A stretch of DNA of 64,000 nt from Thalassospiraceae bacterium LMO-SO8. GTDB lineage: Bacteria; Pseudomonadota; Alphaproteobacteria; Rhodospirillales; Casp-alpha2. Where the stretch lies: assembly GCA_031655335.1 (NCBI GenBank), contig CP134226.1, forward strand, positions 2,746,001 through 2,810,000, in the 5' to 3' direction. A program made the translations under genes and the position numbers. The notes below the pieces were generated by a model. It did not search any database. It was not told the DNA's origin and worked only from the letters and a program-made list of their open reading frames with translations. This document shows, piece after piece, positions 1 to 64,000 of this stretch (the first letter of the stretch is position 1; each line of letters starts with the position of its first letter).

Positions 1-23
1 AGAATGAGTCTGTGAAAATCTAC

Positions 24-36
24 GGGGCCAGTCCCC
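24..36 (+). promoter_or_regulatory. Small 5'UTR inverted repeat before flagellin 1
   Basis: GGGG at 24-27 and CCCC at 33-36 flank a 5-base loop, 11 bases upstream of the ribosome site. It may form a weak leader hairpin. Its role is unknown. Flagellin leaders are known FlbT targets in Caulobacter, but FlbT is not in this window. Confidence 0.25.
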
Positions 37-57
37 AGCTTCAGAATGGAGTGAAAA

Positions 58-1326
58 ATGTCTGACGTTACTCTTTCGTCCGCCGTGCGCGGATCGCTGC
101 TTTCCCTTCAAAGCACCACTGACCTGATTGACCGGACAAACGGCCGTTTGTCTTCCGGTCTTCGCGTTGCCAGCCCGATCGACGATCCGGTGTCCTTCTT
201 CTCGGCGAAAACCCTGAACGACCGTGCGTTCGACTTCGGCGAACGCAAAGACGGCATCGACCAGGGTGTTTCGACGGTGACGGCGGCGCTGGACGGCGTG
301 GACGGCATCGACAGCCTGGTCCGTCAGCTTAAAGGTATTGCGAACTCCCTGAAATCGGCGACGGGTAGCCAATTTACCGACTTGGTCACCCAGTTCAACG
401 ACATCCGTGGCCAGATCGGTGACTTGGCCAGCGACGCTGAATATCAGGGCGTCAATCTGGTTGACGGCACGTCCGCAACCTTGACGGTGAACTTCGCCAA
501 CAACACCTCGTCGATCCTGACCGTCAACTCCACCAACCTGCGTCAATCGGGTCTCGGCATTGACGTGGCCGAACTCCGCACCGACTCCAAGGTGTCATAC
601 GCGGCCACGACGGGCACGACGATCACCAACACGGCGACCAACTTCTCGGCCATCACGTCGTTCTCCGACGCGGGCGGCACCTTCACGGTGACGTTTAACG
701 GCACCGGTGAGCGTGTGTTCACCACGACCGGCGGCAACAGCCTGACCATTTCCTTCGGGACTGCCTCCTTCACGATCCGGGCGGCGACGAACGCCGACGT
801 GACCATCACTCAGGGCGCCGTCATCACCCTGCAGGTTACGACGACGGTCAACGCTTCCGACTTCCTGGCCGCCACCAACTCCACGACGGCCGTCGAAATC
901 AACCTGGATCAGACTTCCTTGCTCGCCGTGTTCACGGGCGGGGGTATCGTTCTCGGCACCGCCGCGGCGTCAACCGGGGCGATCACCCTGACCGACTCCT
1001 CGGGAACGTTCCAGGAAGTCGACTTCGTCGGTGAAGGCCGGACTGCCGACCTTGATGCCGTCATCACCGGTCTGGACAGTGCGTTGACGACGCTCCGGTC
1101 GGAATCCCAGAAGCTGGGCTCGAACGTGGCTCTGCTGCAGACTCGTCTGGATTTCACTGAGGCGCACATCAACACCCTGGAAGAAGGTGCGGGCAAGCTG
1201 ACGCTGGCCGACCTGAACTCCGAAGGCGCCAACCTGTTGGCTCTGCAAACCCGGCAGCAGCTGGGTATTTCCGCTCTGGCCTTCGCCGGCCAGTCGGAAC
1301 AGGGCATCCTGGCGTTGTTCAACTAA
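58..1326 (+). CDS. Flagellin, copy 1
   Basis: Major filament subunit, exported by the flagellar type III apparatus and polymerised outside the cell. The 422-residue product has the conserved flagellin N-terminal coiled region (residues 1-150; NRTN/RLSSGLRV-type motif near 27-38 and ADDP-like IDDPV near 41) and the C-terminal coiled region (about 330-422, ending in GILALFN). The central part is Ser/Thr/Asn/Gly-rich, as expected of a surface-exposed, glycosylatable domain. The start ATG follows a GGAGTG ribosome site at 48-53. A second flagellin gene lies 324 bp downstream, and residues about 160-278 are nearly identical to it at the DNA level. Which copy is dominant cannot be told, since the promoter of this copy lies outside the window. 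Confidence 0.95.
   Translation: MSDVTLSSAVRGSLLSLQSTTDLIDRTNGRLSSGLRVASPIDDPVSFFSAKTLNDRAFDFGERKDGIDQGVSTVTAALDGVDGIDSLVRQLKGIANSLKSATGSQFTDLVTQFNDIRGQIGDLASDAEYQGVNLVDGTSATLTVNFANNTSSILTVNSTNLRQSGLGIDVAELRTDSKVSYAATTGTTITNTATNFSAITSFSDAGGTFTVTFNGTGERVFTTTGGNSLTISFGTASFTIRAATNADVTITQGAVITLQVTTTVNASDFLAATNSTTAVEINLDQTSLLAVFTGGGIVLGTAAASTGAITLTDSSGTFQEVDFVGEGRTADLDAVITGLDSALTTLRSESQKLGSNVALLQTRLDFTEAHINTLEEGAGKLTLADLNSEGANLLALQTRQQLGISALAFAGQSEQGILALFN
533..891 (+). repeat. Flagellin central tract, copy A (near-identical to 2125-2483)
   Basis: This 359-base tract aligns without gaps to 2125-2483, offset 1592, the same offset as the two start codons. I count 5 mismatches. Sequence immediately outside both ends diverges sharply, which indicates recent gene conversion or selection for an identical surface domain. 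Confidence 0.9.
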
Positions 1327-1377
1327 GCATAACCCGCTCCCGCGGCATCGGCCGCGGAGTTCGGATACGAATGCGGA

Positions 1378-1413
1378 CCGCCGCCACCTTCGGGTGGCGG
1401 CGGTTTCGTTTTT
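1378..1413 (+). terminator. Rho-independent terminator after flagellin 1
   Basis: A perfect 11-bp GC stem (1378-1388 with 1393-1403) closed by a TTCG tetraloop is followed by a T-rich tail (1404-1413). It separates the two flagellin transcripts. The rest of the gap to the next gene (1414-1649) holds an AT-rich upstream region with a TTAA-N6-TTAA pair at 1512-1525 and a leader hairpin. I could not assign a clear sigma-54 or sigma-28 promoter in it. Confidence 0.93.
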
Positions 1414-1605
1414 GGTGCGCGTATGGGCCTGGATTCTGTACCGTTGCGCCGATAACCGTGCGTTCCGCCGTTTTCACGCGGGAAGGGATAAGGCTTGGAA
1501 ATTTATTCTTTTTAAGGTGCTTTAAATCAAGATTTTGTTAACTACTGGCGTTTAGCCTAATATCAACCTCGTCTGCAGAATGCGCACGAACTTTCATTTT
1601 TTTTA

Positions 1606-1629
1606 GGTGGGTACGTAGAACACGCCACC
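1606..1629 (+). promoter_or_regulatory. 5'UTR inverted repeat before flagellin 2
   Basis: GGTGG (1606-1610) and CCACC (1625-1629) can pair around a 14-base loop just upstream of the AAAGG ribosome site (1636-1640) of the second flagellin. The position parallels the hairpin in the leader of flagellin 1. A translational-control role is inference only. Confidence 0.3.
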
Positions 1630-1649
1630 GCTCCAGAAAGGCGCATACC

Positions 1650-2921
1650 ATGTCGGATGTAACATTGTCGGCGGCTGTGCGGAATACGCTGCTGTCGCTG
1701 CAGAATACGACTGATCTGATTAATCGAACCAATAACCGCCTGTCTTCCGGGTTGCGTGTTTCCGGCCCGGTCGACGACCCGGTGGCCTTCTTCTCCGCGA
1801 AAGCTCTGAACGACCGTTCGTTCACCTTTACCGAGCGAAAGGAAGGTATCGATCAGGGGATTTCCACGGTCACGGCGGCCTTGGACGGCGTCGAGGGTAT
1901 CGACAGTTTGGTCCGCCAACTCAAGGGGATTGCGAACTCCCTGAAATCGGCGAGTGGCGTTCAGTTCACCGACTTGGTCACCCAGTTTAACGAAATTCGC
2001 GGCCAGATCGGCGACTTGGCCAGTGACGCCGATTATCAGGGCCTAAACCTCATCGACAACACGTCGCAGTCATTGGCGGTGAACTTCGCCGACAATACCT
2101 CGAGCCTCTTGACCATCAATGCGGCCAACCTGCGTCAATCGGGTCTCGGCATTGACGTGGCCGAGCTTCGCACCGACTCCAAGGTGTCATACGCGGCCAC
2201 GACGGGCACGACGATCACCAACACGGCGACCAACTTCTCGGCCATCACGTCGTTCTCCGACGCGGGCGGCAGCTTCACGGTGACGTTTAACGGCACCGGT
2301 GAGCGTGTGTTCACCACGACCGGCGGCAACAGCCTGACCATTTCCTTCGGGACCGCCACCTTCACGATCCGGGCGGCGACGAACGCCGACGTGACCATCA
2401 CTCAGGGCGCCGTCATCACCCTGCAGGTTACGACGACGGTCAACGCTTCCGACTTCCTGGCCGCCACCAACTCCACGACGGCCATCTCGATCAACCTGGA
2501 CGCGACGTCGCTACTCGCCGTTTACGGGGGCACGCAGGGCATCGTTCTCGGCACCGCCGCGGCGTCAACCGGTGGGATCACCTTGCTTGACTCTTCGGGG
2601 GCGTTCCAGGAAACCGACTTTTTGGCCGAAGGCGCGATCTCGGATCTCGACAACATTGTCGTGGATCTCGATGCGGCATTGGCTACCCTGCGCACGGAAT
2701 CTCAGAAGCTGGGTTCGAACGTGGCCCTGCTACAGACCCGTTTGGACTTCACCGAATCCTATATCAACACCCTGGATGAAGGGGCGGGCAAGCTGACGCT
2801 GGCCGACCTCAATGCTGAAGGGGCCAACCTGTTGGCCTTGCAGACCCGGCAGCAGCTGGGTATTTCCGCTCTGGCCTTCGCCGGCCAGTCGGAACAGGGC
2901 ATTCTGGCGCTGTTCAACTAA
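1650..2921 (+). CDS. Flagellin, copy 2
   Basis: Second filament subunit of 423 residues, collinear with copy 1 and differing by one residue in length. The N-terminal and C-terminal polymerisation domains are conserved (RLSSGLRV motif near 32-38, C-terminal GILALFN). Differences are concentrated at residues 1-158 and 280-400, while the centre is almost identical. The start ATG lies 9 bases after AAAGG. It has its own upstream region and its own downstream hairpin, so it is probably transcribed separately. Both copies may assemble into one filament, or be used at different times. The sequence does not decide this. Confidence 0.95.
   Translation: MSDVTLSAAVRNTLLSLQNTTDLINRTNNRLSSGLRVSGPVDDPVAFFSAKALNDRSFTFTERKEGIDQGISTVTAALDGVEGIDSLVRQLKGIANSLKSASGVQFTDLVTQFNEIRGQIGDLASDADYQGLNLIDNTSQSLAVNFADNTSSLLTINAANLRQSGLGIDVAELRTDSKVSYAATTGTTITNTATNFSAITSFSDAGGSFTVTFNGTGERVFTTTGGNSLTISFGTATFTIRAATNADVTITQGAVITLQVTTTVNASDFLAATNSTTAISINLDATSLLAVYGGTQGIVLGTAAASTGGITLLDSSGAFQETDFLAEGAISDLDNIVVDLDAALATLRTESQKLGSNVALLQTRLDFTESYINTLDEGAGKLTLADLNAEGANLLALQTRQQLGISALAFAGQSEQGILALFN
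2125..2483 (+). repeat. Flagellin central tract, copy B
   Basis: Partner of 533-891: 5 mismatches over 359 bases, no gaps. The boundaries are abrupt, with codons just left and right of the tract differing at several bases between the two genes. Confidence 0.9.
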
Positions 2922-2941
2922 TCCGGGTTTCCCATGCTGAA

Positions 2942-2983
2942 CCGGGACGGTGAGGGCAATTTTCATTGTCCTCACCGTCCCGG
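2942..2983 (+). terminator. Long hairpin after flagellin 2
   Basis: A 14-bp perfect stem (2942-2955 with 2970-2983) extends inward by further pairs including one G-T. No T-run follows on the plus strand, so it may act as a 3'-end stabiliser or an atypical terminator. Confidence 0.7.
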
Positions 2984-3071
2984 GCGCCTGGGCGCTCTGT
3001 CCCGCTTTCGGCTTGTAACCCACGTCCAGCGCAGATGGTCGGATGTGACCTGACCGGCCAAGGGATGGCGA

Positions 3072-4442
3072 ATGGCTTTCGAGCAGTTATTACTTCAGGG
3101 CAATCAATGGATCGAGCGCCAGGAGCCTCGGTCGGCGATCCCGTGTTTCATGCAGATTTTGCAGAGCGACCCGCGGCATGTCGGGGCTATGACCGGCTTG
3201 GCGAAAGCGACGCTACAGCTTAACGACCCAACCACGGCCTGGCAGATGTTGCAGACCGTTCTTGCGGCGGCGGCGCAGGATACGGACGTTCTGAATACCG
3301 CCGGAAATGTGAAGTTGGCCTTAGGCGAGATAGAGGAGGCGATCCGGCACTTCGAGGCGGCGCTGGCGCTCTGCCCGGATGAGCCGGGGATACTCCTGAA
3401 CCTGGCGACCGCGGTTTGCGGGGGCGGTGATCTGGACCGGGCCGAGGCAATCTACCAACGCCTGGAAGCCGAAGGGCGGGCGACAGAGACCTCCAAATTC
3501 AACCATTCTCTGGTGCAGTTGTTGTGCGGACAGTTCGCGAAAGCCTGGCCCGGGTTTGAACTCCGCGGGCAGGCGGCAAACACGGGATTGGCCGGGCGAA
3601 CATTCCCCGGTCAGCGATGGGACGGCAGGGAATCCCCCGGGGAAAGCCTGCTGATTCATGCGGAACAGGGGCTGGGCGACAACATCCAGTTCGTGCGTTA
3701 TCTGCCACAGATTTCTCGGCGCGTCGGGCATGTCGTTCTGGAGGCGCCGAAGGCGCTGGTTGATTTGTTCGCGAACCTTCCGGGCGTTGATGAGATCGTT
3801 GTCATGGGCGAGGCGTTGCCAGACTGCACCCTGCACGCGTCGATCATGAGCCTTCCGGCGCTTTCAGGTACGGTTGAGGAGACAATCCCCGCCGATATTC
3901 CCTATCTTCCGGTCGTTTCCGACGCCGTCGCGACGTGGCGGGAAAGATTGGGGGCTGGCGACGGCCGCTTGCATGTCGGGCTGGTCTGGGCGGGGAACGC
4001 CGGGCATCGGCGCGATCGGGAACGCTCCTTGCCGCTGCGTACTCTTGCGCCGGCCTTGAAGATGGCGGACGGGGCCGTGTTCCATGCTTTTCAGATCGGC
4101 GAGCCGCTGGCGCAGGTCCACGCCGCCGCGGGAGAATTCGGTCTCGACATCAATGTTTTGTTTCCCGAGCCGCAACCCCTGACCGAGGTCGCCGCGGCAC
4201 TGAGCGCGGTGGACCTGCTGATTTCCGTCGACACGGGATTGGCGCATCTCGCCGGGGCCATCGGCCGTCCGGTTTGGAACCTGATCACATATGTACCCGA
4301 TTGGCGCTGGATGATGGGACGTGCGGATACGCCCTGGTATCCGACCATGCGTCTCTTTCGCCAATCCGCCGTGGGTGATTGGGATGCCGTCGTGACGGAC
4401 GTGGGGACGGCATTGGCGATGGGGGCCGCCGGATCCGATTAG
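3072..4442 (+). CDS. TPR protein with GT9/heptosyltransferase-like C-terminal domain
   Basis: 456 residues. The first ~165 form tetratricopeptide-like helices (for example LNTAGNVKLALGEIEEAIRH near 77-96). The C-terminal ~270 residues resemble the nucleotide-sugar-binding half of GT-B transferases of the GT9/TPR-glycosyltransferase type, with a VDLLISVDTGLAHLAGAIG stretch near 380-398 followed by W-rich PDWRWM. Such proteins are common in alphaproteobacterial flagellin-glycosylation clusters. It sits directly after the flagellins and converges on maf, the two stop codons overlapping at 4439-4442. GGGAT precedes the ATG by 5 bases. Likely role: adds or elongates a sugar on flagellin. Donor and acceptor are unknown. 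Confidence 0.82.
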   Translation: MAFEQLLLQGNQWIERQEPRSAIPCFMQILQSDPRHVGAMTGLAKATLQLNDPTTAWQMLQTVLAAAAQDTDVLNTAGNVKLALGEIEEAIRHFEAALALCPDEPGILLNLATAVCGGGDLDRAEAIYQRLEAEGRATETSKFNHSLVQLLCGQFAKAWPGFELRGQAANTGLAGRTFPGQRWDGRESPGESLLIHAEQGLGDNIQFVRYLPQISRRVGHVVLEAPKALVDLFANLPGVDEIVVMGEALPDCTLHASIMSLPALSGTVEETIPADIPYLPVVSDAVATWRERLGAGDGRLHVGLVWAGNAGHRRDRERSLPLRTLAPALKMADGAVFHAFQIGEPLAQVHAAAGEFGLDINVLFPEPQPLTEVAAALSAVDLLISVDTGLAHLAGAIGRPVWNLITYVPDWRWMMGRADTPWYPTMRLFRQSAVGDWDAVVTDVGTALAMGAAGSD

Positions 4443-6433
4443 GGATTGGCGAGCGCCTCCAACTCCATGAACTCGCCCTGGTCGAGAACCGTAAGGTGCT
4501 TGATCGCGCGTTCCCGGCAGAGTTCCACGAGGTCGATGAATTCCTTGATGAACATGTCGTGGACTTTTTGACGGATTTCATCGTTCTGCGCCCGATGGGA
4601 GTAGTAGTCGCCTAAGATCAGAACCATGTTGAAGGTTCCGCGCAGCATCAGCGTGGAAAACTTCAGGTACCGATCATCCGCCGGCGGATGATAAAAAATC
4701 GAATTAAACTGAATGAATGGCTCCGTATCCTTGAAGTCGACCCAATTTTTTGCGACTTCGTGGACGTCGTCGGATGTGCGGTTGATCGCCCCGATGAGCA
4801 GGTCGATATTCCAGGCGGTATCGAAGTCTTCCTTGCTGAAGCGGGGGAAGGCCTCGATCATCGAGTGAACGATCTTGGATTTTTCGGTCGGCGGTTCGGG
4901 CAGGTCTACCGTTCGCGCCAGTTTCGGCGGCGCACCCTTGATCATCGCGCCGTTGCTGCAATTGAAGAACTTGATGTGCCGCGGCGCCATGTGAACCATC
5001 CTTTGGATGGAATCGAGCGCCCAGAACAGGCCGGTCGTCGTTCTTGCTTTGCCGCCGAAGTTGGCGGGGACCTCTACGTTGAACGGTGACTGGGGAATGA
5101 TTGCGCCTTCGGTGTAGTGGTAGGAAACGGCGGCGTGGTGCTTGTCCGTTCCACGCTGTCCCATGTCGACGCCGAACAGGTAAATTTCGGAAAACCCGAG
5201 TTCCAGCACGAAGCCTAGACCTGCGTTCACGACCGTCGGGTCGAGGTTGTGAATGAAGTTTCGCACGTCGTCGGAAAATACGGGAAAGGGGCAAAGCGCA
5301 ACCCGGTGATAGAACACCCGTTCCTTGAACATCGTTGCGGCCTCGATGTCCACGGTCGAAGCCGCGACGAGACAGATGTCGTCTATGTCGTGTTCCTCGG
5401 CAACGAATTCCAGGACCGTTGCGACCTCCAGGTTTTCCATTTCTACCTGGAAATCCGGCTTGATGCCGGCGGCCATGAGCGGGCCGAGCGCGGAGCCGCA
5501 GGAAATTACGACCCCGCGGTCGGCGTTTCGCTTTAGGTGTTCGATGGACTCATCCAGGGATGGGCCGCAGCCGACGACGAATGCGGGGCAGTCGCGGCGC
5601 GGGGTGGAGTCCGGGCGGAAATAGAATCGCGAGGTTCCGTCGGCCAAGTTGGTACGGGCGTTCCGGATCATCAGTTGTTCGTCGTAAAAGAAGCCGAGAC
5701 CGGCCAGCAGCAGCGAGGCCTCCTGATTGAATTGCTTCGTGAATTCGTCGAAGGTGCTCGAAATGAAGTGTTGGTACACATAGGTGCCATCGACGGCCGT
5801 AACGGCAGTGCCGCGCACACGATGGCGCAGGCCGTCGATCAAGGCACGGACATCGTCGGAAATGAAGAAGAAGGTATCCCCGTTCCTTTCCTCCATCGTC
5901 GATATCAATTTGGCCCAATCATAGACTTCCAGGGATTGGTACAGCCCCTCGTAGTTGGCATCCATGATGATTATGTTTCGGCACTGGGTGCGTTCGACGA
6001 GCGCGTCCAGGTGAGGTGCGAGCCCGATGCCCTGCACGATCAGGTAGAAGGAGGGTTCAGACTGACGCTCAATTCTGAATTCTGCTCCGAGGTCCGCTCT
6101 TGCCTTGTCGAGAAAGCGTTCCACCAAGACGTTGCCGTAGGTATCCAGCGCTCCGGCTTGAAGTTCCGGCAAGGTAAGCCTGCTGGGTTTGTCCCAGAAT
6201 TTCTTGAGTTGTTTCTCAGTGAAGCCGGTGATATCGCCGTCATAAAAGCGTTGCCCCATGAATTCAAGGTCGGGCGTTCCATCGTCATTGAATACCAAGG
6301 TAGCCAGGGGCTTGTGGGCTTCGATGGTGTCTGCCGTTGAGGGGTAGTAGCGTCTGAACGCCTCCATGTTCCGGGCGCGAAGAGCCTGTCGTTCTTCCAG
6401 GCTTGGCGGGGAACTGACAGCTTCTAAATCCAT
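4439..6433 (-). CDS. maf: Maf-type motility accessory protein (DUF115), putative flagellin glycosyltransferase
   Basis: 664 residues from the ATG at 6433; a TTG at 6439 is a possible alternative start. The central region has the Maf/DUF115 signature: a Gly-rich VVGCGPSLDESIEHLK motif, then VVISCGSALGPLMAAGIKPD, and later LGFSEIYLFGVDMG. Maf proteins transfer nonulosonic acids such as pseudaminic or legionaminic acid onto flagellin before export, in the cytoplasm. Its neighbours (two flagellins, two TPR transferases, a sulfotransferase-like gene) fit that role. No nonulosonate biosynthesis gene is in the window, so the sugar cannot be named. It is transcribed away from the sulfotransferase gene from a shared 212-bp region carrying a CtrA-like box. 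Confidence 0.88.
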   Translation of the reverse strand: MDLEAVSSPPSLEERQALRARNMEAFRRYYPSTADTIEAHKPLATLVFNDDGTPDLEFMGQRFYDGDITGFTEKQLKKFWDKPSRLTLPELQAGALDTYGNVLVERFLDKARADLGAEFRIERQSEPSFYLIVQGIGLAPHLDALVERTQCRNIIIMDANYEGLYQSLEVYDWAKLISTMEERNGDTFFFISDDVRALIDGLRHRVRGTAVTAVDGTYVYQHFISSTFDEFTKQFNQEASLLLAGLGFFYDEQLMIRNARTNLADGTSRFYFRPDSTPRRDCPAFVVGCGPSLDESIEHLKRNADRGVVISCGSALGPLMAAGIKPDFQVEMENLEVATVLEFVAEEHDIDDICLVAASTVDIEAATMFKERVFYHRVALCPFPVFSDDVRNFIHNLDPTVVNAGLGFVLELGFSEIYLFGVDMGQRGTDKHHAAVSYHYTEGAIIPQSPFNVEVPANFGGKARTTTGLFWALDSIQRMVHMAPRHIKFFNCSNGAMIKGAPPKLARTVDLPEPPTEKSKIVHSMIEAFPRFSKEDFDTAWNIDLLIGAINRTSDDVHEVAKNWVDFKDTEPFIQFNSIFYHPPADDRYLKFSTLMLRGTFNMVLILGDYYSHRAQNDEIRQKVHDMFIKEFIDLVELCRERAIKHLTVLDQGEFMELEALANP

Positions 6434-6544
6434 AGGCAAAAACTCTCGTGCTTAATAAAGGGGCCAGATTGCGGAAACGTGCATGTAAAGCAGTGTGTTC
6501 CCAATGCCGGCATCGTAGACGGCATGAGTATTAGAGGGTCAAGA

Positions 6545-6559
6545 TTAATTCCCGATTAA
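6545..6559. promoter_or_regulatory. CtrA-like box in the maf/sulfotransferase divergent promoter
   Basis: TTAA-TTCCCGA-TTAA followed by CC matches the CtrA consensus TTAA-N7-TTAA(C). It lies about 110 bases from the maf ATG and about 87 bases from the divergent start. A 10-base palindrome, ATGCCGGCAT, lies at 6504-6513. Confidence 0.55.
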
Positions 6560-6645
6560 CCGCCCGTGCTCTATCGTGCCAGCTTATGAGCATATGGTGG
6601 GTCAACCGCGAAGCTCAGACCTCAGGATATTGAAGAGACCTTTCC

Positions 6646-7548
6646 ATGGCCACGGTTTATGCCCACATCGGATCGGAGAAATGCGGTTCGAGTTTGATTG
6701 AGTTGATGCTTCTGAACAACCAGTCGATGCGTGACTTGTTGGAAAGCCAGGGGATCATCAGTGCCACGCAGTTTCATGTCGCCCTGCGAAAAGTTGTGGT
6801 GGGGACACAATGGGACGAGGGCATTCACGGCCGCCTCAAGGCGCAACTGCTCACGCCGCTTCGTATGTCCGGGAAGAATGTTTTTATTTCGGAAGAACTG
6901 CTGCTCAACCTTACGCATGAAAAAGAAAAACCCAATCCGCTGGATCTTCGGGTCTCGTTTTCAAAACGGTTATTGCAGGGGTTTGAGCAAATAAAGATCA
7001 TCTTGATCGTGCGCCGCCAGGACAAGTTCATCGAATCTCATTACAATCAGCAGGTGAAACGAGGAGAAACCCGGGCCTTTGAAGAAGTCCTGGAGAACCT
7101 AACCCTCGACAACTATTGCTGGGACGTCATCGCCGACGCGTGGGCCGAGGGGTTCGGAAAAGACAACATCACAATCATTCCATTCGAGAGTTCGGTTTTG
7201 GAATCCGCCGAGGGCGGACCCAAGAATATTCTCTCTGCGGTCTGCCGGGTTATGGGCATCAATGTGGATATCCGCACGGACAACCTACCGATCGTCAACC
7301 CGAGTCTGCGCCCTGAACTGCTTAACGCGCAGCGCGAAATCAATGCGACGATGGACCGCGTGACGGCAGGAAAGGTTGCCGACATTCTCACAATGAAGGT
7401 CTTGAAAGTGCCGGGCGCCGCCCAGGGACTGTTTTCTCCCGAAGACCGGCAGCTCTTGTTGGATCGATATGCCGCATCAAACCGCCGGCTGTTCGAGAAG
7501 TATATCCCCCAGTGTTCTGTGGACGAATATTTGACGGCCGGGGATTAA
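6646..7548 (+). CDS. Sulfotransferase-like protein
   Basis: 300 residues. The N-terminus MATVYAHIGSEKCGSSLIEL resembles the 5'-phosphosulfate-binding loop of PAPS-dependent sulfotransferases (HIGxxKxGSSxL). IILIVRRQDKFIESHYNQQ near 112-130 resembles the 3'-phosphate-binding motif (Arg followed by a Ser/His-Tyr segment). Family members transfer sulfate from PAPS to sugars or other hydroxyls. Set between maf and a TPR transferase in the flagellin-modification island, it may sulfate the flagellar glycan or another surface glycan. This is inference. It starts at the ATG at 6646 and is transcribed alone, divergently from maf. Confidence 0.7.
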   Translation: MATVYAHIGSEKCGSSLIELMLLNNQSMRDLLESQGIISATQFHVALRKVVVGTQWDEGIHGRLKAQLLTPLRMSGKNVFISEELLLNLTHEKEKPNPLDLRVSFSKRLLQGFEQIKIILIVRRQDKFIESHYNQQVKRGETRAFEEVLENLTLDNYCWDVIADAWAEGFGKDNITIIPFESSVLESAEGGPKNILSAVCRVMGINVDIRTDNLPIVNPSLRPELLNAQREINATMDRVTAGKVADILTMKVLKVPGAAQGLFSPEDRQLLLDRYAASNRRLFEKYIPQCSVDEYLTAGD

Positions 7549-7829
7549 GCTCATTACCTGATTTTTTTTATCTTCTTGTCTTGGTGTCGAGCTTGAACAA
7601 AGACGTTGGGAAGACGTCGGCGGGCTCCCTTCGGTAGAACGGCACGAGTTCATTTCCGTTTCCGAAACAGGAATCTATCTCACTGATATGTATAATATTT
7701 TTTTCTCGGGACGATGTGGAAGCCGTTTCCATCCCCTCGCTTTTTGGGCGACAAATTGATAGCGGACAAAGGGAAAGTGCAGTATAACAAAAAGTAAGTT
7801 TTTATATAGAGGCAGGGAGTGCAAGGCGG

Positions 7830-8672
7830 GTGAAGTTTTCGCCGACAGGTCTTGGGAATTTTGCAGCGGCGTTTGCGCAACGCTCGCTCGCGAGCCAGCG
7901 CATCGGTTTTGAATTGCGCTTCAACCAACTGCAGAACACCTTAATCGGTCGCTTCAACGAGGAGGTCGATAAGGCCAACGATACACCGCTCAATACCCAG
8001 CGCAAGATCAATACACTTCAGAAAAAGTCACAGGATTTAGTGGCCGCGCTGCCGGTCCTTCAGGAATACCGTCAGGGCAACACGAACAACAAAGGCCAGC
8101 TCGAGGCGTTGTTCGAGGAAATCACGGGCCTGTTTTCGACATTCAACCAGGACGCCACCGTTGACGCCGATGAGGTTGCCGCCTTCAACGCGCAGCGGGA
8201 TGTGGTCGTCAATCGGCTTAATAATATTTTTGTGTTTTCCCATCCGGATATCAACGACGCCAATACCATCCAGCGCCTGAAGGATAACCTGGATACTCTG
8301 CGCGGTCTCGAGGTCGTGGCCGGGCCGCTGTCGGATCCTCAAAACCAAGCCGTCTCCGATACGTTGACGCGGTTCCAGACCGAGACCAGCATCGGTATAA
8401 CCGTGACGCAGAACACGATCTCGACGACGTTGGATCTGGAACAGCGGATCGAATCCAAGTTCTCGTCCGCGGATGCGGAATTGTTGGAGTTGACGACGGA
8501 AGAGCAGGCGCGGCGCAACAAACAGATTGAGAATATGCAGATCGACCTTGGGAATCAGTTGCGGGCGATTTCCATTAGTTTCGAATTGAATGCCGCCTTC
8601 GCTGAATCCTTGCAGGCGCGCCTGACGAAAGCTCTGCCGCAGCCGGGTTCGGTTTTGAATCTGTTCTCTTGA
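7830..8672 (+). CDS. Unrecognised helical protein in the flagellin-modification island
   Basis: 280 residues from a GTG start; AGGGA lies 12 bases upstream. I recognise no family. It has no signal peptide and no membrane segment. Predicted structure is nearly all helix with heptad-like spacing (residues 20-75 and 195-265), and the protein ends in a short hydrophobic SVLNLFS, loosely like flagellin C-termini. The upstream 281 bp are unusually AT-rich for this window. It is flanked by the sulfotransferase-like gene and the convergent TPR/GT41 gene. It could be a flagellum-associated secreted protein, a chaperone or a scaffold for modification. None of these can be shown from sequence. Confidence 0.75.
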   Translation: MKFSPTGLGNFAAAFAQRSLASQRIGFELRFNQLQNTLIGRFNEEVDKANDTPLNTQRKINTLQKKSQDLVAALPVLQEYRQGNTNNKGQLEALFEEITGLFSTFNQDATVDADEVAAFNAQRDVVVNRLNNIFVFSHPDINDANTIQRLKDNLDTLRGLEVVAGPLSDPQNQAVSDTLTRFQTETSIGITVTQNTISTTLDLEQRIESKFSSADAELLELTTEEQARRNKQIENMQIDLGNQLRAISISFELNAAFAESLQARLTKALPQPGSVLNLFS

Positions 8673-8733
8673 GCAGCATTCGTCGCGAAGGTCTGAGCCA
8701 CAGCCCTTCGCCGTTCTTATTAACAAACAAACG

Positions 8734-10710
8734 CTACGAGGTGGGGACTTCGCGCCCAAGCAGGCGCAAATAGGCCCGCTCGATGGAGCGCACATGCGGT
8801 TCCGGGTTGAACAGTAGGGCTTGACGCATTTCCTTGCGAAGGGTTCTCCGAATTTCAGACAGAGTGCCGACGTCGCTCAGGATATCAACCGTCAATTTGA
8901 TCAGATCCGCCCGTGTTTCAGCGATCCAGCCTGGGCGGGCTCCCGTGTACACCACGCTTGCCCCCAGCCGGTCAAAAGGCCTTTCCCCCTTTAGCGAGAG
9001 GACGGGGACGCCCATCCATAGAGAATCCGCAATGATGCTCGGGTTTGCCCGGCGGCCGACATCGACGAATACATCGATGCTGTTCCAGTAGTCGGGGTCG
9101 ACGATCATCTGGTCCGCGTATTTTTGCTCGGAAGACATTTCAATGCGGTCGGCAAGGTCGAATGCCTTAAGTTGGAATTTGATGCGGTTGAAGGCTTCCG
9201 GATCGACGACCGGGGTGGCGCCGGCGATAAGTCGTGCCTGTGGGATTTTATTGAGAATTTCGGCGAGCATCTCGGCTTCGTCCCGCATGATCGCTCCTGC
9301 GTCGCAGGATATGCCGATGGCGGGGGCGCCGGATTTCTCGACAGGCAGCTCACCGATGGCAGGCAAAGTTTTTCGAGGCTGATATGACAACAGGCCGAAG
9401 TCTACCTTGTGGGTCTTCTGGTCTTCACGTAATTCCTCCTTGGCCGCTGCGTCGGTGATATCGTCCGTCAGGACATAGTCGATGCCAGGCATGCCTAAGC
9501 CCATCCCCGCACCCCAGGCGCCAACCTGAATCTTGGCTGGGTGCATTTGCATGACTGTCGCGCGATTGTTTGCGTCATCGGTGCAAAGATCGATGAGAAT
9601 GTCGATCTGGTCGCCGGTGATGATTACAGCCAGAAGTTCATCATCCAGATTGCCCACATAGCGCACGTTATCTGCGCTTGCGCGAAGCCGCTGAGTTGTC
9701 GAATCGCTGCCATGGGATTGCTGGTAGACGGTCACATGGAAACGCCGCCGGTCGTGCAACTGTAAAAAAGGCTCGACCATCCGAGTCTGGTCGCCGAACA
9801 TGAACCTATTGGAAATGTAGCCTAACCTGATCTTCTCTTCGTCCGATCCGGTTCCGGTGTCATCATCAACGACGGCTTCTGGTGGCAGGCCGGGTGCATC
9901 TTTCAATCGGCGCTTGAGTTGCTGGTGCAACTCATCGATCATCTTGGCATGCCCCGGTGGCAGCGCCGAGGACCGCGCGAAAACCGCGGCGGCCAGCTCG
10001 ATCGATTCCTTGTCCAGCTCCAAAGCGGCTTTGTGTTGCAGGGGGGCTTCCTCGAATTCGCCGAGCCGATAGCAAAGATTGCCCAATTTGAAGCGGGTGT
10101 CTGCGTCGTTCGGCTGAAGTTCGATGGCCTTCGACAAGTGCTGCAAGGCCTCGGTATAACGGCCCAATTCGCAAAGCGCGTCACCGTAATCACGGTGGCA
10201 TTCGGGATTGTTCGGGTTGATTTTGAGTTCGCGCTCGAAATGCCGAATGCTGTCGAAAAATCTGCGGGCGTTATACTGCGACATGCCATGCAGGTAATTG
10301 ACGGAGGGGCTTGCCGTCTTCAACGACGTGAAATAGTTCGAGAATCGAACCGGCAATAGACCTTCGATGGTCGGGTGCGGCATCAAGGTCATCGACAATT
10401 TCGCGTAAAACAGGCCTTCGTTGAGCCGTCCGACCTGCGTATAGAGATTGGCCAATGCCTCTGCGTACTCAAAGCATTCCGGGGCCAGGCTGGCCGCCTT
10501 CTCGAACAGTTCAAGGGCGCGGCCCAGCTCATTCATTTCAAGGGCGACCAAGCCGAGAAAATAGAAACTTTCCGGCCGAGTGTCGTCGATCATGACCAGG
10601 CGGTCGATGCCGGCCAGAGCACTTTCAGAATGTGCATTGCCGATCAGTTCAAGAACTTCGCGTGCAATGTCATCGTATTTCAGGGCAGCCTGATCATCAG
10701 GTCCTGTCAT
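8734..10710 (-). CDS. TPR protein with OGT-like (GT41/SPINDLY-type) glycosyltransferase domain
   Basis: 658 residues. The N-terminal ~270 residues carry several TPR units (for example CHRDYGDALCELGRYTEALQ near 169-188 and the following ELQPNDADTRFKLGNLCYRL). From about 300 on it resembles bacterial OGT/SPY-like GT41 proteins: RLGYISNRF, then DIDILIDL-like QIDILIDLC, and a late IADSLWMGVPVLSLKGERPF motif that contacts nucleotide-sugar in the family. Bacterial GT41 members glycosylate Ser/Thr of flagellins or adhesins. It is convergent with the unknown gene upstream and lies 57 bp from flaF on the same strand. Likely an O-linked flagellin transferase; substrate inferred from context. Confidence 0.85.
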   Translation of the reverse strand: MTGPDDQAALKYDDIAREVLELIGNAHSESALAGIDRLVMIDDTRPESFYFLGLVALEMNELGRALELFEKAASLAPECFEYAEALANLYTQVGRLNEGLFYAKLSMTLMPHPTIEGLLPVRFSNYFTSLKTASPSVNYLHGMSQYNARRFFDSIRHFERELKINPNNPECHRDYGDALCELGRYTEALQHLSKAIELQPNDADTRFKLGNLCYRLGEFEEAPLQHKAALELDKESIELAAAVFARSSALPPGHAKMIDELHQQLKRRLKDAPGLPPEAVVDDDTGTGSDEEKIRLGYISNRFMFGDQTRMVEPFLQLHDRRRFHVTVYQQSHGSDSTTQRLRASADNVRYVGNLDDELLAVIITGDQIDILIDLCTDDANNRATVMQMHPAKIQVGAWGAGMGLGMPGIDYVLTDDITDAAAKEELREDQKTHKVDFGLLSYQPRKTLPAIGELPVEKSGAPAIGISCDAGAIMRDEAEMLAEILNKIPQARLIAGATPVVDPEAFNRIKFQLKAFDLADRIEMSSEQKYADQMIVDPDYWNSIDVFVDVGRRANPSIIADSLWMGVPVLSLKGERPFDRLGASVVYTGARPGWIAETRADLIKLTVDILSDVGTLSEIRRTLRKEMRQALLFNPEPHVRSIERAYLRLLGREVPTS

Positions 10711-10766
10711 TCTTCCTAACCTCTAATCGACTGCTATCCACGGATGTGATTGCCGTATGCGGTTCG

Positions 10767-11270
10767 CTAGACATCCAGATCGATCGGTTTCGATCCGGAC
10801 TGAGGGGGGCTAGCGGACGGCTCATCTGGCGCTTGGGCATTTCCAAGTTGCTCAGCCGGGGCCGCTTCGGTCTCTTTGCCCGCATTTTCAGGGACCTGGG
10901 CTAGACCAGCGGCGATGTTCCGGTTGATGTCGATAAGAACGGCAAGGGCCTCCGGCGTGGGTTTGGCCAGGGCGCCGACGGTGTGTTTGTCGACGAACTT
11001 GCATAAGGTCAGCATGTTGATACGGAGGTCGCTGGGAACCTCAGAATGTTCCAAGGTCAGTTCAGACTGAAAGATCGTCCACAGGCGCCAGTTCAAGCGA
11101 AGCGCCGCTTTTCGAGCGTCCTTCATCGTCTTCGGGTCGAGGTTGTCATCAATGATCGAGGCCGCCATCCGCTTAGCGGCTTCGATCAGCGCCCAAGCCT
11201 CGGTCTGCGCCGGGTTTCCGCCCACTGGCCGACGCTCGTATTTTTGAACTTGGTTCTTGTATGGAGGCAT
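10767..11270 (-). CDS. flaF: Flagellin synthesis regulator FlaF
   Basis: 167 residues from the ATG at 11270; a GTG at 11285 is in frame but has no better ribosome site. The core matches FlaF: YKNQVQKYE at the start, an alpha-helical AWALIEAAKRMAASI, LRLNWRLWTIFQSEL, NMLTLCKFVDKHTV and LAVLIDINRNIAAGL. In alphaproteobacteria FlaF is required for flagellin synthesis or secretion and works against the repressor FlbT. FlbT is not in this window. A C-terminal extension after about residue 125 is Ala/Glu/Pro-rich and likely disordered. It sits between the modification island and flgL-flgK. Confidence 0.88.
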   Translation of the reverse strand: MPPYKNQVQKYERRPVGGNPAQTEAWALIEAAKRMAASIIDDNLDPKTMKDARKAALRLNWRLWTIFQSELTLEHSEVPSDLRINMLTLCKFVDKHTVGALAKPTPEALAVLIDINRNIAAGLAQVPENAGKETEAAPAEQLGNAQAPDEPSASPPQSGSKPIDLDV

Positions 11271-11438
11271 TTGTTCGTTGCACACCCAGAATTATAATAA
11301 GACACAACTTACCACGTGATCTTCGGAAAATTAAGTTGTCATAAGATTAACGGCAGCGGGCCGACCGCAGCGGAATCGCCTAAGAACCTGTAGAATTTAC
11401 AGGATCATAAGCAACGCCACTGTGATGAACGTCAAGGC

Positions 11439-13844
11439 CTAAAGGAAGTTTGATAGGCTCAACTGCCTGACCCGCGAGAAGGTCTGGTATGAGGCCTCCA
11501 GAACCCGCTGGCTGTCCAGCAACCGCGTGATCGCATCTAGGGGGTCGATGTTCTCGATCTCGGCAACGCTGCTTTCGAAGTACGATATAATTTGGTCATT
11601 GGATGTTTTGATGTCGTTCAGAAGAACGGCCCGGTAGCCCAGGATGATCTCCATTTCCTCGATATTGCTGTTCAATTCCGCGCCGAACGGCGGCGGCGTC
11701 GAATTGGTGCGGTCCAGCGCGTCGTCCATCAGGAAGATGGCCTCGCTGACTCGGTTCACGTTCTGATCGAGGCCGCCTTCCGTTCCGTACTCTCCCTGCA
11801 GTACCAGGAACATGCCACGGATCGCTTTTTCGAAGGCCGGATCTACCCCGGTGATGTCGAGTTCGAAGGTCCGGGAGTCGCTGGCCCGATGGGTCAGTGA
11901 CATCGTGTCGCCCTGGTAGTAGCTGGTAGCCGAGATCGTTCCGATGGTGTTGACCGCGTTCAGAGTGCCGGCGGTGACCGTCGGCGTGGTGTCATCGACG
12001 GTATTGGTCGGGATCAAGGTCGCCGTCCGGCCGTCCGACGAGACGGAGGCGATGGTGAAGTTGGTGCCGTCGTTGGCGGTGCCGGTGCCGGCCAGCGCGA
12101 AGACCGTTCCGGCCGGCAGATTGTTACCGGCGGCATCGCGGAAGAAACCGCCACCCAGGGTAATGCTATCCGCCGACGGCGTGTTATCGGCAAACGTGAT
12201 GCTGCCAGTACCTGCGAGCACGGCATTCGTGGCGACTTCATTTGAATCGTCCACATCATCCGTAGCGATCAGGGTCGCCGTCGTCCCGTCAGATGAGATC
12301 GACGCGATGGTGAAAGTGGCGTTGTTCGCCACCGTGCCGGTTACGGTGATGCGACTACCCGCTGGAAGAAGGTTGCCCTTGGCGTCCGTGAAGGTCGAGC
12401 CCGCTAGCGTGATGGTATCGGCGTTGGCGCCGTTTTCCGTGAAGGTGACCTGGTCACCGCCGTTGGCGCTGGCGTCGAAGTAGAAGTTCCGTTCCGCTGC
12501 GTTGAACGAGAAAAGTTCGGGGCGGGAAGACACAACCCCCGTGGTGACCGTGGCAACCGTGGCATCGACACTTTCGTCGTCTTCAAGCGTGATGGTTGTG
12601 CCATCCGCCGAGACGGACTTGACGGTGAAAATCTTGCCGTCGTTTTCCGTATTCGTATTGTTGATTTTGATTTTCTGGCCGTTTTCCAGGGCAGAATAGG
12701 TGCCTGCGGTACCGGCGATCAGCTGATCCTCGCCGTCGGCACCTGTTCCGACGGAGAACGTGAGGGGGTTGCCGCCGCCCGCTGTGTGGACGGTCGCGCC
12801 GCTGCCGCCAGATGATACCAGGCGTTTGCTTTCCACGACCAGATTGGTGCCGTCGTTGCTGGCGACCGTGAATGTTCCGTTGTTGTCGACGGTTCCTGCA
12901 ATGGTGATTACCGACCCTTCTGGAATGGCCTCCAGGGCGTCGGCGTTCACGGCCGTGATGGTATTGGTGCGGCGATCGAAGGTGACGAGAGCCGGGGTTG
13001 TCACCGACTGACGCGGATCTTCAGGGTTGGGGTAGGTGAATGTGGCGCCGACGGGCGTCGCCTCGTCGGTGAGCTGTTCCGTGCGGACATCGATCCAAAG
13101 ACCGTTGGGATCGACGGAATCCACCGTATAGATGCCGTCGTTCAGGCCATCGACGGTCCCGGAAATCGTGATCGTCGTGCCGGCGGCGATGTTTTGGAAC
13201 TGGCCGCTGGATGCGGTCGTGTTGATGCGGCTTTTCCCGGTGCCTGCATCGGCCTGCTCGAACGTCAGATGGGCCGGATTCAGGTCGACGCTGCTGCGGT
13301 TGATCGAAAAATTCTCAAGATTTGCGTCCCGGGTGGTGGGGACAGACACCCGGGCGCCGTCGAACACGGACTGGAACGCCTCGACCGTCGACAGGCCGAA
13401 GCTGACGGGTTCCGTGCGCACGGTGCCGCCGCCGAAGATGTAGCGGCCATCCGCTTCCGTGTTCAGCAGGTTCTGGATTTCCTTCAATGCGCGGAAGGCG
13501 TCGGCCTGGATTTGTTCGACCCGTTCCGGGTCTGTGTGATCGCCGTTGGAAAACTGGAACAGCAGTTCGCGGAAGTTGCTGATGGCCCCCTTGATCCCAG
13601 TGACCGCCGTCGTTTGGACGTCCAGGCGCAGTTGGGCCTGGACGTTGTTCGCGTTGAATCGTTCCAGACTGGACTTGGCGTTCTCAATGTTGACCAGACG
13701 TTGCGAGGACAAGGCCAGACCGCTGTAGGTCTGCGATTTCTTTTCCGTGCCGATCTGGGTTTCCAGGTCGTGTAGCGTCCTCTGCGTTTGCAGGAAACGG
13801 CTGATCAGAATGGTGTTGGAGGCGGAACTGCTGATTCTGGTCAT
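11439..13844 (-). CDS. flgL: Hook-filament junction protein FlgL with a large repeat insertion
   Basis: 801 residues, over twice the usual FlgL length of roughly 300-400. The N-terminal flagellin-like domain (1-165, with NTILISRFLQTQRTLHDLE and ADGRYIFGGG near 131-140) and the C-terminal helices (about 640-801, ending RVRQLSLSNFL) are typical. Between them, residues about 219-630 hold five copies of a beta-rich unit of the pattern G-x-x-I-T-I-x-G-T-x-x-N-D/N-G/A-T-F-T-I/V-A-S. The last two copies lie in an 82-residue tandem duplication (467-548 and 550-630). FlgL adapts the filament to the hook; the insertion should form a surface-exposed outer domain. AGGGG lies 8 bases before the ATG. It lies 11 bp after flgK. 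Confidence 0.9.
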   Translation of the reverse strand: MTRISSSASNTILISRFLQTQRTLHDLETQIGTEKKSQTYSGLALSSQRLVNIENAKSSLERFNANNVQAQLRLDVQTTAVTGIKGAISNFRELLFQFSNGDHTDPERVEQIQADAFRALKEIQNLLNTEADGRYIFGGGTVRTEPVSFGLSTVEAFQSVFDGARVSVPTTRDANLENFSINRSSVDLNPAHLTFEQADAGTGKSRINTTASSGQFQNIAAGTTITISGTVDGLNDGIYTVDSVDPNGLWIDVRTEQLTDEATPVGATFTYPNPEDPRQSVTTPALVTFDRRTNTITAVNADALEAIPEGSVITIAGTVDNNGTFTVASNDGTNLVVESKRLVSSGGSGATVHTAGGGNPLTFSVGTGADGEDQLIAGTAGTYSALENGQKIKINNTNTENDGKIFTVKSVSADGTTITLEDDESVDATVATVTTGVVSSRPELFSFNAAERNFYFDASANGGDQVTFTENGANADTITLAGSTFTDAKGNLLPAGSRITVTGTVANNATFTIASISSDGTTATLIATDDVDDSNEVATNAVLAGTGSITFADNTPSADSITLGGGFFRDAAGNNLPAGTVFALAGTGTANDGTNFTIASVSSDGRTATLIPTNTVDDTTPTVTAGTLNAVNTIGTISATSYYQGDTMSLTHRASDSRTFELDITGVDPAFEKAIRGMFLVLQGEYGTEGGLDQNVNRVSEAIFLMDDALDRTNSTPPPFGAELNSNIEEMEIILGYRAVLLNDIKTSNDQIISYFESSVAEIENIDPLDAITRLLDSQRVLEASYQTFSRVRQLSLSNFL
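11955..13190 (-). repeat. Beta-repeat region encoded within flgL
   Basis: Encodes FlgL residues about 219-630. Repeat cores lie at residues 219-253, 307-338, 387-421, 494-526 and 577-611. The last two cores belong to an 82-residue tandem duplication encoded at 12201-12446 and 11955-12197. The protein repeats are clear. DNA identity between units is lower, so the expansion is not very recent. A similar unit is in FlgE. Confidence 0.8.
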
Positions 13845-13855
13845 CGTATAATCCC

Positions 13856-16207
13856 CTAGGCCACGGCCTGTTCCAGGCGGTCAATCATTTCCTGGATGAC
13901 GGAAATTACCCGCGCGGCGGCGGAGAACGCCTGTTCAAACACGATCAGATCCGCCAATTCTTCGTCCAGGTTGACACCCCGGATGCTGTCGGACTTGAAC
14001 TGAAGACTTTCGGTCAAGGTGCGCTGGCTATCGATTTGCCGGTCGTTGGTGTCGGAAAGCGACGAACTGCGCGCGATGATCGACGAGGCGTATTCGGAGA
14101 AGCTGACATTCAACGACGGCAGGCCGCCGGAAACCGCGAATGAGTTGGAATTGGACAGCATTGCGGACAGTTCACTGGCAACGCCGTTGCTGCCGGGCGA
14201 TGTCAGGTATTCACCGGCCTGGCCTTTCGATGCGTCGAATTCCAAACGCCCGGACGAAACCAGACTGGGGGCCGCGACAATGTCCGACCGCACGGAAACC
14301 GCGGTCGATGCGCGGACATCGGATTCCTTCAAGCCCAGTTCGCTGATCAGCGTCGTGCCGGCGGTCGCCGGGGCGACGCCGGGCGAGGCGGAGTGCGTGA
14401 CGGTGAAGGACCGGCCGTCGTCATGGGCAATCCGCAACCGGAAGCCCGAGCCGTCGGGCACCACGGAAGCGGTGATGTTCTCGATCGGTGGGAAACTGGT
14501 CCCGGTGGCGGGGGCGCCGACGGGATAGAACATCCCCGACGTGTCCGTGCCGCCGTTGTTGATGAGATCGGCGATCTGCTGCAGCGTCGCCCCTGCCGGG
14601 ATGACGACATGGCCAAGATATTCCGGACCCGATCCCGTGTCCGGCGTGTTGGCGTCGCGGAAGCTGAGGACGGCGGAGGTGCTCACGAAGTTGGAACTGA
14701 GAACGTTCGAATCGTAGATGTTTTCCGCCAAACCGTCGACGAACAGGTTGTTCAGGCCGAAGAAGCTCGAAAACCCGGCAATCGTTTCATCGACGGTTCC
14801 GTCACCGTCCTTGTCGAATTCGATGGAGGCGTCTCCAAAGTCGCTGCCGTCGGCCGTGCCGCTTTCGTCGCGGAAACCGAATCCGAGCGAGGTGTTGTTG
14901 AGGTTGATGGACAGCTGGCTTTGATCATTCAGCGTCACCGATGCCGAGGGCGCGCCGTTGAGCTGGAAAAAATCTTCAAGTCGGGCGGCCAGTTCAGTGA
15001 TGGTGATTCCACCCCTATAGTCTTCACCGTCGCCATAGACTTGACCGTATACCGGATCGGTTGTGTCGCCGGCGCCGGTGTTATCGTCATCGTCAAGGAG
15101 TTGTGACATCCGAATAGACAATGTCTCGTTCCCATCACTGTCGGTCAGGACCAACACGGAATCGGAAGAGTTGGCGAAGGAAATCGTCTGTTCCTGGGGC
15201 AGGGTGAAAATGCGCTGGCCGGTCAGTTCCTGATGGCCGGGGAACGGCGTGCCGCGGTTGTGAACCAGGTTGATTTGGTCGCGCAACTGCGCCGCCAGTT
15301 CGTCAAGTTGCGCCTGAAGATTCGGCAGGACATCGTCGCGCATGTCGAGCAGGCCGGCCAGTTGGCCGCCGCGGGCCTGGGTCGTCAGGTCGTTGATGGC
15401 AAGCCGTTCGCCCACATAGATGCCGTCGATCTGGCCGCTGGCGACCGTCGAGGTCGAACTCATGGCGGCCGCGGATTCGTGAGTGATGGTCGGCGGAATG
15501 GTGTCGACCAGTGTCAGGCCCGAGGACGTGAACACGACGACGTCGCCGTCGTTGCGCGAGAAGAAGCGGATATCGACCAGTTCGGACAGGCGGTCGATCT
15601 TGTTGTCACGCTGATCTTCAAGGTCCGTGGTGTCGTTGCCGGTCGAACCGAAGCGGATAATGTCGTCGTTGAGCTGGTCGATGTCGGCCGTCAATTGATT
15701 CATCTCGGAGACGACGGCGGTGATCTGCTGATCGGCCTGCAGCCGCAGATCCTGAATCGTGCGGCTCATGGCGGCGAATTTCTCGACCGCTGACTGGGCT
15801 TGGCGGACCAGTTCGCTCTGCTCAAGGATGCGGTCCGGCGAAACCGAGAGAAGTTCCGCGGCCTCCTTGAACTCTTCCAGAATATGCGCGATGGAGGTGT
15901 TGTCCCCCGGCGCGCCGAACGTTTCCTGTAGGCGCTGGTAGTAGCTTTCCTTGACCGTCACGTGGTTGAGTTCGCCCAGTTCCGTGCGGATGGTTTTAAT
16001 CAGGCCGCCATCGACGACGCGGCTATAGCTGGCGATCGAGACCCCGGCGCCCTGGCCGGCCAGCACCACGGATTGCTGTTGGATGATCTTGCGTGAATAC
16101 CCCGGGGTGTTCACGTTGGCGACGTTCTGGGAAACGATATTGAGCGCCGTCTGATTCGCCAGCAGGCCGCTTTGCGCTGATCTCAGTGCTTGTGTGATAT
16201 CGCCCAT
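13856..16207 (-). CDS. flgK: Hook-associated protein FlgK
   Basis: 783 residues. The N-terminus has the flagellar rod/hook signature (TQALRSAQSGLLANQTALNI, then SQNVANVNTPGYSRK). A long coiled segment follows (about 130-200), then a variable beta-rich middle. The C-terminal helix motif (LDEELADLIVFEQAFSAAAR) matches HAP1 proteins. FlgK is the first junction protein between hook and filament. It is co-directional with and 11 bp upstream of flgL, the usual arrangement, and 36 bp downstream of the flgN-like chaperone gene. It is longer than the enteric FlgK, with the extra length in the outer domain. Confidence 0.95.
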   Translation of the reverse strand: MGDITQALRSAQSGLLANQTALNIVSQNVANVNTPGYSRKIIQQQSVVLAGQGAGVSIASYSRVVDGGLIKTIRTELGELNHVTVKESYYQRLQETFGAPGDNTSIAHILEEFKEAAELLSVSPDRILEQSELVRQAQSAVEKFAAMSRTIQDLRLQADQQITAVVSEMNQLTADIDQLNDDIIRFGSTGNDTTDLEDQRDNKIDRLSELVDIRFFSRNDGDVVVFTSSGLTLVDTIPPTITHESAAAMSSTSTVASGQIDGIYVGERLAINDLTTQARGGQLAGLLDMRDDVLPNLQAQLDELAAQLRDQINLVHNRGTPFPGHQELTGQRIFTLPQEQTISFANSSDSVLVLTDSDGNETLSIRMSQLLDDDDNTGAGDTTDPVYGQVYGDGEDYRGGITITELAARLEDFFQLNGAPSASVTLNDQSQLSINLNNTSLGFGFRDESGTADGSDFGDASIEFDKDGDGTVDETIAGFSSFFGLNNLFVDGLAENIYDSNVLSSNFVSTSAVLSFRDANTPDTGSGPEYLGHVVIPAGATLQQIADLINNGGTDTSGMFYPVGAPATGTSFPPIENITASVVPDGSGFRLRIAHDDGRSFTVTHSASPGVAPATAGTTLISELGLKESDVRASTAVSVRSDIVAAPSLVSSGRLEFDASKGQAGEYLTSPGSNGVASELSAMLSNSNSFAVSGGLPSLNVSFSEYASSIIARSSSLSDTNDRQIDSQRTLTESLQFKSDSIRGVNLDEELADLIVFEQAFSAAARVISVIQEMIDRLEQAVA

Positions 16208-16243
16208 GGTCGTTCGGTTCCCGTGTATTCGGTCGAGTGGCGG

Positions 16244-16687
16244 TTAAAGGTTTTGGTCAAGAGAGACGGCGACGGAATTGGCCGCCGCGCGCGTACCTTC
16301 CTTGCCCGTGCGGCCGTTCTTCGAATAGGTGCCGGAATGGGGAACGGCCTGCTGCACGGCTTCGGCGAACAGATCGATGACCTGCTTGTTGGCGGTCATG
16401 CCGACCTCGAGACGCATGGCGTTCTCGCCGACGGCGTTGGCCAGGCGGGTGCCCGCGACGGTCAGCTTCTCGTGCAGGTCGGGCGGAATGGCCTTCCAGT
16501 CCAGGTTGGCTTCATCCAGATCCTTCATGCTGTTTTCGTACAGGCGCGCAAGCGTCGCCTTGTCTTCCAGCATGGCTTCCACGTCGAGGAACCGGCGTTC
16601 GATGAGCGCCAGATTCTCCGCTTCGATCAAGTCGCTCATCTGGTCGGTCAATTCGACCATTCTTTCAAGGCGTTCCATCGGTTCCAT
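16244..16687 (-). CDS. FlgN-like export chaperone candidate
   Basis: 147 residues from the ATG at 16687; an open frame extends further upstream but overlaps flgJ and reads as non-native sequence. The product is small, acidic and nearly all helical (MERLERMVELTDQMSDLIEA at its start, a helix pair to about residue 110, then a short basic tail). Size, helicity and position between flgJ and flgK match FlgN family chaperones, which hold FlgK and FlgL before export. No motif is strong enough to prove the family. AGGACC lies 7 bases upstream of the ATG. Confidence 0.65.
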   Translation of the reverse strand: MEPMERLERMVELTDQMSDLIEAENLALIERRFLDVEAMLEDKATLARLYENSMKDLDEANLDWKAIPPDLHEKLTVAGTRLANAVGENAMRLEVGMTANKQVIDLFAEAVQQAVPHSGTYSKNGRTGKEGTRAAANSVAVSLDQNL

Positions 16688-16715
16688 GAGTGTAGGTCCT
16701 CCTGTCGGGCGCGTG

Positions 16716-17048
16716 TTAGCGCGCCTCCTGCATGCGGATAAGCTGGTCCAGAACGGTGTCGGCGATACCGACGCCGCCGGCCTTGGAAATGGCCTTGCCG
16801 TATTCGTCGATCTGCAGATTGCGCCAGATGTCCTCGGCCGGGCCGCCGCCAAAGGGTTTTTCGGCTTCGATGTTTTCGAACATCGGGCGGATCATTTCGG
16901 AAATGAAGACTGACTCGAAATCCTGGGCGACGGCGCGCATGCGCTGCATGGACATGGCGCTGTGCGCCTTGCCGGTCAGGGCACCGACCTTGGCCGAAGG
17001 CGCGGTCTGCAAGCCGACGAGCGTGGTATCGATGGCGCCGCTCATCAC
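16716..17048 (-). CDS. flgJ: Rod-binding protein, FlgJ N-terminal domain only
   Basis: 110 residues. The FlgJ_N/rod-binding signature is visible: AQDFESVFISEMIRPMFENI (about 41-60), then GGGPAEDIWRNLQIDEYGKA and the closing helix IADTVLDQLIRMQEA. The muramidase domain found in gammaproteobacterial FlgJ is absent, as is usual in alphaproteobacteria, so peptidoglycan cutting must rely on another enzyme. Its first codons overlap the end of flgI by 4 bases, so it is translationally coupled. It helps assemble the rod in the periplasm. Confidence 0.92.
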   Translation of the reverse strand: MMSGAIDTTLVGLQTAPSAKVGALTGKAHSAMSMQRMRAVAQDFESVFISEMIRPMFENIEAEKPFGGGPAEDIWRNLQIDEYGKAISKAGGVGIADTVLDQLIRMQEAR

Positions 17049-18205
17049 ATCACCTGAATTTCGGCCTGGAGGGCGCCGGCCGCCTTGATGGCCTGCAGGA
17101 TGGTGATCAGGTCGCGCGGGCCGATGCCCAGGGCGTTCAGGCCGTTGACCAGATCCTGTAGCGTGACGCCTTCGTTGAACACGGTCAGGCGCTTGTCCTG
17201 GCCTTCGTCGATCTGCACGTCCGTGCGGTCGACGGTGGTCGTCGTGCCGACCTCGGCGAACGGGCCGGGCTGGGACACCTGCGGGGTTTCCGTGATGCGG
17301 ATGGTCAGGCTGCCCTGGGCGATGGCGACGGTGGAGATGCGCACGTTTTCGCCCATCACGATGGTGCCCGACTGTTCGTCGATCAGCACCCGGGCCATCT
17401 GGTCCGGCTCGATGCGGAGCTGTTCGATGTCGGTCAGCAGGTTGACCACGTTGTTGCGGTAGGTATCGGGAACGTGCAGTTGCACGGTCTTGGGATCGGA
17501 CGGCCGGGCCGCGGTGGTGCCCAGGAAGGCGTTGACGGCCTGGGAGATGCGGCGTGCGGTGGTGAAATCCGGGTTCTTGAGGCTCAGCTTGACCACGTCC
17601 ATGTCGCCGATTTCGAACGCGACCTCGCGTTCGACGATGGCGCCGTTGGCGATGCGGCCCGAGGTCGGAACACCCTTGGTCACGGTTTCGGCGTTGCCCT
17701 GGGCGGTGAAGCCGCCGACCGCGAGCTGGCCCTGCGCCACGGCATAGACCTCGCCGTCGGCACCGAGCATCGGCGTGACCAGAAGCGTGCCGCCCAACAG
17801 GTTGTCGGCATCGCCGAGAGAGCTGACCGTGACGTCGATGCGTGAGCCCTGGCGGGAAAACGGCGGCATGTTGGCGGTCACCATGACGGCGGCGACGTTC
17901 TTGGAATCCAGGCCGGAATCGGTCGTCTGCACGCCCAGGCGGTTGAGCATGGATTGCAGGCTTTCCTTGGTGAAGTGACCGTTGGACAGGGAATCCCCGG
18001 TGCCGTTGAGGCCGACCACCAGGCCGTAGCCGACCAACTGGTTTTCACGGATGCCTTCAAAATCCACGATGTCCTTGATGCGCGAGGCGGCGCCGGCGCT
18101 GCTGGGCAGACCGATGCTCAACGCCACGAAAAACGCCGCCGCGGCGGCGGCCAGGCGCAACGCCAAGGCGAGGCGGCCGCGGCCCGAGGTCTTGTCGCTG
18201 TTCAT
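17045..18205 (-). CDS. flgI: Flagellar P-ring protein FlgI
   Basis: 386 residues from the ATG at 18205. Upstream ATGs at 18223, 18226 and beyond are in frame, but 18205 is preceded by ACGGGAAAA, the same ribosome-site sequence found before flgG and flgF. A signal peptide follows (Ala-rich core about 15-35, cleavage near AGA-AS). Mature FlgI motifs are clear: RIKDIVDFEGIRENQLVGYG, LVVGLNGTGDS, and the C-terminal GITLQDLVNGLNALG-like segment with PRDLITILQAIKAAGAL. It forms the periplasmic ring around the rod and needs FlgA, encoded about 10 kb away on the same strand. flgJ follows with a 4-base overlap. Confidence 0.95.
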   Translation of the reverse strand: MNSDKTSGRGRLALALRLAAAAAAFFVALSIGLPSSAGAASRIKDIVDFEGIRENQLVGYGLVVGLNGTGDSLSNGHFTKESLQSMLNRLGVQTTDSGLDSKNVAAVMVTANMPPFSRQGSRIDVTVSSLGDADNLLGGTLLVTPMLGADGEVYAVAQGQLAVGGFTAQGNAETVTKGVPTSGRIANGAIVEREVAFEIGDMDVVKLSLKNPDFTTARRISQAVNAFLGTTAARPSDPKTVQLHVPDTYRNNVVNLLTDIEQLRIEPDQMARVLIDEQSGTIVMGENVRISTVAIAQGSLTIRITETPQVSQPGPFAEVGTTTTVDRTDVQIDEGQDKRLTVFNEGVTLQDLVNGLNALGIGPRDLITILQAIKAAGALQAEIQVM

Positions 18206-18432
18206 TTTTCCCGTTCTCGTCATCATTTCATTGTCTCGATTGACTGATGCCGGCCCTTTGCGGGCCATGGTTATTCCCACCTGTTATTAAGCGAAAAGCG
18301 TGCCATCCAAGGAGAGAGGTTAATCAATTGAAATATAACGATAAATTTTCAATAGCCGCCGCCTTTGATCGGCTTTTCCCGGCAAGAGACGCCCCGTCAT
18401 GGGCAACAATTGCCGGGACCCTGAAACCGGAA

Positions 18433-18454
18433 AGGGCGGCCCGAAGGCCGCCCT
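18433..18454 (-). terminator. Hairpin between flgE and flgI
   Basis: AGGGCGGCC (18433-18441) pairs perfectly with GGCCGCCCT (18446-18454) around a CGAA loop. On the minus strand it follows the flgE stop by about 45 bases. The T-tail is short, so termination may be partial and the flgI-flgJ-flgN-flgK-flgL genes may share transcription with flgE. Confidence 0.65.
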
Positions 18455-18498
18455 GACAAGCATCCGCATGACCGGATAAATCCGGCAGGAGCACGCCG

Positions 18499-20121
18499 CT
18501 AGCGTTTGAGGTTCGCCGCTTCCTGCAACATTTCATCGGCGGTCTTGAAACTGGTCGCGGCCACGTTATAGGCAGCCTGGGCGGCGATCAGGCGGCTCAT
18601 TTCCGTGCCGAGATCCACGTTGGAGCCCTCCAATGCGTTTCCGAGCAGGGTCGCGAAGCCGGACTCGTCGGCGAAGACCTGATTCGGCTCGCCGGAGGCT
18701 TCCGTTTCCTGGAAATTCTGGCCGGTGGATATTTCCAGGCCGTTCGGGTTGGGGAAGATCGCCAACGGAACCTTGTAGAGAACGCGGCGCGTGTTGTCCG
18801 TGAACTCGCCGTAGATCTCGCCGCCGGGCCCGAAGCTCAGGCTCGAGACGGCCGCGGACTCGGCGCCGTTGTGTTCATAGTTGGCGAAGGAAAAATCGCC
18901 GGCGAATTGGGTGAAGGTACTGGCATCAAACGTGAAACTTGCGGTTTCGCCGTTATCGAAGGTGACGTCGAACGTATATTCGGAATCCGATGTCAATGCG
19001 CCGGTGTTGCCGAATTCAAGGCGCTGCGGGATCGATGCGGTCGAGGAAAACGTGATGGCGTTTGTCGTCACTTCATCGGTGTTGAGAGGCACGGCCCCAT
19101 CCAGGGTGATCTCCGCCTGGTTTTCCGAAATGCTGGCGATCGTATAGGTCTGGTCGTTGCCGCCGCTTCCCGCCACGGTGATCGTGTCACCCGGCTTCAA
19201 CCCGGCGAACGTGCCGGCCAGCTGGCTGCCCAGTTGCGCACCCCCGCCCGGATTGTTGTTGGTGAATGCGGTAATGACGCCACCGCCGCCGGCGACGGTC
19301 GAGAACCGCACGGCATGATCGCCCAGCGTCGTCGAGACCGGCGTGTGGACACCGCCGGGCGATGTGGTCACGCTGGCGATATTGTCGCCGATCAGGCGGA
19401 AATCCCACAGGTTCGTCGCATCGAAAGCCTTGGTGAAATCGACGCGGATGCTTTGGGCGTCAAAGCTTGAGTCAACGACCTTGATGCTGCCGTTAAACGT
19501 CGTGCCCGAGGCGGCGTCGGCCGGCAGGTTGACATCGACGGACGCGGTCGTTGTCACTTCCCCGGTGTCTTCAAAGGCGAACTGGTCGACGCGCATGGGC
19601 GCCGGCGTGCCTAGCGTGAAGCTGCCGTCCGAATTGACAGCATAGCCCAACAGGAAGTTGCCGAACTGGTCCGCGAGATAGCCCTGGTTCACGGTCGCCG
19701 CCGTTCCGTCGGAAAGCGTGACGGAATCCGTCAGGTCGGTGACGTTGATGTCGAAGGCGCCGCGCCGCGTGTACTGGATGTTGCCGTTCACATTGATGTC
19801 GGGCGAGACCATGAAAAAGCCGCTGCCGATGATCGCCACGTCCAGGTTGCGGTCGGTGGTGCGGACTTGGCCCTGATTCGAGATGCGTTGGAAATCAACG
19901 GGTGCGGTCCCGCCAAGATCGGAATGAGTGGTCCCGGAGGCACCTTCCGCCGTGGTCGCGCCGATCGACGTGAACCCTTTGTTCATCAGGGTTCGGAACT
20001 CGGTGTCCGTGCGCTTGTAACCGTCGGTGTTCAGGTTGGCGACGTTTTGCGAAATGGTGTTCAGCTTGTGGGACTGACCCATCATGGCCGAGGTCGCTTG
20101 CTGAAAAATGCCCAAACTCAT
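18499..20121 (-). CDS. flgE: Flagellar hook protein FlgE
   Basis: 540 residues. The N-terminal rod/hook motif is intact (SAMMGQSHKLNTISQNVANL, then NTDGYKRTDTEF). The C-terminal helix is typical (GTEMSRLIAAQAAYNVAATS ... ADEMLQEAANLKR). The middle carries the hook D1/D2 beta domains plus an insertion near residues 308-340 that matches the FlgL beta-repeat (GDTITVAG ... TYTIASISENQAEITL). FlgE polymers form the flexible hook. A sigma-54 promoter lies 55 bases upstream and an inverted repeat about 100 bases further. The iron transporter genes upstream are a separate unit. Confidence 0.93.
   Translation of the reverse strand: MSLGIFQQATSAMMGQSHKLNTISQNVANLNTDGYKRTDTEFRTLMNKGFTSIGATTAEGASGTTHSDLGGTAPVDFQRISNQGQVRTTDRNLDVAIIGSGFFMVSPDINVNGNIQYTRRGAFDINVTDLTDSVTLSDGTAATVNQGYLADQFGNFLLGYAVNSDGSFTLGTPAPMRVDQFAFEDTGEVTTTASVDVNLPADAASGTTFNGSIKVVDSSFDAQSIRVDFTKAFDATNLWDFRLIGDNIASVTTSPGGVHTPVSTTLGDHAVRFSTVAGGGGVITAFTNNNPGGGAQLGSQLAGTFAGLKPGDTITVAGSGGNDQTYTIASISENQAEITLDGAVPLNTDEVTTNAITFSSTASIPQRLEFGNTGALTSDSEYTFDVTFDNGETASFTFDASTFTQFAGDFSFANYEHNGAESAAVSSLSFGPGGEIYGEFTDNTRRVLYKVPLAIFPNPNGLEISTGQNFQETEASGEPNQVFADESGFATLLGNALEGSNVDLGTEMSRLIAAQAAYNVAATSFKTADEMLQEAANLKR
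19102..19200 (-). repeat. FlgL-type beta-repeat unit inside flgE
   Basis: FlgE residues 308-340 match the FlgL unit, for example GDTITVAG followed by TYTIASIS, against GSRITVTG followed by FTIASISS in FlgL (about residues 496-518). It occurs once in FlgE and five times in FlgL. Confidence 0.7.
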
Positions 20122-20175
20122 GTCTCGATGTCCCCGCGTCCAGGGACCCTCTTCGGTTTTTCCCGCATTAATCAG

Positions 20176-20192
20176 TGCAAGGTCGATGCCAA
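20176..20192 (-). promoter_or_regulatory. Sigma-54 promoter of flgE
   Basis: On the minus strand TTGGCATCGACCTTGCA has the -24 GG and -12 GC separated by exactly 10 bases and matches TTGGCA-N6-TTGCA. The transcription start is expected near 20164, giving a leader of about 43 bases. Confidence 0.85.
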
Positions 20193-20284
20193 GAGGGAGT
20201 TGAGATATTTATTTGAAAACAAAGGATATTTATAAAGAGGCCTGGGCAAAGTCTGCCCTGTGGAAGCCCCATGGACCATGCGGA

Positions 20285-20301
20285 GGGAAATTCTTGCCGC
20301 C
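20285..20301 (-). promoter_or_regulatory. Candidate activator site upstream of the flgE sigma-54 promoter
   Basis: The minus strand reads GGCGGCAAGAATTTCCC, closely resembling the perfect inverted repeat CGGCAAGAATTGCCG at 44160-44174. It lies about 95-110 bases upstream of the -24 element, where sigma-54 activators bind. It resembles the ftr sites of the Caulobacter regulator FlbD as I recall them. Confidence 0.5.
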
Positions 20302-20346
20302 TTGGGGTGTGGACCGGCGTCCCGGGCACCGCCGCCACAGGGGCGT

Positions 20347-21459
20347 TCAGGGGGCCGGTTTGGGGAAAATCAGAAGATGTTCCGGCGCCACCCGGGCGCT
20401 GACGCGCGACCCGATTTCCGGCAGGAACACCCCCGGCATGCGGGCATTGAAAAGGGGCCCGGCATCGCCGCCCTCCAAGGACAGGGTCAGGTGGCTGGAG
20501 CGTCCGAGCGAGCGTGCCGAGACGACTGTCAGCAGGGTGCCGGTGTCCGCCGCGGCCGGTTGGGACAGGGTCAGGGCTTCGGGGCGAACCAGCACCTGGG
20601 CTTCGGCGCCTTCGGCAAGGCCGTTCGCGGGGAACCGGCCCAGGGCGGAGACCAGGGCGCCGTTCTCCACCCGGCAGTCGAGGCGGTTGACGGGGCCGAA
20701 CAGTTCGGCGACGAACGCCGTCTTCGGGTGGAAATAGATCTCGACCGGCGTGCCCGACTGGACGATGCGTCCGTCCTGCATGACCATGATGCGGTCGGCC
20801 ATGAACATGGCTTCTTCCGGATCATGGGTGACCATCAGGGTGGCGATGCCCGACCGCGAGAGGATCTGGAACGTATCCTGGCGGATCTGGGCGCGGCGGT
20901 TGACGTCGAGGCCGGAAAACGGTTCGTCCAGCAACAGCACCCGAGGAGCCGGCGCCAGGGCCCGCAGCAGGGCGACGCGCTGCTGTTGGCCGCCGGACAG
21001 GGTATGGGGAAAGGCATCGGCATAATCGCCGAGGCCCATGGTCGTGAGGGTGTCGCGGGCCCATTGCCGGCGTGCCCGGTCCTTTTCCGCCAGGCCGAAC
21101 ACGATGTTTTCGTACACGGTCAGATGAGGGAACAGGGCGAAGTCCTGAAACATCAGGCCGACATTGCGCTTTTCCGGCGGCATTTGGGAGCCGCCCTGGC
21201 CGTCGGCGACCGTATCCTCGCCGATGGTGATGCGCCCGACCTGTAGGTCCTCAAGCCCCGCCGCAAGGCGCAGCAGGGTCGTCTTGCCGCATCCCGAAGG
21301 CCCCAGCAGGCAGACCAGTTCGCCCGGATTGACGAAGACGGAGACCCCCGACACCACGGTATGATCGCCGAACGCATGCGAGACGTTCAGCATGTGCAGG
21401 CCGTCTGCCTTGGACATGGTCGTCGGCGCGGCGGCGGGCGGGGTCATGGGCGAGGTCAT
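20347..21459 (-). CDS. fbpC: Ferric iron ABC transporter, ATPase
   Basis: 370 residues, the usual length for FbpC/PotA-like ATPases with a C-terminal TOBE domain. Visible motifs: Walker A GPSGCGKTT (about 54-62), Q-loop FQDFALFPHL, signature LSGGQQQR, Walker B VLLLDEPFSGLD, H-loop VTHDPEEAM. The C-terminal ~100 residues are the regulatory TOBE region. It energises ferric iron import with the permease encoded just upstream; the start overlaps the end of the permease gene by 4 bases. The N-terminal ~18 residues before LHMLNV are probably flexible, and the ATG at the start of MSKADG is an alternative start. Confidence 0.9.
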   Translation of the reverse strand: MTSPMTPPAAAPTTMSKADGLHMLNVSHAFGDHTVVSGVSVFVNPGELVCLLGPSGCGKTTLLRLAAGLEDLQVGRITIGEDTVADGQGGSQMPPEKRNVGLMFQDFALFPHLTVYENIVFGLAEKDRARRQWARDTLTTMGLGDYADAFPHTLSGGQQQRVALLRALAPAPRVLLLDEPFSGLDVNRRAQIRQDTFQILSRSGIATLMVTHDPEEAMFMADRIMVMQDGRIVQSGTPVEIYFHPKTAFVAELFGPVNRLDCRVENGALVSALGRFPANGLAEGAEAQVLVRPEALTLSQPAAADTGTLLTVVSARSLGRSSHLTLSLEGGDAGPLFNARMPGVFLPEIGSRVSARVAPEHLLIFPKPAP

Positions 21460-23159
21460 GGGTGGCCTCCACCGGCGTGGCCGGGGCGGCTGCGCAGGGT
21501 TGTCAGGGCCAGGATGACCACGGGGATCAGACCGGCGGCGACGATTGTCAGCGCACCCAGGGCCGATTCCTCGAACAGTTCGTCCGACGCGTACTGAAAC
21601 ACGAAGGTCGCGAGCGTGTCATAGCCGAAGGGGCGCAGGATGATGGTAATGGGAAGCTCCTTCATGCAATCGACGAAAACCAGCAGACCCGCCGTCAACA
21701 GGCTGGTGCGGAGCAGCGGGAAATGGACGCGGGACATGGTCTGGAACGGGCTTGCCCCAAGCGTCCGCGCGGCGCCGTCCATGTTGCGCGAAACCTTGCC
21801 CAGGCCGGCCTCGACCGTGCCGAAGGACAGCGCCAGGAAACGCGCCAGATAGCCATAGAGGATGGCGATCACGGTGCCGCTGAACAGCAGCCCCGTGGAT
21901 ACACCGAATGTCCGTTCCGAGAAAGCGTCGATCGCATTGTCCAGACCCGCCATGGGCACGATCACGCCGATCGCGAGCACGGCGCCCGGCACGGCGTATC
22001 CGATCGACGCGAAGCGCACGGCGGCGCGGGGCAGGGGGCCCGAGCCCATGCGCAGCCCGTAGGCAAGAACCAATCCGATGGCGACGGCGATGACGGCGGC
22101 CCCCAGGGACAGGGAAATGCTGTTCAGGGTGATCGTCAGGTAATTGGCCTTCAGCGTGACGTCGAAGAACACCACGGCGTAGGACAGCAGGACCGAGGCT
22201 GGTAGAACGAAGCCGAGCAGGATCGGAAAGGCGCAGAAAACGGCGGCCAGCGCGGCCTTGATGCCGCTCAGGCGGTAGCTGGGCAAAGCCTGAATCTTGC
22301 TCGACGTATGGTGGTAGCGTTGTCCCCGCCGGGCCATGCGCTCCATCACGACCAGGACGACGACGAAGATCATCAGGACCGATGCCAACTGCGCCGCGCC
22401 CGAGATGTTGTCCATGTTCAGCCAGACGTCGTAGATGCCCGCCGTGAAGGTCTTGACCCCAAAGAAATCGACGGTTCCGAAGTCGTTGAGCGCCTCCATC
22501 ATGGCCAGGGTCATGCCGACCACGATAGCCGGGCGGGCCAGCGGCAGGGCGACGTTCCAGAAGCTCTGCCAGGCTGTCTTGCCGAGCGTGCGGCTGACTT
22601 CGAGCACGCAGACCGACTGTTCAAGGAAGGCCGCGCGGGCCAGCAGATAGACATAGGGATAGAGCACCAGGGTCATGACGGTGACGGCGCCGCCCATGGA
22701 GCGGATCTCCGGGAACCAGTAGTCCTGCCGGTCGCGCCAGCCGAACACCTCGCGCAGCGTGCCCTGCACCGCGCCGGCGTACTCCAGCTGGTCCGTGAAC
22801 ACGAAGGCGAGGATATAGGTCGGCACCGCCAACGGCAGCACCAAGGCCCAGTTGAACAGGCCGCGTCCGGGAAACCGGCACATGGTCACCAGCCAGGCCG
22901 TGCCCGTGCCGATGACGAAGGTGCCCAGGCCGATCCCGCCGATCAGCATCACCGTTCGTTCGACATAGCCGAACAGCACCGTGTTGTAGAGATGGCGCCA
23001 GATCTCCGGCGCCGGGGTCAGGGCGATGGTGGCGACGGCGATCAGGGGGGTGGCCACGAACAGGGCGACGGACAGGGTCAGCACACCCCATCGGTCGGGG
23101 ATCAGGCGGGCGGGCAGATATCGGGCGGTTGGCCGGTCAGCGACGGCGGGGTGCGGCAA
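21456..23159 (-). CDS. fbpB: Ferric iron ABC transporter, fused permease
   Basis: 567 residues containing two MetI-type permease halves, about 12 membrane segments. EAA-type loops are visible in each half (EVSRTLGKTAWQSFWNVALPLARP near 190-213 and DGAARTLGASPFQTMSRVHFPLLR in the second half). This fused form is typical of FbpB/SfuB. It starts at a TTG (23159) with GGGAG 10 bases upstream; no ATG precedes the first membrane segment in a better position. It is separated from fbpA by a 96-bp gap holding a stem-loop and overlaps fbpC by 4 bases. Confidence 0.9.
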   Translation of the reverse strand: MPHPAVADRPTARYLPARLIPDRWGVLTLSVALFVATPLIAVATIALTPAPEIWRHLYNTVLFGYVERTVMLIGGIGLGTFVIGTGTAWLVTMCRFPGRGLFNWALVLPLAVPTYILAFVFTDQLEYAGAVQGTLREVFGWRDRQDYWFPEIRSMGGAVTVMTLVLYPYVYLLARAAFLEQSVCVLEVSRTLGKTAWQSFWNVALPLARPAIVVGMTLAMMEALNDFGTVDFFGVKTFTAGIYDVWLNMDNISGAAQLASVLMIFVVVLVVMERMARRGQRYHHTSSKIQALPSYRLSGIKAALAAVFCAFPILLGFVLPASVLLSYAVVFFDVTLKANYLTITLNSISLSLGAAVIAVAIGLVLAYGLRMGSGPLPRAAVRFASIGYAVPGAVLAIGVIVPMAGLDNAIDAFSERTFGVSTGLLFSGTVIAILYGYLARFLALSFGTVEAGLGKVSRNMDGAARTLGASPFQTMSRVHFPLLRTSLLTAGLLVFVDCMKELPITIILRPFGYDTLATFVFQYASDELFEESALGALTIVAAGLIPVVILALTTLRSRPGHAGGGHP

Positions 23160-23198
23160 GGTGCGTGGACTCCCAGGTTTGGGTGCACAAAAGCAGAA

Positions 23199-23227
23199 AA
23201 CGCCGCGGGGGGGAACCCCGCAGCGTT
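23199..23227 (-). terminator. Intercistronic stem-loop between fbpA and fbpB
   Basis: A 12-bp stem with one mismatch (23199-23210 with 23216-23227) and a 5-base loop. It lies after the fbpA stop on the minus strand. Such hairpins commonly make the binding protein more abundant than the permease and ATPase by partial termination or by protecting the fbpA mRNA end. Confidence 0.6.
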
Positions 23228-23255
23228 ACTGCCAACTGGTTCGTTCAGGAACGAA

Positions 23256-24320
23256 TCAGCTGCCGGGTCCGTCGTCAAATCCAACCTTGTCCACCAGTCG
23301 GGAGGCGGCGGGCCGCAGCTTGGCGATTTTCTCGAGAGAGAGCGTATCGCCCTTGAACTCGCCCCAGGACTGGACGAGCTTCGAATAGGGAACGCCGGGT
23401 TTCACCGGATATTCCTGATTGTCTTCGGCGTAGATCTTCTGCGCCGCGTCGTCGGACAGGAACTCGATCAACTTGACCGCGGCGTCCTTGTGCTTGGCGC
23501 TTTTGGTCACGGCGGCGCCCGAGACGTTCATGTGGTTGCCGCGGTCACCCTGGTTCAGATAGGTCAGACGAACGGCGGCGGCCCACTTCTTCTGCTCGGG
23601 CTTCTCGTCGTTGGTCATCATCTTGCCCATGTAATAGTTGTTCGAGATGGCGATGTCGCACACGCCTTCGAACACGGCCTTGGCCTGGGCGCGGTCGTTG
23701 CCCTGGGGCTTGCGGGCCAGATTGGCCTTCACGCCCTGAAGCCATTTTTCGGCACCTTCTTCGCCGTGGTGGGCGATCATCGAGGCGATCAGCGCCACGT
23801 TGTAGGCGTTCTTGCCGGAGCGCACGCAAATGCGGCCCTTGAATTTGGGGTCGGCCAGATCCTCGTAGGATGTCAGTTCGCCCGGTTTGACCCGTTCCTT
23901 GGACACCAGCGCCACGCGGGCACGGGACGTCAGGCCAAACCACATGCCTTCCGGATCACGGAAGTGGGCGGGAATGTTCTTTTCAAGGGTATCCGACTTC
24001 ACGGCTTGCAGCACGCCACCTTCCTTCAGGGCGTACAGGCGGCCGATGTCGACGGTCAGCACCGCGTCGGCGGGGCTGTTGTCCCCGGCGGCCTTGATCT
24101 TTTCCAGCATGCCCTTTTTGGCGAACACGACGTTCACCTTGATCCCCGTTTCCTTGGTGAAGGCGTCGAGGAGCGGTTTGATCAGGAACGGCTGGCGATA
24201 GGAATAGAGGTTCACTTCCTGGTCGGCGGCCTGGGCCCAGGTGGTGGCGCCGAAGACAGTCGCGGCGGCGGCAAGACCGGCCGCAAACAGGCGTTTCATA
24301 TGTGGCATTTTGGTTTCCAC
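23256..24320 (-). CDS. fbpA: Ferric iron-binding periplasmic protein
   Basis: 354 residues with a signal peptide (MKRLFAAGLAAAATVFGATT, cleavage near AQA-AD). The mature start, EVNLYSYRQPFLIKPLLDAF, matches FbpA/FutA-type ferric-binding proteins. The paired tyrosines of the iron site are visible in ISNNYYMGKMM (near 225). It binds Fe3+ in the periplasm and delivers it to FbpBC. The GTG at 24320 has GAAGGA 9 bases upstream; the ATG at 24308 or 24299 would also give an intact signal peptide. A Fur-like box is about 100 bases upstream. Confidence 0.92.
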   Translation of the reverse strand: METKMPHMKRLFAAGLAAAATVFGATTWAQAADQEVNLYSYRQPFLIKPLLDAFTKETGIKVNVVFAKKGMLEKIKAAGDNSPADAVLTVDIGRLYALKEGGVLQAVKSDTLEKNIPAHFRDPEGMWFGLTSRARVALVSKERVKPGELTSYEDLADPKFKGRICVRSGKNAYNVALIASMIAHHGEEGAEKWLQGVKANLARKPQGNDRAQAKAVFEGVCDIAISNNYYMGKMMTNDEKPEQKKWAAAVRLTYLNQGDRGNHMNVSGAAVTKSAKHKDAAVKLIEFLSDDAAQKIYAEDNQEYPVKPGVPYSKLVQSWGEFKGDTLSLEKIAKLRPAASRLVDKVGFDDGPGS

Positions 24321-24421
24321 GGGTCAGAGTCCTTCGTTGGTTCGGTTGTGAAATCCCAGAGGCTCGCAAGTGTCGAACAGCTGTTCGCAATCCCTGGCCA
24401 AGTCTCGGCAAAAACTGAGAT

Positions 24422-24441
24422 TGCGAATGATTATCAATGCG
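24422..24441 (-). promoter_or_regulatory. Fur-like box upstream of fbpA
   Basis: The plus strand reads tgcgaatgattatcaatgcg, which contains the AATGATTATCA core of Fur boxes and has partial dyad symmetry. A second, weaker candidate lies at 24474-24494. Iron repression of fbpABC is the expected result. Irr or another Fur-family protein could be the regulator instead. Confidence 0.6.
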
Positions 24442-24569
24442 TGCGCCAGTTATAACGGTCTGATTATGAGTTTGCAAGTCATTCTCGTTCTCGCGTCGGC
24501 CGGATGTGAGAATGTCCAAACAGGACTGTGAAGGCCGCCATGGCGGGCCGCCGGTACGGGCTATGGGCT

Positions 24570-24581
24570 GGCATTTTGCCG
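24570..24581 (-). promoter_or_regulatory. Inverted repeat upstream of fliX resembling the flagellar activator sites
   Basis: The minus strand reads CGGCAAAATGCC, with GGCA and TGCC arms, about 140 bases upstream of the fliX start. It is similar to the elements at 20285, 30476 and 44160. I could not find a well-spaced sigma-54 promoter between it and fliX. The fbpA-fliX gap (24321-24720) otherwise holds only the Fur-like boxes. Confidence 0.35.
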
Positions 24582-24720
24582 TTTCATGGGCCAGACTGTG
24601 TGACGCGCGGGCGGATGGCTGGTGCGGGTATTCCGGAAATTCCGAAAAATTAACCGCCCGGCAATAAAGGGCGCGCCATACTGCGGGGCCGCGGTCGGTG
24701 TCGCGGGGAAAGGTCAGGCA

Positions 24721-25149
24721 ATGAAGGTTTCCAATATCGGTCCCGCCAAGGGCGTCGACAAGACGAAGCGCAAATCCGGCGCGTCGTCGTCGGATGCCTT
24801 TGCCGATGATCTGCGCGCGGCCACCGCCGACACGGCGGAGCAGGCGACGGGCACCATATCGGGTTCGGCCGTCGCCGGCGTTGACGCGGTGTTGGCCATG
24901 CAGGCGGCCGATGACGCGACCCAAGGCCGCTCCAAAGGCCTGTTGATGGCGCGCGGCGACCGGCTGCTTGACCGCCTCGGAGACCTTCAGATGGCGCTTT
25001 TGACGGGCAATCTGCCCAAGGAGAAGGTTATCGAATTGGCCCAGGCCTTGCGCGAAAAACGCCCGGCGACCGACGATGCGGGGCTGAACGCCCTGATCGA
25101 TGAGATCGAGCTCCGCGCCGAGGTTGAACTGGCCAAGCTGACCCGATAA
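24721..25149 (+). CDS. fliX: Flagellar assembly regulator FliX
   Basis: 142 residues from the ATG at 24721; open frame further upstream has no ribosome site. FliX features are visible: MKVSNIGPAKG at the start, a Ser-rich linker, SSDAFADDLRAA, and the C-terminal helices GDRLLDRLGDLQMALLTGNL and GLNALIDEIELRAEVELAKL. In Caulobacter, FliX partners the sigma-54 activator FlbD and couples basal-body completion to late flagellar gene expression. Its presence supports an FlbD-like activator for the two sigma-54 promoters here. It lies divergent from fbpA and upstream of dksA. Confidence 0.9.
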   Translation: MKVSNIGPAKGVDKTKRKSGASSSDAFADDLRAATADTAEQATGTISGSAVAGVDAVLAMQAADDATQGRSKGLLMARGDRLLDRLGDLQMALLTGNLPKEKVIELAQALREKRPATDDAGLNALIDEIELRAEVELAKLTR

Positions 25150-25311
25150 ACCGGCCCGTCCGGGCACGGTCTTTTATTTCCCTGAAATCAATGGGTTTCC
25201 TGTTCCCAGGCCGGAATAAATGATGGCTTGCCCTTGGGCGCTCCGGTCCGTATATTCCGCGCCCGTCGACAAACGGCAACCTGGCAGTTAACCGGGGGAG
25301 ACGACTAAGAA

Positions 25312-25728
25312 ATGACGATTACTGTTCCGCCAGATTATAATCCCAAGAAAGACAAGGATTTCATGAATCCTGTCATGCTGGAGTACTTCCGCCGGAAGCT
25401 CCTGAAATGGCGGGCCGAATTGCTCGAGGAATCCAACGAAACCCTGCAGTCCCTTCAAGAGGGCGGCATCATCGAGCCCGATATCGCCGACCGTGCGTCC
25501 ATTGAAACGGAACGCGCGCTGGAACTGCGCACCCGTGACCGCGCCCGCAAGCTGATCTCCAAGATCGACGAGGCGCTGAAGCGCATCGAAGACGGCAGCT
25601 ACGGTTATTGCGAGGAAACGGAAGAGCCGATCAGCGTCCAGCGCCTGGAAGCCCGGCCGATCGCGACCCTGAGCATCGAAGCCCAGGAACGCCACGAGCG
25701 CATGGAGCGCACGCACCGGGACGACTAA
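25312..25728 (+). CDS. dksA: RNA polymerase-binding regulator DksA, cysteine-poor form
   Basis: 138 residues. A coiled-coil hairpin (about 18-95, with LEESNETLQSLQEGG and DIADRASIETERALELRTRD, carrying the tip Asp-x-x-Asp region DIAD) is followed by a finger-like globule. In the family the globule has four zinc cysteines. Here the positions read C-E-E-T ... S-I-E-A, so only one Cys remains (GYCEET near 99-104). It binds the secondary channel of RNA polymerase and modulates promoters with ppGpp. GGGGGAGA lies upstream of the ATG. A strong terminator follows. Confidence 0.92.
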   Translation: MTITVPPDYNPKKDKDFMNPVMLEYFRRKLLKWRAELLEESNETLQSLQEGGIIEPDIADRASIETERALELRTRDRARKLISKIDEALKRIEDGSYGYCEETEEPISVQRLEARPIATLSIEAQERHERMERTHRDD

Positions 25729-25748
25729 GTCCTCGGCAAAGGTTAAAG

Positions 25749-25791
25749 AGCCGCGCGAAAGGCCGATATGGCCGGGTTCGCGCGGCTTTTT
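25749..25791 (+). terminator. Bidirectional terminator between dksA and rnk
   Basis: An 11-bp stem (25749-25759 with 25777-25787) is followed by TTTT on the plus strand; on the minus strand it is also followed by a short T run. It ends dksA and probably the convergent rnk. Confidence 0.9.
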
Positions 25792-25834
25792 CGTGTCCTG
25801 AGTTCGCCCACTGCCCCGGGTTGCAGGCCCGTCG

Positions 25835-26248
25835 TCAGGCGGGATTGTCGATCCCGTTCACGCTTTCGACCGCCAGCCTGTGGGGATGCCCGTTGCGTCC
25901 GGTCCAGTCGATCGACTGGCCGGCGGACAGACCGATCAGCGCCGCGCCGATGGGCGTGAGGATCGACACCTTGCCTGCCGAAATATCCGCCTCGTTGGGG
26001 AATACCAGGGTGATGGTTCGGTCTTCACCCGTGTCGGTGGTGAAGCGCAGGGTCGAGCCCATTCTGACGACATTTGCCTGAATTTGTTCGTCGGGCACGA
26101 TTTCCGCCCGGTCGAGTTCGGCAAGAAGCTGGCTGGAAACGTCGGGGTTTCTGTCGCTCACCCCCTCGGCAAGTCCCCACAATCGGTCATGGTCGCTGCG
26201 GGCGATGGTAATCGGGGGCTTGGACTGTGTCGCGTTTTCGAAGGTCAT
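25835..26248 (-). CDS. rnk: Regulator of nucleoside diphosphate kinase, GreA/GreB-fold protein
   Basis: 137 residues matching Rnk: a short helical N-terminus (PPITIARSDHDRLWGLAEG) and a GreA/GreB C-terminal FKBP-like domain (TLVFPNEADISAGKVSILTP, then IGAALIGLSAGQSIDW). Rnk binds RNA polymerase in the secondary channel, like GreA and DksA, but lacks the long coiled coil. It is convergent with dksA, so two polymerase secondary-channel factors lie side by side. The ATG at 26248 has GAGGA 8 bases upstream. Confidence 0.88.
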   Translation of the reverse strand: MTFENATQSKPPITIARSDHDRLWGLAEGVSDRNPDVSSQLLAELDRAEIVPDEQIQANVVRMGSTLRFTTDTGEDRTITLVFPNEADISAGKVSILTPIGAALIGLSAGQSIDWTGRNGHPHRLAVESVNGIDNPA

Positions 26249-26550
26249 TGCAGGATCCTCTGAAAAGGAAGCCGGCGCGCGGATGGGCGCGCCGAGCGCA
26301 TTGCGTGTGATTTCTGAAAATGGCGGGTGTCGCGTCTGGATTGTGTCTGCCCCTTCCGCCGGGGCAAATGGTCAGGTCCCCACGGCTGGGGACGCGACGT
26401 CGCCGAGCCGGGGGCTAGCCTCCCGCGAGGGGATGCTGCCGGCGAAGAATGACGCAGAAGTGCATGACCGTGTTCATGGTAAAGGCCATAGGAAAACGGC
26501 GCGGGGAAGTCAAGGTGGATGGGCGGTGTGGCGCCGACCGATCAGCCGCG

Positions 26551-26583
26551 ACAAAAAAAGAGGCCGGCGCTGGGCGCCGGCCT
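26551..26583 (-). terminator. Terminator after flgH
   Basis: A 10-bp perfect stem (26561-26570 with 26574-26583) and a 3-base loop, followed on the minus strand by a run of T residues (26553-26559). It ends the flgF-flgG-flgA-flgH unit. The remainder of the rnk-flgH gap (26249-26550) shows a GTCCCC/GGGGAC inverted repeat at 26376-26393 and no convincing gene. Confidence 0.88.
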
Positions 26584-26658
26584 TTGAAGTTGATCCAGGT
26601 TCTTCATACGAACCTAGAACGGGAAACTTTTGTCCGTTCGGTGGAGATGCCGCTCCTT

Positions 26659-27432
26659 CTAGAACGGGAAGAGGATGTCCCAAAGTTGCATTCCCCAGCG
26701 GGGCTGCTGAAGTTCGCTCAGCGTTCCGCGCCCGCCGTAGGCGACCCGCATTTCTGCGATCTTTTCATGGGAAATCTTGTTGTCGGAATCGATGTCGGAC
26801 GGCCGCACCACGCCGGTGACCATCAGTTCGCGCAGTTCCGAGTTCACCCGGAGTTCCTGGCGGCCCATGATGACCAGGTTGCCGTTGGGCAGAACCTGGG
26901 TGACGACGGCGGCGAAGGTCAGGCTGATTTCTTCCGACCGTTCGATGGAGCCGTCGCCTTCCGTGCCGTGAGTGTTGCCGAAGTTGGCGATGGATGCCGG
27001 GTTGACGCCGTCGGGCAGGTAGCGGGTGATCTCGCCCTCGAAGCCCAGCAAATTGGTGACCCGTGCCGCTTCGCTGTCGATGCGGTCGCGCTCCGTCTTG
27101 TTTTCCAAGGTCGCGCTGTCGCTCAGGGTCATCTGCACGGTCATGATGTCGCCGACCTGTTTGGCGCGCAGATCCTTGAAGAAGGCCCGCGCCCCCGCCC
27201 GCCACAACGAATTGGGGTTGCGTTCGGCGATCTTCGGCGCCGGCATGGGCATCGACACCGGCTTGTAGTCGGGCCGTCCCGTCGGGTTCTGGATCGGCGT
27301 GATCTTGGGTTCGTCGCCGACCTGTGACAGGCGGGTGAGGGTGTTGCACCCGGAGACCGTACCGGCCAGCAACGTGACCAAAGCCGTAGTCCGAAGCAGC
27401 TGACGCGAGAGGGAGATGATCGAGCCGTTCAT
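26659..27432 (-). CDS. flgH: Flagellar L-ring lipoprotein FlgH
   Basis: 257 residues. Lipoprotein signal peptide with lipobox VSGC, so the mature protein starts at Cys29. FlgH motifs follow: NPNSLWRAGARAFFKDLRAK, VGDIMTVQMTLSDSATLENK, and the C-terminal LPNGNLVIMGRQELRVNSEL and GVVRPSDIDSDN. It forms the outer-membrane ring around the rod. AGGAG lies 7 bases upstream of the ATG. It is the last gene of the flgF-flgG-flgA-flgH cluster, with a terminator about 75 bases downstream. Confidence 0.95.
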   Translation of the reverse strand: MNGSIISLSRQLLRTTALVTLLAGTVSGCNTLTRLSQVGDEPKITPIQNPTGRPDYKPVSMPMPAPKIAERNPNSLWRAGARAFFKDLRAKQVGDIMTVQMTLSDSATLENKTERDRIDSEAARVTNLLGFEGEITRYLPDGVNPASIANFGNTHGTEGDGSIERSEEISLTFAAVVTQVLPNGNLVIMGRQELRVNSELRELMVTGVVRPSDIDSDNKISHEKIAEMRVAYGGRGTLSELQQPRWGMQLWDILFPF

Positions 27433-27484
27433 GGGTTTTCTCCTAACTGCCCCTTAAGGAAAGGGGCGAATTCCTTTCGTGCCG

Positions 27485-28510
27485 TTACTGGCCGTTCTGC
27501 GCCAATTCGCGAATGCTGGTCATCGTCACCTTGGCTCGGCTGGGCCCCGTGATTTCACCTTCGAACACGGACTTGGAGCGTTTGTTGACGATCTGCACCA
27601 CGTCGCCGAGAGCCCCCCGCTCAAGGGCCTTGCCTTGTGCGGTCAGGGACAGCGGGCCGTGGCTCAGGGTGACGGTCACCAGTGAGCCGCGCTCGACCAG
27701 GATCGGGCGTTCGACGTCGGATACGCGGATCACGTCGTCGGGCCGCAGGCCGCGCTTGACAGACATGCCGACCAGATCTTCCAGCTTGGTCACCGTGTCC
27801 GGCATGATGCGGTCGGCGCGGATGCGGATCCATTTCACGTCGCGTTCCGTGAGGATGTCGTTGCGCGCCATCACCTTCGATACGACGGGGATCTTGACGA
27901 CCGGGTACAGACGCCCGGTCAGGCGCAGCCGTTCGCCGGCCGGGTCGCCCTTGGGGATGGAGACGACCGCCGCGAAGCGCTGGCTGCGCGGATCGTAGGT
28001 GATGTCGTCGACGCCGATGGTGGGGGTGGCGCTGCCGGCGATGTGGACGCGGGTCAGCTGCGTCGACAGGTCCAGTTCCGAGGCCGGGTCCGCACCCTTT
28101 TCAAACAGCGCCGCCATGATGGTGTCGACGATTTCGGCCCGCTCGATGACCTGGCTGACGCGTTCGACGACGACCTGCTGGCGGGCCGACAGCGGCCGCC
28201 AGTTCAGGCGGTAGGCCCGCGCCACCCGGTACAGCCAGCGGGCATCGAAGATGGCCCGCTCGCCAGGGGCGGGGGCATAGGCCACCGCGGCGTCGGCTTT
28301 CTCGCCGACGTTGATGAACAGGTCGCCCAGGTAGATCACCTTGTCATCGACGGTGATGGAGTCACGGAGCAACGGCGCGGTCATCTTTTCGCTCTGCTCC
28401 GCCGCGTCGGCGGGCGACGTTTTCTTGGCGGCGCCGGCGGCGGGCAGCGCGGCGACGGGCACCAGGGCTGCGGCCAAAGCGGCGGCGATGAACAGATTGC
28501 GGGCGGTCAT
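27485..28510 (-). CDS. flgA: P-ring assembly chaperone FlgA
   Basis: 341 residues with a signal peptide (Ala-rich, cleavage near AGA-AKK). The C-terminal two thirds show the SAF-like domain of FlgA: VVSKVMARNDILTERDVKWI, then GMSVKRGLRPDDVIRVSDVE and LVERGSLVTVTLSHGPLSL. It is a periplasmic chaperone for FlgI. It is longer than enteric FlgA because of an extra N-terminal region (about 40-150). The gap to flgH is 52 bp, and to flgG 88 bp, so these genes are probably co-transcribed. Confidence 0.92.
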   Translation of the reverse strand: MTARNLFIAAALAAALVPVAALPAAGAAKKTSPADAAEQSEKMTAPLLRDSITVDDKVIYLGDLFINVGEKADAAVAYAPAPGERAIFDARWLYRVARAYRLNWRPLSARQQVVVERVSQVIERAEIVDTIMAALFEKGADPASELDLSTQLTRVHIAGSATPTIGVDDITYDPRSQRFAAVVSIPKGDPAGERLRLTGRLYPVVKIPVVSKVMARNDILTERDVKWIRIRADRIMPDTVTKLEDLVGMSVKRGLRPDDVIRVSDVERPILVERGSLVTVTLSHGPLSLTAQGKALERGALGDVVQIVNKRSKSVFEGEITGPSRAKVTMTSIRELAQNGQ

Positions 28511-28598
28511 GTCACTCTACCTTTCTGAGACCTTTCGGTCTTTTCAAAGTCTTGCGGACTTACGAAGCCGTTCTGGCTTTACTCAACGGGCGCGCCGG

Positions 28599-29384
28599 TT
28601 AGCGGAGCGAAGTCAGCGTTCCCAGCATTTCATCCGAGGTCTGGATGACCTTGGAGTTCATTTCGTAGGCGCGCTGGGCGGAGATCAGGTTGGAGATCTC
28701 TTCCACCGCGTTCACGTTCGAGGTTTCCAGGAAGCCCTGCAGAATGGTGCCGTAGCCTTCCGTTCCGGGGTTGCCGGTGGTCGCGCTGCCGGAGGCCGGG
28801 GTTTCCTTGTAGAGGTTGTTGCCGATGGCTTCCAAACCGGGTTCGTTCTGGAAATTCACGGTCTGGATCTGGCCGGCGTTGGAGAATTGCACCTGGCCTT
28901 CGATCTTCACCAGAACTTCGCCCGACGCGTTGATGGTCACGTCGATGGCGTCATCCTGCACCGTGATCGGCGGGTTCAGGAGATACCCGTCATGGGTCAC
29001 GATTTGGCCGTTCTCGTTAAGTTGGAACGTGCCGTCACGGGTATAGGCGGTTTCGCCCGTGGGCAACTGGACCTGGAAGAAGCCCTTGCCCTGAATGGCC
29101 ATGTCGAACGTGTTGTCGGTGGACGACAGGTTGCCCTGTTCGTGGATACGGTAGACGGCGGCCAATTTCACGCCGAGACCGAGCTGCACGCCCGTGGGCA
29201 CGATGGCGCCATTGTCGGCCGAGGTCGATCCGACGCGGCGCAGATCCTGGTAAATCAGGTCCTGGAATTCCGTGCGCCGGCGTTTGAAGGCCGTGGTGTT
29301 CATGTTGGCGAGGTTGTTGGAGATGACCTCGACGTTTCGCTGTTGGGCAATCATGCCCGTCGAGCCGATATCAAGTGATCTCAT
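28599..29384 (-). CDS. flgG: Distal rod protein FlgG
   Basis: 261 residues, the standard FlgG length. N-terminal motif SLDIGSTGMIAQQRNVEVIS with NNLANMNTTAFKRRRTEFQD, central KGFFQVQLPTGETAYTRDG, and C-terminal VNAVEEISNLISAQRAYEMN then ADEM-like TSDEMLGTLTSLR. It builds the distal rod through the P and L rings. AGGACGGGAAAA precedes the ATG, the same leader sequence as in flgI and flgF. It lies between flgF and flgA. Confidence 0.97.
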   Translation of the reverse strand: MRSLDIGSTGMIAQQRNVEVISNNLANMNTTAFKRRRTEFQDLIYQDLRRVGSTSADNGAIVPTGVQLGLGVKLAAVYRIHEQGNLSSTDNTFDMAIQGKGFFQVQLPTGETAYTRDGTFQLNENGQIVTHDGYLLNPPITVQDDAIDVTINASGEVLVKIEGQVQFSNAGQIQTVNFQNEPGLEAIGNNLYKETPASGSATTGNPGTEGYGTILQGFLETSNVNAVEEISNLISAQRAYEMNSKVIQTSDEMLGTLTSLR

Positions 29385-29552
29385 TTTTCCCGTCCTTTCG
29401 CTTGCCGGTTGCGATTCCGGCGTGTTGCGTTGTGCGTTCTGTCGTGTCGTCGACGCGGCGCTTCAGCCGCACGTTTTGCTGTTCCGGCGTTCGGCCGGTG
29501 GTGGTCTTTCCGGGTCTTCGCCCGATCGATCCGTTCCCGTGGCGGCGCCGGT

Positions 29553-30290
29553 TTAAGCGTCGCGCGCCAGGCTTCTGATCATTTCCTTCTGGCGTTCGTC
29601 CTCGCGTTCGATGAAGGACTTCGCGCTTTCATAACTGCGGTGCAGTTCGATCATTTTGGCCATCTCCAGGATGGGCTCCACGTTGGAACCTTCCAGGGCG
29701 CCCTGGATCACGTCCGGGCTGGCGATGTCGATGGCCGGCGTCTCCGAGGAGAACAAGGCTCCCGACGTCTGCACCAGATCCTGCGGGTTTTCGAAGCGCA
29801 CGATCCTGACCTTGCCAAGCTGGCCGTTCTCCGTCGAAATGGTTCCGTCGCGGCCGATATTGATTTCGGCGTCGTTGGGGCCGAGGGTCATCGGCTGGCC
29901 GCCGGTCGACAGCAGCGGATAGCCCTGCTGGTTGACGATCTGACCGCCCGTATCCAGTCGAAACTGGCCATTTCGCGTGTACAGTTCGTTGCCTTGCGGG
30001 TCGCGGACCACGAAGAAGCCTTCGTTGCGGATCGCCATGTCGAGCTGGTTGCCCGTGGTTTCGATGGCGCCGTCCGTGGTGTCGAGCCGGGTCGCCAGAT
30101 CGCGTGCAAAGGTGAGTTTGGGGCTGATGAGCCGTTCGCCGCCTTTGCTTTTGACGATATGCTCAACGAACATCATCTGGCTGGATTTGTAGCCGTTGGT
30201 GCTCATGTTCGCCAAATTGTTGGCGACAACCTCGAGCTGCCGTTTGAGCGCGCCTTGGCGCGAAGCGGCAATGACCGCTGTGGTTTCCAT
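29553..30290 (-). CDS. flgF: Proximal rod protein FlgF
   Basis: 245 residues. Rod motif METTAVIAASRQGALKRQLE with VVANNLANMSTNGYKSSQMM at the N-terminus, central RNEGFFVVRDPQGNELYTRN, and the C-terminal EGSNVEPILEMAKMIELHRS with YESAKSF. It is a proximal rod subunit. First gene of the flgF-flgG-flgA-flgH cluster, about 80 bases downstream of a sigma-54 start site. The gap to flgG (168 bp) shows no promoter that I can recognise. Confidence 0.95.
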   Translation of the reverse strand: METTAVIAASRQGALKRQLEVVANNLANMSTNGYKSSQMMFVEHIVKSKGGERLISPKLTFARDLATRLDTTDGAIETTGNQLDMAIRNEGFFVVRDPQGNELYTRNGQFRLDTGGQIVNQQGYPLLSTGGQPMTLGPNDAEINIGRDGTISTENGQLGKVRIVRFENPQDLVQTSGALFSSETPAIDIASPDVIQGALEGSNVEPILEMAKMIELHRSYESAKSFIEREDERQKEMIRSLARDA

Positions 30291-30383
30291 CTGATTTTTC
30301 CCGTTCTATTCGTTCTCTTCCGGTGTGGCCCCTTTAGCGGGACCTTCATCCGGAAGGCAGTTCACGTATTTCCGCCAAACCTG

Positions 30384-30401
30384 TTGCAGCCGCCGTGCCA
30401 A
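30384..30401 (-). promoter_or_regulatory. Sigma-54 promoter of flgF-flgG-flgA-flgH
   Basis: The minus strand reads TTGGCACGGCGGCTGCAA. GG and GC are separated by exactly 10 bases, and TTGGCACG matches the -24 consensus fully. Transcription should start near 30373, about 83 bases before flgF. The rest of the flgF-fliL gap holds the activator site at 30476 and a GC-rich stretch; no fliL promoter was identified. Confidence 0.9.
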
Positions 30402-30475
30402 GTTTAAAAATTCAATTATTTCAAATAGATAATGATATTTTTAGGGTCTGATGACTGGGAAAATCCGGATGCCTT

Positions 30476-30492
30476 TGGCAGCCTTTGCCGGG
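30476..30492 (-). promoter_or_regulatory. Candidate activator site upstream of the flgF sigma-54 promoter
   Basis: The minus strand reads CCCGGCAAAGGCTGCCA, an inverted repeat of GGCA and TGCC, about 75-90 bases upstream of the -24 box. It resembles the elements at 20285 and 44160. It could also act on the divergent fliL operon. Confidence 0.5.
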
Positions 30493-30698
30493 TATTTCTT
30501 GCCTAGAGCCGGCCGTTGCTGGCGGTGGCGGGACTTTGATACCATCAGGATCGGGGGCCGCATGCGGGTGCTCGGGCGGGTGCCCGGGCCGGGCGCGCCG
30601 GGCGCAGCGCCTTATTCCCGCTTCAACGACTTGTTAACGACCTGATTTTAAAGTGCCAAGACTTGGGATCAGGACGCTAGGAAACGGTTGCCCCGGAT

Positions 30699-31253
30699 AT
30701 GGCTGACGACGACGATCTGGAAAACGAAGAGGTCGGCGGCGCTGACGAAGACGCCGACGGCGAAGAGGGCGCTTCCGACGGTGCCTCCAAGAGCAAGAAG
30801 AAGCTCATCATCATCGTTGCGGTGCTGCTGCTTGTCGTGGGGGGGGCCGCGGCGGCGTTCTTCACGGGCTTGCTTGAGCCCCTGATTTCAATGATCACGG
30901 GCAAGGACAGTTCCTCCGCGGTCGCCTCGGGCGAGGCGCCGGAGGGTATCGGTCTGTTCCACGATCTGCCGGAGGTTCTGGTCAACCTGAACACGGCCGG
31001 CCGAAAATCCCAGTTTTTGAAGATGAAGGTGTCGCTCGAAGTGGCGAGTGAACAGGACAAACTGATCATCGATGCCGTGAAGGATCGCGTGATGGACAAT
31101 TTCCAGGTCTATCTGCGTGAACTCAGGATCGAGGACTTGCAGGGTTCCGCCGGCATGTACCGCCTGCGCGAGGAGCTTCTGCGCCGGGTCCGGGCGGCGA
31201 CGGCGCCGGCCCAGGTCAAGGACGTCCTGTTCAAGGAAATGCTGGTTCAGTAG
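30699..31253 (+). CDS. fliL: Flagellar basal-body-associated protein FliL
   Basis: 184 residues. A very acidic cytoplasmic N-terminus (1-30) is followed by one membrane helix (KKLIIIVAVLLLVVGGAAAA, about 34-53) and a periplasmic domain (HDLPEVLVNLNTAGRKSQFL, LKMKVSLEVASEQD). FliL sits at the stator and supports motor torque. It begins the fliL-fliM-DUF6468-motE-cheY-cheZ-motB gene run on the plus strand, 27 bp before fliM. Confidence 0.93.
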   Translation: MADDDDLENEEVGGADEDADGEEGASDGASKSKKKLIIIVAVLLLVVGGAAAAFFTGLLEPLISMITGKDSSSAVASGEAPEGIGLFHDLPEVLVNLNTAGRKSQFLKMKVSLEVASEQDKLIIDAVKDRVMDNFQVYLRELRIEDLQGSAGMYRLREELLRRVRAATAPAQVKDVLFKEMLVQ

Positions 31254-31280
31254 ACTTATGGTACGCAGGGGATGTGACGG

Positions 31281-32429
31281 ATGACGAGCCCGGCTGACGA
31301 TCAAGACGCAATGGCGGCCGAATGGGAAGCCGCAATGGGCGGCGACGGCGGTGGCGGCGGCGGCGGCGACGAGCAGGACGAGCTGGCCGCCGAATGGGAA
31401 GCCATGATGGGCGGCGACGGCGACGGTGCCTCGACCGATGTCGGCATGGCCGCGCCCGAAGCCACCCGCGTTCTTAACCAGGACGAAATCGACAGCCTCC
31501 TGGGATTTGACGACAGTCACGAGGAAGGCACCGAAAAGTCGGGCATCCAGGCCATTCTGTCGTCGGCCCTGGTGTCCTACGAACGTCTGCCGATGCTCGA
31601 GGTCGTGTTCGACCGTCTCGTGCGTCTGATGTCGACCAGCCTTCGTAACTTCACCTCGGACAACGTCGAAGTCTCCCTCGACAACATCGCCTCCATCCGC
31701 TTCGGCGATTACCTGAACTCCATCCCCCTGCCGGCCATGCTCAGCGTGTTCAAGGCCGAGGAATGGGACAACTTCGGCCTGATCACGGTCGATTCCTCGC
31801 TGATCTATTCCATTGTCGACGTGCTTTTGGGGGGGCGCCGCGGCACCGCCGCGATGCGCATCGAAGGCCGCCCCTACACGACCATCGAACGTTCCCTGGT
31901 CGAACGCATGATCCACGTCATGCTGACCGACCTGTCGGCCGCGTTCGAGCCGCTCAGCCCCGTGACCTTCCGCTTCGACCGTCTGGAAACCAACCCGCGC
32001 TTCGCGACGATTTCCCGACCGTCGAACGCCGCCATCGTGACGCGCCTGCGCATCGACATGGAAGACCGCGGCGGGCGCCTGGAACTGCTGCTGCCCTACG
32101 CCACCCTGGAGCCGGTCCGCGAACTGCTGCTGCAGATGTTCATGGGCGAAAAATTCGGCCGGGATTCGATCTGGGAAACCCACCTGGCGGAAGAATTGTG
32201 GATGACCGAGGTCGATCTGGAGGCGGTCATCGACCAGCAGGTCGTCAGCCTGCAGAAGGTGTTCGACCTCAAGGAAGGCTCGCAGATGATGCTGAACGCG
32301 ACGCCGGACAGCCCCGTCATGCTGTCCTGCGGCAACGTGCCCCTTTATATCGGCCGCATGGGCCGCAAGGGGGGGCGCATCGCGGTGCGCATCGAAGACC
32401 GTATCGATCGCGCGCCCAAGACGTCCTGA
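31281..32429 (+). CDS. fliM: Flagellar motor switch protein FliM with a duplicated N-terminal motif
   Basis: 382 residues. Typical FliM: the CheY-binding peptide LNQDEIDSLLGF at 65-76, the middle CheC-like domain with YERLPMLEVVFDRLVRLMST and LLGGRRG, and the C-terminal SpoA domain (VDLEAVIDQQVVSLQKVFDL). Before the peptide there is an unusual extension in which DDQDAMAAEWEAAMGGD (6-22) and DEQDELAAEWEAMMGGD (30-46) are near copies, joined by a Gly run. FliM receives phosphorylated CheY and controls rotation direction. GGGGATG precedes the ATG. Confidence 0.95.
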   Translation: MTSPADDQDAMAAEWEAAMGGDGGGGGGGDEQDELAAEWEAMMGGDGDGASTDVGMAAPEATRVLNQDEIDSLLGFDDSHEEGTEKSGIQAILSSALVSYERLPMLEVVFDRLVRLMSTSLRNFTSDNVEVSLDNIASIRFGDYLNSIPLPAMLSVFKAEEWDNFGLITVDSSLIYSIVDVLLGGRRGTAAMRIEGRPYTTIERSLVERMIHVMLTDLSAAFEPLSPVTFRFDRLETNPRFATISRPSNAAIVTRLRIDMEDRGGRLELLLPYATLEPVRELLLQMFMGEKFGRDSIWETHLAEELWMTEVDLEAVIDQQVVSLQKVFDLKEGSQMMLNATPDSPVMLSCGNVPLYIGRMGRKGGRIAVRIEDRIDRAPKTS

Positions 32430-32554
32430 GCGCGAATTTTTACGCCCGCGGTTAGCATTTCGTTCAGAACCTCGGGCATAGACTGGCCGCAGCGAACAAC
32501 CCCGGTTCCCCCGTTTGCAACGGACCGTTACCCAGGGGATGGAGAGACAAGACC

Positions 32555-33085
32555 GTGACCTTTTCCTTTTCCTTGACGCTTGAAATCATTCTGGCCCTCC
32601 TGCTGGTGGTCATGATCTGGTATTCGGTGATCCTGAACCGGCGGCTGACCCGCTTCCGCGGCAACCGCGAGCAGATGGAAAAGCTGGCCGCCACCTTCAA
32701 CGACGCGACGACCCGCGCGACGGCCAGCATCGGCGACCTGCGCATCGCCTCGGACGCGCTGCAGGATCAGTTGGCCAAGGCGGAAAGCCTGCGGGATGAT
32801 CTGGTATTCCTGGTCGATCGCGGGACCATCGCCGCCGATCGCCTGGAAGAAAACGTGCGTATTGCCCGGGACGAATACGTGGGCGGTGGTGATGCCGAGA
32901 CGGCGGACCCGCTCGAGGTCGTCGAGTCGGCCCGTCAGCAGCGTCCGGCACCCAAGGTCGCGGCGGCGCGCGGTGCGCGGAATACCGATGCCCGAGACCC
33001 CGCGCCGTCAGTCGGCGGCAAGAAAACCACGCCCCGCTCGGAAGCGGAACGCGCCTTGTTGAAAGCCATCCGCTCGGCCAACTAA
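32555..33085 (+). CDS. DUF6468-type membrane protein in the flagellar operon
   Basis: 176 residues. One N-terminal membrane helix (TLEIILALLLVVMIWYSVIL, about 8-27), then a coiled coil with RRLTRFRGNREQMEKLAATF and LAKAESLRDDLVFLVDRG, then an Arg/Ala-rich disordered tail. The pattern matches the DUF6468 family, which accompanies fliM and motE in alphaproteobacterial flagellar operons. The molecular role is not established to my knowledge. GGGGATGGAGAG lies upstream of the start. It may act at the motor near FliL or MotE. Confidence 0.8.
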   Translation: MTFSFSLTLEIILALLLVVMIWYSVILNRRLTRFRGNREQMEKLAATFNDATTRATASIGDLRIASDALQDQLAKAESLRDDLVFLVDRGTIAADRLEENVRIARDEYVGGGDAETADPLEVVESARQQRPAPKVAAARGARNTDARDPAPSVGGKKTTPRSEAERALLKAIRSAN

Positions 33086-33158
33086 GGCCGGGCACTGAAT
33101 TGCCATCCTGAAAGGCCCCGGTTTGCGCGGGGCGGACATGGACCCGACGGACGCTTGA

Positions 33159-33899
33159 ATGAACCCCTTTAGCAAATTCCGCTTTTTACCAGTGACGATC
33201 TTCGTGGCGTCGATGCTGTTGACCGTGAAAATCGGCGACATCTGGAACAGCGTGGACGGTCTGAAGAAGGATGCCATCCAGGTCGCGGGCGCGGCGGAAG
33301 CCCAGACGGAAACGCCGCCGGCCGCGGACCCGGCTGCGGCTCAGCCTGGTGCGACGCCCGCCGCCGCTGAACAGGCCGCCGTGCCGGGGGCGGGCGATCC
33401 GAACGCCGCCGCGGCTCCGCCGCCGGGTGATCCGACCGCCTCCAAGCTGATTACCGACGACCCGACGCTGCTGACGCCGCAGGAAATCGACCTGCTGCAA
33501 AACCTGGCCGACCGCCGGCGCGAGATCGAGGCCCGTGAACAGGAACTTCAAGTCCGTCAGGGCATGCTCGCCGCCGCCGAAGCCCGCATCGACCGCAAGA
33601 TCGCCGAATTGAAGAACCTGCAATCGGAAATCGACGGCCGCATCAAGGTGTTCGACGAGCAGCAGGAAAAGAAAATGGAAAGCCTCGTCAAGATCTACGA
33701 GAACATGAAGCCCAAGGAGGCGGCGCGGATTTTCGAGGATCTTGAGATGGATACCCTGCTGGAAGTCGCCCAGCGCATGAAGGAACGCAAGCTGGCCCCC
33801 GTGATGGCCAAGATGAATCCGGAGAAGGCCCGTGAGGTGACGGTGCAGTTGCGCGACCTCCGGTCGCTGCCGCGCGAGGGTCTGGACCAGGGGCAGTAA
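33159..33899 (+). CDS. motE: Flagellar motor accessory protein MotE
   Basis: 246 residues. One N-terminal membrane helix (about 8-25), a Pro/Ala-rich periplasmic linker (40-100), a coiled coil (about 105-175, EQELQVRQGMLAAAEARIDR), and a C-terminal MgtE-N/FliG-like fold (LVKIYENMKPKEAARIFEDL, APVMAKMNPEKAREVTVQLR). This architecture matches MotE-type proteins, which in Sinorhizobium act as a chaperone for the motor protein MotC. Encoded between the DUF6468 gene and cheY. Its exact partner here is unknown. Confidence 0.85.
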   Translation: MNPFSKFRFLPVTIFVASMLLTVKIGDIWNSVDGLKKDAIQVAGAAEAQTETPPAADPAAAQPGATPAAAEQAAVPGAGDPNAAAAPPPGDPTASKLITDDPTLLTPQEIDLLQNLADRRREIEAREQELQVRQGMLAAAEARIDRKIAELKNLQSEIDGRIKVFDEQQEKKMESLVKIYENMKPKEAARIFEDLEMDTLLEVAQRMKERKLAPVMAKMNPEKAREVTVQLRDLRSLPREGLDQGQ

Positions 33900-34026
33900 G
33901 CCGTTTCCGCCCACTGACAACGGGCCTAGTGCCTTAAAAAGGCTTGCTCTACCCCCAGCCATGAATAAACTGCCGGTTACTGGGGCTATAATCATAAATT
34001 CCCATGCGCAAAGCACGGAGTAAAAG

Positions 34027-34413
34027 ATGGCTGTCGACCTGAATATGAACGTCCTGATCGTGGATGATTACCAGACCATGCTCAGGATTCTGCGCAACCT
34101 GTTGCGCCAGTTGAATTTCAAGAACATTGATGAAGCATCCGACGGATCGGAAGCGCTCAAGAAGCTTCGGGCGAAGTCGTTCGGCTTGATCATCTCCGAC
34201 TGGAACATGGAGCCCATGACCGGGATTCAACTGCTGCGCGAAGTCCGTGCGGATGAAAAGTTGAAGCACATCCCGTTCGTCATGATCACGGCGGAAAGCA
34301 AGTCTGAAAACGTGATCGCGGCCAAGGAAGCCGGTGTTTCCAACTACATCGTCAAGCCGTTCAACGCCGAAACGCTTAAAGGCAAGCTGATCAGCGTCCT
34401 TGGCGAGTTCTAA
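34027..34413 (+). CDS. cheY: Chemotaxis response regulator CheY
   Basis: 128 residues, a single receiver domain. Acidic pocket Asp13/Asp14, phosphoacceptor Asp58 (IISDWNM), Thr88 (VMITAES) and Lys110 (YIVKPF) are all present. When phosphorylated it binds FliM and changes motor behaviour. GGAG lies 7 bases upstream of the ATG. cheZ follows after 10 bp with a strong ribosome site, so the two are co-transcribed. No CheA kinase is in the window. Confidence 0.95.
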   Translation: MAVDLNMNVLIVDDYQTMLRILRNLLRQLNFKNIDEASDGSEALKKLRAKSFGLIISDWNMEPMTGIQLLREVRADEKLKHIPFVMITAESKSENVIAAKEAGVSNYIVKPFNAETLKGKLISVLGEF

Positions 34414-34423
34414 GGAGACCGTT

Positions 34424-35089
34424 ATGGCAACAGACTCGGTCGATCCCGAGTTGGCCACACGTCTTCAGGAACTTGGAAGGGAACCTGGCGGCTCGGTCAA
34501 GGTCGAAGAGATTGCGGAAGTGGTGGAGGCGATCCTCACCACCATGCAAGGAGACCTGTCCGCCGTCGATGTCAGGCTCTACGAGGAACTGGAAAGCCTG
34601 TCGCGCTTCATTTCCGAAGCCAAATCCGACATCGCCGCTCTGCGTCCGGACGAGGTGAAGGATGAATTCCTTCCCAAGGCCGCCGATGAACTTGACGCCA
34701 TCGTCGAAGCGACGGCGGAAGCGACCAACTCGATCATGGATGCCGTCGGCGAGATCGAGGAGGTGATGTCCAAACTCAAGGGCAAGAATTCCGAGCGTCT
34801 GATGGACGCGACCACCAAGATCTACGAAGCTTGCGGGTTTCAGGACATCACCGGCCAGCGCATCACCAAGGTGGTCGGCGCCCTGCAGCACATCGAGGAA
34901 AAGGTCGATGCGCTGCTCAACGCGTTCGGCGACGAGATCGCCAAGTACAAGGCGGCCAATCCGAAGGTCGAAGAGGCCCCGGCCGAGGAATCGCAGATAA
35001 CCGACGAGGATCTTCTGCACGGCCCGCAGAAGAAAGAGGCGGCGATGTCGCAGGACGATATCGACGCCCTTCTGAACAGTTTCGACTGA
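34424..35089 (+). CDS. cheZ: CheY-phosphate phosphatase CheZ, first copy
   Basis: 221 residues from the ATG at 34424 (AAGGAG 6 bases upstream; an upstream in-frame ATG at 34400 overlaps cheY). The long hairpin helix carries the CheZ catalytic motif CGFQDITGQRITKV, with Asp141 and Gln145 as the likely catalytic pair. The C-terminal peptide SQDDIDALLNSFD (209-221) corresponds to the CheZ tail that grips CheY and strikingly resembles the FliM CheY-binding peptide. It removes phosphate from CheY. A second paralogue lies at 60480-61010. Confidence 0.88.
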   Translation: MATDSVDPELATRLQELGREPGGSVKVEEIAEVVEAILTTMQGDLSAVDVRLYEELESLSRFISEAKSDIAALRPDEVKDEFLPKAADELDAIVEATAEATNSIMDAVGEIEEVMSKLKGKNSERLMDATTKIYEACGFQDITGQRITKVVGALQHIEEKVDALLNAFGDEIAKYKAANPKVEEAPAEESQITDEDLLHGPQKKEAAMSQDDIDALLNSFD

Positions 35090-35158
35090 TCCCTTTCCCC
35101 GGCATTTACCGGGGTTTTGGTAAGGCCGTCTTTACCAGATTTCTGCTAGAATCCCGGC

Positions 35159-35854
35159 ATGGCTGAACGTGATTTCCTTCCGCCGATACCGGATACCGCG
35201 CGCGGGCCCAATACGCCCGCGCTGTTCCTGTCGCTGTTCCTTCTGGTTCTGGCGTTTTTCATCCTGTTGGTGACCATTTCCACCCTGGAAGAGGTCAAGA
35301 CCAAGTCGGTGATGGACAGCCTGACCTCGACCTTCACCTCGATCGTGCCGCCGTCCACGGACCCGACACGTTTCAAGTCCAAGGAAGGGGACCTGATCGC
35401 CGGACAGCAATACCAGGAAACCGTCACCGACATCTTCGCCGCCGCCTTGCAGGTGGCCCAGGTCAAGGTCGTCCACCCCGGTCGCCTGATGCAGGTCCAG
35501 ATTCCCGCCAACACCCTGTTTGCCGAGGACGCGGCGGGCATTCTGCCGTCGCAGTTCGAACTTCTCGACCGCATCGCCGCCGCCGCCAGCGGGCGCCCGC
35601 CGGGCCTGCGCTTCGATCTGGAATTCATCATCGGATCGCGTGTCCGCGCCGATGGCGGCCTGCCTCAGTCACAGACCCTGGAACTGGCGCGGGCAGGGGC
35701 TTTCGCGCGGGAAATGGCGCAGCGCGGCCTGCCGCCGGATTCCATCGCCATCGGGATTGAGCCGGGCGACCCCAATGATGTCACAATGTGGTTCTACATC
35801 CGCCGCGAAGCGGAAACCCGGCTGCGCCTCGACGGCGACGACGGCGGGGAGTAG
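35159..35854 (+). CDS. MotB-like membrane protein lacking the ion-binding Asp
   Basis: 231 residues. One membrane helix (ALFLSLFLLVLAFFILLVTI, 21-40) and an OmpA/MotB-like periplasmic domain (about 85-220: GRLMQVQIPANTLFAEDAAG, then LELARAGAFAREMAQRGLPP). It looks like a MotB relative, but the membrane helix has no Asp, so it cannot conduct ions as MotB does. It lies 9 bp before a second MotB-like gene with the Asp, so the pair may form a heteromeric stator component or peptidoglycan anchor. The start is an ATG. Confidence 0.75.
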   Translation: MAERDFLPPIPDTARGPNTPALFLSLFLLVLAFFILLVTISTLEEVKTKSVMDSLTSTFTSIVPPSTDPTRFKSKEGDLIAGQQYQETVTDIFAAALQVAQVKVVHPGRLMQVQIPANTLFAEDAAGILPSQFELLDRIAAAASGRPPGLRFDLEFIIGSRVRADGGLPQSQTLELARAGAFAREMAQRGLPPDSIAIGIEPGDPNDVTMWFYIRREAETRLRLDGDDGGE

Positions 35855-35863
35855 GGGACAGAG

Positions 35864-36586
35864 ATGCTGTTGCCAAGACGCTCCGAACGGGACCTGGAAC
35901 GCGACCACAAGGCGTCGCAAATGTGGCTGCTGACGTTCACGGATCTGGTGTCGCTGATGCTGACCTTCTTCGTCATGCTGTTCTCCATGTCCAACGTCAA
36001 GCTGGACCGCTGGGACAACGTGATCGATTCCCTGTCGCAAAGCCTGGCCCCGGAACAGGTGAAAACGCCCATTTCCTCGACCGCCACGCACAACATCGCA
36101 ACGGTGTTTCGTAAACGCGCCATTAACCTGGATTATCTAACATCCGTGCTGCGGGAAAAGATTGAGAGCGATGAACTGCTTAAGCAAACGCAGTTCATGC
36201 GGTTGGAGGACAGATTGGTCCTGGCCTTGCCTGGGGATTTGCTGTTTGAGGCGGGACGTGCGGTCATGACGGACCGCGCGCGCGCCGCCTTGTTCCGCTT
36301 GGGCGGGGCGCTCAGCACCGTCGCCAACCAATTGGGCGTGAACGGCCATTCCGATCCGTCGCCGGTGGCCGGCGGCGATTATGCCTCCAACTGGGAACTG
36401 TCGACCGCCCGCGCCGCCGCCGTGGCCAACCAACTGCGCGCCGCCGGCTACGCGGACCCCATCGTCGCCTTCGGATATTCGGACAGCCGTTATGACCAGC
36501 TGCCGCCCATGCCGCCGGCCCAGCGCCAGCTTATGGGGCGGCGCGTCGACATCGTCGTATTCCCGACGTCCGGGGGACTGCGATGA
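35864..36586 (+). CDS. motB: MotB/PomB-type stator protein
   Basis: 240 residues. The membrane helix MWLLTFTDLVSLMLTFFVML carries the conserved ion-binding Asp27, and the C-terminal ~130 residues are an OmpA-like peptidoglycan-binding domain (VNGHSDPSPVAGGDYASNWE, STARAAAVANQL, GRRVDIVVF). It anchors the stator and conducts ions together with MotA, which is not in the window. GGGGACAGAG precedes the ATG. Its last bases overlap the next ORF (36583). Confidence 0.85.
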   Translation: MLLPRRSERDLERDHKASQMWLLTFTDLVSLMLTFFVMLFSMSNVKLDRWDNVIDSLSQSLAPEQVKTPISSTATHNIATVFRKRAINLDYLTSVLREKIESDELLKQTQFMRLEDRLVLALPGDLLFEAGRAVMTDRARAALFRLGGALSTVANQLGVNGHSDPSPVAGGDYASNWELSTARAAAVANQLRAAGYADPIVAFGYSDSRYDQLPPMPPAQRQLMGRRVDIVVFPTSGGLR

Positions 36587-39500
36587 CCGTTCGCCGAAGC
36601 CTTTGCACCGTCTTCACGGTCCTGGCCCTGGCCTGGGGCCTGTGTCTGATGCCTTTGATGAATGCCGAGGCCCAGGCCCCGGTGCAGGTCAACGTGCGCG
36701 CCGGTGCGCATGCCACCTTTACCCGGGTCGTGTTCGATTGGCCCGTCAAGGTCCCCTATAAGATCACCAAGGACGGCGGCCTTGTTACCGTGATTTTCGA
36801 GGCGGCGGCGCGGATCGACGACGCCGACCTCAACCGTAACCCGCCGCTGTTCGTTGGCGGCATCCGCTCCGCCACCGAGGGCGGGCGCACGGTTTCGGTG
36901 ATCGCCGTGCCGCCGCGCTCCACCGTGCGCGACTTCTATGCCGGGAACAAGATCGCCCTGGACGTTCGCGAACCCGCGCCGTGGCAGGACCCGGCCGCCC
37001 TCCCGGCCCAGGTCAGCGTGCCCGGCGGCGGGAAGACCCCGGCCGCCGCCCAGGCTGCTGAGGCCAAACCCGCCGCCCCGGCGACGGAGACCGTCCCGCC
37101 GGTCGCCGCCGCACCGGCCAAGCCCGCCGTCGCCGCCCAGGCCCTGCCCCAGCCGCCCATCCAGAAACCACCGGCCTCCACTGCCGCGACCAAGACCGCC
37201 CCCGCCGCGGCGGGCACGGCGACCCGCACCGCGCAGCAGCTTCCTCAGAGGTCCGCGCAAAAGGCCGCGCCCGCCGGTCAGCCGCTGCTTTTGACCCCGC
37301 CTGCCCAAGCCACGGCAACTGCCGCCGCCGCGCCCGCGCAACCGCCGCGTACGGCGACCGCCCAGGCTTCGGGGCAGGCCGCCGGCGGTGCCGCGGCTCA
37401 GGCCCCGGCACCCGGACCGGCGCCGAGCGCGCAATTGTCCGTGGCCAAGGGTGACGAGGGCACGGTGACCCTGCGCTTCGACTGGGCAGAGCCCGTCGCC
37501 GCCGCGGCGTTCCGGCGCAACGGGTTCCTGTGGCTGGTGTTCGACAAGCGCACCAACGTCAACGTTCCCGCCTTGCAGGAAGCCGGCGGCGCCGTCATAT
37601 CAACGCTGCAGCAGGTCTACATTCCCCAGGCCACCGTTCTGCGCATGACCACGCCCAAGGACATCAATCCGTCCATGCGCCGGGCCGGGCTGGCTTGGCT
37701 GATCGATTTCCGGGCCCAGGAAGCGACGCCCAAGATCCCGTTGGAAGTCCAGGCTCAGCCGGATTCCCCCATCGGCGCCCGCATCTTCATGCCGCTGCCG
37801 GAACCGGGCAAGGTGATCCCGCTGACCGATCCCATCGTCGCCGACAACATGCTGGTCGTGCCGGGCATTCCGCTCGGCCATGGTGTGGCCGGGACCTATG
37901 CCTACCCTCAATTCGAAATTCTGCCCTCCATCCAGGGTGTGGTGGTGACCCCGCGCATCGACGACGTGCGCGTGCGCTCGTTGCGTCAGGGCGTGGAAAT
38001 CGCCAGTGCGGCGCCCACGTTCCCGCTCAAGTTCTCGCCGGTGTCCCAGGAAATGGCGGCAAGCGCCCGCATGTCGGCCATGCGGCCCCTGGTGCGTATC
38101 CTGGATCTCGAGAAATGGGATACGCCGAACGACGCCGCGATTTTGCAGACTCGCGCGATCCTGGAACAGGCCCTTGCCGTGGCCCCCAAGGCCGGGCAGC
38201 GGGAGGCGCGCATGAATCTGGCCCGGTTCTATTTCGCCAACGCCTATGGGGCGGAAGCCTTGGGTGTTTTGGCCCATGCCCTGGAGGTGCAACCGTCGCT
38301 GGCCCAGGACCGGGAATGGCTGTTGTTGCACGGCGGCGCCCAATTTTTGTTGGGCCGCCTGCCCGAGGCGGAGAAGGATCTGTATAACGCGGCGCTTAAC
38401 GGCAGCGACGAAGGTGAATTTTGGCGCGCGATCATTCAGGCCGCGCGCGGCGACCTGAACGGGGCCTCCATCGAGCTGCGCCGGTCCGGCTCCATCGCCC
38501 GGCCCTATCCGCGCGCGTTGCGGTTTCGGCTATCGACCATTGTCGCCGAGGCGGTGGTCGAGATCGGCGACGTGCGCACGGCGGAAACGCTGATTTCCAC
38601 GCTGCTGGCGGACAGCCCCAGCCCAAGCCAGGAAGCCCAAATCAAGTTCGTGCAAGGGCGTTTGGCGGAACTGGAAGGCGACTTCGACGGCGCCGTTTCG
38701 CTGTGGGAAGACGTCATGGACAGCCCCGACCGGCTGGCCCGCTTCCGCGCGGCGCGGTCGCGCGTCGAACTTCTGTTGCGTCTCGATCGCATGACCAAGC
38801 GCGAGGCCACCGAAGAGCTTGAAAAACAGCGCTTCGCCTGGCGCGGCGACAATCGGGAATTCGATCTTCTGCGTCGACTGGGTGCGCTTTACCTGGAACA
38901 GGACAAATACCGCGAGGCGTTGCAGACCCTGCGTCAGGCGGCGACTCATTTCCGCGATCACCCGGATGCCAAGGCCGTGACCAAGGAAATGTCGGATACC
39001 TTTAATGCCCTTTATCTGGAGGACAAGGCCGACACCCTGAAGCCGGTTACGGCGATCGCCATATACGAGGAATTCAAGGAACTGACTCCCGCCGGCTCGC
39101 GCGGCGACACCATGATTCAAAAGCTCGCCGACCGGCTTGTCGGGGTCGATCTTCTGGATCAGGCGGCTGCCCTTCTGGAAGGCCAGATCAAGTTCCGTCT
39201 GCAAGGCGCCGACCGGGCGCGCGTCGGCGCGCGCCTTGGTCTGATTCATCTTCTGGCGCGCAAGTACGTGGATGCCGAACGGGTGATTCGGGCGACCACC
39301 GCGGACGGCCTGAACGCCGACCTTGCGCAACAGCGCAATCATCTGCTCGTCCAGGCCTTGATGGGGCAGAAGCGTTATGCCGACGGGCTTGCCCTGTTGG
39401 AACCTGACGAGTCAATGGACGGGAATCTGCTGCGTTCGGAAATCTACTGGACCATGGGTAATTGGAATGACGCCGCCCAGGTCTTGCAGCGTGTCGTGAC

Positions 39501-39807
39501 GGCAAGCGGCGCGCGCCGCGGTGAAAAGCTCAACCGCAAGCAGGCGCGCTACATGCTTAATCTGGCGACGGCGATGACGCTCAGCGGCAACGAACGCGGT
39601 CTGGCCCGTATCCGCGACAGCTTCGGCGCCGCCATGGCCAAGACCGAAATGGCGAAGGCTTTCGACCTGATTGCGGCACGCCCGGCCCTGGGGCTGATCG
39701 CGCCGGAAAGCGTCAAGGAGCGGGTCGCCGTGGCGCAGAACTTCAAGTCCTTCCTCACGGCGTACCGCGAGCGTCTGGAAAAAGACCCGCTCAGCGCCAT
39801 CAACTGA
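36583..39807 (+). CDS. Large periplasmic TPR protein of the flagellar operon
   Basis: 1074 residues, starting in a 4-base overlap with motB. Signal peptide at 1-29 (cleavage near AEA-QA). A first beta domain (about 30-125) and a second one (about 285-365, GTVTLRFDWAEPVAAAAFRR) flank a Pro/Ala-rich linker of roughly 150 residues. TPR-like helical repeats fill the C-terminal 550 residues (for example LARFYFANAYGAEALGVLAH, LRRLGALYLEQDKYREALQT). Such proteins accompany motB in Rhodospirillales. It may scaffold the motor or cell wall around it; no enzyme motif was seen. The Pro/Ala linker should be flexible. Confidence 0.7.
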   Translation: MTVRRSLCTVFTVLALAWGLCLMPLMNAEAQAPVQVNVRAGAHATFTRVVFDWPVKVPYKITKDGGLVTVIFEAAARIDDADLNRNPPLFVGGIRSATEGGRTVSVIAVPPRSTVRDFYAGNKIALDVREPAPWQDPAALPAQVSVPGGGKTPAAAQAAEAKPAAPATETVPPVAAAPAKPAVAAQALPQPPIQKPPASTAATKTAPAAAGTATRTAQQLPQRSAQKAAPAGQPLLLTPPAQATATAAAAPAQPPRTATAQASGQAAGGAAAQAPAPGPAPSAQLSVAKGDEGTVTLRFDWAEPVAAAAFRRNGFLWLVFDKRTNVNVPALQEAGGAVISTLQQVYIPQATVLRMTTPKDINPSMRRAGLAWLIDFRAQEATPKIPLEVQAQPDSPIGARIFMPLPEPGKVIPLTDPIVADNMLVVPGIPLGHGVAGTYAYPQFEILPSIQGVVVTPRIDDVRVRSLRQGVEIASAAPTFPLKFSPVSQEMAASARMSAMRPLVRILDLEKWDTPNDAAILQTRAILEQALAVAPKAGQREARMNLARFYFANAYGAEALGVLAHALEVQPSLAQDREWLLLHGGAQFLLGRLPEAEKDLYNAALNGSDEGEFWRAIIQAARGDLNGASIELRRSGSIARPYPRALRFRLSTIVAEAVVEIGDVRTAETLISTLLADSPSPSQEAQIKFVQGRLAELEGDFDGAVSLWEDVMDSPDRLARFRAARSRVELLLRLDRMTKREATEELEKQRFAWRGDNREFDLLRRLGALYLEQDKYREALQTLRQAATHFRDHPDAKAVTKEMSDTFNALYLEDKADTLKPVTAIAIYEEFKELTPAGSRGDTMIQKLADRLVGVDLLDQAAALLEGQIKFRLQGADRARVGARLGLIHLLARKYVDAERVIRATTADGLNADLAQQRNHLLVQALMGQKRYADGLALLEPDESMDGNLLRSEIYWTMGNWNDAAQVLQRVVTASGARRGEKLNRKQARYMLNLATAMTLSGNERGLARIRDSFGAAMAKTEMAKAFDLIAARPALGLIAPESVKERVAVAQNFKSFLTAYRERLEKDPLSAIN

Positions 39808-39820
39808 TTTTCCCGCATGG

Positions 39821-39856
39821 AAAAACGGCCCGGATCCCTTGATGGAATCCGGGCCG
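39821..39856. terminator. Hairpin between the TPR gene and the peroxiredoxin-like gene
   Basis: A 10-bp stem (39826-39835 with 39847-39856) and an 11-base loop. On the minus strand it is followed by TTTTT (39825-39821), so it terminates the peroxiredoxin-like gene and probably the plus-strand operon as well. Confidence 0.75.
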
Positions 39857-39930
39857 CTCCTGCGTTCACCCCCCGATGAACTTGCCCCCGATGAACTTGG
39901 GCGCATGAAACGGGCTTGAGCGCCGACGCG

Positions 39931-40467
39931 TCACACCGTGCCGGTGTACTCGCCGCGTGCCGGGTAGTTTTTCTCGATGGCGAAGTCCAGTGCCGCCAGC
40001 AGTTCGGAGAAGTGCGGACGAACGAACGGCATGGTCTGGACCGAGGAGTAGTAGAGCGTCTGATCCGGCGAGACCATGAACAGGCCGGGTTCGGAAAACA
40101 GGGCCGGCTCTTCGATGCCGATGGAGGTCTTCCCCCGCGAGGTCGAGATGAACAGCCCCCATTCCCGCGCCTTGGCCAGGGACAGGCCGTAGCCGACGCG
40201 CAGGTTCTTGGCGGCGATCTTTTCGGCCATGGCCTTGCCGCGTTCCGCGTCGTCGCTGGAGATCGCGATGGTGCCGACGCCGCGCTTGGCGAAATCCGGC
40301 GCGAGCTTTTCCAGTTCCGTCATGTAATTGGCGCAGATCGGGCAATGCAGGCCCCGGTAGAAACAGATGACCGTCCCCCGTTCGGACGTTTCCGAGGCAA
40401 GGTCGAACGTGCCGCCGGTCACCAATTCGACGGAAAGGTCTGGGGTCTTCTGGCGTGGCATGAGCAT
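39931..40467 (-). CDS. Peroxiredoxin-like (AhpC/TSA, thioredoxin-fold) protein
   Basis: 178 residues from the ATG at 40467, with AAAGGAG upstream; the longer open frame from 40560 lacks such support. Thioredoxin-fold core: GTVICFYRGLHCPICANYMT contains the peroxiredoxin-like FYRGxxCPxC motif (about 41-53), followed by GVGTIAISSDDAERGKAMAE and ALFSEPGLFMVSPDQTLYYS. It likely reduces peroxides or acts as a thiol oxidoreductase. It is divergent from an AraC-type regulator with 132 bp between them, which suggests that the regulator controls it. Confidence 0.8.
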   Translation of the reverse strand: MLMPRQKTPDLSVELVTGGTFDLASETSERGTVICFYRGLHCPICANYMTELEKLAPDFAKRGVGTIAISSDDAERGKAMAEKIAAKNLRVGYGLSLAKAREWGLFISTSRGKTSIGIEEPALFSEPGLFMVSPDQTLYYSSVQTMPFVRPHFSELLAALDFAIEKNYPARGEYTGTV

Positions 40468-40599
40468 GGGGCGGGTTTCTCCTTTGGAATTGAGCCTCCG
40501 TGCCGCCTCATGGGGCGGCCGGTTTTCGATGACGACGACCTTACCAGTCGTTATAATCAAAAAACTCCATATTAATTGATCAAAACCCCCTGAATTCCC

Positions 40600-41343
40600 A
40601 TGGCCGACCGATATGATCGACTGTCCGCTCTGATCTCCCGTTTTGACCTGCGGGTTCTGCGGGTGCCTTTGGGCGAGGGCAATATGGCCGTGTTCGGCGA
40701 CCCGGAAACGGGTGTGCCGGGGCGTGTCGAAATCCGCACCCGGGGCGGCGTTCCCGACGCCGGGCCTAATGAGATGCCGGTCGCCGCCTGTTCGATCGAT
40801 TGGGGTGGGGCGGCCAATCCTTTGATGGCGGCCTTGCCGGCGATCGTCTCTCTGCCGATCCGTGATGTGGAGACGCGGGCGCTTCTGGATGTGTTCCTGG
40901 CCGAGGCCGGGGCGCGGCGCTGTGGGTCCGACAAGGTTCTGGAACGTCTGGCCGAGGTTCTGGTGATCCGCCTGATGCGTCAGCAGATCGAACAGGGGGC
41001 GGCCGAGCCGGGCGTATTGGCGGGACTTGCCGATACGCGCCTGTCACGCGCCATATCGGCCCTGCACGAAAATCCGGGCCGGGCGTGGTCGAATGCTGAT
41101 CTGGCGGCGGTCGCGGGCATGTCGTTGTCGCGTTTCGCCGATACGTTTCGCGCGGTTGTCGGCGAAGCCCCGCAAAGCTATCTGCGCCGTTGGCGGATGA
41201 CGCTGGCGCGCCAGGACATGGACCGGGGGGCCCGCGTTCAGGCTGTCGCCCGGCGCTACGGCTATGCCAGTTCGGAGGCCCTGTCCCGGGCCTTTCACCG
41301 ACAGTTCGGTGTTAATCCGACCAAGCTGCGCCGCGCCGGATAG
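40600..41343 (+). CDS. AraC-family transcription regulator
   Basis: 247 residues. An N-terminal sensor/cupin-like domain (1-130, with RVPLGEGNMAVFGDPE) precedes two helix-turn-helix units typical of AraC proteins (WSNADLAAVAGMSLSRFADT near 166-185 and VQAVARRYGYASSEALSRAF near 213-232, followed by NPTKLRR). The inducer is unknown. It is divergent from the peroxiredoxin-like gene and probably regulates it; the 132-bp intergenic region is the likely operator. It is convergent with the FecR-domain gene. Confidence 0.85.
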   Translation: MADRYDRLSALISRFDLRVLRVPLGEGNMAVFGDPETGVPGRVEIRTRGGVPDAGPNEMPVAACSIDWGGAANPLMAALPAIVSLPIRDVETRALLDVFLAEAGARRCGSDKVLERLAEVLVIRLMRQQIEQGAAEPGVLAGLADTRLSRAISALHENPGRAWSNADLAAVAGMSLSRFADTFRAVVGEAPQSYLRRWRMTLARQDMDRGARVQAVARRYGYASSEALSRAFHRQFGVNPTKLRRAG

Positions 41344-41345
41344 GA

Positions 41346-41367
41346 AAGGGCGGCCGAAGCCGCCCTT
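41346..41367. terminator. Bidirectional hairpin between the AraC and FecR-domain genes
   Basis: AAGGGCGGC (41346-41354) pairs perfectly with GCCGCCCTT (41359-41367) around CGAA. It lies between two convergent stop codons. The stem sequence nearly repeats the flgE hairpin at 18433-18454. Confidence 0.8.
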
Positions 41368-41395
41368 CCCCTGGCTGCAATTCAGGTGTTCGGAA

Positions 41396-42067
41396 CTAGA
41401 ACGCGATGGCGGCCTGGGCTTCGGCGGCTTCTTCCGCCGTCCACTGGCGCACGGGCGTCGGCGCGCGCCCGCCGGCCAGCGGCAGGAAGGTGCCTTCGCC
41501 GGGATCGTCCAGGGTGACGCTGCCCTGCGGCGTGATGACCTCGATGGCGCCTTCCTGGATCTGGAAGCCGTAATGGGGTTGTCCCGCCGGCATGCCGACG
41601 GTCAACTCGCCACCGACGAAGTCCGTGCCGCGAATGCCGATGGTGGCGGTGGGCGTGCCGAAGGCGACTTGCGAGGGGCTGGTCTTGCCGATTTTGCCGG
41701 AGGTATAGCGAAACACGCCGACCACCATGATCAGCGCCTGGCGGCCCGCGCCGGCGCCCGCCGCGGCCGGGTCGAACACCATTTCATCCACGAAAACCTC
41801 GGCCTTTTCGCCCAAGGTCAGTGACGAGCCGTCGGCGAAGCGCACCAAAAGTCGGGCCTCCGGGCCGGTTTTCAGGACATCGCCGGCGAACACCTTGGTG
41901 CCCAGAGACAGCGGCACGGTCGATCCCGCAAGGCTGCGCGTGGCCTCGCCCTTCTGGCGTTCGATGACGCCCGCGGCATCCTGGGCCATGGCCGGCAGAC
42001 AAACGAGAAACAATGCGACCGCAAGGGCGGCCGATCGGGCAAACCTGAAACACATAACGTCGATCAT
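41396..42067 (-). CDS. FecR-domain protein with signal peptide
   Basis: 223 residues from the ATG at 42067 (42055 and an upstream codon at 42106 are possible). A signal peptide (SAALAVALFLVCLPAMAQDA) precedes one FecR-like beta domain (GTKVFAGDVLKTGPEARLLV, ADGSSLTLGEKAEVFVDEMV, TPTATIGIRGTDFVGGE). This is not a cytoplasmic anti-sigma factor of the FecIR type; the signal peptide suggests an exported or surface FecR-domain protein. It lies downstream of fliP on the same strand with 184 bp between, containing a Crp/Fnr-like site. Function unknown. Confidence 0.75.
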   Translation of the reverse strand: MIDVMCFRFARSAALAVALFLVCLPAMAQDAAGVIERQKGEATRSLAGSTVPLSLGTKVFAGDVLKTGPEARLLVRFADGSSLTLGEKAEVFVDEMVFDPAAAGAGAGRQALIMVVGVFRYTSGKIGKTSPSQVAFGTPTATIGIRGTDFVGGELTVGMPAGQPHYGFQIQEGAIEVITPQGSVTLDDPGEGTFLPLAGGRAPTPVRQWTAEEAAEAQAAIAF

Positions 42068-42154
42068 CCAATGTCTTGTGGCCGGTTTCGGCCAGGGTTC
42101 GCGCATCCCAAGGCGTATTCAGGACACGTCCTACAGGAAGCGCACATCCTTTTA

Positions 42155-42170
42155 TGTGACTGCGATCACT
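42155..42170 (-). promoter_or_regulatory. Crp/Fnr-family site upstream of the FecR-domain gene
   Basis: TGTGA-CTGCGA-TCACT is a near-perfect match to the Crp pattern TGTGA-N6-TCACA. It lies about 90-105 bases upstream of the FecR-domain start, past the end of fliP. Confidence 0.55.
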
Positions 42171-42250
42171 TGATCGGGCGCGTGATTACAGCCGCTCACC
42201 ACACGGTTTCGGGAACCGGGCTTTGGGAAGGAAGGGGGATGATCCGCTAT

Positions 42251-43069
42251 CTAGCCGGCGCCGAAGCTTTTGACCAGGGAGCCGACGGTCATGTACCAGC
42301 CATCGACCAGCACGAAGAAGATGATCTTGAACGGCAGGGCGATGATGACCGGCGGCAGCATCATCATGCCCATGGACATGAGGACGGATGCGACGACCAT
42401 ATCGATGATCAGGAACGGCACGAACAGAAGAAAGCCGATCTCGAAGGCGCGTTTCAGTTCGGAAATCATGTAGGCCGGGACCAGCACCCGCATGGGCATG
42501 TTCGTGCGGGCTTCTTCGTCGGGAATGCGCGCTATCTGGGTGAACAGCAAAAGATCGCGTTCACGGACGTGGGTCATCATGAAGTCGCGGAACGGCAGGA
42601 TGGCCCGGTTGAAGCCTTGAAGTTCGTCCAGATTGCCCTGAATCACCGGATTGATGCCGGTTTCCCAGGCTTTCTCGAAGGTCGGCTGCATGATGAACAG
42701 GGTCAGGAACAGAGCCAGCCCGACCAGAACCTGGTTCGGCGGCGTTTGTTGCGTGCCCATGGCCGTGCGCAGGAACGACAGCACGACGATGATGCGCACG
42801 AAGGATGTGACCATGATGAGGATCGAGGGTGCGACGCTGAGCACCGTGATCAGCAGCAGCATCTGGATGATGCGGCCCGTGGTGTCGCCGCCTTGTTCCC
42901 CCAGGTCGAGGGAGATCGATTGCGCGAGCGCCGGCGGGCTGAGAAGGGACAGCCCCAGGTAGATCGCACAGGCGGCGCCGATCACCGCCAGGATCATCAC
43001 CAGGGGATGGGCGAGGGGATTGCGCCGCCGCCGCGTGAAGATGCGCCGCATCTGCCCGTCGTTCGTCAT
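42251..43069 (-). CDS. fliP: Flagellar export gate protein FliP
   Basis: 272 residues. A basic N-terminus and signal-like helix (about 24-50) precede the FliP family core: VLSVAPSILIMVTSFVRIIV, VLSFLRTAMGTQQTPPNQVL, FLTLFIMQPTFEKAW and the C-terminal LLFVPFLIIDMVVASVLMSM and KIIFFVLVDGWYMTVGSL. FliP builds the export pore with FliQ and FliR, encoded at 45.8-46.9 kb in the other orientation. Its start overlaps the end of fliO by 4 bases. Confidence 0.97.
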   Translation of the reverse strand: MTNDGQMRRIFTRRRRNPLAHPLVMILAVIGAACAIYLGLSLLSPPALAQSISLDLGEQGGDTTGRIIQMLLLITVLSVAPSILIMVTSFVRIIVVLSFLRTAMGTQQTPPNQVLVGLALFLTLFIMQPTFEKAWETGINPVIQGNLDELQGFNRAILPFRDFMMTHVRERDLLLFTQIARIPDEEARTNMPMRVLVPAYMISELKRAFEIGFLLFVPFLIIDMVVASVLMSMGMMMLPPVIIALPFKIIFFVLVDGWYMTVGSLVKSFGAG

Positions 43070-43416
43070 GACCGGCCCTCTGTACTGTCGTCGGCGGCCG
43101 GCAAGGCGGCGGTGGCCAGCGCCTGTCTGAAATCCGTGCCTTGGCCGGCGATGCCGGTTTCGATGAGCAACTCTGACGTGGGACCGATCAGCAGCAGGTG
43201 TTCCGTGTCGTCGCGGCGGACCAGGATCAGGCGGCGGCGGCCGTCAAGGGGAGTTACTTCCACGATGCCCAGGCGCCGGTTGTTGGCGCGCTTGATGGCC
43301 GCGGCCGGAAAGCCCCAGCCGGCGCGACGCGCCATGGCGGCAAACAGGGCGATCAGGCCGATCACGAAAATCAGCGCGAGGATGAAGCGGAAATAACCGC
43401 CCATGTCCATATCCAT
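43066..43416 (-). CDS. fliO: Flagellar biogenesis protein FliO
   Basis: 116 residues from the ATG at 43416, which has AAGGAAT 8 bases upstream; the longer frame from 43455 overlaps the neighbouring gene. A membrane helix (FILALIFVIGLIALFAAMAR, about 9-28) precedes a small beta domain (RLGIVEVTPLDGRRRLILVR, HLLLIGPTSELLIETGI). FliO helps assemble the FliP pore. Partner genes fliP and the FlhB-like gene flank it with overlaps or few-base gaps. Confidence 0.88.
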   Translation of the reverse strand: MDMDMGGYFRFILALIFVIGLIALFAAMARRAGWGFPAAAIKRANNRRLGIVEVTPLDGRRRLILVRRDDTEHLLLIGPTSELLIETGIAGQGTDFRQALATAALPAADDSTEGRS

Positions 43417-43420
43417 GGCT

Positions 43421-43735
43421 CTATTCCTTGCCCGTTTCACCGTCAGCCGGGTCAAGGCCGGCGTCGGCGCGGATTTGATCTTCGAGACGGTTGAGGTTCG
43501 AGACCATCTTTTCCAGGCGTAGGCGGATGCTGTCCGGATCCGATGACGCGAGCGCCATGGTGCGGACGTTTTCGCAAATCCAGGCGACCCGCTCGCCCAA
43601 GGGCGTCATGTCCAGAAACTCGCCACCCGCAAGGGCCCGGCGGGCGTTCAGGATCATGGATTCGACCTCGGTCATGGCCGTTTCCAGGGACGCGGGCGGA
43701 GCATCGCCGCCGTTTGTATTGTCGTGGTCGCTCAT
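43421..43735 (-). CDS. Small unknown protein of the fliO-fliP operon
   Basis: 104 residues from the ATG at 43735, which overlaps the stop of the FlhB-like gene by 4 bases (ATGA). The protein is acidic and helical (LETAMTEVESMILNARRALA, GERVAWICENVRTMALASSD, LRLEKMVSNLNRLEDQIRAD) with no membrane segment. I recognise no family. The tight coupling between an FlhB-like domain and fliO suggests a cytoplasmic helper of the export apparatus. Confidence 0.72.
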   Translation of the reverse strand: MSDHDNTNGGDAPPASLETAMTEVESMILNARRALAGGEFLDMTPLGERVAWICENVRTMALASSDPDSIRLRLEKMVSNLNRLEDQIRADAGLDPADGETGKE

Positions 43736-44121
43736 GGGTGGGCATCTCCCATCCATTCGCGCACGACGTCTTCGCGGCTTTTACCAGCCAGATCGTCGGT
43801 GCTGTTGGCGCGGTAAAGATAAATCAGAATTTCGGCCACGGCGGCGAAGGCCTCGACGGGGATTTCTTCTTCCATGTCGATCGTGGCCAGAAGCTGGGCA
43901 AGGTCCGCGTCCTCACGCACTTTGATGCCGTTCGCGAAGGCGATCTGCAAAATCTGTTCGGCCAAACGGCCGCGCCCGCCCGCGACCACGGTGGGCGCCA
44001 TGCCCGGCAGGGCCCCTTCGGCCAGGGCCACGGCCAGCGCATCCTTGGTTGCCGGAATGCGCTGGAAGTTCGCTTGCGGACCGTCGTTATCGGTCGGGTC
44101 TTTGGGGGTATCTGCGTTCAC
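43732..44121 (-). CDS. Stand-alone FlhB C-terminal-like domain
   Basis: 129 residues from a GTG at 44121 (GGGA 10 bases upstream; a TTG at 44148 is an alternative). It resembles the cytoplasmic domain of FlhB/YscU: DALAVALAEGALPGMAPTVV, GGRGRLAEQILQIAFANGIK and VREDADLAQLLATIDMEEEI, aligning with the end of FlhB (VALKIREIAEANEITIVENP). The autocleavage motif NPTH and all membrane helices are missing. It may modulate export specificity or be an evolved helper. A complete FlhB is encoded at 46877-47947. Confidence 0.8.
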   Translation of the reverse strand: MNADTPKDPTDNDGPQANFQRIPATKDALAVALAEGALPGMAPTVVAGGRGRLAEQILQIAFANGIKVREDADLAQLLATIDMEEEIPVEAFAAVAEILIYLYRANSTDDLAGKSREDVVREWMGDAHP

Positions 44122-44159
44122 GTGCCGCTGGTCCCGTTCGCGTGGCAAGGTCTGAAGGT

Positions 44160-44174
44160 CGGCAAGAATTGCCG
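44160..44174. promoter_or_regulatory. Perfect inverted repeat between the FlhB-like gene and flgB
   Basis: CGGCAA-GAA-TTGCCG. It closely matches the element upstream of the flgE sigma-54 promoter and resembles FlbD-type sites. It lies 39 bases upstream of the FlhB-like start and about 240 bases upstream of flgB. I found no correctly spaced sigma-54 promoter nearby. Confidence 0.5.
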
Positions 44175-44292
44175 GATTCGTCCGATCCTAAAGGTCCCCG
44201 GTTTAACAAATGATTACAGTGGGGCCGGTTTTCCGTTTCGGAATCAGACGTTTAATGACCGGCTTGGACGATTGCGGCGGAACCGGGCGTGC

Positions 44293-44307
44293 TTAATGGG
44301 TTGTTAA
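44293..44307 (+). promoter_or_regulatory. CtrA-like box upstream of flgB
   Basis: TTAA-TGGGTTG-TTAA is an exact TTAA-N7-TTAA match, 106 bases before the flgB start. It fits a CtrA-controlled class II flagellar promoter. Confidence 0.6.
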
Positions 44308-44412
44308 GGAACCCGGCAGATAATGCCTAGCAGGACGGTTTCCGGGGCTTGTGATGCTCATCGGGACCAGGGGACAACGGATTAATTCCGCAAGACAAGG
44401 GGCCGCGCGCAG

Positions 44413-44808
44413 ATGGATCTGACCCTCTTCGCAGCTGTTAAGAAACGCCTTAACTGGCTTGGCCAACGCCAGGAAATCCTGGCCCAGAACATTTCCAATG
44501 CGGATACGCCTGACTACAAGGCGAAGGACCTCAAGCCGTATGCCTTCCGCGATCTCCTGCGCAAGGAATCGGCGCAGTTGAACATGGTCACCACCGAACC
44601 CGGACAGTTGGGCGGCCGACGCAAGCGCATCCGCGATTTCTTTGTCGAAGAGCCGCGCCATCCCTATGAGACGGCGCCCAACGGCAACTCGGTGGTGCTC
44701 GAGGAGCAGATGGGCAAGGTGGCCGAGACACAGACCACCCATCGTCTGACCACGGAACTCTACAAAAAGCACATGGAGATGCTGAAAACCGCCAGCCGCG
44801 GACGTTAG
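44413..44808 (+). CDS. flgB: Proximal rod protein FlgB
   Basis: 131 residues, standard FlgB length. N-terminal rod motif RLNWLGQRQEILAQNISNAD with TPDYKAKDLKPYAFRD; C-terminal VLEEQMGKVAETQTTHRLTT and the closing helix. It forms part of the proximal rod with FlgC and FliE. First gene of the flgB-flgC-fliE-fliQ-fliR-flhB run, with a CtrA-like box and an inverted repeat upstream. The gap to flgC is 157 bp. Confidence 0.96.
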   Translation: MDLTLFAAVKKRLNWLGQRQEILAQNISNADTPDYKAKDLKPYAFRDLLRKESAQLNMVTTEPGQLGGRRKRIRDFFVEEPRHPYETAPNGNSVVLEEQMGKVAETQTTHRLTTELYKKHMEMLKTASRGR

Positions 44809-44965
44809 GCGGTCACGCCCGGAGGCGGGCGGACATTAAAATTCGGGCCGCAAAGGCCACAGGCGAACCTGGAACGGGAACCTCGACAGAACGTCGTCCA
44901 AACCAAAGCCGCCGGACATAGGGAGAACCCTTGCCTGGATAAAGATCAAGGAGGCGAAAGCCCCG

Positions 44966-45382
44966 ATGGACGACATTATCAAGACCATCCGCATTTCCAG
45001 CGCCGGAATGCGCGTGCAGGGAACGCGCCTTCGCGTGATCTCGCAAAACATCGCCAACGCGGACAGCCTGCCGCAGCGCCCCGGCGACGACCCCTACCGG
45101 CGCAAGCTGGTGACCTTCAAGAACGAATTGGACAAGTCCGTCGGCGTCGACACGGTACACGTCAACCGCCTGCACAAGGACATGTCCGACTTCGGCAACA
45201 AGTATGATCCGTCTCACCCCGCCGCCGACAAGGACGGCTATGTGAAGACACCCAACGTCAACACCATGATTGAAATGATGGACATGCGCGAAGCGCAGCG
45301 GTCCTACGAAGCCAATCTGAATCTGATCAAGTCGTCGAAAACGATGCTGAACAGCGTCATCGACGTGCTGCGCGGCAACTAG
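44966..45382 (+). CDS. flgC: Proximal rod protein FlgC
   Basis: 138 residues. Rod N-terminal motif IRISSAGMRVQGTRLRVISQ with NIANADSLPQRPGDDPYRRK, a middle with YDPSHPAADKDGYVKTPNVN, and C-terminal MIEMMDMREAQRSYEANLNL. AGGAGG lies 11 bases upstream of the ATG. It is a proximal rod subunit that follows flgB and precedes fliE. Confidence 0.97.
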   Translation: MDDIIKTIRISSAGMRVQGTRLRVISQNIANADSLPQRPGDDPYRRKLVTFKNELDKSVGVDTVHVNRLHKDMSDFGNKYDPSHPAADKDGYVKTPNVNTMIEMMDMREAQRSYEANLNLIKSSKTMLNSVIDVLRGN

Positions 45383-45447
45383 AGACGTTGCGGAAATTCA
45401 GGTCCCAACGCGGACCGGGCCAACGGGCCTAGAACGGGAGCATAACA

Positions 45448-45777
45448 ATGAGCGTGAACGCCGATTTCAATATCCATCAGGCCTTGAATGCCTATCAACG
45501 GGCGGCCCGCCAACAGATTTCCGGTGCGGGAGATATCGCCGCGCCGACCGCCAAGGCAAACGAGGAGTTCGGCGACCTTGTGCGCAGCGCCATCATGGAA
45601 GCCCGCAAGATCGGCGAGACGTCGGAAAAATTGTCCATCGACGCGATTAACGACCGCGCCGACATCACCCAGGTGGTGACCGCCGTGGCCGAGGCCGAAA
45701 TGACCCTGCAGACCGTGGTCAACGTGCGCGACAAGGTTCTGGAAGCCTACAACGATATCATCCGGATGCCGGTGTAA
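45448..45777 (+). CDS. fliE: Basal-body protein FliE
   Basis: 109 residues. The C-terminal FliE signature is clear: DITQVVTAVAEAEMTLQTVV then NVRDKVLEAYNDIIRMPV. FliE joins the MS ring and export gate to the rod. GGGAG lies 7 bases before the ATG. It sits between flgC and fliQ, the usual arrangement in alphaproteobacteria. Confidence 0.95.
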   Translation: MSVNADFNIHQALNAYQRAARQQISGAGDIAAPTAKANEEFGDLVRSAIMEARKIGETSEKLSIDAINDRADITQVVTAVAEAEMTLQTVVNVRDKVLEAYNDIIRMPV

Positions 45778-45810
45778 CACTATCGGTCCGCGGCGTCGGG
45801 AGCAGCCCAG

Positions 45811-46074
45811 ATGAACGAAGTGGATGTCATCGATGTCGGTCGCAACGCCATGTGGGTGGTCATCAAGGTGGCCGGCCCCATCATGTTTCTTGGTCTGGTC
45901 GCTGGTCTTATCATCGCCCTGTTTCAGGCGCTCACGACGATCCAGGAAATGACCTTGACCTTCGTGCCGAAGATCATCGTCATTTTCATCGCCATCGTCG
46001 TCCTGTTGCCTTTCATGATCAATACGGTGACCTCCTTCGCCGACACCCTTTTCGACCGAATTTCGGCGCTATAG
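45811..46074 (+). CDS. fliQ: Flagellar export gate protein FliQ
   Basis: 87 residues with two membrane helices (about 14-38 and 50-75), typical of FliQ: VVIKVAGPIMFLGLVAGLII, ALFQALTTIQEMTLTFVPKI, IVVLLPFMINTVTSFADTLF. It builds the export pore with FliP and FliR. GGGAG precedes the start. fliR follows after 19 bp. Confidence 0.96.
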   Translation: MNEVDVIDVGRNAMWVVIKVAGPIMFLGLVAGLIIALFQALTTIQEMTLTFVPKIIVIFIAIVVLLPFMINTVTSFADTLFDRISAL

Positions 46075-46093
46075 GCGGCGGAGGGCGGCGGAT

Positions 46094-46852
46094 ATGCTCG
46101 AAGAGCTCCTGAAACTCAACATCTTCGCATTTTTGCTGGTTTTGTCGCGCGTCGGCGCCATGATGGCCATTCTGCCGGGCATCGCGGCGGCCTATGTCAG
46201 CGCGCGCATCCGTGTCGTCCTGGCCACCGCTGTCGCCGTTGTCATGACGCCCGTGCTGGCGGAGAGCCTGCCGGCCCCCCCCGAAAACCCCTATGTCCTG
46301 TTCCTGTTGCTTGCCGGCGAGATCATCGTCGGTCTGTTTCTCGGCGGGATCGCGGTCATCCTGATCAGTGCCCTGCAAACCGCGGGAACGCTGATCGCGC
46401 TGTTTGCGGCCATGGCCAATGCCTTGATTCAGGATTCCATTACCGAACAGCAAAGCTCCGTCATTTCCAACATGTTGACCATCGGCGGGCTGGTGATGAT
46501 CTTCGTGACGGACAGCCACCATGTGTATTTCACGGTGGTTGCCGATTCCTATACCTTGTTCGTGCCCGGCGAGGGTGTGTCGACCGGCGACATGGCGCTG
46601 ATGCTGGCGCGCCGGGTTGCCGACAGCTTTGCGTTGGGGTTTCAGTTGTCCATTCCGTTCCTGATCATCGCCATGGTCTATTACATCGGGCTCGGCGTGC
46701 TTGGCCGTCTGATGCCTCAGTTGCCGGTGTTCTTTTTCGGGCTGCCGGTGCAGGTCACGGTCCAGATCGGTGCTCTCATGATCGTGTTTTCGTCGATCAT
46801 GTTGGTGTTTCTCAATCATTTCCAACAGGGGTACGCTGTCTTCACGGGCTAG
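46094..46852 (+). CDS. fliR: Flagellar export gate protein FliR
   Basis: 252 residues with about six membrane helices. FliR motifs: FAFLLVLSRVGAMMAILPGI, LLAGEIIVGLFLGGIAVILI, FAAMANALIQDSITEQQSSV and LGFQLSIPFLIIAMVYYIGL. It is the third pore component and contacts FlhB. It lies 24 bp before flhB. Confidence 0.95.
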   Translation: MLEELLKLNIFAFLLVLSRVGAMMAILPGIAAAYVSARIRVVLATAVAVVMTPVLAESLPAPPENPYVLFLLLAGEIIVGLFLGGIAVILISALQTAGTLIALFAAMANALIQDSITEQQSSVISNMLTIGGLVMIFVTDSHHVYFTVVADSYTLFVPGEGVSTGDMALMLARRVADSFALGFQLSIPFLIIAMVYYIGLGVLGRLMPQLPVFFFGLPVQVTVQIGALMIVFSSIMLVFLNHFQQGYAVFTG

Positions 46853-46876
46853 GGCCCGGACCGGCGGCGGAAACAC

Positions 46877-47947
46877 ATGGCGGAAGAAGACGACTCACAA
46901 AAAACAGAAGAGCCGACCGGACGAAAACTCTCCAAGGCCCGTGACGAAGGTCAGGTCGCCCAGTCTCAGGAAATCAAGAGCCTGATGATCCTGGTCGGCG
47001 GCGTGGGGATGCTGATGTTCATGGCGCCGGCCATGGCCCGCGACATCACCCTGATCGGCCGGCGGTTCATCGGGGCCGCCTACTCGATCCCGATGGATTT
47101 CGAACATCTGCGTCTGGTGTTCTCCAAGGTTGCGATGGAAGTCGGCGTGATTCTCGCCCCCGCCATGGCGATGTTCGTGGTCTTGGCGATCGTCGCCAAC
47201 GTCGGTCAGTTCGGCCTTATCTGGTCGACCAAGAAAATTCAGCCGAAAGCAAGCAAGATCAACCCTTTGAGCGGGTTCAAGCGGCTGTTCTCCAGCCACG
47301 GTCTGATGGAATTTGCGAAAGGCATCCTGAAGCTCTCCCTGGTCGCGACGGTGGCGTTCGGGCTTGCTATTCCCATGTTGCACGACCTGGAAATGATGCC
47401 CGCGATCTCCACATCCGCAGCCCTTCACCGCATCCACGAGATCGCCATCATCATGGCCCTCGCGACCATCGGGGTGATGGGGTTTATCGCGGCGCTCGAT
47501 TACATGTACCAACGCGCGACCTTCATGAAGCAGATGCGGATGTCCAAGACCGAGGTCAAGGACGAGCATAAGCAGACCGAAGGCGATCCGCAGGTCAAGG
47601 CGCGAATCCGGCAGATCCGTATGGAACGCGCCCGCAAGCGCATGATGGCGGCGGTGCCCAATGCCGACGTGGTGATCACCAACCCGACCCACTTCGCGGT
47701 CGCCCTGGAATACAAGATGGAAACCATGCCGGCCCCCAAGGTGATCGCCAAGGGGCAGGACCTCGTGGCTCTCAAGATTCGCGAAATCGCCGAGGCAAAC
47801 GAGATCACCATCGTTGAAAACCCGCCGTTGGCGCGGGCTCTCTACGCTTCCGTGGAACTGGACGAGGAAATCCCGGCGGAACACTTCAAGGCGGTCGCCG
47901 AGGTCATCGGCCACGTCATGCGGCTCAAGGGTAAGTTGCCCCATTAA
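46877..47947 (+). CDS. flhB: Flagellar export switch protein FlhB
   Basis: 356 residues. Acidic-basic N-terminus (EEDDSQKTEEPTGRKLSKAR), about four membrane helices (to about residue 215), and a cytoplasmic domain with the autocleavage motif NPTH at 269-272 (VVITNPTHFAVALEYK). Autocleavage between N and P switches export from rod/hook to filament substrates. It is the last gene of the run and is followed 143 bp later by cckA. Confidence 0.97.
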   Translation: MAEEDDSQKTEEPTGRKLSKARDEGQVAQSQEIKSLMILVGGVGMLMFMAPAMARDITLIGRRFIGAAYSIPMDFEHLRLVFSKVAMEVGVILAPAMAMFVVLAIVANVGQFGLIWSTKKIQPKASKINPLSGFKRLFSSHGLMEFAKGILKLSLVATVAFGLAIPMLHDLEMMPAISTSAALHRIHEIAIIMALATIGVMGFIAALDYMYQRATFMKQMRMSKTEVKDEHKQTEGDPQVKARIRQIRMERARKRMMAAVPNADVVITNPTHFAVALEYKMETMPAPKVIAKGQDLVALKIREIAEANEITIVENPPLARALYASVELDEEIPAEHFKAVAEVIGHVMRLKGKLPH

Positions 47948-48090
47948 CGGGCCCGGCGGCCCCTGGCCCCCGGGGGGCACGTTCCGGCAGCCAGCGCTGT
48001 TGACAGGGGCCGTTCAGTGGTAATCCTGTCACCGGAAGCGGGCCGCCTGGGGCGGGCCCGCCGTCATCGCCGGGCCGCGACATCGAAACC

Positions 48091-50691
48091 ATGAAGCACA
48101 GAATGCCTCACGTCCTGAACGCCGGCGCGGCCCTGTTGGGGGTCGCGGCGGGGTTGATGTTCGGGCTCGATGCCGGCTGGGCATTGCCCGCGGGCGGCGT
48201 GCTGGCGGCGGCGGCGCTGGGTCTTCTGGCCGCATCCTGGCGCATGGGCCGCAAGGCCCCGGCCCGGCCGGCGGGCGGGCCCATGGCGGAATTGATCCAG
48301 ATGGCCGCCGGATCGTCGGGCGAGGGGCTTCTGATCGCCACCTGGGACGGGGTCGGCATGTATGCCAACGGCGCCTTCCGCGACCTGTTTTTCCTGGATG
48401 GCGATCTCGGGCCGGCGGGTCTGCTGGACAAGGTCGAACGCGCGCTCGACAGTCAGGGCCGGTCCCAGGACGTGTTCCGCAAGTTGCGGGCCGCCGCCGC
48501 CGACGGCACGCCCGCCGGCGGCGAGGTCATCTGCCGCCGTCAGGACGGCAAGCCCGCGTGGCGGCGCCTGCGCATGGAACCTTTCGGCGAGGACGGCATC
48601 GGCGCCGGCGCCGGGGAGGGGGCTTCCCGTTACGTGCAATGGCGGGCCCAGGACATTACCGAGGAAAAACGCCAGACCGCGACCCGCCAATCGGCGGAGG
48701 CGCGCCGGGCCGATCTGCTCGACGGTCTGCCCGTGGGCGTGTTCTCCGTCGATGGGCGCGGGCGCATCGTCTACGCCAACTCCTGCCTGGCGGAATGGCT
48801 CGGCGTCGATCGCGTGGCCATGGGCGGGCGGCCGTTTTCTGAGTTCGTCGTCTCCGCCAGCCCCGTGAACGGCAACGGTAACGGCGGCGGTGACGATGAT
48901 GACGAAGAAGACCTGGGGCAGGACAGCCACGGCCTGGTCACCCTGCGCGCCGCCGACGGCACGGAATTCACGGCCTCGCTGCTGCAAAGCCACCGCGAGA
49001 CCACGGACGGCACCCTTGTCTATACACGCTCGATCCTGCTGCGCGACATGGCCTGGGCCGAGGACGGCGGCGGGGGGCTCGGCCCGGCCAAGCGTCTGCG
49101 CTTCCTGTTCGACGACGCGCCCGTGGCCATCGCCCTGCTGGACGGCCTGGGCAAGGTCATGGACTGCAACCGGGCGTTCCTGACCCTGGCGGGGGCGCAT
49201 CGCGACATGGTCGCCGGCCGGCCCTTCGCCGAACGCCTGCTGCCCGAGGACCGCGACGTGGTCGCCTCGGCCCTGTCCGACGTCATCATGGGCCGGGTGC
49301 GGGCGACGCAGACGGAAATCCGGCTGGCCGCCCCCGGCGGCCGGCAGGCGGCGGCGACGCTGTTCGCCAGCCGAATGGAGGACGAGCAGGGCAACATCAC
49401 CGGCCTGGTCCTGCACTTCATCGACACGACCGAGCAGAAGAACCTGGAAATCCAGTTCGCCCAGTCGCAGAAGATGCAGGCCGTGGGCCAGCTCGCGGGC
49501 GGCGTGGCCCACGATTTCAACAACCTTCTGACCGCCATGATCGGCTTCACGGACCTGCTGCTGGAGCGCCACGGGCCGGGCGACCCGTCCTTCAACGATC
49601 TGCAGCAGATCAAGCAGAACGCCCACCGGGCGACTAACCTGGTGCGCCAGTTGCTCGCCTTTTCGCGCAAGCAGAACCTGGAGCCCGACCTGCTCGATCC
49701 CGAGGACGCGCTGAACGATCTCTCCAACCTGCTGCGCCGCCTGCTGGGTGAGACGGTGAAGCTGAAACTGGAGCACGAACGCGGCGCCGGGCGCATCCTC
49801 GCCGACCGCGGGCAGTTCGATCAGGTCATCATCAACCTCGCCGTCAATGCCCGCGACGCCATGGCCGAGGGCGGGCCGCTCGTGATCCGCACCTTCCGCC
49901 GCGATCTGGAACGCCCGATGCAGCAGTCGGGCGAGGTCATCCCCGTCGGCTCCTATCTGGTGATCGAGGTCGAGGACAAGGGCACGGGCATTTCCAAGGA
50001 CGTGCTCGATCGCATTTTCGAGCCGTTCTTCTCGACCAAGGAAGTGGGGCAGGGCACGGGTCTGGGCCTGTCCACCGTCTACGGCATCATCCATCAGTCG
50101 GGCGGCTATGTGACCGTGGAAAGCCATATCGGTAAGGGCACCGTGTTCCGCCTGCTGTTCCCCCGCGCCGACGAGGACGCCCGCGCCCGGCGCGCCGCCG
50201 CCGCGCTGACGGACGAAACGGTTCCCTCGGCGGCGGCCAAGGGCAAGGCCAAGGGTAACGGCAACGGCACGGGGAAGGAGCCCGAACTGCCCCTGTTCGA
50301 GGCCGATTTGACGGGATCGGAAACCATCCTGCTGGTCGAGGACGAGGACGCCGTGCGCATGTTCGGCGCCCGGGCGCTGCGCAACAAGGGCTACAAGGTG
50401 CTGGAGGCCCAGAACGGCGAGGTCGCGCTCGACGTCGTCAACGGCACGGCGCCGAAGATCGATCTGATCATCTCCGACGTCGTCATGCCGGGCATGGACG
50501 GCTACACGCTCGTCCGCCAGCTCCGCGAACAGATGCCGCAGGTGAAGGTCATCCTGATGTCCGGCTACGCCGAGGACGCCTTCCAGGACCAGATCGACAA
50601 GGACGAAACCCTGCACTTCCTGCCCAAGCCCTTCACCCTCAAGACCCTGGTCGGCAAGGTGAAGGAAATCATTGTGTCGGAGGGGTTGTGA
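48091..50691 (+). CDS. cckA: Hybrid sensor kinase CckA
   Basis: 866 residues. Two N-terminal membrane helices (about 8-25 and 30-47), PAS-like domains (about 65-440), a HisKA phosphoacceptor His474 in AGGVAHDFNNLLTAMIGF, an ATPase domain (NARDAMAEGG; FSTKEVGQGTGLGLSTVYGI) and a C-terminal receiver with Asp796 (IISDVVMPGMDGY). This order and the His-box sequence match CckA, the cell-cycle kinase that feeds phosphate to ChpT and CtrA. Its position after flhB is seen in many alphaproteobacteria. An Asp/Asn/Gly-rich stretch (near 256-275) interrupts the second PAS region. CtrA boxes in flagellar promoters here fit this role. Confidence 0.88.
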   Translation: MKHRMPHVLNAGAALLGVAAGLMFGLDAGWALPAGGVLAAAALGLLAASWRMGRKAPARPAGGPMAELIQMAAGSSGEGLLIATWDGVGMYANGAFRDLFFLDGDLGPAGLLDKVERALDSQGRSQDVFRKLRAAAADGTPAGGEVICRRQDGKPAWRRLRMEPFGEDGIGAGAGEGASRYVQWRAQDITEEKRQTATRQSAEARRADLLDGLPVGVFSVDGRGRIVYANSCLAEWLGVDRVAMGGRPFSEFVVSASPVNGNGNGGGDDDDEEDLGQDSHGLVTLRAADGTEFTASLLQSHRETTDGTLVYTRSILLRDMAWAEDGGGGLGPAKRLRFLFDDAPVAIALLDGLGKVMDCNRAFLTLAGAHRDMVAGRPFAERLLPEDRDVVASALSDVIMGRVRATQTEIRLAAPGGRQAAATLFASRMEDEQGNITGLVLHFIDTTEQKNLEIQFAQSQKMQAVGQLAGGVAHDFNNLLTAMIGFTDLLLERHGPGDPSFNDLQQIKQNAHRATNLVRQLLAFSRKQNLEPDLLDPEDALNDLSNLLRRLLGETVKLKLEHERGAGRILADRGQFDQVIINLAVNARDAMAEGGPLVIRTFRRDLERPMQQSGEVIPVGSYLVIEVEDKGTGISKDVLDRIFEPFFSTKEVGQGTGLGLSTVYGIIHQSGGYVTVESHIGKGTVFRLLFPRADEDARARRAAAALTDETVPSAAAKGKAKGNGNGTGKEPELPLFEADLTGSETILLVEDEDAVRMFGARALRNKGYKVLEAQNGEVALDVVNGTAPKIDLIISDVVMPGMDGYTLVRQLREQMPQVKVILMSGYAEDAFQDQIDKDETLHFLPKPFTLKTLVGKVKEIIVSEGL

Positions 50692-50843
50692 GGCCCTGCC
50701 TGGGCAAGGCGAGTCCCTCTCCCCGCTGTTAACCATATCCGTTAAGCATGAGTTCCGGAGTCCGATTCTGACGGGAACACTCTGTGAACAAACCTGATAA
50801 AATATAATTATATCAATGTATTACAAATTACGCTTGTCAATGA

Positions 50844-50858
50844 GAACAAAACACGTAC
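50844..50858 (+). promoter_or_regulatory. SOS (LexA) box candidate upstream of recA
   Basis: GAAC-AAAACAC-GTAC matches the alphaproteobacterial LexA pattern GAAC-N7-GAAC except for one base. It lies 53 bases before the recA start, in an AT-rich promoter region. Confidence 0.45.
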
Positions 50859-50910
50859 ATTGAACTCAATTGCAACGGCTTGCGGGCCTATGGAATAAGG
50901 GAGTGGCAAG

Positions 50911-52017
<1,107 letters not shown>

Positions 52018-52141
52018 GCCGCCCATCCGGAGCATCCGCTCTTACACATCCCCATTCCCCCGGCCCGTCACCCTCCGGGCCGACCCCCAGGCCTGCCCCC
52101 CAGGCCGAACCGGTGGTGTGCCCCCCAAGCACCCCCCAAAC

Positions 52142-52174
52142 GCAGCCGGCGCCCCCCGCGCCGGCTGCTTTTTT
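52142..52174 (+). terminator. Rho-independent terminator after recA
   Basis: An 11-bp GC stem (52142-52152 with 52158-52168), 5-base loop, and T6 (52169-52174). Confidence 0.95.
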
Positions 52175-52276
52175 GGTTGGAACGTGGGCGGCGCTCCCGG
52201 CTGACGGCTTCTGTTTTTGATAGATTTGGCGCGGCGTTGCCCATGCAGGGGGGCGTTCAGTCCGACACTCGTCTCG

Positions 52277-52654
52277 TTACAGATGAAGTGCCTTTTTCAG
52301 TGTGGCGTATATCACCGCCCAGAACGTGGCGGCCCATCCGATTTCAATCGCGAGCCGAAGCCAGTCGAAGTGAAATTGTTCGTCGCTCTGTTCATCCGAT
52401 GAGGAGGCACTGGCCCGGATGGCGTCGACGATTCTCGTGAACCCATCAATGTAGAAAATGACGGCTTTGTTCAGCATGGCCGCTTCGCGGGTGACACCGA
52501 CGCCGGTGATCGTTGAATGTAGGATGGCAAATGAAAAGGATGCCACGCTGCGGCATAAGAGTGGAATCCATACAGCAACACCGACCACGAACCAGATCGC
52601 AAGGCTAATGATCAAGACGCAAAAGCGAATGCAATCGTATACGAGGTTCACCAA
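52277..52654 (-). CDS. Small membrane protein of unknown function
   Basis: 125 residues from a GTG with GGAGG 8 bases upstream, which makes it a credible gene. One long hydrophobic N-terminal segment (CVLIISLAIWFVVGVAVWIP, about 12-31) and a C-terminal one (LRLAIEIGWAATFWAVIYAT, about 100-119), with an amphipathic middle and a Ser/Asp/Glu-rich stretch near 83-92. I recognise no family. Base composition is less GC-rich than the neighbours, and it is isolated between recA and alaS on the opposite strand, so it may be an acquired gene. Confidence 0.55.
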   Translation of the reverse strand: MVNLVYDCIRFCVLIISLAIWFVVGVAVWIPLLCRSVASFSFAILHSTITGVGVTREAAMLNKAVIFYIDGFTRIVDAIRASASSSDEQSDEQFHFDWLRLAIEIGWAATFWAVIYATLKKALHL

Positions 52655-52960
52655 TGCACCCTCCCCCTGATTATGGAAAGTAAATAAAATCTAATGTAAT
52701 ACGACTTTGGGGAGATTTTAAAGGAATTAGGAGTGGGCGAAACGTTAGGCCGTGACCGATTGGCCGCATGCATTCCGCGCCGTTGGCCGTTTCGCGGGCC
52801 CGGCGGGCCGTTATCCTGGATCCTGGCGGGGATATGGTTCGGTCCGCATCGCCGACCTTTCTGGACAGGCCCCCGGCTTGCCGGTAAAACCGTCGCTTCC
52901 ATCCGCGACCGCCTGATATCTTCGCTTTAAACCCCTGAACCCTGGGCTTAAATAACGACC
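52655..52960. other. Intergenic region upstream of alaS
   Basis: 306 bases without a credible gene. The left part (52660-52740) is AT-rich and may hold the promoters of the small membrane protein gene and of alaS. The rest is GC-rich leader sequence. No riboswitch, T-box or hairpin terminator was recognised. Confidence 0.6.
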
Positions 52961-55627
<2,667 letters not shown>

Positions 55628-55635
55628 GCGGACGC

Positions 55636-56487
55636 ATGACCCAGAAATTCTCCGGCACCGATACCTTCGTCGCGACCGAGGACCTGCAGGTCGCGGTCAA
55701 CGCCGCCATCAACCTGGAACGCCCGCTGCTGATCAAGGGTGAGCCGGGCACGGGCAAGACCGTGCTGGCGGCCGAGGTCGCCGCCGCCATCGGGGCACCC
55801 CTGATCCAATGGCATGTGAAGTCGACCACCCGGGCGCAGCAGGGGCTTTATGAATACGACGCCGTGGCGCGGCTGCGCGATTCGCAGCTCGGCGACGCCC
55901 GGGTCCACGACATCGGCAACTACATCATCCGCGGCAAATTGTGGGAGGCTTTCGACGCGCCCGAGCGCCCGGTGCTGCTGATCGACGAAATCGACAAGGC
56001 CGATATCGAGTTCCCCAACGACCTGCTGCTCGAACTCGACCGCATGGAATTCTTTGTCTACGAGACCAAGGAAACCGTGAAGGCGGCGCGGCGGCCGATC
56101 GTCATCATCACGTCGAACAACGAAAAGGAACTGCCGGACGCCTTCCTGCGACGCTGTTTCTTCCATTACATCCGCTTCCCCGACGAAGACACCATGCGGC
56201 GCATCATCGACGTCCACCATCCGGGCATCCAGAAGCGCCTGGTGGCCGAGGCGCTCAACCTGTTCTACGAACTGCGCGACGTGCCGGGCCTGAAGAAGAA
56301 GCCGTCGACGTCGGAACTGCTCGACTGGCTGAAGCTGCTGATGATCGAAGATATTCCGCCGGAAACCCTGCGGTCCAACGATAAGAAGGACCTGATCCCG
56401 CCGCTCTACGGTGCCTTGTTGAAGAACGAGCAGGACGTCCACCTGTTGGAGCGGCTGGCTTTCCTCAACCGCCGCGAGGGACACTGA
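55636..56487 (+). CDS. MoxR-family AAA+ ATPase
   Basis: 283 residues. Walker A GEPGTGKT (35-42), Walker B PVLLIDEIDKADIEFPNDLL (with the MoxR-type EFPN segment), sensor 1 PIVIITSNNEKELPDAFLRR with its Arg finger. MoxR proteins help mature enzyme complexes, often with a VWA-domain partner. A CoxE-like VWA protein is encoded about 2.1 kb further on (58618-59793), so the two may act together as in carbon monoxide dehydrogenase or other metalloenzyme maturation, though the target is unknown. Its neighbours are alaS and a zinc-ribbon membrane protein. Confidence 0.9.
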   Translation: MTQKFSGTDTFVATEDLQVAVNAAINLERPLLIKGEPGTGKTVLAAEVAAAIGAPLIQWHVKSTTRAQQGLYEYDAVARLRDSQLGDARVHDIGNYIIRGKLWEAFDAPERPVLLIDEIDKADIEFPNDLLLELDRMEFFVYETKETVKAARRPIVIITSNNEKELPDAFLRRCFFHYIRFPDEDTMRRIIDVHHPGIQKRLVAEALNLFYELRDVPGLKKKPSTSELLDWLKLLMIEDIPPETLRSNDKKDLIPPLYGALLKNEQDVHLLERLAFLNRREGH

Positions 56488-56494
56488 GGCGGCC

Positions 56495-56806
56495 ATGAAG
56501 TGCCCCGCCTGCGGCACCCGGTTCAAACGCCTGTCCAGCTGGCCCCTGGCCGCCGGGCGGCCCGTCGTCTGTCCCGAATGCGGCACGGCGAGCAAGCGGT
56601 TGGGCCGCTGGAAACCGCTGCTGATCGCCATCGGCATGTTGTTCGTGTTCCAGCAGATGATCGGCATGTTCGCCCTGACCGGGATGGGTACGGTGATCCT
56701 GCTGGCCGGCCTGATCCTTTTGTCCATGACCGTGGACGAGGCGACCATTACCCTGGTTCCCGTGAGCGGCCCGGCCCCCGGCCCGGAAGACGCGCCCAAG
56801 GCCTGA
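56495..56806 (+). CDS. Small zinc-ribbon membrane protein
   Basis: 103 residues. The N-terminus has two CPxC pairs (Cys3/Cys6 and Cys26/Cys29), a zinc-ribbon arrangement, followed by a hydrophobic hairpin (PLLIAIGMLFVFQQMIGMFA and TVILLAGLILLSM, about 45-79). A short polar tail closes it. The function is unknown. It starts 7 bp after the MoxR gene and is probably co-transcribed with it. Confidence 0.75.
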   Translation: MKCPACGTRFKRLSSWPLAAGRPVVCPECGTASKRLGRWKPLLIAIGMLFVFQQMIGMFALTGMGTVILLAGLILLSMTVDEATITLVPVSGPAPGPEDAPKA

Positions 56807-56867
56807 GGCCGTCCTCCCTGGTCCCCGGCGGGCCGGTCGGATAAGCTGACGCCTGAAGGGTGGCGTC

Positions 56868-58196
56868 ATGAACCTGAACACGATTCTCGATCCTGACCGG
56901 CTGCGCCAATGGCTTGATGCTGCGCTCGCCTGGCTCGACCTGCATCTGCTGGCCGTCGACAACCTTGTACAACTCGGCGTGATCGTCGCGACCTTCATCG
57001 CCGCGCGCCTTCTGTCGCCCCGGCTGGAGGCCGTTCTCGACCGGCGGCCGGATCATGGCTGGTACACAAGGTTCGGCGTTCCCGTGGCGGCGGCGCTCAA
57101 GCCCGTCGCCCGGCCGGTTCTGTGGCTGACGGCCCTGTGGTTCGCCGTGTTCGCGGCCAAGGGGGCGGCCTGGTCCTATCACTTGATGGAGGGCGCGGTT
57201 TCGCTGTTGACGGCCTGGGCGGTGATCCGCCTGGCGTCGGGCCTGATCCGCAACCCGTTCTGGGCCCGTGCCATCGCCGTTACCGCCTGGACCATCGCCG
57301 CCCTTAACCTGCTGGGCCTGCTCGACCCGGTCATGCGCACGCTCGACGACATGGCGCTCAACCTGGGGGAATTCCGCCTGTCCGTCCTCGGCATGATCAA
57401 GGCGGCGTTGCTGTCGGCCCTGTTCCTGTATCTCGCCTCCGTCACGTCGCGAATCGCGGAAACCCGCATCAACGCCTCGGACAGCCTGACGCCGTCCATG
57501 CGCGTGTTGTTCGGCAAGTTCGCGCGGGTGTTTCTCTACGCACTGGCCATCGCACTGGCCCTGGAAAGCGTGGGTATCAATCTGGCGGTCTTCGCCGTGT
57601 TCGGCGGGGCCTTAGGCCTTGGCATCGGTTTTGGCCTACAGAAGGTCGTCTCGAACCTGATGTCGGGGGTGATCCTGCTGATGGACCGCTCGGTCAAGCC
57701 CGGCGACGTGATCGCCGTCGGCGATACCTTCGGCTGGATCAACACGCTGGGTGCCCGCTATGTCTCGGTCATCACCCGCGACGGTACGGAACACCTGATC
57801 CCCAATGAGGAGCTGATCTCCCAGCGCGTGGAGAACTGGTCCTATTCCAATTCCATGATCCGCCAGAAGGTGCCGATCGGCATCGACTACGGCGCCGACG
57901 TGCATCTGGCCCGGGAATTGGCGCTGCGGGCCGCCGACGGGGTCGCGCGGGTGCTGAAGGACCCCAAACCGGTCTGCCACCTGATCGAGTTCGGCGACAA
58001 CGCGGTGATTTTGGAACTCAGGTTCTGGATCGACGATCCGCAGAACGGCGTCGCCAACGTGCGCAGCGAGGTCCAACTGAATATCTGGGACCTTTACCAC
58101 GAACATGGGGTGGTGTTCCCGTTCCCGCAGCGCGACCTGCACCTGCGGTCGTCCGTGCCGATCAAGGTCGAGGTTTCTGGGCCGGACAAGGACTGA
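56868..58196 (+). CDS. Mechanosensitive channel, MscS family
   Basis: 442 residues. Several N-terminal membrane helices (to about 245), then the MscS pore helix and upper vestibule: GGALGLGIGFGLQKVVSNLM, SGVILLMDRSVKPGDVIAVG and NEELISQRVENWSYSNSMIR, ending in the C-terminal alpha-beta domain. It releases solutes under membrane tension. It is larger than E. coli MscS, with extra N-terminal helices. The gap to the small zinc-ribbon gene is 61 bp. Confidence 0.9.
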   Translation: MNLNTILDPDRLRQWLDAALAWLDLHLLAVDNLVQLGVIVATFIAARLLSPRLEAVLDRRPDHGWYTRFGVPVAAALKPVARPVLWLTALWFAVFAAKGAAWSYHLMEGAVSLLTAWAVIRLASGLIRNPFWARAIAVTAWTIAALNLLGLLDPVMRTLDDMALNLGEFRLSVLGMIKAALLSALFLYLASVTSRIAETRINASDSLTPSMRVLFGKFARVFLYALAIALALESVGINLAVFAVFGGALGLGIGFGLQKVVSNLMSGVILLMDRSVKPGDVIAVGDTFGWINTLGARYVSVITRDGTEHLIPNEELISQRVENWSYSNSMIRQKVPIGIDYGADVHLARELALRAADGVARVLKDPKPVCHLIEFGDNAVILELRFWIDDPQNGVANVRSEVQLNIWDLYHEHGVVFPFPQRDLHLRSSVPIKVEVSGPDKD

Positions 58197-58199
58197 TCG

Positions 58200-58508
58200 T
58201 CAGGTGATGATCTCGCCGGTCACGTTGTCGACGACGACGGGCGATTCGAAATAGGTCAGCACCGGCGGCGCGCCGTAGCGCTCGGTGATCGAGGCCCGCC
58301 AGGCGTCGTTCAGCAGCGCGTCGGCCTCGGCCCGCGTGTTGAACACATAGGCCCCGCCGCCTTTCATCTGGTCTTCGTTGTACAGGTAGATCTTGCGCAC
58401 CAGGCCGGGGGCGCCCAGGTACTTTTTCGAACTGTCGCGGTAGCGCTGGGTGGCGTCCGCCAGGGTCGTTCCGGGCGGCAGGTCGAAGTTGACGACGACG
58501 GTGATCAT
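58200..58508 (-). CDS. Small YdhR-type monooxygenase-fold protein
   Basis: 102 residues from the ATG at 58508; the longer frame from 58571 runs into the upstream region. A dimeric alpha-beta-barrel-like pattern is visible: MITVVVNFDLPPGTTLADAT, YLGAPGLVRKIYLYNEDQMK, GGGAYVFNTRAEADALLNDA. This resembles the YdhR monooxygenase-like family. The substrate is unknown. It is convergent with the mscS gene. Confidence 0.75.
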   Translation of the reverse strand: MITVVVNFDLPPGTTLADATQRYRDSSKKYLGAPGLVRKIYLYNEDQMKGGGAYVFNTRAEADALLNDAWRASITERYGAPPVLTYFESPVVVDNVTGEIIT

Positions 58509-58617
58509 GGATGGCTCCCGTTCGGTTGTGCGCTTCAAGGGCGGCCAGCTTATCCGCTCCCCCGGCCGCATTGAAGCGGGATTGGCAGGGATGGGGTGGC
58601 GGGGCTAAGGTGCGGCC

Positions 58618-59793
58618 ATGTTCATCAATTTCTTCCTCGAACTTCGGTCGGCCAAGGTGCCCGTGTCCTTGCGGGAATACCTGACCCTGCTGGACGCCAT
58701 GGACGCCGGGCTGGCGGACTACAGCATCGAGCATTTCTACTATCTGTCCCGCGCCGCCCTGGTGAAGGACGAAAAGAACCTGGACAAGTTCGACCGGGTG
58801 TTCGGCCATGTGTTCAAGGGGCTGGAACAGACGGAACAGGTTGATGTTCAGGACATTCCCGAGGAATGGCTGCGCAAGCTGGCGGAGCGCACGCTGACGC
58901 CGGAGGAACGGGCGCAGATCGAGGCGTTGGGCGGCTGGGACAAGCTGATGGAGACCCTGAAGAAGCGCCTGGAGGAGCAGAAAAAGCGCCACCAGGGCGG
59001 GTCGAAATGGATCGGCACCGCCGGCACCTCGCCGTTCGGGGCCTACGGCTACAACCCGGAAGGGGTGCGCATCGGCCAGGACGACAACCGCAACTTCCGC
59101 GCCGTGAAGGTGTGGGACAAGCGCGAGTTCAAGAACCTGGACGACACGCTGGAACTCGGCACCCGCAACATCAAGGTGGCGCTGCGCCGTCTGCGCCAGT
59201 TCGCGCGCCAGGGGGCACCGACGGAACTGGACCTGGACGGCACGATCCGCAACACGGCCAAGCGGGGCTATCTCGACATCCGCATGGTGCCGGAACGCCA
59301 CAACGCGGTGAAGGTGCTGCTGTTCCTGGATGTGGGCGGGTCCATGAACCCGCACGTGCGGGTGATGGAGGAACTGTTTTCCGCCGCCCGCTCGGAATTC
59401 AAGCATCTGGAATATTTCTATTTCCACAACTGCCCGTACGAACGGGTGTGGAAGGACAATGTGCGCCGGCGCACGGATACCATCCCGACCTGGGAGGTCC
59501 TGCACACCTATCCGTCGGATTACAAAATCATCTTCGTCGGCGACGCGTCCATGAGCCCCTACGAGATCGCCTATCCCGGCGGCAGCGTCGAGCATTGGAA
59601 TGAGGAAGCGGGCAGCCTGTGGATGCAGCGCATCCTCGGCGTCTATTCGCGGGCGGTCTGGCTCAACCCCGTGAAAGAGGATTGGTGGGGCCACACCCAG
59701 TCCGTCGACATGATCCGGCGGCTGATGGGCGGGCGCATGTTCCCGCTGACCCTGGACGGCCTCGACCGGGCGACCCGCGAACTGGTGCGCTAG
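58618..59793 (+). CDS. CoxE-like VWA-domain protein
   Basis: 391 residues. The C-terminal half is a von Willebrand A-like domain with the MIDAS pattern DVGGS (Asp238 to Ser242; LLFLDVGGSMNPHVRVMEEL). The N-terminal part (FINFFLELRSAKVPVSLREY) is typical of CoxE-type VWA proteins that partner MoxR ATPases in metalloenzyme maturation. The MoxR-family gene at 55636 is the likely partner. The protein is close to the family's usual length. Confidence 0.85.
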   Translation: MFINFFLELRSAKVPVSLREYLTLLDAMDAGLADYSIEHFYYLSRAALVKDEKNLDKFDRVFGHVFKGLEQTEQVDVQDIPEEWLRKLAERTLTPEERAQIEALGGWDKLMETLKKRLEEQKKRHQGGSKWIGTAGTSPFGAYGYNPEGVRIGQDDNRNFRAVKVWDKREFKNLDDTLELGTRNIKVALRRLRQFARQGAPTELDLDGTIRNTAKRGYLDIRMVPERHNAVKVLLFLDVGGSMNPHVRVMEELFSAARSEFKHLEYFYFHNCPYERVWKDNVRRRTDTIPTWEVLHTYPSDYKIIFVGDASMSPYEIAYPGGSVEHWNEEAGSLWMQRILGVYSRAVWLNPVKEDWWGHTQSVDMIRRLMGGRMFPLTLDGLDRATRELVR

Positions 59794-59812
59794 GGCCGCC
59801 CGGTGGGCTGTT

Positions 59813-60361
59813 TTACTTCTTGGCCTTGTCCGCGTCGGCGGCGACCTGCATCTTGATGATCTTGTCCGGATCGACGGGCGGCTCGCCGCGTTCGAGCATG
59901 CCGACGAACTTCATGCCGTCCGTGACCTGACCCCAGACCGTGTACTGGCCGTCAAGATGGCTGGTCCGGGCAAAGCAGATGAAGAACTGGCTGTCGGCGC
60001 TGTTGGGATTCATGGACCGGGCCATGCCGACGGTGCCGCGTTTGAACGGCTCGGATGAGAATTCCGCCGGCAGGTTCTGGCCGCTGCCGCCCATGCCGGT
60101 GCCCGTGGGATCGCCGCCCTGGGCCATGAAGCCGCCGATGACGCGGTGGAACACCAGCCCGTCATAGAAGCCCTCGCGGGTCAGTTCCTTGATCCGCGCA
60201 ACATGCTTGGGCGCGAGATCCGGGCGCAGTTCGATCACCACGCGGCCGTGCGTGGTGTCCATGTAAAGGGTGTTTTCCGGGTCCATGGCTTCGGCGTCGT
60301 TCATCGCACCGATCCCCAGGACGAGAGCGAGCGCGGCGAAAAGGGACAGCAGACGTTGCAT
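59813..60361 (-). CDS. Periplasmic peptidyl-prolyl isomerase, cyclophilin type
   Basis: 182 residues with a signal peptide (LLSLFAALALVLGIGAMNDA). The cyclophilin core has FHRVIGGFMAQGGDPTGTGM, GTVGMARSMNPNSADSQFFI and LDGQYTVWGQVTDGMKFVGM. It catalyses cis-trans isomerisation of prolyl bonds during folding of exported proteins. The signal peptide points to the periplasm. It is convergent with the VWA gene and co-directional with the second cheZ. Confidence 0.92.
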   Translation of the reverse strand: MQRLLSLFAALALVLGIGAMNDAEAMDPENTLYMDTTHGRVVIELRPDLAPKHVARIKELTREGFYDGLVFHRVIGGFMAQGGDPTGTGMGGSGQNLPAEFSSEPFKRGTVGMARSMNPNSADSQFFICFARTSHLDGQYTVWGQVTDGMKFVGMLERGEPPVDPDKIIKMQVAADADKAKK

Positions 60362-60479
60362 GGAAAAAGACTCCCTTGGATTTCTCGGTTACGGATCAAA
60401 TCGTTCATATCATTATCCGGACGCTGGCCCGGACACCCCTTTGATTGTGGCGGTCGATGGTGACGGTTTCGGTTGCAGG

Positions 60480-61010
60480 CTAGTCGAACAACTTGTCGAT
60501 TTCGTCCTGAGTAACGCCTTCGCCCTGAAGCTGCGGGCCCTGAAGAAGCTTTTCGTCTTCCGACTGCTCTTCGGTTTCGACTTCGACGCTTTCGATGTGT
60601 TCCTTGCCGAAGATCTGGATCAGCGCGTTGACCCGCGTTTCCACGTAAGTCACCGACCGGGCGATCTTGGTTACGCGCTGGCCGGTGATGTCCTGAAAGG
60701 TGCAGGCTTCGAAGATGTTGGAGGAGTTGTTTTCCAACTCGTCCAGAAGGGCGAGGATTTCCGCGTTGTCGGTCTTGCCGCGGATCTTATCGATGGTATC
60801 GGTATTCTGCTCCACCACTTCCATGATCGAATTGGTGGCCTCTTCCGTGGCCCGGACGATGGCGTCAAGCTGGTCGGACATGTTGTCGAACCGACCGTTG
60901 CCTTCGTCGGAACGGGTGATCGCGGCCACTTCCTTGCGGACCCGCTGAATGTAATTGAAAAGGTTGAGGATTTCTGCCTGAAGCAGTTCCAGTTCTTCCT
61001 TGGTTTCCAT
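60480..61010 (-). CDS. CheZ-like phosphatase, second copy
   Basis: 176 residues from the ATG at 61010 (an ATG at 61022 is also possible). The helical hairpin carries CTFQDITGQRVTKI, the same catalytic motif as the cheZ at 34424, with Asp107 and Gln111. It ends in TQDEIDKLFD, again like the FliM CheY-binding peptide, preceded by LLQGPQ, which matches LLHGPQ in the first copy. It should dephosphorylate a CheY-type protein. It is encoded far from the chemotaxis genes, so it may serve a different CheY. Confidence 0.85.
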   Translation of the reverse strand: METKEELELLQAEILNLFNYIQRVRKEVAAITRSDEGNGRFDNMSDQLDAIVRATEEATNSIMEVVEQNTDTIDKIRGKTDNAEILALLDELENNSSNIFEACTFQDITGQRVTKIARSVTYVETRVNALIQIFGKEHIESVEVETEEQSEDEKLLQGPQLQGEGVTQDEIDKLFD

Positions 61011-61092
61011 TCGTCGAACCATCCGCCCTTGGTCTTATCTCTGTGATTTATTTCGCAGCATGGTAGCGGTTGGAACGAGAAAATCCATATAT

Positions 61093-62136
61093 TTAGACGT
61101 CTTTGTCCGAGGGGGCACCGTCACCCCGGAAGGCGGCCAGGATGCGCCGTGCGGCTTCGCTGGGGCCGACCGCGCCCTCGGCGACGGCGGGTTCCAGGTT
61201 GGCGAGCGCCTGCGTCACGGCGGGGGCGGCGCGGAGTTCGCCCAGCAGGGTTTCATTGACCTCGTTCCACATCCAGGTCCTGGCTTGCTCGGCGCGGCTG
61301 GCGTCGAACCGGCCGGACGATTGTGTCGCGGCGCGGAAGGCTTCGACCGATTGCCAGATATCGTCGAGCCCGTCGCCGGTGACGGCGGAACATTTCACAA
61401 CCCGGGGTGACCAGTCGGCGTTTTCCGGGCGCAGCAGGTGCAGGGCGGAGGTATAGTCCCGCCGCGCCCGTTCCGCCGCCGGCGCCAGGTCGCCGTCGGC
61501 CTTGTTGACGACGATCAGGTCGGCCATTTCGACGATGCCCTTCTTGATGCCCTGAAGGTCGTCGCCGCCACCGGGGGCGAGCAGCAACAGGAACATGTCG
61601 ACCAGGTCCTTGACCGCCGTCTCCGATTGGCCGACGCCGACGGTTTCGATCAGCACCACGTCGTAGCCCGCGGCCTCGACCGCGATGATGGCTTCCCGCG
61701 TGCGCCGGGCGACGCCGCCCAGGGTGCCGCCGGACGGCGAGGGCCGGATGTAGGCGTCGCGGCACCGGGCCAATTTTTCCATGCGCGTCTTGTCGCCCAG
61801 GATCGAGCCGCCCGAGCGCGGGCTGGTCGGATCGACGGCGAGCACGGCAACCTTGTGGCCGCGGTCGACCAGGGCCAGGCCGAAGGCCTCGATGAAGGTG
61901 GATTTGCCGACGCCTGGGATGCCGGTGATGCCGATGCGGATCGACCTGCCCGCCGCCGGCAGCAGGGCGCGGATCAGGGCTTCGGCCTGCACCCGGTGGT
62001 CGGCGCGGCCCGATTCCAGCAGGGTGATGGCGCGGGCGAGGGCGCGCAGGTCGCCGGCCGCGACCTTGGCGCCCAGGTCACGGGCCGTTGCCTCGGCGGT
62101 GGTGTCGGAGGCGGTCAACGGGGGTGCGGGCGTCAA
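61093..62136 (-). CDS. meaB: Methylmalonyl-CoA mutase-associated GTPase MeaB
   Basis: 347 residues from a TTG at 62136. AAGGG lies 6 bases upstream and the TTG overlaps the TGA of the preceding gene, as in translational coupling; the open frame upstream reads through another gene. G-protein motifs: [17 protein letters not shown] (Walker A), [38 protein letters not shown], and NKAD for guanine recognition. MeaB protects and loads adenosylcobalamin into methylmalonyl-CoA mutase. The mutase genes are not in this window. Confidence 0.92.
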
Positions 62137-62498
62137 CGTCCGCCCTTGGTGGGATCCAGACCGAAGGCTTCCAGCGCCATGGCCTGCAACTTGATCTTCT
62201 GGTCCGGGCCCAGTTCGTCGAGAATCTTGGTTTTCTGTTTGCGCACGGCCAGGGCCTGTTGGATCAGCGCCTTGCGCTCGCCGGTCAGCTTGGGCTTGGA
62301 CGCCAGTTCCTTTTCCGCCGATTCCAACGCCTGGCGGGCGGCGGCGCGCAGTTCCTCGGCGCTGGCGGGCAGGGCCTCGGGTGCCGCCGCGGACGGGGGC
62401 GCCTTTTTGGCGCGCTCCTTGGCGGCATCCAAGGCCGAGCGGGCCTTCTTGTCCATGACCACGGACAACAGCGCTTTGGAAAAGACCTTTTTCAGCAT
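62133..62498 (-). CDS. Small unknown protein coupled to meaB
   Basis: 121 residues, Lys/Ala-rich and helical: [20 protein letters not shown], then [20 protein letters not shown] and [20 protein letters not shown]. No membrane segment beyond a weak N-terminal helix ([14 protein letters not shown]). No family recognised. The stop codon overlaps the meaB start, so translation is probably coupled. Encoded just downstream of the next unknown gene on the same strand. Confidence 0.7.
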
Positions 62499-62607
62499 GC
62501 CGGAACCTTAATCCAGGTGTCCGCCGCAAGGGCGACGGCGCCAAGACTATCCTATGGCGGTCAGGGCTGACAAAGGGTTAACGAAGGATCCGGAAAATCG
62601 AGTGCGC

Positions 62608-63912
62608 CTAAAGGCGGCTCGGCGCTTCCTGTTCCGTGAAATCGGGAATCCAGCGCAGGAAATAGGGCAGGGCGCGGCGGCGTTGTTCCGCGTTCGTGCC
62701 GTGGCTCGACGTGAACGACTTGAACACGTTGTAGCCGAAGGCGTCCTTGGCGGTCAGGTACACCCAAAGGGCGGTCAGTTCGCCCGAACAGGGGGCGGTA
62801 TCCTTGATCAGCGCGTTGAGATGGTCGCGCGCCGCCCCTTCGCGCGCCTGGTTGGAGCCGTATTCCTGCTGCAGCATCTGTTTGACCGCCTGCTGCTCCT
62901 CGTCGACCTGTTCCGGGTAATACTCGAACAGGGACTTGAGGAAGACGAAGTCCTCGAACTTCGGCGGGCTGTAGGTGACTTCGGGCCCGGCGATGATGTT
63001 CCAGAACGCCTTGGCGTGATCCAGTTCGGTGGTGTCGGCCACGGCCTCGCGTTCGACGACTTTTTCCTCTTTCTGGAAAAAGCCGAGGAAGCCGCCGGTC
63101 TTCTTGGTCGTCACCTTGGTCTTCGCCGATTTCTGCGGTGGCGGTTTGTCGCTGGTCAAAAAGCGCTCGATGTCGGCCAGACCGTCTTCCCACATGCTGC
63201 GCACGGGGTTGGCCTTCTTCGGTTTGTCGAAGATTTCGCGGAACGCGCTTTCCTCGAAATTCCGGGCCTTCAACTCGTCGCCCAGCACCATGATGCGGCG
63301 GTTGGTGAAGAACCGATGCATGAAGTGTTCCTTGATCGCGGTCACAAGGTTGTCGCCGAAGCGGGTCGACAGCGGGAAGGGCGTGGGTGTCAGCGTGTGT
63401 TGCGGCACGTACCACAGCATGGCGCGCTTGCGCAGGTACTTGCAGATCTGTTCCGTGAAGGCCTCGGTGAAGGGGCTGTCTTCCCAGGGCTTTTCGGGCT
63501 TGGCCGGCTTCGCGGCGGCGGCCGGTTTGGCGGCGGGCTTGCCCTTGGCGGGCTTGCCCTTCGCGGCGCCCGCGGGTTTGGCATCCGCCCCCGCCGGGCG
63601 TTTCTTGCGCCGTTTCTTGCGCCTGGGGGCGTCCGCGTCCCCGGACACCTTGCCGAAGGCTTCCAGCAGTTCCGACGCGCGGATGCGCGCGCGCTGGGTG
63701 AATTCCGGGTCCTTCAACTGGCCGCAGGCTTCGAGGAAGGTCAGGGTGGTCTGGGTCGCCTGAACCACGTCGGGCTGCACCTTGCCGCCGGCGTTGGCCT
63801 TCAGCTCCTTGACGATGCCGTCCACGGCCTTATCGACAGCCGTCATCAGCGTCGCCTTGTCGGTATCGGGCGATAGGCCGGCCAGCGCATTGATGATGCT
63901 TTGCGTGCTCAA
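62608..63912 (-). CDS. Large unknown protein at the window edge
   Basis: 434 residues from a TTG at 63912, preceded by GGGG at a short distance; the open frame continues to 63969 and the true start is uncertain. Residues about 1-95 are helical, followed by a Lys/Ala/Pro-rich basic linker (about 95-150, with RRKKRRKKRPAGAD), then a conserved-looking globular region with CKYLRKRAMLWYVPQHTLTP and FTNRRIMVLGDELKARNFEE. No signal peptide, membrane helix or catalytic motif was identified. The basic linker may contact nucleic acid or membrane. No family recognised. Confidence 0.65.
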   Translation of the reverse strand: MSTQSIINALAGLSPDTDKATLMTAVDKAVDGIVKELKANAGGKVQPDVVQATQTTLTFLEACGQLKDPEFTQRARIRASELLEAFGKVSGDADAPRRKKRRKKRPAGADAKPAGAAKGKPAKGKPAAKPAAAAKPAKPEKPWEDSPFTEAFTEQICKYLRKRAMLWYVPQHTLTPTPFPLSTRFGDNLVTAIKEHFMHRFFTNRRIMVLGDELKARNFEESAFREIFDKPKKANPVRSMWEDGLADIERFLTSDKPPPQKSAKTKVTTKKTGGFLGFFQKEEKVVEREAVADTTELDHAKAFWNIIAGPEVTYSPPKFEDFVFLKSLFEYYPEQVDEEQQAVKQMLQQEYGSNQAREGAARDHLNALIKDTAPCSGELTALWVYLTAKDAFGYNVFKSFTSSHGTNAEQRRRALPYFLRWIPDFTEQEAPSRL

Positions 63913-64000
63913 ACGATACCCCTGGACCGCCCGGTGAAACTCAATCCCACCCGGCGGGCCGCTTCCCAAAAAAACACATGGCCAATCGACTGCGCCATCT

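Follow-up and report, generated by a model that had tools for sequence, protein, structure and literature searches.

Why is the hook–filament junction protein FlgL of Thalassospiraceae bacterium LMO-SO8 so long, and is its extra length built from something recognisable? The window analysed here is a stretch of 64,000 nucleotides in a 3.98 Mb single-contig genome, and its flgL gene (11439..13844, minus strand), recognised from its open frame and FlgL family matches, encodes 801 aa. An earlier note on this DNA had called that about twice the usual length, and the order agrees: FlgL frames without a detected copy of the module described below have a median length of 413 aa (46 genomes, 310–989), compared with 593 aa for frames that carry it (97 genomes, 412–1434), the medians covering 143 of the 153 genomes in which FlgL was detected. 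Flagellar outer domains are usually described as variable and have rarely been traced between proteins. Across the order, a good part of the added length of FlgL goes together with a module without a Pfam or NCBIfam model, which is common to FlgL, two FlgE paralogues, some FlgK and phage structural proteins and provides a concrete family in which to study the origin of flagellar outer domains.

The modules of FlgL and FlgE

The window protein has the flagellin-like N- and C-terminal helical regions expected of FlgL, and flgK adjoins its gene. Because the terminal parts alone match, the family models stay below their curated cut-offs; at the N-terminus, the best stretch of NF006489 covers residues 2–166 and that of TIGR02550 residues 3–149. 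A PDB sequence search with FlgL (E ≤ 0.001) returned three FlgL-type chains only, matched within residues 16–175. What lies between the termini? Profile searches find five serial all-beta units of about 75 residues spanning residues 193–623, all on the minus strand: module 1 (residues 193–269; 13038..13268), module 2 (287–352; 12789..12986), module 3 (361–435; 12540..12764), module 4 (466–540; 12225..12449) and module 5 (549–623, or to 625 in the broad-profile search; 11976..12200). The earlier note had counted five repeats in FlgL, and the profile recovers the same number within residues 193–625. The 82-residue tandem duplication it described corresponds to modules 4 and 5, whose starts lie 83 residues apart. 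This duplication is old, since the two units are only 58% identical in protein and their DNA shares 152 of 230 aligned bases, with 29 gap positions. The FlgL of genus mates likewise has five units and the 4/5 pair in common, and the closest relatives of module 1 are the first units of other FlgL. The named FlgL relatives (n = 13) are metagenome-assembled records, mostly Rhodospirillaceae, Rhodospirillales or Magnetovibrio. The insert contains 17.4% threonine, against 7.6% in the remaining FlgL, and less arginine and glutamate.

Is the same unit present in the hook? FlgE1 (540 aa; 18499..20121, minus strand) is an FlgE-type hook protein by its rod-type N- and C-termini (Flg_bb_rod, Flg_bbr_C), its D1 domain and its hook fold, with a match to TIGR03506 (E = 5.9e-65) and to hook structures in Foldseek. 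Profile, alignment and model place a single module in its D2 domain, at residues 283–361 (to 362 in the broad-profile search; 19039..19275, minus strand). The genome encodes a second hook protein, FlgE2 (800 aa), about 28 kb before the window (G000:C1:2717427, locus L007), with one module at residues 288–356, and both FlgE paralogues of the genome bear the module. A profile made from the five FlgL units only finds FlgE2 at E = 2.3e-11 and FlgE1 at E = 7e-6, compared with a best value of 0.082 among 3,000 shuffled sequences (1,000 from FlgE1, 1,000 from FlgE2 and 1,000 from the FlgE1 insert region). The similar unit noticed earlier at FlgE residues 308–340 is the core of this longer one. A broad profile finds the five FlgL units (i-E 4e-24 to 3e-18) and the FlgE1 unit (5e-20); as it was partly trained on the units it finds, the FlgL-only profile is the independent test. 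With a literal motif search, only three FlgL units and the FlgE1 unit match. Run against the whole genome, a profile that includes the units of both FlgE recovers seven matches with E ≤ 5e-22, each within FlgL, FlgE1 or FlgE2, the next standing at 0.016; one further match (1.2e-5), in an open frame of 8,720 residues, comes from a broader profile. At profile level, these searches support reading the FlgL and FlgE stretches as the same module.

The consensus of 48 units reads approximately xTF......TI.....G.F..L..G..IT..GT..NNGTYTV.SVS..G.TITV. Over the units, Pfam and NCBIfam give no significant model match; the insignificant Pfam rows that touch them are DUF4179 (0.47) in FlgL, and DUF6263 (0.24) and FlgE_D2 (0.35) in FlgE1. 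The flgK gene (783 aa; 13856..16207, minus strand) has no recognisable module, its best row reaching E = 0.027 with 3 bits, and neither FlgK nor the two flagellins of the window are among the best eight matches listed for the FlgL-unit profile (down to E = 0.99). Modules in the window FlgK or flagellins were considered and rejected, the module profiles giving no recognisable match. The flagellin genes are two similar tandem copies (58–1326 and 1650–2921, plus strand) with a long threonine-rich middle that the module profile does not match.

How might the unit fold? The model of the FlgL insert (12 sequences) has a mean pLDDT of 67 and a pTM of 0.34, is best over units 1–2, and shows a recurring five-strand pattern in each of the five units. 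The FlgE1 model has a mean pLDDT of 53 and a pTM of 0.44; its D2 strands (192–254, 366–417) stand mostly at 75–90 with the module between them, and the core strands of the module (313–316, 324–331 and 337–341, at 68–73) have the lengths and spacing of those in FlgL unit 4. The first module strand of FlgE1 (280–286) is less sure (first strands 46–60) and the second is not predicted. Neither model, their confidence being moderate or low, shows a helix of four or more residues inside the units. Could the FlgE segment simply belong to an ordinary hook D2 fold, the outcome against which the earlier note had set its claim? This reading was rejected: the segment is a D2 insert that resembles the FlgL units at profile level, is absent or replaced in some relatives and, in the model, has D2 strands on either side. 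In the PDB, Foldseek found no match to the FlgL insert at E ≤ 0.001, and the best 50 of 766 rows are a scatter of mostly beta proteins and small barrels. For the module profile, the best PDB match is an unrelated serine protease (E = 0.0044), with flagellin D (0.17) and the flagellin hook IN family (0.54) insignificant. Across 187 non-redundant units, the only positions conserved at 0.9 or above are F2 (0.99), G24 (1.00) and N35 (0.91); the remaining conservation consists of hydrophobic, glycine and strand threonine patterns. The best conserved threonines (0.74 and 0.72) fall in core strands, which is usual in beta domains. This pattern speaks for a structural role.

Distribution and history of the module

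How widespread is the module? In the order, it occurs in at least 105 of 199 genomes (E ≤ 0.001). FlgL, detected with a profile built on its N-terminal 160 residues (E ≤ 1e-8), is present in 153 of these genomes, and 101 have both; four genomes (G012, G027, G132 and G171) have the module but no such FlgL match. Long FlgL of 716–989 aa without a detected module are found in, for example, G102, G158, G176 and G185. The class sample yields the module in at least 18 of 385 genomes and the phylum sample in at least 5 of 398, own genome included in each; these fractions are lower bounds, because each search scored a limited number of candidates per genome, and they are not strictly comparable between order, class and phylum, where different profiles and thresholds were used (A1 with 0.001 in the order, A2 with 1e-4 in class and phylum). 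The 17 other genomes of the class sample contribute 13 FlgL-type frames, three Phage_tube_2 tail tube proteins and one unassigned frame, and the four others of the phylum sample three giant frames (9,292–10,327 residues) and one phage tail protein (PHROG 469). A host census of 158 module-bearing frames counts 101 FlgL, 17 FlgE1, 6 FlgE2, 2 FlgK and 32 other frames, repeats of one gene in overlapping loci included; the loci are best-scoring matches and not a random sample, and six loci (L150, L151, L156, L160, L161 and L162) are apparently contigs already covered by the order search. FlgL carries from one to eight units. One of the module-bearing FlgK has FlgK_D1 and both rod-type ends, and the other is a C-terminal part. 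Giant open frames of about 6,000–10,000 residues with at least one module are also seen in the own genome (G000:C1:2350242) and in genus mates; giant-frame matches on the contigs of L050, L056 and L057 were not reproduced when these loci were rescanned.

Where does the module sit in the hook proteins of relatives? Among 11 aligned FlgE1 relatives, six have it at the same place, three have a longer unrelated insert there, one a shorter insert and one is nearly empty. This hook D2 site looks like a hotspot for insert exchange, and relatives with filled and empty sites could be used for testing the role of outer domains. The FlgE1 of L153, L154 and L157 has a different repeated insert at the module site, with a recurring IRDxxxxAIN-like stretch. 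Five of the 11 relatives that encode both proteins have modules in FlgL but none in FlgE1. FlgE2 offers two sites: near residue 290 in the own genome and one genus mate, and near residues 430–515 in two genomes that represent two further genera of the family. In each pair the site used by the other is empty, and the proteins are 59–60% identical. The protein is similar around both sites, as if the module had entered a host domain that is present twice.

Did the module spread within one flagellum, as the earlier note had proposed? The comparison of 287 units (those shorter than about 50 residues and exact duplicates dropped) speaks against it. Outside a unit's own locus, the nearest neighbour is FlgE1 for 11 of 12 distinct FlgE1 units, FlgE2 for 4 of 4 FlgE2 units, and FlgL for 225 of 228 FlgL and 2 of 2 FlgK units, same-class counts that are raised by near-copies kept from genus mates; the 41 other units have other units (31) or FlgL (10) as nearest neighbours. 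For the window FlgE1 unit and the FlgE2 unit alike, the six nearest units include none from the FlgL of the own genome. Sharing between FlgE and FlgL is thus old, because the FlgE copies resemble the FlgE copies of other genomes and not the FlgL of the same genome, and spread inside one flagellum was rejected, as these nearest-neighbour results do not support it. The occurrence of the module across the order, in phage virion proteins and in adhesin-like frames likewise goes beyond a single flagellum.

A tree of 97 units, built on 74 columns, is poorly resolved, and its bootstrap did not settle. It places 13 of the 16 first units of the sampled FlgL together, along with one inner unit and one adhesin unit, with a support (89/88) below the program's star level; units 4 and 5 of the window form a group (100/96) with those of the genus mate and with unit three of another FlgL. 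A single origin of the FlgE1 copies (p-AU 0.625, 10 of 11 rows tested) or of the FlgE2 copies (p-AU 0.202) is neither shown nor rejected by this tree. Independent insertion in FlgE2 is therefore argued from the different sites and not from the tree.

Phage relatives and known outer domains

What connects a flagellar module to phages? PHROG 1236, which the library annotates no more finely than 'head protein', matches FlgL (1.9e-11, three stretches) and FlgE1 (8.2e-5). The likeness covers its positions 51–111 for FlgL and 58–98 for FlgE1, that is, about 60 and about 40 of 177 positions and not the full profile. A relative of the module is encoded on 14 IMG/VR contigs, and the carrier of each was examined. 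Ten carriers (six of these 14 and four from bacterial genomes) were assigned with PHROG: eight matched, five of them to tail families, two to head and packaging and one to a family of unknown function, and two had no match. Labels that go further, such as tail fibre, sheath or tail tip, are our own reading. Among the loci, L145 and L146 hold the same protein, and L140 and L142 nearly the same one. Phage_tube_2 tail tube proteins with the module were seen in alphaproteobacterial genomes at L130, L133 and L134. When the FlgL insert was compared by Foldseek with predicted viral proteins, 32 matches reached E ≤ 1e-3; those with a name come mostly from tailed phages, and one belongs to an algal virus. 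Their TM-scores are low (0.08–0.22 by query), and since Foldseek also uses sequence, these matches are not independent of the profile evidence. A tblastn search of 50,697 phage records with the FlgL insert and one unit from a relative found no match at E 0.01 and 1, and the phage link therefore rests on profiles, IMG/VR and genome loci.

Is this a known domain under another name? Optional surface inserts in tubular assemblies also occur in phage virion proteins, as Ig-like domains, and in Campylobacter FlgE, as extra outer domains. They are other sequence families, and no Ig-like Pfam row appears for FlgL or FlgE1 at E ≤ 1. The beta-grasp fold contains a helix. A beta-grasp domain of FliD, FlgL, FlgK and Mu-like phage tail proteins (PMC1949818) resembles the module in being one domain in several axial proteins and phage tails; it is the only precedent we found for a domain common to the two, and it has another fold, no helix of four or more residues being predicted in the module units by models of moderate confidence. 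Flagellin_IN is not among the Pfam matches at E ≤ 1. The D2 domains of Xanthomonas FlgL and Burkholderia FlgK (PMC6155364) are, like the insert, exposed outer beta domains set in a helical D1 and variably present, but each is a single eight-stranded beta-sandwich, whereas here serial units of about 75 residues have about five predicted strands each. Chains named FlgL or FlgK are absent from the 32 PDB rows of the module profile (E ≤ 5) and from the best 50 of 766 Foldseek rows obtained with the moderate-confidence model. The I-domain of P22/CUS-3-type phage coat proteins, where a beta-barrel of six strands forms an insert within a virion protein (PMC11243222), is a lead for the fold of the module, not evidence of membership: hhalign against nine coat pieces gave a probability of 67% and a score of 31.0 over only 42 columns (controls: 200 column shuffles reached 15.9 at best and the reversed profile 10.7), and in the PDB profile search the coat I-domain reached E = 0.035, worse than the serine protease. 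A search of titles and abstract beginnings, with subscription journals mostly outside its scope, found no description of the module. Overall, the module is real, old and apparently mobile, and common to flagellar axial proteins and phage virions.

Possible functions and rival readings

Given its homology, number and place in the sequence, its order-wide occurrence, its alternative insertion sites and its presence in phage virions, what might the module do? It is probably a mobile small all-beta domain, used by bacteria and phages as a surface insert. The five serial copies in FlgL would form an outer domain projecting from the junction ring, and the single copy in the hook D2 domain would add an outer knob. 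Published work fits such a position: it places FlgL D2 exposed outside the axial tube, as a decoration of the D1 ring (PMC6155364, PMC12221982), and counts 11 FlgL subunits in the junction (PMC12221982), so that five units per subunit would place 55 in the ring. That the units fold on their own and face outwards is inferred, model confidence being moderate or low and no PDB structure matching the FlgL insert at E ≤ 0.001. They would act by bulk (stiffening, spacing, shielding or surface chemistry) and not through an enzymatic or specific binding site, because the conserved positions are hydrophobic residues, glycine, asparagine and strand threonine. Copy numbers of one to eight fit passive bulk, but they also fit a ligand-binding array.

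Might the units instead display glycans? The earlier note had suggested such a scaffold. In this reading, the threonine-rich units would be O-glycosylated by a Maf-type flagellar glycosyltransferase (4439..6439, minus strand; PF20157, E = 5.1e-42) or a TPR and glycosyltransferase family 41 protein (8734..10710, minus strand; PF13844, E = 3.4e-15) and sugars would be presented at hook and junction. Both candidate modifiers are encoded between the flagellin genes and flgL, the insert is rich in threonine, and in Caulobacter the TPR/GT-B protein FlmG glycosylates flagellins (PMC7591256). However, the substrates named in that paper are flagellins, which here lack the module, and it reports that export of the Caulobacter hook protein is unaffected in a neuB mutant; the best conserved threonines also fall in core strands. 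Glycan display is thus unlikely in our view, though worth keeping in mind. Contacts between modules at the junction look improbable. Quasi-homotypic FlgL–FlgK D2 contacts and junction reinforcement through D2 have been proposed (PMC6155364), and the sample has the module in FlgL, FlgE and two FlgK. Yet the window FlgK has none, which also makes the shared hook–junction array of the earlier note doubtful, because FlgK is layered between the two; in the Salmonella junction table of PMC12221982, FlgL touches FlgK, FlgL and flagellin, not FlgE; and the hook units have neither own-genome FlgL units as close relatives nor a constant presence alongside those of FlgL.

A function in adhesion or towards phages, in which the units would bind surfaces, partner cells or phages in the manner of adhesin repeats and phage tail domains, would suit the presence of the module in giant adhesin-like frames and phage tail proteins; with conservation of 0.9 or above limited to F, G and N and only 11 FlgL subunits per published junction (PMC12221982), it seems very improbable. 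Could the similarity itself be a convergence of threonine- and glycine-rich beta sequence? Composition is biased and the best PDB match is that unrelated protease, but the shuffles come nowhere near the FlgE values and most first FlgL units group together, albeit below star level, and we give convergence hardly any chance. The preferred reading, a mobile outer domain, can be carried one step further, to a 'decoration cassette' moving between phage virions and flagella with several independent entries into hook and junction proteins. This extension is tentative and rather doubtful; if true, two unrelated extracellular tubes would take their outer surface from one module pool.

The surroundings of flgL hold further flagellar genes. 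A FlgN-like export chaperone is a candidate product of 16244..16852 (minus strand), with a weak match to PF05130 (E = 0.0016, below cut-off). The interval that separates the flagellin genes from flgL (positions 3072–10710 of the window) encodes a TPR-GT9 protein, the Maf protein, a weak sulfotransferase match and the TPR-GT41 protein, all candidate flagellar modification genes.
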